Positions 1 to 35,464 of a DNA stretch of 35,464 nt are shown piece by piece. Every line of letters starts with the position of its first letter. The first letter of the stretch is position 1. Below the pieces are notes generated by a model. The model was not told the DNA's origin. It ran no database searches and worked only from the letters and a program-made list of their open reading frames with translations. The translations under genes were made by a program, and so were the position numbers. Origin of the DNA: a virus; the IMG/VR virus record IMGVR_UViG_3300036944_000710, positions 1 through 35,464 of that record; one strand, written 5' to 3'.

Positions 1-200
1 TAGCATCGTGATGCGAATGGGTTGCGGCTCACCACCGGCTCAGACGTGGCGGGCTGCTGTGCCTCTGCCTGCTGGATGGCGGTACGGAGTGCGCGCATCT
101 TTCGCGTGAGTTCAAATAAACTTGCAAAGTCATCGGCATCGCCAAAAGCATCAAAGGCGTCAACCGCCTGCTGCGCTGCCTGTTTCAGTTCGATGTTCAT
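1..200 (-). CDS. Small unknown early protein, cut by the window edge
   Basis: A 66-codon leftward reading frame begins MNIELKQAAQQAVDAF and is open to base 3. The ATG is preceded by AAAGGAGACGCC, a strong ribosome site, and overlaps the stop of the upstream gene as ATGA. The N-terminal half is alanine-rich and probably helical, and the visible tail ends PVVSRNPFASRC. I do not recognise a family. The last two bases read TA on this strand; if the window is circular, base 35464 supplies G and the gene ends TAG exactly at the junction. It lies in the distal part of the early leftward operon, where small accessory genes are usual. Confidence 0.7.
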   Translation of the reverse strand, partial: MNIELKQAAQQAVDAFDAFGDADDFASLFELTRKMRALRTAIQQAEAQQPATSEPVVSRNPFASRC

Positions 201-424
201 GGCGTCTCCTTTGCAAGGTCGAGTTCCTGCTTCATGCGCAGGTACTGGTGGGCGGCCGAGTAGCTGTCGGCGTAGCGCAGGCCGTTGTTTTGGCAAAAGC
301 GGGCCGCAGCGTCTTCCAGCTGCTCGAACCGCTTGCGCTCGCTCAGCGCCGGGTCATCGTGCAGGGCCATGTACAGCGCGAACTGGTGCCGCGCGTTGAC
401 GGGGATGGGGCTTTTGCGGCTCAT
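197..424 (-). CDS. Small unknown early protein (75 aa)
   Basis: The protein begins MSRKSPIPVNARHQFALYM and ends MKQELDLAKETP. I chose this ATG because it overlaps the stop of the upstream gene as ATGA; a longer reading frame extends upstream but its extra residues are proline/histidine/arginine-rich and would overrun the neighbouring gene. The body contains an acidic stretch with aromatic and alanine residues (FEQLEDAAARFCQNN, YADSYSAAHQYL), consistent with a small helical cytosolic protein. Function is not recognised. Its stop overlaps the next start, also as ATGA, so translation is probably coupled along this run. Confidence 0.75.
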   Translation of the reverse strand: MSRKSPIPVNARHQFALYMALHDDPALSERKRFEQLEDAAARFCQNNGLRYADSYSAAHQYLRMKQELDLAKETP

Positions 425-582
425 GGCTTGATGTACTGGATGATGGGCAGGGCGGCGGCGATCAGGCTGGTGATCACCACGATGAGCCAGCCGATGGCGG
501 ACGACTCGGGGATGGGCTCCATGTGGCAGTGGCGGCGCTGCTGGCACTCACCGCTGCGGTGGCAGTTCTTGCAGGCGTTCAT
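421..582 (-). CDS. Small Cys/His-rich single-span membrane protein (53 aa)
   Basis: Below the usual size cut-off but well supported: it fills exactly the gap between its neighbours, sharing ATGA overlaps at both ends, and AGGAAGG lies just upstream of the ATG. The N-terminal 20 residues hold a CxxC...C...C/H cluster (MNACKNCHRSGECQQRRHCH), followed by a short polar linker and one hydrophobic segment at about residues 30-48 (GWLIVVITSLIAAALPII). The layout suggests a metal- or redox-binding head tethered to the inner membrane. I do not recognise the family and infer no function. Confidence 0.65.
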   Translation of the reverse strand: MNACKNCHRSGECQQRRHCHMEPIPESSAIGWLIVVITSLIAAALPIIQYIKP

Positions 583-959
583 GCAGCACCGCCTTCCTCG
601 TCAGGCGGGCTGTACTCCCACTTGTCCAGCAGCTCGACCACTTGCGGAGGCAGCGGCCTGGCCACCAGTTCGGCGCGGGCGCGCGTCCAGCCTGCGCAGA
701 TCTTGCCGTCCATCGGGGCGTGGCAGCGGAACGGCTTGCCCTCGTGCACCGACTTGAGGAAGTCGAGTTGCGTTTGCAGGCAGCCATTCGGCACGCTGCC
801 TGGCTGGCATGCGCAGCTCTTGCACATCTCTGCACGCATCATCGGGGCCTGCACTCCATCAAGGCCGAGTATTGCCAGTCGGGCGCGGCCCAGCTCGGCC
901 ATCTTGGCCGCGTTCTTTCCCATGGCTTGCCCTTGGTGCGTAACTCTGCTGTGAGTCAT
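579..959 (-). CDS. Unknown early protein with Cys motifs (126 aa)
   Basis: The start is set by CAGGAGAGACC directly before the ATG; an internal Met at residue 13 is the alternative. Cysteines sit in CKSCACQPG, NGCLQT, RCHAP and KICAGW, spaced as if to bind a metal. A histidine and an acidic stretch follow, and the protein ends SPPDEEGGAA. I read it as a conserved small phage protein of unknown function, since motif spacing and the charged surface look protein-like throughout. The final codons double as the ribosome site for the next gene. Confidence 0.75.
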   Translation of the reverse strand: MTHSRVTHQGQAMGKNAAKMAELGRARLAILGLDGVQAPMMRAEMCKSCACQPGSVPNGCLQTQLDFLKSVHEGKPFRCHAPMDGKICAGWTRARAELVARPLPPQVVELLDKWEYSPPDEEGGAA

Positions 960-1042
960 GGTCTCTCCTGTGTTGGTTCGCGTGGCCCAACCGGTCGGTC
1001 AAGCCAGCGCCTTGCGGCGCGGCTTGCCTTGGGTTTTGGCTC

Positions 1043-1804
1043 TCACTCCATCGTTGCGCCGGCATCAGCCGAGCGACGGGCACGGCGACCGGTGGCGGCT
1101 TCCGGCTGGGGGTCTTGCTCCACCTCGGCATAGTCGTCCTCGGCGCTCAGGCCTTCGTCGGTACCGGAGCGCACGAATGCATCGGTGGCATCCATCGCTG
1201 GAGCGTCATCGTCGAAGAGAGGGCCATCGTTGCCGGGGTGGTCCGCGTCGAACGCACCCTGCGTGCCGTCGATCACGTCGTCTTGCGTCACCTCTGGGGC
1301 GACCAGCTCGACCGTGACCTCTTCACCTTCCAGGCCGCACAGGGCGCCGACCAGTTCGGGCGTCACCGACTTGTTGGACGACAGCGACCAACTGATGGTG
1401 ACGCTGCCGCCTTCCTTCGGATCGACCTTGAACTTGTCCATCTCGCACTGGTACAGCTGCAGGGAACTGGATTCATCAATGCCGTGATCGATGGTCAGCT
1501 GGTAGCCGGAATACTCGGCAGAGATCGCCAGCGGCGTGGCCACGGTCGGAACGCGCAGGTTCGGGGTGATCTCAGGCACACCTTCGAGGCGCTCCTGCGC
1601 TTCCTCGCTTGGCGTCTTCCAGAACAGCATGGCCTTCAGGTTGGGGTGCAGCTTCTCCAGGCTGTCGTTCGTGGTGGTCCACGACAGGCGCAGGCTGATG
1701 GCTTGCACCAGGTCATCGCCGTGATGTTCCTTGCGGGGCGTGGCCTTGCTGATCAGGATGTAGGTGCCGCTGGGCAGTTCGAATTTCTTCATGGTGGTGC
1801 TCAT
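1043..1804 (-). CDS. Unknown early protein with acidic C-terminal domain (253 aa)
   Basis: The first ~155 residues look like a folded, beta-rich domain (PSGTYILISKATPRK, QAISLRLSWTTTNDS, VTISWSLSSN). From about residue 160 the chain becomes very acidic (DDVIDGTQGAFDAD, GPLFDDDAPAMDAT), then ends in a basic patch and ATME. An acidic disordered tail recalls single-strand-binding proteins, but no OB-fold motif is clear, so function stays open. RecT in this operon also ends GRR-x-R...TME, which may be a shared terminal peptide. The ATG has only a weak ribosome site; Met5 is an alternative start. Upstream, 1805-1961 is noncoding with no confident promoter. Confidence 0.8.
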   Translation of the reverse strand: MSTTMKKFELPSGTYILISKATPRKEHHGDDLVQAISLRLSWTTTNDSLEKLHPNLKAMLFWKTPSEEAQERLEGVPEITPNLRVPTVATPLAISAEYSGYQLTIDHGIDESSSLQLYQCEMDKFKVDPKEGGSVTISWSLSSNKSVTPELVGALCGLEGEEVTVELVAPEVTQDDVIDGTQGAFDADHPGNDGPLFDDDAPAMDATDAFVRSGTDEGLSAEDDYAEVEQDPQPEAATGRRARRSADAGATME

Positions 1805-1961
1805 GGTTCGATGGTTGGGCCCCTGGCCCCGCGCCTTCCGATGCCGGCATTACGTCCACGTCTCAGGTGGGTGTCTGCTGACCGCCGCTTGTTGCTTCGC
1901 TGCGCTAGGTATCCGGCTGCTCACACGTCTAGGACAACAGGCCGGGCCAGGGGGAAACTTG

Positions 1962-2540
1962 TCAGGCGCTGAAGGCCTGGATGCGCTCTGCCAGGCATGC
2001 GCTGTAATCAGTCATCGCTGCCAGCTGAGCCAACATGCGTTCCTGCTCATCCACAGGCAGACCGCCGAATGTTTCAGTGCTGGTGAAGCTTTTCAGCTTC
2101 GTGATGCGTTCATCAAGTTCTGAGGCTTCAGCTCGCACACGATCCTGGAAGGAGGCGGGTGTGGCTGCCAGCTTGGAGCGCAGCTCGTAGCCCATCAGCG
2201 GCCAGACCTTGGCGACGGCGTTATCGCGGGCGATGCGGCGGCCAATGTCGGCGTTGAAGTTCTCCGGAGAGGCGCAGGCGCTTTCGCCGGTCACGGTGAA
2301 GCCGTTGCGCAGCACCAGCACGCAGAACGTCAGCAGGCGCAATTCAGTTTTGAGCTGGCCGATTTCATCCGGGTAGACGCCACGCCCTTGCGCGACCTGT
2401 GCATTGGTGAACGCACCTGCAACGCCGTCGGCGGCAGTGAAGTAGTGCTCTCCGACGATGTTGGCGGCCAAGTCGTCAGGCGTGATGCGCGGGGCCTTGT
2501 CGGCGCCAGCAGCTTGGATCTGTTGTTCGATGGTGGTCAT
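1962..2540 (-). CDS. Phage Gp49-like family protein (192 aa)
   Basis: The central block with LTFCVLVLRNGFTVTGESAC, PENFNADIGRRIARDNAV and KVWPLMGYELRSKLA is the hallmark of the Phage_gp49_66 family (N4 gp49 / Sf6 gene 66 type), common in early regions of podoviruses and siphoviruses. The biochemical role of the family is not established. The N-terminal ~50 residues and a C-terminal coiled-coil-like segment (VRAEASELDERITKLK) extend beyond that block. AAGGA lies seven bases before the ATG. It sits among recombination genes, which hints at DNA metabolism or host takeover, by context only. Confidence 0.85.
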   Translation of the reverse strand: MTTIEQQIQAAGADKAPRITPDDLAANIVGEHYFTAADGVAGAFTNAQVAQGRGVYPDEIGQLKTELRLLTFCVLVLRNGFTVTGESACASPENFNADIGRRIARDNAVAKVWPLMGYELRSKLAATPASFQDRVRAEASELDERITKLKSFTSTETFGGLPVDEQERMLAQLAAMTDYSACLAERIQAFSA

Positions 2541-2575
2541 GTCATTCCTTTACGGTTGGTGGGAAAGTTGGTGGC

Positions 2576-2743
2576 TCAGGCCTCGGCCTGCTCTTCGACA
2601 ACCTGGCGCACTGCGTCCAGCGGCACACACAGGTTGGCGCTGACCAGTTCGCAGACTTCAGCGTCACTGAGCTCGTAGGTGTTCACGCGCACTTGGTAGA
2701 ACTCGGCGCGGATGCGTTCAATGGAGACGATCGGTGAGGCCAT
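2576..2743 (-). CDS. Small unknown early protein (55 aa)
   Basis: Below the usual size cut-off. It starts MASPIVSIERIRAEFYQVRV and ends VVEEQAEA. The ATG shares one base with the stop of the upstream exonuclease (TGATG), and AAAGGCGG precedes it. The sequence is mixed alpha/beta with two cysteines (EVCELVSANLCVPLD) and no membrane segment. Tight coupling to the DnaQ-like exonuclease suggests co-expression and perhaps joint use, but no family is recognised. Confidence 0.6.
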   Translation of the reverse strand: MASPIVSIERIRAEFYQVRVNTYELSDAEVCELVSANLCVPLDAVRQVVEEQAEA

Positions 2744-3384
2744 CACGCAGCCGCCTTTGCTTGGTGCAGGCCACGGTCCTGGATGGCGAAGAACACGGCC
2801 TTGCAGCCGTCAACGTCGACCATGGCGTTGTGCGCGCCGGTCAGGGGCTTGCCGGTGAAGAACTCGTAGGCTTCGCGCAGGTTGGCCGACTTGTGGCCGT
2901 TGCGGCCTGCGGCCTTCATCTTCTCGGTCGGCGGCAGCTTCATGATCGGCGTGGCCAGGCGCTGTGTGCACATGGCGGCACCGGCCTTCCACTTGTCGGC
3001 CAGCTCATCACCGAAGAAGCGCTTGAGCGCGATGCGCATGATCCGCGCATCAAACTGCTCGTTGTGGCCGATGCGCAGACGCGGCATCTCAGGCTTCCAC
3101 AGCTCCAGCAGCATTTCGACGGCGGCCTCTTCCGGCACGCCGAGGTCCATGGCCATCTCGGTGGTGATGCCGTGCACCTGGGCCACCTCGTCGGGGATGG
3201 TCCAGCCAACGGGGCGCACGATCACGTCGAGGGACTGCACCACGATGCGGGTGTCCATGTTCACCAGCTGGGCTCCAACCTGCACGACGTGCGGCTGGTT
3301 GGGGTGATCGCTGGGCTCGGAGAAAAGCGGCAGGCCGCTCGTCTCAAAGTCGTACACCAGTGCAAGGTTCGGGGTCTTGTTCAT
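2743..3384 (-). CDS. DnaQ-like DEDDh 3'-5' exonuclease (213 aa)
   Basis: All three exonuclease motifs of the RNase T/DnaQ superfamily are visible: ExoI YDFETSG with D12 and E14, ExoII HNEQFDARIM with D112, and ExoIII HNAMVDVDGC with H185 and D190. This is the complete DEDDh metal-binding set, so an active 3'-5' exonuclease on DNA or RNA is expected. The size fits a stand-alone domain. It starts within the stop of the SMC-like ATPase (ATGA), in the same operon as RecT and a Cas4-like exonuclease, so a part in end processing during phage recombination or replication is likely, though not proven. Confidence 0.88.
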   Translation of the reverse strand: MNKTPNLALVYDFETSGLPLFSEPSDHPNQPHVVQVGAQLVNMDTRIVVQSLDVIVRPVGWTIPDEVAQVHGITTEMAMDLGVPEEAAVEMLLELWKPEMPRLRIGHNEQFDARIMRIALKRFFGDELADKWKAGAAMCTQRLATPIMKLPPTEKMKAAGRNGHKSANLREAYEFFTGKPLTGAHNAMVDVDGCKAVFFAIQDRGLHQAKAAA

Positions 3385-5192
3385 GCTGCTGCTTTCAGTT
3401 GCGGTACCAGGGAGCCGCCCGTGATCCAGTGGGCGGCGACGGTGGGGGGCAGGCCTGCGGGCAGGGCCTTGAGCGTGCCGAACACCAGGGCGGTGTCGAT
3501 CTCGCCCATGTCGGCCAGCACATCCAGCCAGCCGATCAGTTCAGAGCGCGATGCGGGGTCGAGCACGTCGAAGCGGTCGAGCACCAGCAGGCGAGCGCCG
3601 GACAGGTGGGCGATGGCCTCGGCCACCATGGCGTCCACGCGCCACTGCTCGGACTCGCTCAACAGCCGGTAATCGCGGCCACCACCGGTCAGGACCATGT
3701 CGGCGTTGATCTCGGCCGACAGCCATGCGGTATCCGCTGCCGACTGCGCCAGGCGCTCATTGATCGGTCCCAGGGTCTTGGCCAGGATCTCGGCGGGGAT
3801 GCCGTCAGGTGCCAGGGCGGCGCCCAGCTCGTCCCATGCGGCCACGTCATCTGCGTGGGCGGCGGCTTCCTTGGTGCGCTTGTCAGCGGCCTCAGCCTGG
3901 AGCTTGAGCGACTGGATGGTGTCCAGTGCCTTCTGCACCTCGGCGCGCTTGGCCTGCAAGCTCTCGATCTGCTTGCGGGCACCGGCCAGAGCCTGCTCAT
4001 CGACGGGCTTAGCCAACTCCAGCTCGATGGCCTCGACCTCGAGCCCCGCCTGCCGCGCTGCTTCGCGGTCGCGCTGGTCGTTGGCCACGGCCTTGGTGCA
4101 CAGCTCCACGCTGGCTCGGATTGACGGAAGGCGGGCCGCTGCCTTGCCGTCTGCCGCGGGGATGTCATTGGCAAAGCTGACCTTTCCGTGCTCGGCCTCG
4201 TAGGCGTCGAGAGCAGCGCGCACACGGCGGTCGTTCTCGTTCTCCAGGTCCAAGGCATCACCGTAGAACACCAAGAACGCCAGCGACCACCCCAGCTCAT
4301 GCACCAGCCCCACGCGAGGCGAGGCCTGACCAGCCGCCGCCAGGGTCTTCTCCAGGTCGGCCTGCCAGTCCGCGAGCTGCTGCTCGTCGGCGATCAGCTT
4401 CTTCATGATCCGGTCGAAGCGACCAGCATGCTCCTGCAGCGCTGGCAGCTTGGCGCGCAGCTCATCTCGGCGGCGCTGCTCAGCCGTCAGGGCACCTACC
4501 TGTTGCTGCCACGAAGCGATGGCCACATCAGCATGCTGCAGCTCGGTCTGCAATTCCTTGATCTGACCGGCGTCGTACTTCGGCACCTCTGCGCGCCAGG
4601 TCTTGGCCTTCTCGCTGCCAAAGGCCTCGCCGGTGATGGCCTTCCATGCGCCGCGCGCTTCGGTGGCCTTGGCCTTGGCTTCCTTGTGCGCAGAATCGAA
4701 GCCTGCGCGCAACAACGGTGCAATGCGATCGATCTTTGCAGCGTCCAGGCTACGCGCGGCCAGCATCTCCTTCACCGTGGCTGGGTCCGTCTTCACGTCC
4801 ATCAGGCCCATCAGGAAGGTACGGCGCTCGTTGGCGCTGAGCTGCCCGAAGCGCTGGGCATCCAGCACATACGGCCACACCGGGTCCGATGCCTTGCCGC
4901 TTGCGCCGTCGGTGATCTTGCCGGCGTTGCTGATGCTCACGGCGTACACGTCGCCGTCGGAGGTGGTCACCTCGCAGCGCGCAGCCTTGGCGCCCTCGGT
5001 CACCAGCTGGCCCGCTTCCTTCTTGAGCGACACCCGGCCCAGGTCAGCCGTCAGGGCCAGCGCCACCGCGTCTCTGCAGCTCGACTTCCCCGCTCCATTG
5101 GGGCCGCAGAACAGCTGCACCGGGGCGGTGGTGCTCACGTCGATGACGCGTGCACCCAGGAAGTTGTCGATGTTGATTTTGTCGATCTTCAT
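3381..5192 (-). CDS. SMC/SbcC-like AAA ATPase (603 aa)
   Basis: The start MKIDKINIDNFLGARVIDVS matches the N-terminus of RecF/SbcC-type ATPases, and a Walker A (CGPNGAGKSS, residues 29-38) follows. The middle (about 170-480) is rich in Glu, Lys, Ala and Gln with coiled-coil character. Near the C-terminus lie an ABC-signature-like segment (LLSESEQWRVD) and a Walker B (LLVLDRFDVLD, from residue 535). The residue after the Walker B aspartate is Arg, not the usual Glu. No CxxC zinc hook is seen and the arms are short. GTGAGG precedes the ATG. Adjacent to RecT and two nucleases, it is probably a DNA-end or recombination ATPase. Confidence 0.85.
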   Translation of the reverse strand: MKIDKINIDNFLGARVIDVSTTAPVQLFCGPNGAGKSSCRDAVALALTADLGRVSLKKEAGQLVTEGAKAARCEVTTSDGDVYAVSISNAGKITDGASGKASDPVWPYVLDAQRFGQLSANERRTFLMGLMDVKTDPATVKEMLAARSLDAAKIDRIAPLLRAGFDSAHKEAKAKATEARGAWKAITGEAFGSEKAKTWRAEVPKYDAGQIKELQTELQHADVAIASWQQQVGALTAEQRRRDELRAKLPALQEHAGRFDRIMKKLIADEQQLADWQADLEKTLAAAGQASPRVGLVHELGWSLAFLVFYGDALDLENENDRRVRAALDAYEAEHGKVSFANDIPAADGKAAARLPSIRASVELCTKAVANDQRDREAARQAGLEVEAIELELAKPVDEQALAGARKQIESLQAKRAEVQKALDTIQSLKLQAEAADKRTKEAAAHADDVAAWDELGAALAPDGIPAEILAKTLGPINERLAQSAADTAWLSAEINADMVLTGGGRDYRLLSESEQWRVDAMVAEAIAHLSGARLLVLDRFDVLDPASRSELIGWLDVLADMGEIDTALVFGTLKALPAGLPPTVAAHWITGGSLVPQLKAAA

Positions 5193-5200
5193 GATGGGCC

Positions 5201-6268
5201 TCACTCCATGGTGGACTGAACACGCGTGCGGCGGCCAGCGGGCGCCTGCGTGGTGGTGGTGTTGCCTTCGGCGTTGGCCTCGGCCATTTCGCGGGCGTGG
5301 ATCTCGGCCAGCTCCGCGTCGGAGGGTTGCCACTCTTCGGCCTCTGCACGGGCTGGGGCGGACTGGCGGGCCACGGCAGGCGAGGGCGAATCAGTCAGGC
5401 GCTCGGACTGCTGGATCTCACCGGTGGACTGGTCCACGTCGTAGCCTGTCGGCGCGTCGTCATCGGCCACCAACATGAACTCACCGTCGATGGTGTCCAG
5501 GTTCTGGTCCTTGCCGGCCTCGGCCTGGTTGTCCAGCGCCACGGCAGTCTGGAACTCGATGGACAGCGGCAGATACTTGGCCAGGCGGCGGATCACCGTC
5601 TTGCGGCCCATCTCAATGAAGTGGTCCTGCCACGGGCCATACTTGCCCTTGCTCTGGGTCGCCTTCATGATCTCGCGCACCTGGTGCAGGCTCATGAACT
5701 CGAAGCTGTGGCCGCCATCCTTGAGCTTGGCCACGGCATAGAAGCCGATGACCTCGCCGCGCTCACCCATGGCGGGGCGGTGCACCAGCTTTTCATCCAG
5801 GCCATACACCAGCTCGAATTGATCCTGCTCGCAGACCTCGTGCGCCGCGATGCTCACGATCTGGCCGCTGCGGCGGGCCAGGTCAATCAAGCCCTTGTAG
5901 CCGATGATGACCTGAACGCTGTTCACCCAGCGCTCGACGCCGTTCCCATCCTTGCGCTTGGTGTTGAAGGGCACCAGGTAGGCGTGGCCGAGCACGGTGT
6001 TGGGCTCCAGGCCCATCTGGGCACACTGGCCAATGGCGCCCACCAGAGAGGGCACATCACACTTGGCCAGGGCCGGTGTGGTGGTCGCGGCAATCTGGGC
6101 CACCTTCAACAGGCGGTCGATGCTCAGCGTCTTGGGCAGCATCTTCGCCAGCTCGCCCTTCTTCTGGTTGAGCAGGTAGGAGATCTGCTCCTTTGGCTTC
6201 ATCTGAGCCAGAGGGCGGGAAGGGGTCTGCTGCTGTTGGCGCAGGTCTGAAATCTGTGCGGTTGCCAT
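5201..6268 (-). CDS. recT: RecT-family single-strand annealing protein (355 aa)
   Basis: The core matches RecT: LAKMLPKTLSIDRLLKVA, the motif GLEPNTVLGHAYLVPF, VQVIIGYKGLIDLARRSG, and the segment around GPWQDHFIEMGRKTVIRR. RecT proteins bind single-stranded DNA and anneal complementary strands, working with a 5'-3' exonuclease; the Cas4-like exonuclease directly upstream is the obvious partner. The C-terminal ~95 residues (LVADDDAPTGYDVDQ onward) are low-complexity and acidic, ending GRRTRVQSTME. AAGGA sits upstream of the ATG. Length is somewhat above E. coli Rac RecT, explained by the tail. Confidence 0.95.
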   Translation of the reverse strand: MATAQISDLRQQQQTPSRPLAQMKPKEQISYLLNQKKGELAKMLPKTLSIDRLLKVAQIAATTTPALAKCDVPSLVGAIGQCAQMGLEPNTVLGHAYLVPFNTKRKDGNGVERWVNSVQVIIGYKGLIDLARRSGQIVSIAAHEVCEQDQFELVYGLDEKLVHRPAMGERGEVIGFYAVAKLKDGGHSFEFMSLHQVREIMKATQSKGKYGPWQDHFIEMGRKTVIRRLAKYLPLSIEFQTAVALDNQAEAGKDQNLDTIDGEFMLVADDDAPTGYDVDQSTGEIQQSERLTDSPSPAVARQSAPARAEAEEWQPSDAELAEIHAREMAEANAEGNTTTTQAPAGRRTRVQSTME

Positions 6269-6315
6269 GTTGAGTATTCCTTCTCAGGTGTCAGGGTTGG
6301 TGATGTGGGGATGGG

Positions 6316-7122
6316 TCAGGCCTTGAAGCCGCACACCTCGAAGCGCGGGCAATACTTGGCCGAGCAGAGGTAGCTCTTCGAGTTGCCGTAGAAGGCGCCG
6401 CTGCGGATCAGGCGCGAGGCGTGCTCGAGCAAACCGGGCTGCTCTTCGGTACCGACCAGCGCGGCGCGGGCGTTCGACACCTCACCGGTACCCACGCGCT
6501 GAGCTGCGGCGGTCTTGCCGGTGTTCATGCCCACGATCTGGGCCGGGGCCTCAATCTGGATGCCCATTGCGTTCTCAGCCAGCAGCTCGTACACGCCCAG
6601 CTGCACGGCGTGGCCCTGGGTGACGGCCTTGCCATCGGTGCCCACGGCGCGCCCGCCAGTCTTCAGATCGGTGATGCCGCGCTTGCCGTCAATCTCACGC
6701 ACGCGGTCGGTGGTGCCGGTCAGGCAGATGCCCAGATCGGGAAGCTCCAGGCTCTCGCAGCGCACCTCCACACCCACGTAATGCTGGTGGGGAGCAATGT
6801 CGTTGCAGTAGCGCGTATGCAGTGACAGCGCCACCTTCTCGGCCTCGCGCTGCGGCGTGTCGTCCCAGTCCACATCCTCTTCAGGCTTGTAGATGGCATC
6901 CACCACCGCGCCGGCGGCGTCGTCAGCCGAGATCGGCGAAGCACCGGGCAGGCGCGACTGGTCGAACAGCGCGGTACCGGCGTGCACCGCCGTGCCCAGC
7001 TGCGCCGGCGCACTGCGCGGCTTGCGCATGCCCAGCAGGTGTTCAGCCTGCCAGCGGGCCGGGCAGTCGAAGAGGGTGGCCAGTGAGCTGGCGCGGATGA
7101 AAACGAGCGGGGATTCGGTCAT
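6316..7122 (-). CDS. Cas4/RecB-like PD-(D/E)XK exonuclease with probable Fe-S cluster (268 aa)
   Basis: Nuclease residues appear in order: H47 in QLGTAVH, D139 in TGTTDR, D152-x-K154 in ITDLKTGG, and the QxxxY motif at Q174-Y178. One cysteine at C20 (LFDCPARW) and three near the end (C253, C258, C264 in YLCSAKYCPRFEVCGF) form the split four-cysteine pattern that in AddB and Cas4 holds a 4Fe-4S cluster. It should resect DNA ends to give single strands for RecT, which lies 47 bases downstream. Family level is clear; polarity cannot be told from sequence. Confidence 0.88.
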   Translation of the reverse strand: MTESPLVFIRASSLATLFDCPARWQAEHLLGMRKPRSAPAQLGTAVHAGTALFDQSRLPGASPISADDAAGAVVDAIYKPEEDVDWDDTPQREAEKVALSLHTRYCNDIAPHQHYVGVEVRCESLELPDLGICLTGTTDRVREIDGKRGITDLKTGGRAVGTDGKAVTQGHAVQLGVYELLAENAMGIQIEAPAQIVGMNTGKTAAAQRVGTGEVSNARAALVGTEEQPGLLEHASRLIRSGAFYGNSKSYLCSAKYCPRFEVCGFKA

Positions 7123-7148
7123 GTCAAAGGCCTCGGGTTGGAGTTTGG

Positions 7149-7304
7149 TCAGAGGGTCAGGCCGACAACGACCAGCCCGGCGACGCCGATGGCGGCCACA
7201 GCGCGATCGAAAGTGCGGTCATCGTTGAGGGCATCGCAGAGGTGGCGCAGGGGCTCGCCGTAGAACTCGGCGAAGTCGAGGGCGATTCGGGTGAGGGTGC
7301 TCAT
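7149..7304 (-). CDS. Small single-span membrane protein (51 aa)
   Basis: I start at MSTLTRIALDFAEF because that ATG overlaps the previous stop (ATGA) and follows GAAGGGACCGGCGC; a longer frame reaches upstream with Arg/His-rich residues that look non-coding. The protein has a soluble, charged N-terminal half (PLRHLCDALNDDRTFDR) and a C-terminal hydrophobic segment (VAAIGVAGLVVVGLTL), so a tail-anchored membrane topology is likely. No family recognised. Confidence 0.6.
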   Translation of the reverse strand: MSTLTRIALDFAEFYGEPLRHLCDALNDDRTFDRAVAAIGVAGLVVVGLTL

Positions 7305-7786
7305 GCGCCGGTCCCTTCGGATTTGGCGATGGCGGCGTCGATGTACTGTGAAAATCCATCCTTCCCGCAGTTGCATCGGTTGCCTGGGTCACCTTCGTAG
7401 TGGTCGGACACGAAGCAGTTGTCTCCGTGCTGGGCTGAGTTGATCCATTTGCCAGCGGCCTTCAGTACGGCCAGCAGCTCGTCGCGCTGGGCGCACAGCT
7501 CTGCCGCCTCCTTCACCTGTCTCGCCGCGCGCTCGTCGCACCCGATCAGGTGCTTCATCAGCGGGCGCCCCAGGTCTTCCAGCCGTTCGGTGGTTATTCC
7601 TTCGCAGGCGTTCCAGCAGGCCACCAGGCGGCGTGCGTTGGCCTCGTAGTCGTCATCTGGACCGGCTTCCATGTCGCAAAGCGGCAGCAGGTCGCCTTCC
7701 GATGTGACAAGGTTGAAGCCGTGAGCGTCTTCACCGGCCTTCCATTCGGCCATGCTGATGCGGCCTTGTGTGCATTGCTCGCTCAT
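7301..7786 (-). CDS. Unknown early protein with Cys cluster (161 aa)
   Basis: The segment RRLVACWNACEGITTERLED is a pattern I recognise from many small early proteins of phages of Gram-negative bacteria; its function is not known. A C-terminal part holds NCFVSDHYEGDPGNRCNCG, a possible metal site. I use the ATG at 7786, sharing one base with the upstream stop (TGATG); a GTG one codon earlier is possible. Acidic overall, soluble, with a central helical region (AARQVKEAAELCAQRDELLA). Confidence 0.75.
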   Translation of the reverse strand: MSEQCTQGRISMAEWKAGEDAHGFNLVTSEGDLLPLCDMEAGPDDDYEANARRLVACWNACEGITTERLEDLGRPLMKHLIGCDERAARQVKEAAELCAQRDELLAVLKAAGKWINSAQHGDNCFVSDHYEGDPGNRCNCGKDGFSQYIDAAIAKSEGTGA

Positions 7787-8169
7787 CACAGCCCCCGCGC
7801 TTCGGCCACGATGGAGGCATTGATGGCCGCGTGCGTCTTGGCGAAGGCTTCGCGCAGCTCTTTGCCAGCGGGCGATGCGATCAGCTTGGAAAGAATCGCC
7901 AAGTTGCGCTGGTTGTCGATCACGGCCTCCAGGAAGGCGTCGACAACCGGTTGAGCCACTTCGGTCACCTTGCCGCCGAGGGTTCGCTCGCCCGCAGTCA
8001 CAAAGCCCTTGCTCAGGTCGCCCAGCTCAGTGCAGGCCATCACGTCGCGCTCAATCTCGCGCTGCACGCGGTCGGTCAGGGCATCCATCGCCGCCTGGCG
8101 GTCATCCGCCTCGCATTCGGCGCGGTCGTGCTCGGCAAGGGCGTAGTCGTCGTAGTCAAGGTAAGCCAT
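7786..8169 (-). CDS. First gene of the leftward operon, unknown (127 aa)
   Basis: A GGGAGCG ribosome site precedes the ATG, and the gene begins about 40 bases after the predicted leftward promoter. The N-terminus is highly acidic (AYLDYDDYALAEHDRAECEA), the rest is helical and charged, and there is no signal peptide or membrane segment. Its position matches lambda N, but I see no arginine-rich RNA-binding N-terminus, so antitermination cannot be claimed. No family recognised. Confidence 0.75.
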   Translation of the reverse strand: MAYLDYDDYALAEHDRAECEADDRQAAMDALTDRVQREIERDVMACTELGDLSKGFVTAGERTLGGKVTEVAQPVVDAFLEAVIDNQRNLAILSKLIASPAGKELREAFAKTHAAINASIVAEARGL

Positions 8170-8205
8170 CTATCGCTCCCGTTTGGGTGTTGCGTTGATG
8201 GATGC

Positions 8206-8235
8206 ATTACACACCATGTGTATGGTGTGTGTCAA
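8206..8235 (-). promoter_or_regulatory. Leftward early promoter (PL-like)
   Basis: On the minus strand TTGACA (8235-8230) is followed after 18 bases by TGTAAT (8211-8206), a good sigma-70 promoter. It points at the first leftward gene and lies just past the terminator of the immunity operon. The operator dyad covers the spacer and -10, so repression by the CI-like protein is expected. Confidence 0.65.
8208..8222. promoter_or_regulatory. Left operator (OL-like) dyad
   Basis: TACACA-CCA-TGTGTA is a 15-bp dyad with 6-bp arms. It sits inside a 19-bp sequence (8204-8222) that recurs exactly, inverted, at 9801-9819. A second overlapping dyad, ACACACCAT-GTGT-ATGGTGTGT, covers 8209-8230. Nearby TTTACAC half-sites lie at about 8243-8260 on the minus strand. 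Location over the promoter makes a repressor site the natural reading. Confidence 0.65.
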
Positions 8236-8258
8236 CAATATGTGTAAACGATGGGTGT

Positions 8259-8282
8259 AAAAAAGCCCGCACGAGGCGGGCT
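8259..8282 (-). terminator. Terminator of the immunity (cI) operon
   Basis: On the minus strand AGCCCGC, a 5-base loop and GCGGGCT form a perfect 7-bp stem followed by a run of six T. It ends the repressor-lipoprotein operon just before the leftward promoter begins, separating lysogenic from lytic transcription. Confidence 0.85.
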
Positions 8283-8302
8283 GTGGTTGTGGGCTTTGAG
8301 GA

Positions 8303-8377
8303 TCAGGCTGAGACGTGCGTCTTGCCGGCGACATTTGCTCTGGTGAGCATGGCTGCAACTGGCTCAGTGGCGGGCAT
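8303..8377 (-). CDS. Possible 24-aa peptide at the end of the immunity operon
   Basis: A short frame (MPATEPVAAMLTRANVAGKT...) starts in a TGATG overlap with the small membrane gene upstream and ends about 20 bases before the terminator. The overlap is the only real support; the composition is not distinctive and there is no recognised motif. It may be chance read-through. Confidence 0.3.
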   Translation of the reverse strand: MPATEPVAAMLTRANVAGKTHVSA

Positions 8378-8487
8378 CACCAGCTCTTGATCGTGTCGAT
8401 CAGTTTGTCGAGTGCGCCGACGACGATCACCACGAGTGCAGCGGGTGGCCAAAACCGACGAAACAGGCGGTAGAGGGAGTAGGGCAT
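8377..8487 (-). CDS. Small single-span membrane protein in the immunity operon (36 aa)
   Basis: MPYSLYRLFRRFWPP is a positively charged, aromatic head, followed by one hydrophobic segment (AALVVIVVGAL) and a short C-terminal tail DKLIDTIKSW. The positive-inside rule predicts the N-terminus in the cytoplasm. It begins five bases after the lipoprotein stop and shares the repressor transcript, so it should be made in the lysogen. Position resembles lambda rexB, which is also a membrane protein, but there is no sequence likeness that I can see. Confidence 0.5.
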   Translation of the reverse strand: MPYSLYRLFRRFWPPAALVVIVVGALDKLIDTIKSW

Positions 8488-8492
8488 ACGCG

Positions 8493-8831
8493 TTAGGTTT
8501 CGTTGCCGTAGAAGGACGCGCGTGGAGCTGGTGACTTGCGACAAGCCAGCGCCTCACCCATGACTGATGCCCCATCGAAGGGGTGAACCGTATTCGTGAT
8601 GATGTAGAGGCTGTCGCCGCCGGCGTTTGCTGCCGCGTTCATGGCTTCTTTGAGTGCATTGCCGGGCTTATCCGCTCCGACTGTCCTAGTGCCGCTGACC
8701 ATCTTGATGAATGTACAGGACTCCCTCTGCTTTTCAGTGACGACTCTGACGCGTGCGCCTTGCTCGGAAAACTCAGTTGCGCATCCTGCCAAAGCGACGA
8801 CCAGGATCGTGACCGTGTATTTGATGATCAT
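8493..8831 (-). CDS. DUF4156-like lipoprotein expressed with the repressor (112 aa)
   Basis: The start MIIKYTVTILVVALAGC is a lipoprotein signal peptide with a textbook LAGC lipobox, so the mature protein begins CATEFSEQG and is anchored to a membrane. I use the ATG that overlaps the upstream stop (ATGA) with AAGG before it; an ATG 15 bases earlier is possible. The mature part (CTFIKMVSGTR, ALKEAMNAAANAGGDSLYII, ALAC) resembles DUF4156 lipoproteins of enteric bacteria and phages. Being downstream of cI, it is likely a lysogenic-conversion gene, perhaps for superinfection exclusion. Confidence 0.75.
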   Translation of the reverse strand: MIIKYTVTILVVALAGCATEFSEQGARVRVVTEKQRESCTFIKMVSGTRTVGADKPGNALKEAMNAAANAGGDSLYIITNTVHPFDGASVMGEALACRKSPAPRASFYGNET

Positions 8832-9121
8832 GAGTTGCCTTTGCATTTGAATTTCAGCATCACGCTTCCTGGTCTGGCAAACCCTGAGTCAACAACATCC
8901 GTGCTCACTGTCTCCACACCAGTGCCGCGGCTACCGCAGAACGTGCGTGCTTCTTTGTAGGCCTCAGCGATTGCCGCATTAGGTGGACCGAATCCAATCT
9001 GACCGCTCCGGATCGCAATCGCATAGGTGTCGTTATCGGTCTCAAAAACCCCTGTGTTTGCACACCCATAAATCAGGGGCATGGCAAAAATCAGCCCACC
9101 GGAAATTACTCGTCTTCCCAC
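8828..9121 (-). CDS. Second lipoprotein of the immunity operon (97 aa)
   Basis: A GTG start inside the repressor's last codons gives GRRVISGGLIFAMPLIYGC, a signal peptide with Arg pair, hydrophobic core and IYGC; Tyr at -2 is unusual for a lipobox. The mature part has a conserved-looking layout (AIAEAYKEARTFCGSRG ... VMLKFKC) with two cysteines that could pair. A longer upstream frame exists but overlaps cI by 90 bases. An ATG eleven codons downstream would lose most of the signal, so the GTG is preferred. Function unknown; co-expression with cI implies a role in the lysogen. Confidence 0.65.
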   Translation of the reverse strand: MGRRVISGGLIFAMPLIYGCANTGVFETDNDTYAIAIRSGQIGFGPPNAAIAEAYKEARTFCGSRGTGVETVSTDVVDSGFARPGSVMLKFKCKGNS

Positions 9122-9744
9122 TTTCCAATCACGGTTCCTAGCACCTTGAACTGGTCGGTGATTGGCTGATGCATTGGGTTGATTGGCTGAAGCCATATGC
9201 GTCCGTCCTCTTGTTTGAATACCTTGAACGTCACCTCGTCGGAGCCTTCCAGCTTCGCGATGATCCGCTGTCCATTCACGGGTGACTTACGCAGTGGGTC
9301 CACGTAAATGATGCAGCCCTCAGGGTAGGAGCGGGCGTTGCCGTGCGGGGCCGTCATGCTGTCGCCGCGCACCCGCAGTGCGTAAGTGCGCTCGCTGTGT
9401 GTGGCTGGGCATTCGAGCCACCGCTCGGCCTCTCCGGGGTGTAGTGGGTCATGCGCACCATTCCAGTTCCCGGCTTGGACCCATGAAATCAGAGGGATCA
9501 GTCCCTTGGAGTCCGGGGCCTGGTCGACGTTCGCCTGATCTTGGGTCTCCGTGGCATGCCCAAGCAGCTCATCGACAGATTTGCCCAGGGCGCTCGCGAC
9601 CTTGACGTGCCACTCGGCCGGCATGCCGCGCTTCTTCCAGTTGGTGATGTCTTGCGGCGTGCAGCCAATCAGGCCAGCGAAGGCGGTCTGATTCATCCCA
9701 TCTTCGCGGGCCCATCGCAGTGCTTTGACGATCGGTTCTTCCAT
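9106..9744 (-). CDS. cI: Lambda-CI-like repressor with S24 autoprotease domain (212 aa)
   Basis: An N-terminal helix-turn-helix (MNQTAFAGLIGCTPQDITNW, residues 17-36) is followed by a linker and a LexA/CI peptidase domain. The cleavage site A91-G92 lies in WVQAGNW, the nucleophile S129 in RGDSMTAPHG, and the lysine K174 in EVTFKVF. EAERW, YPEGCIIYVDP and LQPINP also match lambda CI closely. It should bind the flanking operators, keep the prophage silent, and be cut after RecA activation. No ribosome site precedes the ATG, and a weak -10 at 9758-9753 would place the transcript start at or next to it, as for lambda cI from PRM. Confidence 0.95.
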   Translation of the reverse strand: MEEPIVKALRWAREDGMNQTAFAGLIGCTPQDITNWKKRGMPAEWHVKVASALGKSVDELLGHATETQDQANVDQAPDSKGLIPLISWVQAGNWNGAHDPLHPGEAERWLECPATHSERTYALRVRGDSMTAPHGNARSYPEGCIIYVDPLRKSPVNGQRIIAKLEGSDEVTFKVFKQEDGRIWLQPINPMHQPITDQFKVLGTVIGKWEDE

Positions 9745-9752
9745 GTGATGAC

Positions 9753-9781
9753 TGTAAACAGGTTGTGAATCTTCGGTTACA
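9753..9781 (-). promoter_or_regulatory. Putative repressor-maintenance promoter (PRM-like)
   Basis: On the minus strand TTTACA (9758-9753) could be the -10, with the poor -35 TGTAAC (9781-9776) 17 bases upstream. Transcription would begin about 9745, at the repressor ATG. The weak -35 next to operator half-sites would suit activation by the repressor itself. Support is positional. Confidence 0.35.
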
Positions 9782-9788
9782 CGACCCG

Positions 9789-9817
9789 TTGACTTGTGTT
9801 TACACATGGTGTGTAAT
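9789..9817 (+). promoter_or_regulatory. Rightward early promoter (PR-like)
   Basis: TTGACT, a 17-base spacer and TGTAAT make a good sigma-70 promoter facing the Cro-like gene. The right operator overlaps spacer and -10. Counting seven bases past the -10 puts the start of transcription at the A of the Cro-like ATG. Confidence 0.7.
9801..9815. promoter_or_regulatory. Right operator (OR-like) dyad
   Basis: TACACA-TGG-TGTGTA is the exact reverse complement of the left operator, within a 19-bp match (9801-9819 against 8204-8222). An adjacent dyad TGTGT-TT-ACACA covers 9795-9806, and a further TTACAC half-site lies at 9777-9782, giving up to three sites across the divergent promoter region. Confidence 0.65.
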
Positions 9818-9823
9818 GCGTGC

Positions 9824-10066
9824 ATGAACCATGCATTGCAACGGGCGATAGACGCGTGTAAGGGCGGTCTTCCGCTTTCAGAGCGAATCGGCGCCACAGC
9901 CCAGCGCCTCAGTAACTGGAAAGTCCGCGGCGTTCCCGCCGAGCACTGTCCCGCGATCGAACGCGCGACGGGCGGGGCCGTGCGCTGCGAAGACCTGCGC
10001 CCCGATGTCGACTGGGGTGTGCTTCGCGGTGCTCAGCCATGTGAACAGGCCGCTCATCCGGGCTGA
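9824..10066 (+). CDS. Cro/YdaS-like regulator (80 aa)
   Basis: The protein MNHALQRAIDACKGGLPLSE... with RIGATAQRLSNWKVRGVPAE and the tail RCEDLRPDVDWGVLR matches the YdaS/Cro-type helix-turn-helix family found opposite cI genes in many prophages. It should bind the same operators and promote lytic growth. The helix-turn-helix is at about residues 27-45. The ATG has no ribosome site and coincides with the predicted start of transcription, so translation may be leaderless. Five in-frame codons upstream overlap the -10 and are not used. Confidence 0.88.
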   Translation: MNHALQRAIDACKGGLPLSERIGATAQRLSNWKVRGVPAEHCPAIERATGGAVRCEDLRPDVDWGVLRGAQPCEQAAHPG

Positions 10067-10069
10067 CCC

Positions 10070-10222
10070 ATGTTCAACCTCACTGAAGCCCAGCTCGACC
10101 TGCTGCTGTTCATCGGCCCCCCGGTGTTCGTGCTGCTCGTCCTGGTCTGCGTGGTCGTCCAGCTGTGGCGGGGTGTGCGTGACGAGCACCTCAACCCCGA
10201 CGAGCCGGACAGCTTCAAGTGA
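10070..10222 (+). CDS. Small single-span membrane protein (50 aa)
   Basis: Below the usual size cut-off. MFNLTEAQLDLLLFIG leads into a strongly hydrophobic stretch (PPVFVLLVLVCVVVQLW, residues 17-33) and a charged tail GVRDEHLNPDEPDSFK. It begins three bases after the Cro-like stop, so it is expressed first in the lytic programme. One membrane span with a short polar cytoplasmic or periplasmic tail is clear; function is not. Confidence 0.6.
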   Translation: MFNLTEAQLDLLLFIGPPVFVLLVLVCVVVQLWRGVRDEHLNPDEPDSFK

Positions 10223-10236
10223 GCACAAGTTATGCA

Positions 10237-10354
10237 CCCGCGCACTTCCACCACCCAGCTGTCCCGTCGAAAGACGGCGGCTTTCTCCTCCCTGACGCCG
10301 TGCAAGAGAGGTCTGTTGCCTCTTGCTTGGCTGGGTGAGGTGCGCGGGGTTTTT
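10237..10354 (+). ncRNA. Candidate structured RNA with terminator-like end
   Basis: Two nested stems close this element: CCCGCGCAC (10237-10245) with GTGCGCGGG (10340-10348), 9 bp, and inside it CACCCAGC (10252-10259) with GCTGGGTG (10330-10337), 8 bp. The enclosed ~70 bases hold CCGTC-GAAA-GACGG (10264-10277, a GNRA tetraloop hairpin) and GCAAGAG/CTCTTGC (10302-10308 with 10320-10326). ACGGCG (10274-10279) can alternatively pair with CGCCGT (10296-10301), which would break the GNRA hairpin. Five T follow the outer stem. It lies between genes and could be an early attenuator, a tR1-like terminator or a small RNA. I match it to no known family. Confidence 0.45.
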
Positions 10355-10424
10355 CTTCAGGTCGTCCATGCCCTCATGGTCGATTTTTTTGCCCTGACGG
10401 GGTACTCAAACGGTGTCAAACATC

Positions 10425-10844
10425 ATGAGTAGGTTTGAAGACCAGACGGAACTGGCACTGGCACGACGCCCAGCTCAAGCCAGTGTGCCGATCGAAATGA
10501 TCCGGGCGCAGCGCACAGCCGCCGCCGCCTTCACGCTGGCCTGCAGCGCCTCCGGCCTGGAGGACAAAGAGATCTACCTGCAGCTCGGCATCGACGCCGG
10601 GTACTTCTCCAACATCAAGAAGGGAAAGGCCACGCTCCAATGCGACCTGGTCGGCCCGTTCTGCCACGCTGTCGACAACACCATCTATCCCGAGTGGGTC
10701 GCCTATCAGGTCGGCTGCACCCTGGTGGTCATCCGCACCGAGGCAGAGCGCCGCGCAGATGAGGCCACCCGTCGCGCTGAAGCGGCCGAGGCAGAGAACC
10801 GCCTGATGCGCCAGCTGCTGCAAGGGAAGGCCGCAACACCATGA
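10425..10844 (+). CDS. Putative early DNA-binding regulator, CII position (139 aa)
   Basis: A central segment (GLEDKEIYLQLGIDAGYFSN, about residues 46-65) reads like a helix-turn-helix, and the chain ends in a charged coiled coil (AERRADEATRRAEAAEAENR). Such a DNA-binding domain plus oligomerising tail, second or third after cro, fits the place of lambda CII, but I see no sequence match to CII. A GTG four codons upstream is an alternative start; neither has a clear ribosome site, which is notable because the folded RNA element ends 70 bases upstream. The stop overlaps the next gene as ATGA. Confidence 0.75.
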   Translation: MSRFEDQTELALARRPAQASVPIEMIRAQRTAAAAFTLACSASGLEDKEIYLQLGIDAGYFSNIKKGKATLQCDLVGPFCHAVDNTIYPEWVAYQVGCTLVVIRTEAERRADEATRRAEAAEAENRLMRQLLQGKAATP

Positions 10845-11398
10845 AGGGCGGACTCAAATACTGCCAGCTATGGACGCTGGAACGCCTGCTGCAAGAGCGC
10901 GCCGTGGAAGAGGGTGACTGCTGGTTGTGGCAGGGCGGCATGTCAGGTCCAAGCCTGACCACCCCCACGATGGCATTTCGCGGCAAGATCGTTGCCGTCT
11001 ACTCAGCCATCTGGCTGCTTAAGACAGGCTGTGAGCATGTCCCCACCGGCATGCGCCTGTGGCGCACGTGCGGCGAGATGCGCTGCATCAGCCCCAAGCA
11101 CATCAAGATGGGAACGAAGGAGCAGATGCGTGCATGGCTCACCAGCCGTGGCGCCTACAAGTTCAGCCCAAGCCGCAAGGCTGCCGTGACAGCCAGGGCC
11201 CGCGCGAACCCGAATACGAAGCTCAAGGGCGGCATGGCCGAGGCCCGCCAGATCCGCAACAGCACCGACAGCGAAAAGGTGCTGGCGGAACGTCACGGCA
11301 TCAGCGTCAGCCGCGTCAACCGCATTCGCAACGGCAAGGCCTGGTGCGAAACCGTGCTGCCGACCGCCTCGATCTTCAACATGGGGGCCGCTGCGTGA
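10841..11398 (+). CDS. HNH-fold protein lacking catalytic histidines, with C-terminal HTH (185 aa)
   Basis: The N-terminal ~105 residues follow the HNH_3 homing-endonuclease template: CWLWQGG, then a helix, MRLWRTCGEMRCISPKHI and MGTKEQM, matching the usual CWxWxG, HRxxW, HxCxNxxCxNPxHL and GTxxEN order. The residues expected to be His are replaced (VYSAIWLL, LWRTC), while the structural cysteines remain. A helix-turn-helix (VLAERHGISVSRVNRIRNGK) sits at about 145-165, after a basic linker. I infer a DNA-binding protein that has lost nuclease activity. It overlaps the active HNH gene downstream as GTGA. Confidence 0.7.
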   Translation: MKGGLKYCQLWTLERLLQERAVEEGDCWLWQGGMSGPSLTTPTMAFRGKIVAVYSAIWLLKTGCEHVPTGMRLWRTCGEMRCISPKHIKMGTKEQMRAWLTSRGAYKFSPSRKAAVTARARANPNTKLKGGMAEARQIRNSTDSEKVLAERHGISVSRVNRIRNGKAWCETVLPTASIFNMGAAA

Positions 11399-11871
11399 AC
11401 TACTACGAAACGATTTCCTATGACCCTGTCGATGGGACGTTCCGGTGGTCCGTTGCGCGCCCTGGGTGCCGTATTGGCGCAAAGGCCGGAAGCATCTCCA
11501 TGCATGGGTACATCGTGATCCGGCTTGGACGCAAGTCAGTGCGGGCCCACAGACTGGCCTGGTTTCTGTCTTACGGGGCTTGGCCGGATGGCGAGATCGA
11601 CCACATCAACTGCGACAAAACGGACAACCGCCTGGAGAACCTCCGCGTGGTCGACCGCGCAGGCAATTCACAGAACAGGCGCAAAGCTCATCGAAACAGC
11701 TCCCACGGATTTCTGGGCGCCTCATGGAATCGTCAGCATGGGCGCTGGCAGGCCAAGATCATGGCCAACGGACGCCGGCACCATCTTGGCTATTTCGACA
11801 CCCCAGAGGCGGCTCATGCCGCCCACGTGTCCGCGAAGCAGCGCCTTCACATTAATGGAGGCTGCCATTAA
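11395..11871 (+). CDS. HNH-AP2 homing-type endonuclease (158 aa)
   Basis: The HNH core spans about residues 50-90: AHRLAWFLSYGAWPDGEIDH with H52 and D69-H70, then KTDNRLENLRVVDRAGNSQN. An AP2 DNA-binding domain follows (GFLGASWNRQHGRWQAKI ... HHLGYFDTPEAAHAAH, residues 105-145). This two-domain layout is typical of free-standing phage homing endonucleases that nick DNA and spread. The GTG start lies in the upstream gene's stop. The first codons AACTACTACGAA recur exactly at the start of the next gene, suggesting it arrived by insertion at that start. Confidence 0.9.
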   Translation: MNYYETISYDPVDGTFRWSVARPGCRIGAKAGSISMHGYIVIRLGRKSVRAHRLAWFLSYGAWPDGEIDHINCDKTDNRLENLRVVDRAGNSQNRRKAHRNSSHGFLGASWNRQHGRWQAKIMANGRRHHLGYFDTPEAAHAAHVSAKQRLHINGGCH

Positions 11872-12715
11872 CTACTACGAACACCACATCGGCGACTTTG
11901 CGGAGGCTACGGCGCATCTGTCCTTTGTCGAGGACGCAGCGTACAGCCGACTGATCCGCAAGTACTACGCCCAGGAGAAGCCCCTGCCGGCCGACGTGAA
12001 GGCGGTGCAGCGGCTTGTCGGTGCACGCTCCAAGGATGAGCGCGAAGCGGTCGAATCTGTCCTGAACGAGTTCTTCGACCTGCAGCCTGACGGATGGCAC
12101 CAGGCCCGGTGTGATGCCGAAATCGCCCGCTACCAGGACAAGCAAGCGAAGGCAAAACGCAGTGCACAAGCACGGTGGAGCGCAAAGCCAGCGCATAGCG
12201 AAGGCAATGCGAACGCATCACCGAACGCAATGCGAACGCATAGCGAAGGCAATGCTCACCAGACACCAGACACCAGTCACCAGTCACCAGACCCAAATAC
12301 ACACACTGAGACTTCTCCACCGCCAATGGCGCGCGCCCCCTCGTTGGCCGGACAGGTTTGCATGGCCATGAAGGCCGCTGGCGTCGCTGACGTCAACCCT
12401 GGGCACATCGGCCTGCTGAGGCTCATCGAAGCCGGGGCAACGCTCGACGAGTTCATCGGCGCAGCGTCGGAGGCCAGGGCCAAGTCCAAGGGATTCGCCT
12501 ACGCCGTGGGGACCGTCCAGCGCCGTCGCGAAGAGGCCGCAATGGCCAACCCGCTGCACCAGGGGGCCATGCCACAGCGACCGCCAACCCAGGCCGAGCT
12601 CAACTCGCTCGCCCACGGCTTCGCCACCGGCGTCTATGGCCCGGCCACGTTCGAGCACGCCCCCCAACCCCAACCGGAGACCGTCGATGTCGACTCCCGC
12701 CTCATCGCTCCCTGA
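11855..12715 (+). CDS. DUF1376 (YdaU-like) replication protein (286 aa from ATG)
   Basis: INYYEHHIGDFAEATAHLSF and AAYSRLIRKYYAQEKPLPAD are the DUF1376/YdaU signature, a winged-helix family in phage replication modules. Residues ~105-145 are a repetitive, polar linker (HSEGNA twice), and the C-terminal half (SLAGQVCMAMKAAGVADVNP, FIGAASEARAKSKGFAYAVG) recalls the C-terminal part of primosomal initiators. The ATG given has no ribosome site. GGAGG five bases before an ATT at 11867, exactly where family members begin MNYYEHH, makes AUU a likely true start. Next to a P-like gene, it is the probable replication initiator. Confidence 0.85.
   Translation: MEAAINYYEHHIGDFAEATAHLSFVEDAAYSRLIRKYYAQEKPLPADVKAVQRLVGARSKDEREAVESVLNEFFDLQPDGWHQARCDAEIARYQDKQAKAKRSAQARWSAKPAHSEGNANASPNAMRTHSEGNAHQTPDTSHQSPDPNTHTETSPPPMARAPSLAGQVCMAMKAAGVADVNPGHIGLLRLIEAGATLDEFIGAASEARAKSKGFAYAVGTVQRRREEAAMANPLHQGAMPQRPPTQAELNSLAHGFATGVYGPATFEHAPQPQPETVDVDSRLIAP
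12193..12291 (+). repeat. Iteron-like direct repeats, candidate replication origin
   Basis: Inside the replication gene GCAATGCGAACGCAT occurs exactly at 12204-12218 and 12227-12241, and a third GCAATGC at 12249, giving 22-23-bp spacing. GCATAGCGAAGGCAATGC occurs exactly at 12193-12210 and 12238-12255. Five tandem 7-bp CACCAG(A/T) units follow (12257-12291), then a more AT-rich stretch. Lambda places its origin iterons inside gene O in the same way. Low-complexity coding could also explain it. Confidence 0.5.
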
Positions 12716-13205
12716 GCGCTGGATCCAGTCCCTGTGGGTCGAGATGGCCGCCAACTACCCGGGCCAATGGCAGCGCATGTTCCCGGTGCCGCCATGCCTG
12801 CCAGGCGCTGATCCAGCCCAGCACGCTCACGACCACATCGTCGGCATCCAGGCCGTCTGGGCCAAGCGCCTGGGTCACCTGCAGAGCAACCCCAAAGCCC
12901 TGCGCTACGCCCTCGACAACCTGCCCGATAGGCCGCCCACGCTGCCCGAGTTCATCGCCCTGTGCAACCGCAGGCCAGACCGTCCAGCCCCAGCGCTTGA
13001 CGCCCCCAAGGTCGACCCGGTACGCGTGCAGCAAGCCATCGCGGGAATTGACCGCCGACTGCCCAGCCGCGACCCGCTGCAGACCCTGCGCGAGCTGGCA
13101 GAAAGCGATGCACGTGACGGCACGTACAAGGGCAAAAAGGTCACCCTCGCCCAGCGCCAGACCTACCGCCAAGCGCTGGGAATGGATCGCGGAAACTCGG
13201 TCTAG
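12687..13205 (+). CDS. Lambda P-like replication protein (172 aa)
   Basis: The arrangement ERWIQSLWVEMAANYPGQW, then WAKRLGHLQSNPKALRYALD, then LPDRPPTLPEFIALC is characteristic of the replication-P-like proteins that follow the initiator gene in many temperate phages of proteobacteria; such proteins are thought to load the host DnaB helicase. The C-terminal part is basic and helical. I use the ATG with CGGAGA before it, which overlaps the end of the DUF1376 gene by 29 bases. Family assignment rests on motif order, not alignment. Confidence 0.65.
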   Translation: MSTPASSLPERWIQSLWVEMAANYPGQWQRMFPVPPCLPGADPAQHAHDHIVGIQAVWAKRLGHLQSNPKALRYALDNLPDRPPTLPEFIALCNRRPDRPAPALDAPKVDPVRVQQAIAGIDRRLPSRDPLQTLRELAESDARDGTYKGKKVTLAQRQTYRQALGMDRGNSV

Positions 13206-13260
13206 GAGGGGGCATGTTGACCGTTCAACCACCCAGCTCCGCGCGCGCGCATTTGACCCC

Positions 13261-13473
13261 ATGCCCAGCCCATCCGACCACGACACCTCACGCCACCGCT
13301 GCGAAGTCCGCCAGCTACTGCGCTGGCGCAAAGAACGCGGCAGCCAATGGGTCCGCGACTGGCTCGAAAGCGTCGCCAAGGCCCGAGGCCAAGCCGCAGC
13401 CGATGCACTCAACGCTGACGCCACCCGTCAGTGGCAGGCAGGCAACCGTGGCGGCCTCGGCGACTGGCGATGA
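13261..13473 (+). CDS. Small conserved phage protein (70 aa)
   Basis: RHRCEVRQLLRWRKERGSQW, WLESVAKARGQAAAD and RQWQAGNRGGLGDWR form a pattern I recognise from small proteins beside replication and rusA genes in proteobacterial phages; function is not established. It is basic and helical with a conserved NRG-GDW end. The ATG lacks a clear ribosome site, and a strong AGGAGGG lies about 50 bases upstream before an ATG in another frame, so the start is less certain than the frame. Confidence 0.65.
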   Translation: MPSPSDHDTSRHRCEVRQLLRWRKERGSQWVRDWLESVAKARGQAAADALNADATRQWQAGNRGGLGDWR

Positions 13474-13549
13474 CGAACCCTGCAGCCCGATGTGCCCACA
13501 GGGCGACTGCGCGGGCTGTGCATTCACCCCAGCGAGGAAACCCGCATGA
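13448..13549 (+). CDS. Possible 33-aa Cys-rich peptide
   Basis: A GTG-initiated frame overlaps the end of the preceding gene and stops within the RusA start (ATGA), the coupling style used throughout this operon. It carries CSPMCPQGDCAGCAF, a plausible zinc-binding knuckle. An ATG inside would leave only 19 residues. The overlap and cysteine spacing are the sole support. Confidence 0.25.
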   Translation: MAASATGDDEPCSPMCPQGDCAGCAFTPARKPA

Positions 13550-14010
13550 TCACGCTCACCCTCCCGTACCCCATCAGCGCGAACCGCTACTGGCGCAGCT
13601 TCGTCCCGCGTGGCCACAAGCGCGCCATCGTCACGCTCAGCGATGAGGCCAAGGCCTACAAGGAACACGTCAACCTCAAGGCCTGGCAGCAGGGCGTGCG
13701 CGCCCCCATCGAGGGCCGCGTGCATGTGCACATCGCCCTGTACCCGCAGCGCCCGCTCGACTGGAAGACCCGCCAGCGCAAGTTCGGCCAGGCCTGGGAC
13801 GACACCGTGCAGTGCATCGACCTAGACAACGCCCGCAAGGTGCTCTACGACGCGCTCAAGGACGTCGCCTTCGGTGACGACAAGTGGGTGCGCGCTGACA
13901 GCGCCGAGCGCATGGAGCCAGACGAGCACGGCGCCCGTGTCGTGGTGACCATCACCCCCATTGCCAAGCGCGAAGCCCCCCAGTCCTCCCTGCTGGAGGC
14001 CACAGCGTGA
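13546..14010 (+). CDS. rusA: RusA-type Holliday junction resolvase (154 aa)
   Basis: MITLTLPYPISANRYWR is a typical RusA start, and the catalytic acidic residues are visible as D92 and D94 in CIDLDNARKVLYDALKD and D111 in FGDDKWV, with the conserved lysine K98. RusA dimers cut four-way junctions symmetrically, here probably to debranch replication or recombination products before packaging. It is longer than E. coli RusA (120 aa), from an insertion around residues 65-85 (RPLDWKTRQRKFGQ) and a C-terminal extension. It is coupled by one-base or ATGA overlaps to both neighbours. Confidence 0.93.
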   Translation: MITLTLPYPISANRYWRSFVPRGHKRAIVTLSDEAKAYKEHVNLKAWQQGVRAPIEGRVHVHIALYPQRPLDWKTRQRKFGQAWDDTVQCIDLDNARKVLYDALKDVAFGDDKWVRADSAERMEPDEHGARVVVTITPIAKREAPQSSLLEATA

Positions 14011-14159
14011 TGCTGGTTCTCAAGCCCAAAGGGCGCGGCAACTGGTCCTCCATCGTCATGGCGGTGGAGGGCAACCGCGCTACACCCCTGCTGGTCAAGG
14101 TCGGCGAAACCGTCACCCTGGCCGGCATCGTCTTTCGCATCTGCAAGGTGATCCCATGA
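14010..14159 (+). CDS. Small unknown protein (49 aa)
   Basis: Below the usual size cut-off. It starts in a TGATG overlap with rusA and stops in an ATGA overlap with the next gene, which supports it strongly. The sequence (MLVLKPKGRGNWSSIVMAVE ... VKVGETVTLAGIVFRICKV) is beta-rich and basic, and could form a small barrel. No family is recognised. Confidence 0.6.
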   Translation: MLVLKPKGRGNWSSIVMAVEGNRATPLLVKVGETVTLAGIVFRICKVIP

Positions 14160-14467
14160 CGGACAGCAAACAAGTGCCGGTAACTGCAAAACGTAGACCC
14201 CCCGCCGCAGGCAAGGGGCGCCCCAAGGGCACGCCCAACAAGACCACGACCAAGCTCAAGGAGATGATCCTGCAGGCGCTCGATGAGGCCGGAGGCGTGC
14301 AGTACCTGGTGCGCCAGGCGAAGAAGAAAAACGCGGCCCCGTTCATGGCCCTGCTGGGCAAGGTGCTGCCCATGCAGGTGACCGGTGAGGACGGTGGCCC
14401 GCTCAAGGCCTCGCTGCATGTGACCTTCGCCAAGCCATCCGCAAAGGAGGCTGAGGATGACGCGTGA
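14156..14467 (+). CDS. Putative terminase small subunit or DUF5681-like protein (103 aa)
   Basis: A basic AT-hook-like stretch (GKGRPKGTPNKTTTKLKE) is followed by a helical domain (MILQALDEAGGVQYLVRQA) and LLGKVLPMQVTGEDGG. Proteins with this layout commonly lie a little upstream of terL in phage genomes and some are annotated as small terminase subunits, which recognise the pac site. Here one gene and a control region lie between it and terL. The DNA-binding look and location fit, but the assignment is not certain. Confidence 0.55.
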   Translation: MTDSKQVPVTAKRRPPAAGKGRPKGTPNKTTTKLKEMILQALDEAGGVQYLVRQAKKKNAAPFMALLGKVLPMQVTGEDGGPLKASLHVTFAKPSAKEAEDDA

Positions 14468-14840
14468 GCAGGAGAAAGACGCCCTGGACGAGCTGCTGTG
14501 CATGTGGCACCAGTGGCAGCAGAGCTACCGGCCTGTACGCGCATGGAAGGGCAAGGCCTTGGTGGTGGGCGACTACAACCCCGGGCGGCACCGCAATGCA
14601 GACGACGGCACGCTGGACGAGGCACTGGACGAGCAGACCATGCGCGCTGTCGACTTCGCGGTGGACAAGCTGTCCGAGGTGATGCGCGCGGCGATCCACC
14701 AGGAGGCGCGAAACCTGACGGTCGGCACTCAGGTGTTCATCTCGCCCCGCCTGTCTGGGTGCCCCAAGCGCCGCCAGGAGATCGTGGCGCAGGCCAGAGA
14801 GCGGCTTGCCGGGCTATTGCGGCTTGCAGGAGTCTTGTGA
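14457..14840 (+). CDS. Unknown protein before the late genes, possible late regulator (127 aa)
   Basis: An AAGGAGG site precedes the ATG. The sequence (LLCMWHQWQQSYRPVRAWKG, KALVVGDYNPGRHR, MRAVDFAVDKLSEVMRAAI, VFISPRLSGCPKRR, ERLAGLLRLAGVL) matches a family I recall from many phages of proteobacteria, always close to the terminase genes. Its place corresponds to lambda Q or RinA-type late activators, and a promoter-hairpin region follows at once, but no activity is known to me, so the regulator role is inference. Confidence 0.6.
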   Translation: MTREQEKDALDELLCMWHQWQQSYRPVRAWKGKALVVGDYNPGRHRNADDGTLDEALDEQTMRAVDFAVDKLSEVMRAAIHQEARNLTVGTQVFISPRLSGCPKRRQEIVAQARERLAGLLRLAGVL

Positions 14841-14846
14841 AATAAT
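14817..14846 (+). promoter_or_regulatory. Weak candidate late promoter
   Basis: TTGCGG and AATAAT are 18 bases apart, at the end of the preceding gene and directly before the hairpin region ahead of terL. A Q-type late promoter with a pause and terminator downstream would look like this. The -35 is only moderate, so confidence is low. Confidence 0.3.
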
Positions 14847-14882
14847 CGCGACGCGGGCGCCAGCGTGCCCGAAACATTCCTC

Positions 14883-14920
14883 AAGCCCGCCCGGTCGCAA
14901 GCCTGGCGGGCTTTGTCGTT
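14883..14920 (+). terminator. Hairpin before terL, possible antitermination target
   Basis: AAGCCCGCC (14883-14891) pairs with GGCGGGCTT (14905-14913), a 9-bp GC-rich stem with a 13-base loop, followed by the T-rich TTGTCGTT. A smaller hairpin CGGGC...GCCCG lies just upstream at about 14854-14871. It may stop early transcripts unless a late regulator acts. Confidence 0.5.
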
Positions 14921-14936
14921 TCTGGACCAGGACAGA

Positions 14937-16223
14937 ATGCCATCCACGTCGGTGAACATCCCCGAGGCCCTTGCGCCTCTGTTCTCACCGGCCCGCTACA
15001 AGTTCGCCCGTGGTGGTCGTGGCTCCGGCAAGTCGTGGGGCATCGCACGGGCCTTGCTGGTGCAGGCAGCCAGCGCCCCACACCGCGTGCTGTGCGCCCG
15101 TGAGGTGCAGACGTCGATCAAGCAGTCGGTGCACCAGCTGCTGTCCGACCAGATCGAAGCCCTGGGCCTGGGGTCCTTCTTCGAGGTGATGGCCAACGAG
15201 ATTCGGGGCAGCAACGGCAGCACGTTCATGTTCCGTGGCCTGTCAGACCTGACCGCTGACAGCATCAAGTCCCTCGAGGGCTGCACTCGGGTCTGGCTGG
15301 AAGAAGCGCAGACCATCAGCGCCCGGTCTTGGCGCATCCTGACGCCCACTATCCGCGCCGACGGATCGGAGATCTGGGCCAGCTACAACCCCGAGCTCGA
15401 CACGGACGAGACCCACCAGCGCGCGGTGGTGCGCCCGCACCCTGACACGGTGTCCATCGTCATGAACTGGCGAGACAACCCGTGGTTCCCGGCTGAGCTG
15501 GAGAAGGAGCGCCAGCACGCCAAGGCGACCATGTCGGTTGAGGAGTACGCCCACGTGTGGGAAGGTCAGTGCCGCCCAGCCGTCGAGGGCGCGATCTACG
15601 CCGGCGAGATGGCCGACGTGCTCATGCAGGGTCGTATCTCTCGCGTGCCTCACGACGAGCTGCTCAAGGTTCACACGATCTGGGACTTGGGGTGGAACGA
15701 CTCCATGTCGATCATCCTGGCGCAGCGCGCGGCATCCGAGCTGCGCATCATCGACTACATCGAGGACAGCCACCGCGCGCTGCCGGAATACGTGGCTGAG
15801 CTGCAGGCCATGCCCTACACCTGGGGCACCGACTGGCTCCCGCATGACGGCTTCGCCCACAAGCACCAGACCGGCAAGAGCGACAGCGAGGTGCTCCAGG
15901 CACTGGGACGCGTGACAGATATGACACCGAACGTGGACGTCGAGCAGGGCATTCGCACCGCCCGCCTGGTGTTCCCGCGGATCTGGTTCAACGACACGCC
16001 CGGTGTGCAGCGCCTGATCGAGTGCCTCAAACGCTACCGACGCAACGTCAGCAAGAGCACCGGAGAGCCCGGATCGCCTCGCCACGACGTGTACAGCCAC
16101 GGGGCTGACGCCTTCCGCTACTTTGCGTTGGTGGCCGACCAGCTGCACAACGCAGCACCCAGGGCGCAGCGCCCAACCGCCCGGCAGATCGCCATGGGCA
16201 CCTCCACGGCCTGGATGGGCTGA
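14937..16223 (+). CDS. terL: Terminase large subunit (428 aa)
   Basis: The ATPase domain has Walker A GGRGSGKS (residues 26-33) and Walker B RVWLEEAQ (E123, E124). The nuclease domain has D251 in TIWDLGWND, D305 in PHDGFAH, and D385 and D392 in RHDVYSHGADAFRY. This is a PBSX/Terminase_3-type enzyme: it pumps DNA into the procapsid and cuts it, here probably by headful as in P22. I start at MPSTSVNIPEALAPLF, with AGGACAG before it; a longer frame includes the hairpin region and is rejected. Confidence 0.95.
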   Translation: MPSTSVNIPEALAPLFSPARYKFARGGRGSGKSWGIARALLVQAASAPHRVLCAREVQTSIKQSVHQLLSDQIEALGLGSFFEVMANEIRGSNGSTFMFRGLSDLTADSIKSLEGCTRVWLEEAQTISARSWRILTPTIRADGSEIWASYNPELDTDETHQRAVVRPHPDTVSIVMNWRDNPWFPAELEKERQHAKATMSVEEYAHVWEGQCRPAVEGAIYAGEMADVLMQGRISRVPHDELLKVHTIWDLGWNDSMSIILAQRAASELRIIDYIEDSHRALPEYVAELQAMPYTWGTDWLPHDGFAHKHQTGKSDSEVLQALGRVTDMTPNVDVEQGIRTARLVFPRIWFNDTPGVQRLIECLKRYRRNVSKSTGEPGSPRHDVYSHGADAFRYFALVADQLHNAAPRAQRPTARQIAMGTSTAWMG

Positions 16224-16231
16224 CACACCAC

Positions 16232-16609
16232 ATGGAAAAACGAGACCACAAGGTGGGCGCAGCGACATGCCGCGTCCGCAGGACCAATGCTGTGCCGGTG
16301 CACATGCGCGATGGCATCCGCGAGGTTGCTGCCCTGGAGGTCCCGGCCAGCGAGCAGGGCAAGGGCTACGCCACCACGCTGATGCACAAGGTGTGCCGCG
16401 AGGCTGATGCCTCAGGCGTCGTGCTGCTGCTGTGGCCTCAGCCCTTCGGTGACCACATCACCCTGACACGCGATCAGCTGGCCGACTGGTACGCCCGTAC
16501 CTTCGGCTTCCAGGTGATCCAGAGCGAGCCTGTCCTGATGGCCCGCATGCCTGGCTCCACACCCCGGCTGCTTGGCCTCAACCCCACGATGAAGGCAATC
16601 CACGCATGA
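16232..16609 (+). CDS. GNAT-fold acetyltransferase (125 aa)
   Basis: IREVAALEVPASEQGKGYAT is the GNAT acetyl-CoA-binding motif A (Q/R-x-x-G-x-G/A), followed by LMHKVCREADASGVVLLLW and a C-terminal FGFQVIQ typical of the fold. It is compact but complete enough to be active. A GNAT gene between terminase and portal is found in several podoviruses; the substrate, phage or host, is unknown. It overlaps the portal start as ATGA. Eight bases separate it from terL. Confidence 0.8.
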   Translation: MEKRDHKVGAATCRVRRTNAVPVHMRDGIREVAALEVPASEQGKGYATTLMHKVCREADASGVVLLLWPQPFGDHITLTRDQLADWYARTFGFQVIQSEPVLMARMPGSTPRLLGLNPTMKAIHA

Positions 16610-18792
16610 GCGACCAGAAGACCGGCGATGGTACAGACGGACAGGCCAGCGCAGACGATGACAAGGCGATCATCGCCGAGGCCATCGCCCGCATGCAGAT
16701 CAGCGTCACAGCCGACAGCGAAAACCGCTCAGAGGCCATCGATGACCTGAAATTCAAGAAGGGCGAGCAGTGGGACCCGGCTGTGAAGGCGCAGCGTGTG
16801 CGCGATCAGCGCCCCTGCCTGACCATGAACAAGCTGCCCACGTTTGTGCACCAGGTCACCAACGCGCAGCGGCAGAACGTGCCCAGCATCAACGTGCACC
16901 CGGTGGGCGCCGGTGACAAGGCTGTGGCCGAGGTGATTCAGGGCGGCATCCGCCACATCGAATACAGCTCCAACGCCAGCGTAGCCTACGACACAGCTGT
17001 CAACAGTGCGGCCGAGATCGGATTCGGCTACTTCCGCCTGGTCACCACCTACTGCCGCGAAGACAGCTTCGATCAGGAGATCCAGTTCCGGCGCATCCGC
17101 AACCCGTTCACGGTCTACATGGACCCGTCGCACGTGAACCCGGACGGCTCAGACCAACAGTGGTGCATCCTGTCGGTGAAGGTGCCGCGCGCTGAGTTCA
17201 AGGCCGAGTTCCCCAACAGCGAGCCGGTTGACATGTCGGCCATTCGAGGCCTGGGTGATGCAGCTCACGACTGGGCCGACGACGACTGTGTGCGCCTGTC
17301 TGAGTACTACCGCATCCACCGCGAGCCCGCCAAGGTCGTGCTGCTGAGCAACGGCGAGTCTGGCTACAAGGACGACTTGCTGGAGGTGCCCCCGGGCGTG
17401 ACCATCAAGGCCGAGCGCGACAGCTGGCGCACCAAGGTGCAGTGGTTCAAGTTGACTGCCACCGAGATCCTCGATCGCGCCGACATCCCGTGCAAGTGGA
17501 TCCCGGTGTTCCCGGTCTACGGCGACGAGATCGACATCGACGGCAAGGTGAGCCGCTCCGGCCTGATCCGCAACGCCAAGGACCCGGCGCGGATGTACAA
17601 CTTCTGGATGACGGCGGCCACTGAAGAGGTGGCGCTGCGCCCCAAGACCCCCTACATCGGCGCTGAAGGCCAGTTCGAAGGGCATGAATCTGAGTGGGCA
17701 GCGGCCAACACCAGCAGCTTCCCCTTCCTGGAGTACAAGCCCAAGGCGCTGGGCGGCATGCTGGCCCCGCCTCCCCAGCGTCAGCCCATGGCAGACCTGC
17801 CGTCCGGTGTTCTGGCCATGGCGATGCACGCCAATGACGACATCAAGGCCACTACCGGCATCTATGACGCCAGCCTGGGCGCCCGCTCCAACGAGACCAG
17901 CGGTGTGGCCATCCGCCAGCGTGACCGCCAGGGCGACACAGCCAACTTCCACTACATCGACAACCTGCACGTGACGCTGCGTCATGTGGGTCGCTGCATC
18001 GTGGACATGTGGCCCAAGGTGTACGACGCCCAGCGCACGCTGCAGATCATGGGCAAGGACGGCAAGGTGTCATCGGTGCCCATCAACACCCCGGTGCCGC
18101 CCGAGCAGCAAAAGCCCGACCCGCGCACAGGCGCCATCCAGCAGGTGCTCAATGACATGACCGTCGGTGAGTACTCTGTAACGATCAGCAGCGGGCCGAG
18201 CTACGACACGATGCGCCAGGAGGCCGTCGACGGGATGATCCAGACCGCCCAGAGCTGGCCCAAGCTCATGGACATCGCAGGCGACAAGGTGGTTCGCTCG
18301 ATGGACTGGCCGATGTCTGACGAGATCGCCGACCGCATCGAGAAGACGCTGCCGCCCGAGCTGCGCGATCAGGAAGAGGGACCGGATGGCGAGCCTGATG
18401 GTCAGCCAGAGTTGCCGCCTGAGGTGCAGCAGCAGATGCAGCAGATGGAGCAGGCCCTCAACGACCTGATGGGGCAGCTGGACCAAGCCAAGAGCGGCAT
18501 CGAGAAGGCGCGCATCGCCGCTGATGCCCAGATCCAGGTCGCCAAGATCAACGCAGAGAACCGCAGCGATGTGGCCGAGCTCAAGGGCGTGATCTCGATG
18601 CTGGTGCAGCGCATGCAGCCCCCGCCAGAGCTTGCCGCCGAGGTGGCCGAAGACCTCCAGGAAGGCGGCGAAGGCAACGAACCCATGGAGCATGAAGAAT
18701 TCCGCCCCGATGCTGGCCCGGCATTGGATGACGGCGCCCCGGGCGAGGACCTACCGCTGGGTCAAAACAGCGGGCCGGAGATCGCGCAATGA
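16606..18792 (+). CDS. Portal protein, P22 gp1-like (728 aa)
   Basis: Length is nearly that of P22 portal (725 aa), and the order is the same: acidic N-terminus, RSEAIDDLKFKKGEQWDPAV, VTNAQRQNVPSINVHPVG, the clip-region tyrosine and tryptophan-rich body (YNFWMTAATEEVALRPKTPY), VAIRQRDRQGDTANFHYIDN, and a C-terminal Gln/Glu-rich coiled coil (LPPEVQQQMQQMEQALNDLM) like the P22 barrel. Twelve copies would form the ring for DNA passage at one capsid vertex and nucleate procapsid assembly. Placed directly before scaffold and coat, as in P22. Confidence 0.94.
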   Translation: MSDQKTGDGTDGQASADDDKAIIAEAIARMQISVTADSENRSEAIDDLKFKKGEQWDPAVKAQRVRDQRPCLTMNKLPTFVHQVTNAQRQNVPSINVHPVGAGDKAVAEVIQGGIRHIEYSSNASVAYDTAVNSAAEIGFGYFRLVTTYCREDSFDQEIQFRRIRNPFTVYMDPSHVNPDGSDQQWCILSVKVPRAEFKAEFPNSEPVDMSAIRGLGDAAHDWADDDCVRLSEYYRIHREPAKVVLLSNGESGYKDDLLEVPPGVTIKAERDSWRTKVQWFKLTATEILDRADIPCKWIPVFPVYGDEIDIDGKVSRSGLIRNAKDPARMYNFWMTAATEEVALRPKTPYIGAEGQFEGHESEWAAANTSSFPFLEYKPKALGGMLAPPPQRQPMADLPSGVLAMAMHANDDIKATTGIYDASLGARSNETSGVAIRQRDRQGDTANFHYIDNLHVTLRHVGRCIVDMWPKVYDAQRTLQIMGKDGKVSSVPINTPVPPEQQKPDPRTGAIQQVLNDMTVGEYSVTISSGPSYDTMRQEAVDGMIQTAQSWPKLMDIAGDKVVRSMDWPMSDEIADRIEKTLPPELRDQEEGPDGEPDGQPELPPEVQQQMQQMEQALNDLMGQLDQAKSGIEKARIAADAQIQVAKINAENRSDVAELKGVISMLVQRMQPPPELAAEVAEDLQEGGEGNEPMEHEEFRPDAGPALDDGAPGEDLPLGQNSGPEIAQ

Positions 18793-19703
18793 GCGTGCCT
18801 GAAGACACTTTTACCCTCCCCACAGCGCAAGGTGACCCCACCGGGGACACCGCCAGCCAGACCCAGCAGACCGACCAGGTCCAAGGCGACGGCGACGCGC
18901 AATCGCAGCAGGATGATCCGTCTGCCGACGCTGCAGGCGGTGAGCAACAGCAAGAACGCGATGACAAGGGCCGCTTCAAAGGCGGTGTGCAGTCGCGCAT
19001 TGATGAGCTCACCCGCCTGCGCCATGAAGCCGAACGCGAGGCCGCCTACTGGCGTGGCCGCGCAGGCAATGGCGGAGCCGGAGAAGCTGGGAAACAGGAA
19101 GCGGCGCAACCCTCGGCCCCTGAGGCCGCCACCAAGCCCAAGCCGACCCCTGACCAGTTCGACGACTACGGCGAGTACATCGAGGCCCTGACCGAGTGGA
19201 AGGCCGAAGAGAAGGTCTCCAAGGCGCTGACCGAGCGTGAGGCCAAGGCTGCGCAAGCGCAGCAGGCCGCAGTCCGGGCAACGACCTGGGAGCAACGCCA
19301 GGCTGCTACCCGCTCTGCGCTTCCCGACTACGACGCTGTGGTGGGGGCATCAGATGCCCCCGTCGCCCAGCACGTGGCCGAGACGCTGCAGGAAAGCGAG
19401 CACGGACCGGCTCTGGCCTACCACCTGGCAAAGCACCCCGAGGTGCTCGAACGCCTCAACGGCATGTCGCCCCGCCAAGCTGACCGAGAGATCGGACGCC
19501 TGGAAGAGCGCCTTGCTGCCACGGCGAACGCTGCCAGCGGTGAGACGGACACCCCTGCTGTGAAAACCACCCAAGCACCGAAGCCCGCCTCTGTCACTTC
19601 GAGCCAAGGCCGCTCTGTTGCACAGGACCCCTCCCGCATGTCGCCGGAAGAGTACGTGCAATGGCGCTCCAAAGGACCGAACAAGGCGCGGTGGGCCCGG
19701 TAA
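18789..19703 (+). CDS. Scaffolding protein, P22 gp8-like (304 aa)
   Basis: An acidic, disordered, Gln/Asp-rich N-terminus (TQQTDQVQGDGDAQSQQDD), a helical middle (SRIDELTRLRHEAEREAAYW, FDDYGEYIEALTEWKAEEKV), and a C-terminal basic helical end (MSPEEYVQWRSKGPNKARW) match phage scaffolding proteins. The size equals P22 gp8 (303 aa). The basic C-terminus is the part that binds coat protein in P22. It overlaps the portal gene as ATGA and is followed by a terminator. Confidence 0.9.
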   Translation: MSVPEDTFTLPTAQGDPTGDTASQTQQTDQVQGDGDAQSQQDDPSADAAGGEQQQERDDKGRFKGGVQSRIDELTRLRHEAEREAAYWRGRAGNGGAGEAGKQEAAQPSAPEAATKPKPTPDQFDDYGEYIEALTEWKAEEKVSKALTEREAKAAQAQQAAVRATTWEQRQAATRSALPDYDAVVGASDAPVAQHVAETLQESEHGPALAYHLAKHPEVLERLNGMSPRQADREIGRLEERLAATANAASGETDTPAVKTTQAPKPASVTSSQGRSVAQDPSRMSPEEYVQWRSKGPNKARWAR

Positions 19704-19732
19704 CCCGCCAACCTCATCACATCATCAATCTG

Positions 19733-19755
19733 ACCCCGCTCATGCGGGGTTTTTT
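19733..19755 (+). terminator. Terminator between scaffold and coat
   Basis: ACCCCGC, loop TCAT and GCGGGGT form a perfect 7-bp stem followed by a T run. Partial termination here would set the ratio of upstream to coat transcripts, or the coat gene may have its own promoter, though I see none. Confidence 0.85.
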
Positions 19756-19772
19756 GCTTCTGGAGCAAACAC

Positions 19773-20987
19773 ATGACCAATACCGCAGTTACCTGTTCCA
19801 TCGTGGCCAAGGAGGCTTTGCCCATCCTGGCCAACATGCTGAGCTTCGCCTCCAACGTCAACCGCGACTTCGAGTCCGAGTTCACCGGCAACGTCTCGCG
19901 CGGCTACATGCCCGGCCAGACCATCAACATCAAGCGCCCACCGCGCTACACCTACCGCTCGGGCCGCGTGGCGGTGCCGCAAGCGACCGTCGAAACCTCC
20001 ATCCCGCTGACCCTGTCTCAGGGCGGCTGCGATCTGAACTTCACCAGCCTGGAGCGCACCCTGTCGTTCAACCGGCTGGAAGACAAGATCCGTGCCGCCA
20101 TGGAGCCGGTGGCCAACGAGATCGACCGCCAAGGCCTGCAGCTGGCCAAAGAGGCCACCTTCAACTGCATCGGCACGCCCGGCACGCTGCCGACCACTCA
20201 GGCCCTGGCCTTGGCTGCCATCACCGGCGTGAACCAGCGTCTGGATGAGATGGGGGCACCCCGCAAGGACAACCGCCGCGCGTTCATCATGAACCCGGCG
20301 CTCAATGCGGCCACCGTGCAGGGATTCGCTGGCATGTTCAACAGCCAAAAGACCCTGTCCGAGCAGTTCGACAGCGGCATGATGGTCGACAGCCTGGGCC
20401 TGGCCTACGCCATGGACCAGAACGTGAGCGTGCACACCAACGGCACGGCGGTGGTCAACACCAACACCGTCGCTGGTGCGAACCAGACAGGCGCGGCCAT
20501 CACGACCGCTGCACTGAACGGCACGATCACCAAGGGCTCGAAGATCACCTTCGCCGGTGTGTTCGCAGTCAACCCGCAGTCTCGCCAGTCCACCGGCACG
20601 CTGGCCCAGTTCGTGGTCACCGCCGACGTGGCAGCTGGTGCGGTCAGCATCCCCATCAGCCCCGCCATCGTGACTTCTGGCGCCTTCCAGAACGTGACGG
20701 CCTCGCCTGCCAACGGCGCGACCATCACGATCTTCGGCACCGCCTCTGGCAGCTACTCGGCCAACGTGGCGTACCACAAGGACGCCTTCACGCTGGCCAT
20801 GGTGCCGATGTGGGCCCCTCCGGGTGGCAAGGGCGTGATCGACGTGGCTCAGGAGACCTACAAGGGCTTCACGATCAAGGTCACCGAGTTCTATGACGGC
20901 GTGAACGACAACTCGATCATGCGTCTGGACGTGCTGTTCGGCTGGGCCGCGACGTACCCCGAGCTGGCTTGCGTCTACGGTACCTGA
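19773..20987 (+). CDS. Major capsid protein, P22 coat-like (404 aa)
   Basis: MTNTAVTCSIVAKEALPILA, NVNRDFESEFTGNVSRGYMP, GQTINIKRPPRYTYRSGR and FTSLERTLSFNRLEDKI are signatures of the P22 coat family (HK97 fold). A Thr/Ala/Gly-rich region at about 225-330 may correspond to an inserted surface domain. The C-terminus returns to the conserved HKDAFTLAMVPMWAPPGG and SIMRLDVLFGWAATYPEL. GGAG precedes the ATG. Hundreds of copies make the capsid around the scaffold. Confidence 0.94.
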   Translation: MTNTAVTCSIVAKEALPILANMLSFASNVNRDFESEFTGNVSRGYMPGQTINIKRPPRYTYRSGRVAVPQATVETSIPLTLSQGGCDLNFTSLERTLSFNRLEDKIRAAMEPVANEIDRQGLQLAKEATFNCIGTPGTLPTTQALALAAITGVNQRLDEMGAPRKDNRRAFIMNPALNAATVQGFAGMFNSQKTLSEQFDSGMMVDSLGLAYAMDQNVSVHTNGTAVVNTNTVAGANQTGAAITTAALNGTITKGSKITFAGVFAVNPQSRQSTGTLAQFVVTADVAAGAVSIPISPAIVTSGAFQNVTASPANGATITIFGTASGSYSANVAYHKDAFTLAMVPMWAPPGGKGVIDVAQETYKGFTIKVTEFYDGVNDNSIMRLDVLFGWAATYPELACVYGT

Positions 20988-20993
20988 TGACAA

Positions 20994-21011
20994 GGGGCCC
21001 TTAGGGGCCCC
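20994..21011 (+). terminator. GC-rich hairpin after the coat gene
   Basis: GGGGCCC, loop TTAG and GGGCCCC form a perfect 7-bp stem six bases after the coat stop. No T run follows, so it may protect the coat mRNA 3' end or slow transcription rather than terminate it. Confidence 0.4.
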
Positions 21012-21049
21012 GCATCACCCCCATTCAACCCATCGAAGAAGGATCCATC

Positions 21050-21316
21050 ATGGATTTCCAAGAGTTCCCCAAGTGGAAGTACCGCGGCGCGAAGGCCGTT
21101 CTGGTCAACAGCAAGCAGGAAGAGGCCGACCTCGGCTCAGGTTGGGCCGATGCGCCCAGCGACAGCCAGCAGGATGACGCCCCTGAGGTGGACCCGCGTG
21201 ATGCGGAGATCGCCGACTTGCGCGAGCAGCTCGCCAAGGCCCAAGCGCAGGCCCAGGCCAAGCCAGCCGTCCAAGCGCAGGCCCAGGCCGTCAAGAAGCC
21301 GGCTGCGGCATCCTGA
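21050..21316 (+). CDS. Small unknown virion-region protein with Ala/Gln repeats (88 aa)
   Basis: GAAGGATCC precedes the ATG. The first half, FPKWKYRGAKAVLVNSKQEE and ADLGSGWADAPSD, is a motif I recall after coat genes in many phages, function unknown. The second half is a coiled-coil-like stretch (AEIADLREQLAKAQ) followed by AQAQ-rich repeats encoded by a 30-bp tandem repeat. It may be a head-associated or decoration protein by position. Confidence 0.7.
   Translation: MDFQEFPKWKYRGAKAVLVNSKQEEADLGSGWADAPSDSQQDDAPEVDPRDAEIADLREQLAKAQAQAQAKPAVQAQAQAVKKPAAAS
21241..21300 (+). repeat. Two 30-bp tandem repeat units
   Basis: The first 19 bases (CCAAGCGCAGGCCCAGGCC) are identical in both units and the remaining 11 diverge. 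It encodes the AQAQA tail of the small protein after coat. In-frame expansion or contraction by slippage is likely between relatives. Confidence 0.85.
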
Positions 21317-21334
21317 TCGCGGCATTGAAACGAA

Positions 21335-21352
21335 AGGGGGCTTCGGCCCCCT
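21335..21352 (+). terminator. UUCG-loop hairpin before the gp4-like gene
   Basis: AGGGGGC, loop TTCG and GCCCCCT form a perfect 7-bp stem with a C(UUCG)G tetraloop, an extra-stable RNA hairpin. There is no T run. It may protect mRNA ends or cause pausing between the head genes and the tail gene block. Confidence 0.5.
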
Positions 21353-21371
21353 GTGACCACCAGGAACAACG

Positions 21372-22079
21372 ATGCCAAGCCCCACCACAGCCCTCGATCT
21401 GATCACCAGGGCCATGAAGTTGGCCAAGCTGCTCAGCTCAGGAGAGACGCCGACTGCTGAAGAGGCCACCGACGCCCTGGCAACGCTCAACGACATCCTC
21501 GAGAACTGGGACACAGAGCCCATGGCGCTGTGGGGCACGTCCAACTTTGTCGGCACAACGGTGGGCGGGCAGGCCACGTACAGCATCGGGCCGAACGGGA
21601 ACTTCGACACCACCCGCCCGGCTCAGATCAACGGTGCCTTCACCACCTTCAACGGCGTGGATTTCCAGCTCGACGTGGTCGCCCAGCTGGACTACAACAA
21701 GATCAGCCTGAAGAACTACCAGCAGCCCATCCCGAACCAGCTGCTCTATGTCAACGACTTCCCCTTGGGGCTGATCACGCTGTGGCCCGTGCCCACGGCG
21801 GCCATGCCCATCACGCTGACGTTCTCGCGGCTGCTGAGCCAGATCCCGACCCTGGCAACCGAGATCAACTACCCGCCCGGCGCCGCCCGGGCGCTGCGTT
21901 ATGCGCTGGCGGTCGAGCTGGCCACCGAGTTCGGCTCTCCGCTCGATGCCGCGATGGTGGGCATCGCCGCAGACGCCAAGGCCGACTACAAGCGATCCAA
22001 CAAGGTGCCGGTGCGCGCTTCCTACGACGCGGGCCTGGTGGGCCAGTACGGCACCGGCAACTGGCGCACGGGGGGCTGA
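21372..22079 (+). CDS. P22 gp4-like head completion / tail accessory protein (235 aa)
   Basis: ALDLITRAMKLAKLLSSGE, TAEEATDALATLNDILENWD, then FPLGLITLWPVPTAAMPITL and LPPG-like YPPGAARALRYALAVELATE fit the P22 tail accessory factor gp4 family, whose members bind under the portal and start tail assembly. It is longer than P22 gp4 (166 aa), from extra beta-rich residues between about 55 and 110. It lies directly before the gp10-like gene, as in P22. Confidence 0.85.
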   Translation: MPSPTTALDLITRAMKLAKLLSSGETPTAEEATDALATLNDILENWDTEPMALWGTSNFVGTTVGGQATYSIGPNGNFDTTRPAQINGAFTTFNGVDFQLDVVAQLDYNKISLKNYQQPIPNQLLYVNDFPLGLITLWPVPTAAMPITLTFSRLLSQIPTLATEINYPPGAARALRYALAVELATEFGSPLDAAMVGIAADAKADYKRSNKVPVRASYDAGLVGQYGTGNWRTGG

Positions 22080-22083
22080 CACC

Positions 22084-23517
22084 GTGAGTAAGTTCCCATT
22101 CGTCGGCGGCAGCTACGAGGCGCGCAGCAAGACCTTTGACAGCCAGCGCTGTGTGAACCTCTACCCAGAGGTCAGCGAAAGCGGCATCGCACCCAGCAAG
22201 AGCGTGGCCGCGCTCATCGGCACGCCTGGGCTTGAGCTTTGGGCCAGCCTGGCAGGAGGCGGCGTGCGTGGCCTGATCCGCTTCGATGCGAACACGGCTG
22301 TGGTCATCGTCGGCTCCAACGTCTACCGCCTGACGCCTGCGGGTGTCTCAACGTTGATTGGCACAGTCGACAGCCTCGCCACACCGGTCTGCATGGCCAG
22401 CAACGGCACGGCCATCATGGCGGTCACCGGGCCCGCCGGGTTCATCATCAACCCGACAGCCGGCACCGTCGCGCAGATCACCGACAGCGCCTTCACCGGG
22501 GCGGATCGCGTCGAGTTCGTGGACGGCTACTTCGTCTTCAACAAGACCGGTACCGGCCAGTTTCAGATCAGCCAGCTCTACGGCACCACCATCGACAGCC
22601 TGGACTTTGCAACAGCCGAAGGCTCACCCGACCTGCTGATCTCGGTGATCGTCAACCACCGCGAGATCTGGCTGCTCGGTCAGAACTCGGTGGAGGTCTA
22701 CTTCAACAGCGGCAACAACGACTTCCCGTTCGAGCGCATTAACGGCGCCTTCATCGAGATGGGCTGCGCGGCCAAGCACTCGGCGGCCAAGCTGGACAAC
22801 AGTGTCTTCTGGCTGACGGCTGACGACCGGGGCCAGGGCATCGTGGTGCGCTCTGTCGGCTACCAGCCTCAGCGGGTGTCCACGCATGCGATTGAATACG
22901 CGATCGGCCAGATGGGCGACATCTCGGACGCCGTGGCCTTCACCTACCAGCAAGAGGGCCACAGCTTCTACGTGCTGAACTTCCCGAGCGCTGGGCAAAC
23001 CTGGGTCTATGACGCCGCCACCAACCTCTGGCACGAGCGCGCCTGGCGCAACCCCGCAGACGGCACGCTCGGCCGCCATCGTGCCCAGTGCCACATGGCG
23101 TTCGCCAGCAGCAACATCGTGGGCGACTGGGAGACAGGCAAGCTGTACCACCTGGACCTGGACACCTTCACCGATGACGGTGAGCCCATTGTTCGCGTCC
23201 GTTCGTGCTCCCACCTGTCAGCCGACCTGCGCTGGCAGTTCTTCCACTCACTGCAGATCGACATGGAAGCCGGTGTTGGTCTGGCCAGCGGTCAGGGCAG
23301 CGACCCTCAGGCCATGCTGCAGTGGTCCGATGACGGCGGCTTCACGTGGTCCAACGAGATGTGGGCACCAGTCGGTCAGATGGGCGAGCGCAAGCGCCGT
23401 GTGCGCTGGCGTCGCCTTGGAAAAAGCCGTGACCGCGTGTTCAAAGTGACGATCACCGATCCGGTGAAGGTCGTGATCGTCGGGGCCAGCGTAGACGCAA
23501 AAGCAGGTGCTGCATGA
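22084..23517 (+). CDS. P22 gp10-like DNA-stabilisation / tail hub protein (477 aa)
   Basis: The start SKFPFVGGSYEARSKTFDSQ and RCVNLYPEVSESG, then ANTAVVIVGSNVYRL, GYFVFNKTGTGQFQIS, VNHREIWLLGQNSVEVYFNS and SVFWLTADDRGQGIVVRSVG match the packaged-DNA stabilisation protein gp10, a beta-propeller hub. Length is like P22 gp10 (472 aa). GTG is used as start, four bases after the gp4-like stop; a longer upstream frame overlaps gp4 and is rejected. Six copies would close the portal and carry the tailspikes. Confidence 0.9.
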   Translation: MSKFPFVGGSYEARSKTFDSQRCVNLYPEVSESGIAPSKSVAALIGTPGLELWASLAGGGVRGLIRFDANTAVVIVGSNVYRLTPAGVSTLIGTVDSLATPVCMASNGTAIMAVTGPAGFIINPTAGTVAQITDSAFTGADRVEFVDGYFVFNKTGTGQFQISQLYGTTIDSLDFATAEGSPDLLISVIVNHREIWLLGQNSVEVYFNSGNNDFPFERINGAFIEMGCAAKHSAAKLDNSVFWLTADDRGQGIVVRSVGYQPQRVSTHAIEYAIGQMGDISDAVAFTYQQEGHSFYVLNFPSAGQTWVYDAATNLWHERAWRNPADGTLGRHRAQCHMAFASSNIVGDWETGKLYHLDLDTFTDDGEPIVRVRSCSHLSADLRWQFFHSLQIDMEAGVGLASGQGSDPQAMLQWSDDGGFTWSNEMWAPVGQMGERKRRVRWRRLGKSRDRVFKVTITDPVKVVIVGASVDAKAGAA

Positions 23518-23843
23518 GCGGAGCACTTCGATTCGTTCCGCCCCGCGTGGCCCTCGTGGACGCTCGCACTGGCCTGATCACACGCGAGTGGTATCTGTTC
23601 CTGCAAGGCGTCTTCGAGCGCGTCGGCGGAGCGGTTGGTCTGTCCACCACGGACGTGGATGCAGGCAGCTTTGCAGCCATCCAGCCGACTGTCTTTGACG
23701 CGGTGATGCCCGATGTACTGCAAGCCGGTTTCGGCATCGGTGATGCCGCCTGCGAGGTCATGCAAGGCGGCTGCGGCGACCAGCTCATGCCCGACGTGCT
23801 GCAGCTCGATTTCTCTCAACCCACCCAGTTTTGGAGCCCTTGA
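23514..23843 (+). CDS. Unknown structural-region protein (109 aa)
   Basis: It begins in an ATGA overlap with the gp10-like gene. RFVPPRVALVDARTGLITRE and WYLFLQGVFERVGG form a motif I recognise from many phage tail regions, function unknown. The C-terminal half contains MPDVLQ twice with two cysteines between, a small internal duplication. It may be a short tail or needle-associated protein, by position only. Confidence 0.65.
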   Translation: MSGALRFVPPRVALVDARTGLITREWYLFLQGVFERVGGAVGLSTTDVDAGSFAAIQPTVFDAVMPDVLQAGFGIGDAACEVMQGGCGDQLMPDVLQLDFSQPTQFWSP

Positions 23844-23844
23844 C

Positions 23845-24183
23845 ATGGCAACCCGCACCCCTGTGACCATCTTCCTCAAAACCTTGTCGGCGGTCGCCAC
23901 AGACACCAGCTACACCGTGCCGCCCAACAGCTCGCTGACGATCAGCGCGGCAACCCTGAACAACTCCACGGCCACGGCTCGCACGGTGACCGCTCAGATC
24001 ACCCCATCGGGTGGCTCTGCGCTGCCAATCGTCTCCGCGCTGCCCGTGCCGGTGGCCGGTACCGCCCCCACCACCTTGCCCGGCCTGGTCGGCCAGACGC
24101 TGCCCGCAGGCACCAAGCTGGAGATGCTGGCCGATGCAGCCGCCGCAGTGAATGTCTTGGTCTCTGGCTACATCCAACAGTGA
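23845..24183 (+). CDS. Unknown beta-rich structural-region protein (112 aa)
   Basis: MATRTPVTIFLKTLSAVATD, YTVPPNSSLTISAATLNNST and a Thr/Ala/Pro-rich second half suggest a small all-beta virion protein. There is no signal peptide and no membrane span. A longer upstream frame overlaps the previous gene and is not used. Similar proteins occur near tail-fibre genes in other phages; the role is not established. Confidence 0.6.
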   Translation: MATRTPVTIFLKTLSAVATDTSYTVPPNSSLTISAATLNNSTATARTVTAQITPSGGSALPIVSALPVPVAGTAPTTLPGLVGQTLPAGTKLEMLADAAAAVNVLVSGYIQQ

Positions 24184-24194
24184 AGGACCACCAC

Positions 24195-24779
24195 ATGAAG
24201 AACTTCATGCTCATCGCCAACGACGTCAACATCCAGCCCCTGCTGCTGGCCCTGCACCGTCTTGAGAAGTCGCACGGCGTCTGGAAGGAAGACACCTACC
24301 TGCGCGACTACCCTCAGGGCCCATTCGGACACACCGAGTCGGTGATCCTGCGTTTCCCCCCTCGCTCCGTGCACGAGACCGAAGAGGCGCTCAGCCAGCA
24401 CGAGGCCAACTTCGACCAGCACGAGAACGTCGATCAGCCGGTATTCAAGTCATTACCCGAGGCGCGGCCCCTGATCTTTAACCTGATGGCAGCCGTGCAA
24501 GGCGAGCGCCTGGGCCGCTGCATCATCAACAAGCTCAATCCGGGCGGCGTGATCTACCCCCACGCCGACACCCCGGCGCACGCCGAATACTGGGACCGCT
24601 TCCACATCGTGCTGCAGTCGGCCCCTGGCTCCAACTTCCGCGCCGGCGACGAGTGGGTGCACATGCGCGCCGGTGAGGTCTGGTGGTTCAACAACCGCAT
24701 TGAGCACGAAGTGATCAACAACAGCGCCGACGAGCGCATCCACCTTGTGGTGGACATCCGCACGAGCAAGCCATGCTGA
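24195..24779 (+). CDS. Aspartyl/asparaginyl beta-hydroxylase-like dioxygenase (194 aa)
   Basis: The double-stranded beta-helix motifs are visible: H123-A-D125 in YPHADTPAH, then FHIVLQSAPGSNFRAGDEWV, MRAGEVWWFNNRIEHEV with H171, and ERIHLVVDIR with R181. These give the Fe(II) triad and a 2-oxoglutarate-binding arginine expected of the AspH family (PF05118). It may hydroxylate a virion or host protein. AAGGA precedes the chosen ATG; a GTG five codons earlier is possible. It overlaps the GNAT gene by seven bases, and the pair may act on virion proteins or be accessory cargo. Confidence 0.8.
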   Translation: MKNFMLIANDVNIQPLLLALHRLEKSHGVWKEDTYLRDYPQGPFGHTESVILRFPPRSVHETEEALSQHEANFDQHENVDQPVFKSLPEARPLIFNLMAAVQGERLGRCIINKLNPGGVIYPHADTPAHAEYWDRFHIVLQSAPGSNFRAGDEWVHMRAGEVWWFNNRIEHEVINNSADERIHLVVDIRTSKPC

Positions 24780-25231
24780 CAACCCAGATCGAGAGCTTTG
24801 CCGAGCGCCTGGGCGAGTTGCAGGAGCTTTTGCCTCTGCACTACCAGGAACTGGCGCTGAATCAGGACAAGGTGCCGCTGTCCCCTCAGTACGACGTCTA
24901 CATCGAGCGCGAGCGCCGCGGAGAGCTGCTCTTCGTGACGATGCGCGAGGCCGGCGCCTTGGTGGGCTACTTCATCGGCTTCATTGCGCCGGGCCTGCAC
25001 TACAGCACCTGCCTGACCTGCACGATGGACATCTTCTACATCCACCCCGACAAGCGCGGTGCAGGCCTTCCCGGCGTGCGCCTGTTCCGGGCGGTGGAAA
25101 AGGAGCTCAAGCGACGCGGCGTGCAGCGCTGGTTCGTGGGTTCCAAGTGCAAGGCAGAAGCGAGTTCGCTTTTCGAGTTCCTCGACTTTGATCGGGTCGA
25201 GGTCTATTACTCCAAATGGTTGGGGGACTGA
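24773..25231 (+). CDS. GNAT-family acetyltransferase (152 aa)
   Basis: The acetyl-CoA motif is MDIFYIHPDKRGAGLPGVRL (R-G-A-G-L-P-G in place of the usual R-G-x-G-x-G/A), followed by FRAVEKELKRRGVQRWFVGS and FLDFDRVEVYYSK typical of the C-terminal fold. This is a recurrent GNAT in tail regions of podoviruses; the substrate is unknown. It is the second GNAT in the genome and differs from the one before the portal. A Pro in the pyrophosphate loop is slightly unusual. Confidence 0.8.
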   Translation: MLTTQIESFAERLGELQELLPLHYQELALNQDKVPLSPQYDVYIERERRGELLFVTMREAGALVGYFIGFIAPGLHYSTCLTCTMDIFYIHPDKRGAGLPGVRLFRAVEKELKRRGVQRWFVGSKCKAEASSLFEFLDFDRVEVYYSKWLGD

Positions 25232-25234
25232 ATC

Positions 25235-25879
25235 ATGGTTGCAGCAGCAGTAGTGGGTAGCGCCGTCGTCGGTGGCTACATGAGTTCCCAGGCGTCCAAG
25301 TCGGCCGCCAAGACGCAGGCGAACGCCGCGCGCGACGCCAGCGCAGTCGAGCTGGCAATGTTCGAGCAGACGCGAGAGGATCAAACGCCCTGGCGCGAGG
25401 CCGGGCAGACCGCCCTCAAACAGCTGACCAGCGGAACGGTCAATGGTGGCGAGTTCAACCGCAACTTCACGATGTCCGACTTCACACGAGATCCGGGCTA
25501 CCAGTTCCGCATGGACCAAGGGCAGCAGGCCATAGAGCGCAGCGCTGCGGCGCGCGGCGGCGTGATGAATGGCGGCACCTTGAAGTCGCTCCAGCGCTAC
25601 GGGCAAGACTACGCATCAGGCGAGTTCAATAACTCGTACAGCCGCTGGAACAACGACCAGACGACGCGCTTCAACCGTCTGTCGACCGTCGCAGGCCTCG
25701 GCCAGACGGCCAACAACGTGACCGCACAGCTGGGACAGCAGACCGCCAACAGCATCGGCAACAACATCACGTCGGCCGGGGCTGCCACAGCTGCCGGCCA
25801 GGTAGGTTCCGCCAACGCCTGGGCCGGCGCCATGAACAACGGCACGAGCATGTACATGCTGAGCAAGATGATCAAGTAA
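25235..25879 (+). CDS. DNA ejection protein, P22 gp7-position (214 aa)
   Basis: A hydrophobic start (MVAAAVVGSAVVGGYMSSQA) leads to the conserved MFEQTREDQTPWREAGQTAL, FTMSDFTRDPGYQFRMDQGQ and AIERSAAARGGVMNGGTLKS blocks that define the phage DNA transfer protein family. The C-terminal third is Gly/Asn/Ala-rich. Such proteins are packed in the head and form part of the trans-envelope channel on infection. It is the first of three ejection genes, as in P22 (gp7, gp20, gp16 set). Confidence 0.85.
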   Translation: MVAAAVVGSAVVGGYMSSQASKSAAKTQANAARDASAVELAMFEQTREDQTPWREAGQTALKQLTSGTVNGGEFNRNFTMSDFTRDPGYQFRMDQGQQAIERSAAARGGVMNGGTLKSLQRYGQDYASGEFNNSYSRWNNDQTTRFNRLSTVAGLGQTANNVTAQLGQQTANSIGNNITSAGAATAAGQVGSANAWAGAMNNGTSMYMLSKMIK

Positions 25880-25889
25880 GGACCGCACC

Positions 25890-27407
25890 ATGCCAATCGA
25901 TCCATCCATCTCGCTGCAGACGCAGCAGTTCGACCCCATGGCGTCCTACGGCAAGGCGCTGTCTCTCAAGACCCTGATGGGCCAGCAACAGCTCCAAGGC
26001 CTGCAGATCGACCAAGCCGAGCGCGAGAGTCGCGAAACCCAGACGCTGGCGGACCTCTACAAGGGCAACCTCAACCCCGACGGCTCCATCAACCGCACCG
26101 GCCTGATCCAGTCTGCAGCAGATAAGGGCCTAGGCGCCCGCATCCCTGGGCTGCAAAAGCAGTGGAATGAGGCCGACGAGGCAGGCGCAAAGCTGCAAAA
26201 GCTGCGCGGTGAGATCGGTGAGCAGAAGTTCAAGGCCCTGAAGGACTCATCCTCAATGGTCGGCAGCACGGCCATGTCGCTGCTGTCTGGGCCTTCGGCA
26301 CCGTCTGAGAACGATGTGATGACCGCGATGGGCTCTCTGGTGAGCCAGGGTGTGTTCAACGTGACTGCAGAGCTCCATGGCACCACTCCGGACGAGATCG
26401 CCCGCCAGCAGCTGGCCACCATGCCCCGCAACAACCCGGAAGCCTTGACAAGCTGGCTGCGCCAGGTTGGCATGCGCAACCTCGACACGGCCAAGCAGTT
26501 CGAGATGATCACGCCGAAGTTCGAGAAGATCGACGCCGGCAATCGCGTGGTCACCGGCACCACGAATCCGATGACCGGCCAGTTCACACCGTCGCCAACC
26601 GGCGAGATCGTCAAGGCACCCGAGGGCTTCATCGTGGGCCCCAACGGTGGCCTGACCGCTGACCCTGGCTTCGTGCGCGCAAAGTCCCAGATCGCCGCTG
26701 CCGGCCGCCCATTGACGACTGTGAGCGTGAACACGGCCAAGCCCCTGCTGACCACCATGGCCGAAGGCCTGGGCAAGCAACTCGATGACAGCCTGGCCAC
26801 GGCCCAAACCGCACAGCAGACGATTGGCGTGACTCAGCGCATGCAGTCCTTGCTGAACAATGGGAACCTCATCACGGGCCCCGGTGCTGAGCCCAGACTG
26901 CTGGTCAACCAGGTTTCCAATGCGCTGGGTGTCGGCGGCGCAAACGACGCGGAAAAGCTCGCGAACACGCGCCAGTTGATGCAGAGCATGGCCCAGCTCG
27001 AACTGCAAGCCGGTGCCGCCATGAAGGGACAGGGCGCGATCACGGAAAGCGAGCGGGCGATTCTGAAGGCGGCAGCAGGTGGGCAGATCAACATGAGCGC
27101 CCCTGAGCTCAAGGCGTTAACGCAGACGCTCGAAGACCGTGCCTACAAGCGAATCGAGGCGCACCAGACCAGCGTCAAGCGTTTGGAAGCAATCCCCGAC
27201 GCCAAGACCCTCATGCCGTTCTACAACATCGAAACACCTGCACGCGCGTCGATGGTGGCCCCGCCCACTGACTGGAAGGGCGCAGGGTACGCCAGCAAGG
27301 CACAGGCTGTACAGGATGCGCGCACGGCGATCTCCAAGGGCGCAGACAAGGCGGTCGTGATCAAGCGCCTGGAAGCGGCCGGCATCACCAACCACGGGAT
27401 CAAGTGA
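25890..27407 (+). CDS. Internal virion / ejection protein (505 aa)
   Basis: Largely helical and Gln/Ala/Leu-rich (GQQQLQGLQIDQAERESRET, ALTQTLEDRAYKRIEAHQ), with a more ordered middle (PMTGQFTPSPTGEIVKAPEG). Size and position correspond to P22 gp20 (471 aa). There is no membrane segment or enzyme motif. The C-terminus KGAGYASKAQAVQDARTAIS looks like a small separate domain seen at the end of several phage internal proteins. GGACCGC precedes the start. Confidence 0.75.
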   Translation: MPIDPSISLQTQQFDPMASYGKALSLKTLMGQQQLQGLQIDQAERESRETQTLADLYKGNLNPDGSINRTGLIQSAADKGLGARIPGLQKQWNEADEAGAKLQKLRGEIGEQKFKALKDSSSMVGSTAMSLLSGPSAPSENDVMTAMGSLVSQGVFNVTAELHGTTPDEIARQQLATMPRNNPEALTSWLRQVGMRNLDTAKQFEMITPKFEKIDAGNRVVTGTTNPMTGQFTPSPTGEIVKAPEGFIVGPNGGLTADPGFVRAKSQIAAAGRPLTTVSVNTAKPLLTTMAEGLGKQLDDSLATAQTAQQTIGVTQRMQSLLNNGNLITGPGAEPRLLVNQVSNALGVGGANDAEKLANTRQLMQSMAQLELQAGAAMKGQGAITESERAILKAAAGGQINMSAPELKALTQTLEDRAYKRIEAHQTSVKRLEAIPDAKTLMPFYNIETPARASMVAPPTDWKGAGYASKAQAVQDARTAISKGADKAVVIKRLEAAGITNHGIK

Positions 27408-27409
27408 CC

Positions 27410-29725
27410 ATGGGCATGTTCGACGACCTGGTGCCCGCTGCTGCACCATCAGCCGCCAGCGCGGCAACAGCACAACCCCCGGCCCCGGCTCAACCAGCGG
27501 GCCTTTTTTCTGACCTGGTGCCACAGAAGGCCAAGCAACGCAGCTTCGGCGGCGAGCTGATCCGCCAGGGTGGCCTGACGGCGCGCTACCTGCTGGAAGG
27601 CCTGCCCCAGACTGCCGACCTGGTGCTCACGCCAGTGCGTGGCGCTGTCAATGCCGTGTCCGGTGCCCTGGGCGGCCCCCAGGCTGGCACGCTCAGCCAG
27701 TTGGGCACGCAGGCAGCAGATGCGATCGGTCTGCCGTCGCCTGAGAACGCCACAGAGCGGGTCGTGGGCGATGCGTCGCGCATGGTGGCCGGTGTCGTGG
27801 GTGGGGCGGCACCAGCCGGTGCACTGGTCAAGCCCGTTGCTGGCCTTCCAGCAGGGACGGGCTCAGTTGCAAGATTGGCCAACGGGCACGGCCTCAACTC
27901 GCAGTCTGTCAGCCGTGTCCTGGCGGAGGCTGCCAAGGCGCCCGGCACTCAGGCGCTCTCAGGCGCTGCGGCGGGCGCGGCTGGTGGGTACACGCGAGAG
28001 CAGGGCGCTGATCCGCTTATTCAGGCTGCGGCGTCACTGGTGGCTGGCGTTGCTGCCCCGCTTGCAGCTGGTGGTGTTCAGAGTGTCGCCAACGCTACCC
28101 GCGCTGCAGTTGCAAAGCGGCTGGATCCTGGGCGCCTTGACGTGGCCCTGCGTGTCGAGCTGGGCAAGGCTGGCATAAACTGGGACGAGCTGGGCGCACA
28201 GGTAAAGCTGCAACTGCGCAAGGACGTCGAGGGGGCCATCTACAGCGGCCAGCCACTGCGCCCTGACGCCCTGCGCCGCCTGGCGGACTATCGCAACGTC
28301 GGCGCCACGCCGCTGATCGGTGACATCACCCAAGACCCGGTGCTGCTCACGCGTCAGCGCAACCTGACCAAGCAGATCGCCAACCAATCCGGCGCCACCA
28401 ACGCAGCGCGCAGCATGCCGGGCATCGAGAACGACAACGCGCGCCGCGTGCTCGAAACACTGGAAGGGGCCGCAACCTCTCCGCTCGATGGCTACGCCAC
28501 GGGGGAGCGCATCATCGGCGCAGTGGCCGGCAAGGACGCAGCCCTGCAGGCCTCAGAAAAGGCGCTGTACGACCGGGCCCGCGATGCGTCAGGTCGCGCC
28601 ATCCCGCTCGATCGCAGCGCGTTCGTCAATGAGGCGTTCGCCAACCTGGCAAAGACCAACCGGGCCAGCTTCCTGCCTGAGTCGGTCGGCAAGATGCTTG
28701 ACCAGATCGCAGCCGGCACGGTGACCGTCGGCGGTCAGAAGCACCAGGTGCCTTTCGACGTGGACACCATCGACCAGCTCAAGACCGTGCTAGCCAGCGC
28801 CTCCAGGTCATCGGCTGACGGCAACACCAAGGCGGCGATCAAGGCCGTGCGGGATGCACTGGAAAGTGCCCAGCCTGCCGCAACCGTGACCAAGCCGACA
28901 TTCGGCGGCGGCCAGCTGGCCAACGGCGCCACCGCACAGGCCATGCGCGCGGCTGATGGGGCGCCAGCCGAAGCCATGGCGTGGTTCGATCAGGCCCGTG
29001 CAGCAGCGCGCGGCCGGCGCCAGTGGCAAGAGAGTGCGGGCTTCATCGAGGATGCGCTCGGCGGTGCTGCACCTGACCAGTTCGTCAAGAAGCACGTGAT
29101 CAACGCCACGGTGGGTGACCTCAAGAAGCTGCGCGCCGAGCTGGGCAGCACAGGCCCTTCCACCAGCACAACCCTGTCCACCGATGTGGCGCAGGGTGCG
29201 GCACGGCCTGATGCCCAGCAGAACGCTGACCTGCTCAACGCCGTGCGCAAGCAGATGGTGGACTACATCATGAAGCGAGGCGGAGCCGACAGTGACGTCA
29301 CGAAGTTCAGCAGCAAGGGCATGAAGGACGCCCTCGATTCGCTGGGTGACCGCAAGCTGGAACTGTTCTTCACGCCCCAGGAGATCACCCAGCTCAAGAG
29401 CGCGGTGAACGTCGGGCGCTACATGCAGAGTCAGCCCATCGGTTCAGCTGTCAACAACAGCAACTCGGGCGCCATGCTGATGGGTCGCCTCAGCGACTTC
29501 CTGTCCAAGGGCTCGGGCATTCCAGGTGTTGGGCCTTGGGCGGCGGGGCCACTGCAGGGCGTGACCATGTCGGCAGAGCTGAACTCGATGCGCAACCTGT
29601 CCAATGGCCTGACGGCAGGCACAGCGCCTGCGCGCACGGGCGGCGTCAGCTCGTCGCTGGTGCCGCTGTCCCTACTTTTTGCCGCGCCATCGGTCAATGG
29701 CCGCCAGGATCAGAACCGCCCCTAG
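27410..29725 (+). CDS. Large internal virion / ejection protein (771 aa)
   Basis: It begins MGMFDDLVPAAAPS, then after a Pro/Ala-rich linker repeats the motif as GLFSDLVPQKAK. The next ~200 residues are Ala/Gly-rich and amphipathic (GALVKPVAGLPAG, ASLVAGVAAPLAAGGVQ), plausible for membrane insertion. The rest is helical (LPESVGKMLDQIAAGTVT, AMAWFDQARAAARGRRQWQE). It stands where P22 gp16 (609 aa) would be. A GTG two codons upstream is possible. Its last ~18 codons overlap a possible antisense small gene. Confidence 0.75.
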   Translation: MGMFDDLVPAAAPSAASAATAQPPAPAQPAGLFSDLVPQKAKQRSFGGELIRQGGLTARYLLEGLPQTADLVLTPVRGAVNAVSGALGGPQAGTLSQLGTQAADAIGLPSPENATERVVGDASRMVAGVVGGAAPAGALVKPVAGLPAGTGSVARLANGHGLNSQSVSRVLAEAAKAPGTQALSGAAAGAAGGYTREQGADPLIQAAASLVAGVAAPLAAGGVQSVANATRAAVAKRLDPGRLDVALRVELGKAGINWDELGAQVKLQLRKDVEGAIYSGQPLRPDALRRLADYRNVGATPLIGDITQDPVLLTRQRNLTKQIANQSGATNAARSMPGIENDNARRVLETLEGAATSPLDGYATGERIIGAVAGKDAALQASEKALYDRARDASGRAIPLDRSAFVNEAFANLAKTNRASFLPESVGKMLDQIAAGTVTVGGQKHQVPFDVDTIDQLKTVLASASRSSADGNTKAAIKAVRDALESAQPAATVTKPTFGGGQLANGATAQAMRAADGAPAEAMAWFDQARAAARGRRQWQESAGFIEDALGGAAPDQFVKKHVINATVGDLKKLRAELGSTGPSTSTTLSTDVAQGAARPDAQQNADLLNAVRKQMVDYIMKRGGADSDVTKFSSKGMKDALDSLGDRKLELFFTPQEITQLKSAVNVGRYMQSQPIGSAVNNSNSGAMLMGRLSDFLSKGSGIPGVGPWAAGPLQGVTMSAELNSMRNLSNGLTAGTAPARTGGVSSSLVPLSLLFAAPSVNGRQDQNRP

Positions 29726-29770
29726 CCACCCCAGATAGATCGGATCGAAGCCCCACAGGGTTTCACGCAT
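29672..29770 (-). CDS. Possible antisense small membrane protein (32 aa)
   Basis: On the strand opposite the late genes, MRETLWGFDPIYLGWLGAVL continues ILAAIDRWRGKK and stops. It has one clear membrane span (IYLGWLGAVLILAAI) and a basic tail, a strikingly protein-like pattern for so short a frame. Half lies over the end of the ejection gene and half in the gap before the tailspike. No good ribosome site or promoter is visible, so it may be chance. Confidence 0.35.
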   Translation of the reverse strand: MRETLWGFDPIYLGWLGAVLILAAIDRWRGKK

Positions 29771-29783
29771 ACCACCACCCCAC

Positions 29784-29807
29784 AGCCCGCCACTGAGCGG
29801 GCTTTTT
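29784..29807 (+). terminator. Terminator before the tailspike
   Basis: AGCCCGC, a 6-base loop and GCGGGCT form a 7-bp stem followed by five T. It ends the head-tail transcript; the tailspike would then depend on read-through or antitermination, as no promoter is apparent in the short gap. Confidence 0.85.
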
Positions 29808-29826
29808 CGTTTCGGAGACACGCAGT

Positions 29827-31659
29827 ATGGCAACCCTACTCCCCGAAGGCAAACAGAGCTTCACCGACGGCGCCGGCAAACCGCTGGTAGGCGGCAAGCT
29901 TTACACGTATGACGCTGGTACCAGCACACCGCGTCCAACCTATTCAGACGCTGCCGGCAGCATCCCAAACACAAACCCCGTGGTTCTGGATGCGCGTGGT
30001 GAGGCGATCATCTTCTGGAAAGGTGCATACAAAGTTGTTCTCAAGGATTCGTTGGAAAACACCATCTGGTCTATCGACGGTGTAGCCACCACCGACCCAT
30101 CAAACACCACATCCGACATGATCGGATATGAGGACGACACGGTGCAGTCCGTGCTGGACAACGCCAAGCCGATGGCGAACTACACGGCACTGCGCAACTA
30201 CACTGGCCGCGCCACTGGTGCGCGGATCACGCAGTCAGGTCTGGCGGGCTTTTTCCAGCGTGACGATGGCGACACCACCAGCGCAGACAACGGCGGCACG
30301 GTCATCGTGGACGCAAGCGGGCGGCGCTGGAAACGGTTATTCGCGGGGTACGTCAACGCAAAATGGTTCGGCGCTTTGGGTATTGGAACAGATGACACGG
30401 AACCATTACAACGGGCGATCAATGCAGTTTTCGCCAATGGTGGCGGAACACTGCTTTTACAAAAAGGGCACTACCTGACCACGGGCCTGGCGCTGGATTG
30501 GGGTTCGTCTGAGGTTTCTATTCGTTTTGTCGGCGAGGGCAAAGTCGCCACAACAATCGAAAAAACTGGGGCATCAGCATCTCCTGTTTTCAATCTGAAC
30601 GCTGTCATTGCAGGAGGGAACTCGTCAGAGTTTGCTGACTTTCAGGTGATTGGTACGGCAGCATGCAACGGGTTTACCGTCACAAACCTAGCGCGCAACG
30701 TGTGGCGCAATGTGCGAGCGTCGAACTGTAATATCGGTTTTGAAAATCAAGGAAGTTTGATTTCCACGTTCTACGATACCGATTTTTTGCGTAACGTCAC
30801 AGGATACCGCGCACGCAAAAACCTAGGAATCTATTGCAATCTGATTCAAATGTTTGGCGGTTTCTCAAACGGAAACACCGCGTGGGGCTTTGATATAGGC
30901 GATACCAATGGCCTGCACCTTTACGGGGTAGACATCGAGCAAAACGGAACCGGGGCGACTGGTGGCGGGTTCCTCACGAGATCGACCTGTGACGACGAGA
31001 TTGGCTATTCGATGATCTCGCTCAATGGCGTGTGGTTTGAGGGTAACAACGGGGTTAGCATCTCGGCAGAACCATGCGCTGGCTTGACCTTATCCGTGAG
31101 AGACGCGCCTGTTCTGAGCGGGCAAGCAAACGGCGCAATCGTGGTGGGGCCTATCGGCTCATTGGTGCTGGAGCGGATTGTTTCTAGCAGCCCTGGCAGT
31201 AACGTGGTGTCGGTCGCAAACAGCCTTGTGATCAAGGAGTCAACGATTGGCGTAATTGATCACACCGGAACGTCGAGCGTTTACGAGAACGTCAAAACAA
31301 GTACCGGAACAATCAGTTACTTGAACGCGACCACCGAGGGGGGATTCCGTGTTGATGGCCCAGCTATCAATTCCCTCAATGGGACTGTGAGCGTTCCGAA
31401 TGGAACCCCTACAAAGATATTTTCACCGGCTGACACTTGGGGGTTGTACGAGGTTTTCGCAGTGTTGGTCGGGGTCGGGGCTGGCGCGACCTACATGGCT
31501 ACTGCGCGAATCGGATGGGACGGAGTTGCGACAGCGCGGGTCGGGGGCGAAAACGGAAGCGCATTATCAATAACCACATCGGGCGCTGATGTGTTGGTCA
31601 CTCAGACTTCGGGTATCACTCAGCCAATATCGTTCGTTTGTCAAAAGATCGGGACATAA
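29827..31659 (+). CDS. Tailspike / tail fibre protein with pectate-lyase-like body (610 aa)
   Basis: An N-terminal virion-binding region (TLLPEGKQSFTDGAGKPLVG, GKLYTYDAGTSTPRPTYSDA, VVLDARGEAIIFWKGAYKV) is typical of phage tail fibres. From about residue 175 (NAKWFGALGIGTDDTEPLQR, then AINAVFANGGGTLLLQKGHY) the right-handed parallel beta-helix of tailspikes begins and runs to about 510, followed by a C-terminal trimer domain. Tailspikes bind and often cleave host polysaccharide; I cannot name catalytic residues. From ~30350 the DNA is clearly richer in A+T than neighbouring genes, a sign of module exchange. GGAGA precedes the ATG. Confidence 0.88.
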   Translation: MATLLPEGKQSFTDGAGKPLVGGKLYTYDAGTSTPRPTYSDAAGSIPNTNPVVLDARGEAIIFWKGAYKVVLKDSLENTIWSIDGVATTDPSNTTSDMIGYEDDTVQSVLDNAKPMANYTALRNYTGRATGARITQSGLAGFFQRDDGDTTSADNGGTVIVDASGRRWKRLFAGYVNAKWFGALGIGTDDTEPLQRAINAVFANGGGTLLLQKGHYLTTGLALDWGSSEVSIRFVGEGKVATTIEKTGASASPVFNLNAVIAGGNSSEFADFQVIGTAACNGFTVTNLARNVWRNVRASNCNIGFENQGSLISTFYDTDFLRNVTGYRARKNLGIYCNLIQMFGGFSNGNTAWGFDIGDTNGLHLYGVDIEQNGTGATGGGFLTRSTCDDEIGYSMISLNGVWFEGNNGVSISAEPCAGLTLSVRDAPVLSGQANGAIVVGPIGSLVLERIVSSSPGSNVVSVANSLVIKESTIGVIDHTGTSSVYENVKTSTGTISYLNATTEGGFRVDGPAINSLNGTVSVPNGTPTKIFSPADTWGLYEVFAVLVGVGAGATYMATARIGWDGVATARVGGENGSALSITTSGADVLVTQTSGITQPISFVCQKIGT

Positions 31660-31660
31660 A

Positions 31661-31915
31661 GTGCAGATTGACAAAATCATCCACACCCTCGCAGGCGCAG
31701 CCATCGCTGCTGCCCTGCTGCCGTTTGGCGTCATCCCGGCACTGCTGGCCGTGCTGGTGGCAGCAGTCGGCAAAGAGCTTTGGGACGCTCACGGCCACGG
31801 GACGCCTGACCACATCGACGCGCTGGTGACCATCTTGGGTGGCGCGGCCATGCTCGGCTGGCTGATGTGCGCTGCGCCGTTATTCGTATCTCTACAGACA
31901 GGTGTCTTCAGATGA
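31661..31915 (+). CDS. Small membrane protein of the lysis cassette (84 aa)
   Basis: A GTG start one base after the tailspike stop gives QIDKIIHTLAGAAIAAALLP, a hydrophobic segment to about residue 36 (FGVIPALLAVLVAAVG), the polar loop KELWDAHGHGTPDHIDAL, and a second hydrophobic segment (VTILGGAAMLGWLMCAAPLF). The polar loop resembles YfiM/VanZ-like proteins. Two spans beside the endolysin allow a holin or accessory lysis role, but this is by position. The stop overlaps the next start (ATGA). Confidence 0.65.
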   Translation: MQIDKIIHTLAGAAIAAALLPFGVIPALLAVLVAAVGKELWDAHGHGTPDHIDALVTILGGAAMLGWLMCAAPLFVSLQTGVFR

Positions 31916-32148
31916 GCGAACCATCAGAACACGAATACAAAGGCCCTGAGCGCCGCCGCCTGCCTCATTTGACCGACGAGCTCATCGAGGAGATCGCAGA
32001 GCGGGCAGCGGCTCGGGCCGTCGAGAAACTCACCGACCACGCCTATCGAGCCGTTGGCAAGTCGGTCGTTGAAAAGCTCTTCTGGATCGTCGGCGTCTTG
32101 TGCGCTGGCGGCTATCTGTGGGCGCAGGGAAAGGGTCTCATCAAATGA
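31912..32148 (+). CDS. Small tail-anchored membrane protein of the lysis cassette (78 aa)
   Basis: A charged amphipathic helix (PHLTDELIEEIAERAAARAV) is followed by one membrane span (KLFWIVGVLCAGGYLWAQ) near the C-terminus. Proteins of this layout (GPERRRLP..., one C-terminal span) precede endolysins in many phages, and a holin, antiholin or spanin-like role has been supposed. It overlaps the endolysin start as ATGA, so translation is coupled. Confidence 0.65.
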   Translation: MSEPSEHEYKGPERRRLPHLTDELIEEIAERAAARAVEKLTDHAYRAVGKSVVEKLFWIVGVLCAGGYLWAQGKGLIK

Positions 32149-32651
32149 ACTTCGACAAGGCGTTCGAGCTGCTCATTGGGCATGAGGGCGGATTTCAAAA
32201 CGACTCACGTGATCGCGGCAACTGGACCAGCGGGAAGGTGGGCGTGGGTCAGCTCAAGGGCACCAAGTTTGGGATCAGCGCGATGAGCTACCCGGACGAG
32301 GACATTGCAAACATGACGCTGCAGCGTGCCAAGCAGATTTACGCCCGCGACTTCTGGGGCAAGTCTGGCGCCGATCTGGTGCCTGACGTGCTGCGATACG
32401 ACGTCTTCGACACTGCGGTGAACTCTGGCGTAAAGCGGGCCGTCATGCTGCTGCAGCGTGCGCTCGGTGTGAAGGACGACGGGATCCTTGGCCCCGTGAC
32501 ACGGCAGGCCATCATCAAGATGGATCCGTATCGTCTGCTGGTGCGATTCAACGGCCATCGGCTGGACTTCCTCAACGACAACCCAACGCTGTGGGCTACT
32601 TATGGCCGCGGCTGGTCTCAGCGCATTGCTGAAAACATGATCGGAGCATGA
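32145..32651 (+). CDS. Endolysin, glycoside hydrolase family 108 (168 aa)
   Basis: AFELLIGHEGGFQNDSRDRG with catalytic E14, NWTSGKVGVGQLKGTKFGIS and the peptidoglycan-binding-like C-terminal half (VMLLQRALGVKDDGILGP, AIIKMDPYRLLVRFNGHRLD) define the GH108/zliS family of muramidases. It cleaves glycan strands of the cell wall. There is no signal peptide, so release requires a holin. Gene order holin-like, endolysin, 3TM holin is compact with ATGA overlaps. Confidence 0.93.
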   Translation: MNFDKAFELLIGHEGGFQNDSRDRGNWTSGKVGVGQLKGTKFGISAMSYPDEDIANMTLQRAKQIYARDFWGKSGADLVPDVLRYDVFDTAVNSGVKRAVMLLQRALGVKDDGILGPVTRQAIIKMDPYRLLVRFNGHRLDFLNDNPTLWATYGRGWSQRIAENMIGA

Positions 32652-33181
32652 CCATGGAATGGAAAGACGTGGCCGGCACAGTCGGCAAAGTGGCCCCCAT
32701 GCTGGGCACCTTGATCGGTGGTCCTGCTGGTGCAGCTGTCGGCAGCATCATCGCATCGGCCCTGGGCACGCCATCAACACCCGACGCGGTGGAGGCGGCC
32801 ATCGCCAGCAACCCGGACGCGCTGATCAAGCTGCGGCAGATCGAGTCCGACCGGGCACTGCGGCTTCAGGAGCTGCTGACCGACCAGGCCAAGGTCGAGA
32901 TCCAGGCCGAAGCCGCAGACCGGGCCAGCGCTCGCCTGATGCAGACGGAGCAGCCCTCACGCATGCCGGCCGTCCTGACTGCTGGTGTGGGCCTGGGCTT
33001 CCTGGCCACACTGGCGGCGCTGTTCTGGCTACCGATTCCATCGGAGAACGGCGACACCATCGTCTACATGTGCGGCCAGCTGGCGGCAGCGTTCGCCGCG
33101 TGCCTCGCCTTCTGGGTGGGCACCACACGTCAGAGCGAGAACAAGACGCACATGTTGGCCAGAGGCTCGGCCGGCAAGTAA
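32648..33181 (+). CDS. Holin, 3TM family (177 aa)
   Basis: VGKVAPMLGTLIGGPAGAAV and GSIIASALGTPSTPDAVEAA, then the ANPD-like SNPDALIKLRQIESDRALRL, a charged helix (AKVEIQAEAADRASARLMQT), and two further hydrophobic segments (AVLTAGVGLGFLATLAALFW, CGQLAAAFAACLAFWVG) match the 3TM holin family (PF11351). It would form inner-membrane lesions to let the endolysin reach the wall. The start overlaps the endolysin stop as ATGA; Met3 is an alternative. No spanin gene is recognised after it. Confidence 0.82.
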   Translation: MTMEWKDVAGTVGKVAPMLGTLIGGPAGAAVGSIIASALGTPSTPDAVEAAIASNPDALIKLRQIESDRALRLQELLTDQAKVEIQAEAADRASARLMQTEQPSRMPAVLTAGVGLGFLATLAALFWLPIPSENGDTIVYMCGQLAAAFAACLAFWVGTTRQSENKTHMLARGSAGK

Positions 33182-33326
33182 CGCAGATCCGCCACACCCG
33201 CGAAGGCCACGCGGGAGCCCCGGGCGTGATCGGGGCAGGTCTTCTGCCTGGGCGGCCCAGGCAATGGCTGGAGCCGATAGCGCAGTCACCAGCACCGCAG
33301 TTTTGCGGGGTAGTCGCATGGTGGCA

Positions 33327-33337
33327 AATCTTCTAAC
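33327..33337 (+). repeat. Putative integrase arm site, copy 1
   Basis: AATCTTCTAAC occurs here and exactly again at 33542-33552, with an inverted TCTTCTAAC (reading GTTAGAAGA) at 33386-33394. The copies flank the tRNA-derived core on both sides as arm-type integrase sites do. Two dyads, CCCAATG-CA-CATTGGG (33352-33367) and CCCAATCT-TCTAAC-AGATTGGG (33539-33560), lie among them. Confidence 0.5.
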
Positions 33338-33385
33338 GACCGAGCCAGACACCCAATGCACATTGGGCATGGTGGCCGCAAAATT

Positions 33386-33394
33386 GTTAGAAGA
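33386..33394 (-). repeat. Putative integrase arm site, inverted copy
   Basis: GTTAGAAGA is the reverse complement of TCTTCTAAC, nine bases of the 11-bp arm motif. It lies 40 bases before the tRNA-derived core, between the two direct copies. Confidence 0.45.
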
Positions 33395-33434
33395 ATCGAG
33401 CAGCAGCACCGATAGACTCGGGATAGTTTTGCAG

Positions 33435-33480
33435 CTTTGGGAGCAGAGGGTCGTGAGTTCGAATCCCACCGCCCCGACCA
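33435..33480 (+). other. attP core: 3' half of a proline tRNA gene
   Basis: From the anticodon loop TTTGGGA (anticodon TGG with G37, as in tRNA-Pro) through the variable region, a T arm with TTCGAAT, the acceptor strand CGCCCCG, discriminator A and CCA, the sequence matches the 3' 46 bases of tRNA-Pro. The 5' half is absent: the bases before the loop cannot form the anticodon stem. Integration here would rebuild a full host tRNA. One T-stem pair is A-C. The integrase gene lies directly to the right, and 33182-33434 to the left has no convincing gene. Confidence 0.85.
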
Positions 33481-33495
33481 TATCTAAGTGATTGA

Positions 33496-33527
33496 GCCGT
33501 AACAGTTTTTAGCTGTTGCGGCTTTTT
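33496..33527 (+). terminator. Terminator next to attP
   Basis: GCCGTAACAG and CTGTTGCGGC form a 10-bp stem with one G-U pair and a 7-base loop, followed by five T. It stops rightward late transcription before the convergent integrase gene; after integration it would lie downstream of the host tRNA or at the other prophage end. Confidence 0.85.
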
Positions 33528-33541
33528 CATTTTCCGGACCC

Positions 33542-33552
33542 AATCTTCTAAC
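33542..33552 (+). repeat. Putative integrase arm site, copy 3
   Basis: This is the exact second copy of AATCTTCTAAC, on the integrase side of the core. It is the loop and part of the left arm of an 8-bp inverted repeat (33539-33560). It lies 24 bases from the integrase stop codon. Confidence 0.5.
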
Positions 33553-33575
33553 AGATTGGGCATCTTCTTACCGCA

Positions 33576-34661
33576 TCACTTCACAGCCATCACCCTTCGG
33601 GCCTTTTTGCGCCTGATGTAGCTGGCGGTCTGGCTCTGGGTGGTGTGGTCCAGCAGGTGGTTTGCAGCCTGCAATCCCTCGTCGTCGTCCTTGTCCGTCG
33701 CGGCCTTGGCGCGCAGGTCGCGGATCATGGTCGGCGGCACCTTGCCCGTGCGCATGGCGCGCTTCATGGCCTTCTGCCAAGCGTTGGAGTAGGCCTCGTA
33801 GTTCATCGGCGTGCCGTCCACCTTGGTGATCAGCCTGGGGGTCTCCACGCGGCGGGGGCGCTTCTTCTTGCGCTGCTCGTCCTTGATCGCCAGTAGCCGG
33901 GCCACCACGGCGCGCAGGCGCGGCGTCCATTCCACGATCACAGGCCGGCTGCTGCCGTCCGTCTTGTCGCGGCGCAGCATGATGCCGTCGGCGCACACGT
34001 GGGGCTCGTCGGGCTGGGCTGGGTCAGATTGCTCGAGGATGCGAACCGCCACGGACACGTCAGCGCCGGTCAGGTAGAGCAGCTCGGTGATGCAGCAGAA
34101 CACCAGGCCGGAGGGATTCACGCGCCCGTCATCGCCATAGAGGCCCGCGATCTTGATGCGGCGCAGGTGGGAGTCGGTGATGTAGCGCTTGCGGGGCTTG
34201 TAGCCCTTGGTGGGGATCGCGTCGACCGGGTTGGAGCCAGCAGGGCGCATGCCCCAGATCTCGCAGTAGCGGAAGATGGATCGAAGCTGTGACCGGTAGG
34301 CGTCATACGTCCTGTCCATGGCGTCGAACTGCTTGAGGAACTCGTAGCAGTCAGGCGTCTCGACCTCGCGCGGGGCGAAGTCCTGGAACGCGGCCGCAAT
34401 GTCGTTGGCCCGGCGCTGCTCGTCGATCTGGGTCTTGTCGGCGTGCTTGCTCATCACCTCGGTGCACCACTTGGTGACCGCAGCGGGCATCGTCTCCGGA
34501 TTGGCGATAGACACCATCTGCTCAGCCAAAGCGCGGTAGAACGCGGGGAGGCCTTCGCTCACCTTGGTCAGCTTGTGCCAGATACGCGCTTTACCTTGCG
34601 CCTCCACGAAGTAGTAGCGGGAGCCCTTGATCTGGGTCCCCTTGACTGGGCCTTTGGGCAT
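33576..34661 (-). CDS. int: Tyrosine recombinase integrase (361 aa)
   Basis: An N-terminal arm- and core-binding region (EQRRANDIAAAFQDFA, TYDAYRSQLRSIFRYCEIWG) precedes the catalytic domain. Box II residues are R317 in IRDLRAKAATD, H339 in LLDHTTQSQ and the nucleophile Y348 in ASYIRR; K233 is in LRRDKTDG. In box I, LTGADVSVAVRILEQSD has Asp (D201) where TGxR usually gives Arg, and the first His of HxxR is Arg (R314). R207 is the nearest alternative. I start at MPKGPVKGTQ; an upstream extension overlaps the DUF4224 gene. It lies at the end of the leftward operon, next to attP. Confidence 0.92.
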   Translation of the reverse strand: MPKGPVKGTQIKGSRYYFVEAQGKARIWHKLTKVSEGLPAFYRALAEQMVSIANPETMPAAVTKWCTEVMSKHADKTQIDEQRRANDIAAAFQDFAPREVETPDCYEFLKQFDAMDRTYDAYRSQLRSIFRYCEIWGMRPAGSNPVDAIPTKGYKPRKRYITDSHLRRIKIAGLYGDDGRVNPSGLVFCCITELLYLTGADVSVAVRILEQSDPAQPDEPHVCADGIMLRRDKTDGSSRPVIVEWTPRLRAVVARLLAIKDEQRKKKRPRRVETPRLITKVDGTPMNYEAYSNAWQKAMKRAMRTGKVPPTMIRDLRAKAATDKDDDEGLQAANHLLDHTTQSQTASYIRRKKARRVMAVK

Positions 34662-34665
34662 GTGA

Positions 34666-34896
34666 TCACGCGTGTGCAGGAGTTCGGAGGATGGGGCGGA
34701 CCTTCGGCTTGGCCTTCTCGGTCGCACCCTGGCACACGGCCTCATAGTGGGCGCGCTCAAGCACCAGGCCGTGGCGGCCGATGTAGGCACGATGGAAGCC
34801 GCGGCGGTGCAGCTCGGCCAGCTGCTTGCTGGGCTGCTCGTAGCCGGTGAGGTCGCTCAGCTCTTCCTTGGAGAGTCTCACAGTGCTTTGCGTCAT
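34666..34896 (-). CDS. DUF4224 protein, possible excisionase (76 aa)
   Basis: VRLSKEELSDLTGYEQPSKQ, LAELHRRGFHRAYIGRHGL is the DUF4224 pattern. Members are small proteins next to phage integrase genes and are often supposed to control excision. The helix-turn-helix-like start and basic body suit DNA binding. It overlaps the upstream gene (ATGA) and ends four bases before the integrase ATG, so the two are probably made together. Function is inference from neighbourhood. Confidence 0.8.
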   Translation of the reverse strand: MTQSTVRLSKEELSDLTGYEQPSKQLAELHRRGFHRAYIGRHGLVLERAHYEAVCQGATEKAKPKVRPILRTPAHA

Positions 34897-35120
34897 GAGG
34901 CACCTGCTTTCTGGACAGGGGATTTTGAGAGCAGGGCGCCCTCTGGGTGCATGGTCTCGAGCGCGCATTGCACGGAGTCGGCCAGCTCGCGCCAGGAAGC
35001 CGGGTCCTGGCAGGCCTTGACCGTCACGGTTGAGGCTGCCTCGTCCATCATTTCGACGGTGGCCATGTGCTCGTCGTCCTCATAGATCTCGCATCGGGTC
35101 ATCACGATGGTCATGCTCAT
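34893..35120 (-). CDS. Small unknown early protein (75 aa)
   Basis: MSMTIVMTRCEIYEDDEHMA, TVEMMDEAASTVTVKACQDP and ASWRELADSVQCALETMHPE suggest a compact alpha/beta protein. It starts in an ATGA overlap with the upstream gene, whose last codons contain GGAAGGCGG as ribosome site, and stops in an ATGA overlap with the DUF4224 gene. A much longer frame upstream is basic and unlikely to be coding. No family recognised. Confidence 0.7.
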   Translation of the reverse strand: MSMTIVMTRCEIYEDDEHMATVEMMDEAASTVTVKACQDPASWRELADSVQCALETMHPEGALLSKSPVQKAGAS

Positions 35121-35464
35121 GCCGCACCGCCTTCCTTGGCTGCGAGCATGGCGGCGTCGATGGCTTGCTCTGGCGTCTTGCCATGACCGAAGAATGGGCG
35201 AGTTTTGTCGATGCCCCACGGCGCATGAAGAAGCCACCAATTTTCCGGTTTCTCGCCTACGCCCATTTGACCGAACTCGGCCTGCAAAAGACCGCGCCGT
35301 TTCAACCATTCGATAAGGAATCGCCCACGCTCTGCATCCCGCATCACGTCAGCGGGCACACCCGGCTCTGGGTGGGTGAAATCGCCACGAGCCTGTCGCG
35401 CAACCCATTCGTGAGCATCTTGCACATCTCCCAGCTTCTCAAACCCAACGATGAGCCGGTGACC
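35117..35464 (-). CDS. Early phage protein cut by the window edge
   Basis: The frame is open to the last base and reads GHRLIVGFEKLGDVQDAHEW, so it extends past a possible internal GTG. The middle (RDAERGRFLIEWLKRRGLL, PENWWLLHAPWGIDKTRPFF, GHGKTPEQAIDAAMLAAKE) matches a family of small early phage proteins I recall, with DAERxRxL and KTxxxAIDxAM motifs, function unknown. If the window is circular, bases 6-4 supply ATG and 3-1 CTA, giving 117 residues and an overlap with the gene ending at the junction. It ends EGGAA, like the gene at 579-959. Confidence 0.8.
   Translation of the reverse strand, partial: GHRLIVGFEKLGDVQDAHEWVARQARGDFTHPEPGVPADVMRDAERGRFLIEWLKRRGLLQAEFGQMGVGEKPENWWLLHAPWGIDKTRPFFGHGKTPEQAIDAAMLAAKEGGAA

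Follow-up and report, generated by a model that had tools for sequence, protein, structure and literature searches.

The interval between cro and cII is a classic decision point of temperate phages, and in phage lambda it holds tR1, an intrinsic terminator of the early rightward operon that is crossed in antisense by a CII-type leftward transcript. Regulatory RNAs encoded by phages include C4 of P1 and P7, sar of P22, and OOP and PreS of lambda. In Burkholderia, the C/U-rich unpaired regions of certain small RNAs (sRNAs) are predicted to lie over ribosome-binding sites, and overexpression of ncS27 slows growth (PMC5688073); related sRNAs inhibit E. coli when carried on a cloning vector (PMC7011215).

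The RNA element described here lies in the window (the whole 35,464-base viral contig that was analysed), which belongs to a temperate P22-like phage. It shares with lambda tR1 the position in the early rightward operon, the apparent intrinsic terminator and a proposed antisense crossing, but differs in being a covarying rod of 118 nt with an inner stem, side hairpins and an anti-Shine-Dalgarno loop. With the Burkholderia anti-hemB sRNA (RF02837, ncS04) it has in common the hairpin loop UUCUCCUCCCUGA and a U-tract end; that RNA, however, is a chromosomal sRNA without the enclosing outer and inner stems, and the similarity is weak (17.5 bits for the window and 21.7 bits for another contig, L008, both below the gathering score of 49.5). 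The Betaproteobacterial toxic sRNAs or double-hairpin RNAs (RF02278, ncS27) resemble it in a C/U-rich unpaired stretch predicted to lie over ribosome-binding sites (PMC5688073, PMC7011215), but are about 60 nt long and consist of two consecutive hairpins; the window gave no RF02278 match at gathering, and the element itself had no hit at E values up to 10. C4, sar, OOP and PreS are likewise phage-encoded regulatory RNAs, with positions and structures that differ from those of the window element, and the window has no Rfam match to C4 antisense RNA (RF01695). More broadly, no family of Rfam 15 reached the gathering or E-value threshold for the window element or for seven related loci, in agreement with the preliminary description of this DNA, which had matched the element to no known class.

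The nearest DNA relatives of the window among named phages are Rhodoferax phage P26218 and two Manatee Spring podophages, with matches in virion genes. In bacterial genomes, proteins related to its CII-like protein come mainly from Acidovorax and other Burkholderiales, which makes a comamonad the probable host. The element sits between a Cro/YdaS-like and a CII-like gene, all on the same strand, with a small membrane ORF intervening; the CII assignment is weak. The gap that had been noticed ahead of the regulator gene is real (10223-10424), and no Shine-Dalgarno sequence was found at the window's CII-like gene, as had also been claimed. The features are as follows.

9106-9744, minus strand: S24 repressor gene, ahead of the Cro-like gene in gene order
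9827-10066, plus strand: Cro/YdaS-like gene, upstream of the element (Pfam YdaS_toxin, E=1.3e-20)
10070-10222: small membrane-type ORF, between the Cro-like gene and the element
10237-10354, plus strand: whole RNA element, a structured terminator and putative sRNA (fold z -3.67; match to covariance model R3)
10237-10248, plus strand: 5' arm of the 12-bp outer stem, CCCGCGCACUUC (fold and ensemble; covariation in relatives)
10253-10260, plus strand: 5' arm of the 8-bp inner stem, ACCCAGCU, behind a 4-nt bulge (fold and ensemble; covariation)
10264-10277, plus strand: GAAA-capped 5-bp hairpin, CCGUC-GAAA-GACGG (fold and ensemble; family alignment)
10282-10295, plus strand: C/U-rich anti-Shine-Dalgarno loop UUUCUCCUCCCUGA with CGGC/GCCG closing (unpaired in the ensemble; recurs in relatives)
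10302-10326, plus strand: 3' hairpin of 7 bp, GCAAGAG/CUCUUGC, arms 10302-10308 and 10320-10326 (fold; its counterpart, helix 4, covaries)
10329-10336, plus strand: 3' arm of the inner stem, GGCUGGGU, contiguous with the outer 3' arm (fold and ensemble; covariation)
10337-10348, plus strand: 3' arm of the outer stem, GAGGUGCGCGGG (fold and ensemble; covariation in relatives)
10350-10354, plus strand: T5 tract right behind the outer stem, putative intrinsic terminator (sequence; T tract kept in family copies)
10425-10844, plus strand: CII-like regulator gene, downstream of the element (PHROG 101 CII-like, weak, E=0.0067; position)

Several further features of the flanks were observed. Just 5' of the CII-like ATG, at 10360-10424, a short hairpin and a T7-T8 tract are followed by GGGTACTCAA-N6-TCAA, a block that is kept in many relatives of the CII-like gene, element-less ones included; on the minus strand the motif reads TTGA-N6-TTGA, with the spacing of the CII site in a leftward pRE-type promoter. 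Behind the element in many phages (e.g. L163, L188, L193, L194, L213) there is a CATG-N4/5-GCAGT-N-TC motif, whichever regulator gene follows, and a weak form of it is present at window positions 10367-10384. Contigs L163, L147, L191 and L074 have a second long inverted repeat just 5' of the element, e.g. GGGCGCCCC/GGGGCGCCC, which apparently overlaps a leftward gene's ribosome site and has TTTTC at its end; its arms vary among phages yet stay complementary by eye.

Folding of 10220-10370 gave a minimum free energy of -67.4 kcal/mol versus -51.9 +/- 4.2 in shuffles (z -3.67), and 0/200 dinucleotide shuffles were as stable, so that the control proposed in the preliminary description bore it out. 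The ensemble has a single dominant shape, consisting of the outer 12 bp, the inner 8 bp, the GAAA hairpin, a short hairpin that presents the loop, and the 3' hairpin. All of the nested parts named earlier are present, among them the 8-bp inner stem, the GNRA-capped hairpin and the 7-bp hairpin; the outer stem exists as well, at 12 bp rather than the 9 bp originally given. Outer and inner stem pairs mostly have probabilities of 0.94-1.0 (0.60 and 0.85 for the innermost pair of each), and the loop stretch UCCUCCCU is unpaired at 0.98-1.0. The unpaired C/U-rich stretch complementary to the Shine-Dalgarno sequence is CUCCUCCC; this exposed loop, the most telling feature of the element, had been missed. 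The predicted terminator end was recovered, in that the outer stem is followed by a G and then T5, which is the GC-rich stem and U tract of an intrinsic terminator. Shuffled windows contain on average 0.07 closing stems that are 12 bp or longer and span 60-140 nt ahead of T5, so such a stem by itself is only moderately rare; thermodynamics alone is thus not decisive, and conservation in relatives is the real proof.

Relatives were not readily found by sequence similarity. BLAST of the element or its relatives against phages and plasmids gave no homologue, and protein-anchored and DNA searches yielded one near-identical copy, on contig L025, with a different regulator gene downstream. (At about 3880-4060 of L025 a small membrane ORF accompanies the element, and identity with the window stops abruptly right after the U tract, which marks a module boundary.) Most relatives of the CII-like protein were without the element, showing the slot to be variable. 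A 15-mer of the loop, CTTTCTCCTCCCTGA, recurs in unrelated phages and is identical in L163, L147 and L173; in L106/L163 and L147 it is enclosed by the same arrangement of nested stems, and Phage_CP76 (CII) genes lie downstream. The L106/L163 and L147 copies have many differences, yet 37/37 consensus pairs are kept, 7 of them changed on both sides. As for the 15-mer itself, many exact matches in viral contigs resemble coding sequence, and the hairpin excess among 44 distinct contexts was just two- to threefold (6 versus 2.3 at >=7 bp) and so was not used as stand-alone proof; in 401 genomes there was one exact match, coding-like by eye, which argues against a common chromosomal sRNA there.

A search of 399 genomes of the order with covariance model R1, built from the L106/L163 and L147 copies, turned up three places, which lie in two genomes and have E values of about 1e-9 to 1e-8. 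The second-round model, R2, run on 401 genomes of the GTDB family holding Acidovorax, found nine confident places in seven genomes (E <=2e-6), including those three; borderline genome matches (E 0.003-0.05), about as numerous as chance gives, were dropped. One genome (G024) has three copies (L188, L190, L212) on separate contigs, presumably three prophages. Model R3, made from 11 copies with the window left out, matched the window at 10236-10359 (30.8 bits, E=3e-5 in 794 kb) and L025 at 3.6e-5, the two ranking 2 and 3 in the 794 kb, below a training member. In a 360-genome sample of the class R3's sole match was an already known genome, and the range of the family thus looks restricted.

In the alignment of the 11 copies, 94.9% of cells are paired, 22/31 pairs show both-sided change versus 8.4 in shuffles, with a covariation score of 0.544 versus 0.184, and the signal is destroyed by slid partners; fitting the alignment to R2 biases it towards the structure, yet the shuffled and slid controls were far off. 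Conservation is highest in the outer stem (97.7% paired; both-sided change in 10/12 pairs), and in the inner stem, helix 2, 6/7 pairs changed on both sides among the relatives. With 16 copies (the 11, the window, L025 and three further) the count rose to 29/31, and the compensatory changes that were to be sought in related phages are therefore present. In the window row, 25/30 aligned pairs are standard and 11 differ on both sides from the commonest pair; its 5' bulge is 4 nt versus 7 in the family, and its GAAA hairpin is an insertion relative to most copies. The 3' hairpin loop GGGCAG/GGGAAG recurs among family copies, and their outer stems, too, lead into a T tract. All copies with identified flanks occupy the same slot, with YdaS/Cro upstream and Phage_CP76 (CII) downstream: 5/6 downstream proteins tested match Phage_CP76, four above the curated cut-off, and 2/2 upstream proteins tested are YdaS/Cro-like, while the remaining flanks were read by eye and those of L212 are without assignment. 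From the covariation in relatives, recognition by R3 and the pairs of its own row, the window element is judged to belong, as a divergent copy, to a genuine RNA family. This family is uncatalogued and belongs to phages and prophages of Burkholderiales, so far of the GTDB family holding Acidovorax. It is a new RNA family, though the kind of regulator is already known.

The sequence between the inner stem and the 3' hairpin varies among copies. A C/U-rich 5-mer (CCUCC, CUCCU, UCUCC or CUCCC) is nevertheless present in 13/13 copy loops versus 3.8 expected after shuffling, a comparison for which the words were picked after the data had been seen and in which 4/13 loops had been found through the loop sequence. 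Duplex energies of the loops with the canonical Shine-Dalgarno sequence were not individually better than those of shuffled segments, and a search of the window revealed no clear phage target. A plain anti-Shine-Dalgarno hairpin and terminator occupies the same slot in L008, L056, L063, L066 and L069, and of 63 cro-anchored loci, 9 have a CCUCC hairpin ahead of a T run on the transcribed strand and 3 on the other, exceeding the control words tried (0-4 on the transcribed strand). The loop UUUCUCCUCCCUGA was also seen in simple hairpins of three unrelated phages (L174, L044, L144), with a terminator behind it in two of them, L174 and L044; the L044 hairpin lies a short way upstream of terminase genes.

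The structure, conservation and position of the element, and the exposure and recurrence of its loop, are thus demonstrated, and intrinsic termination between cro and cII is strongly implied by the sequence. We infer that the terminated piece is released as an sRNA and acts on targets in trans. Our preferred reading, held with some confidence, is that an intrinsic terminator occupying the tR1 position would yield a rod-shaped sRNA pairing with Shine-Dalgarno regions in trans. The early rightward transcript would pass cro and fold into a rod of outer stem, inner stem and small junction, and would end at the U tract, such that some of the transcription would not reach the CII-like gene. The 3' piece left by termination, about 118 nt with mutually paired ends, would be freed by processing or arise from its own promoter, and the C/U-rich loop of this small RNA would pair with Shine-Dalgarno regions of mRNAs and lower their translation. 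Host targets are the likelier option, because pairing with the phage's own CII start is unsupported (p=0.64) and no mRNA of the phage is conspicuous as a target. Leftward transcription from a CII-type promoter would run through the element and give an RNA exactly antisense to it, and this antisense sequence holds the window's only GGGAGGAG; that such a transcript neutralises the RNA when lysogeny is chosen is speculation. A more far-reaching version, which we put forward tentatively, is that the terminator itself is the sRNA. This rod-shaped anti-Shine-Dalgarno RNA would be produced at a level proportional to the early transcription that stops before cII, would repress many host or phage mRNAs and would couple the lysis-lysogeny decision to translation, with a CII-activated leftward transcript carrying its antisense.

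It is doubtful, though a serious consideration, that the element is a tR1-like intrinsic terminator only, its elaborate fold tuning transcription of cII and the replication genes and its released RNA functionless. The slot between cro and cII, the GC-rich outer stem right before T5 and the 97.7% pairing of that stem would all be explained, but the conserved inner stem, the recurring GGGCAG/GGGAAG loop and the anti-Shine-Dalgarno loop are needless for a plain terminator, and in other phages a short hairpin and T tract stand beside the same CII-like gene instead. It is improbable that the element is a site for antitermination or protein binding (nut- or put-like, the GAAA hairpin corresponding to boxB), or an attenuator that RNA polymerase passes under the control of a ligand: the hairpin at 10264-10277 is of boxB-like size and lies in the early operon, but most family copies lack it and inspection of the sequence before it revealed no boxA-like sequence. 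The alternative pairing on which a switch had been proposed, ACGGCG (10274-10279) with CGCCGU (10296-10301; CGCCGT in the DNA), does exist in the sequence, but its ensemble probability is 0.001, so neither the competition between pairings nor a regulated switch built upon it is supported.

Action in cis, in which the loop would pair with the ribosome site that serves the CII-like gene further down the same transcript, is very unlikely. The two are adjacent and some relatives have purine-rich starts capable of pairing, but cognate loop-start duplexes were no stronger than mismatched ones (p=0.64), and the window's CII-like gene lacks a Shine-Dalgarno sequence. A peptide from the open frame 10232-10432 (66 aa) is hardly credible; the frame spans the element, and 1-3 frames are open in every copy, but these are in differing phases relative to the loop, copy lengths differ by non-multiples of three, no ribosome site was seen, and both-sided compensatory changes are not expected from coding constraint. 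Coding, cis pairing with the CII start, the alternative-pairing switch and an obvious phage target were thus each considered and none is supported, and the small-RNA option, which the preliminary description had listed among others, holds up as the best reading.

As a conserved, uncatalogued RNA between cro and cII, the element makes RNA control of lysogeny or of host translation in phages of Burkholderiales directly testable. Its exposed loop mimics the 16S anti-Shine-Dalgarno sequence within an RNA of strong covariation, and it would add a family to Rfam.
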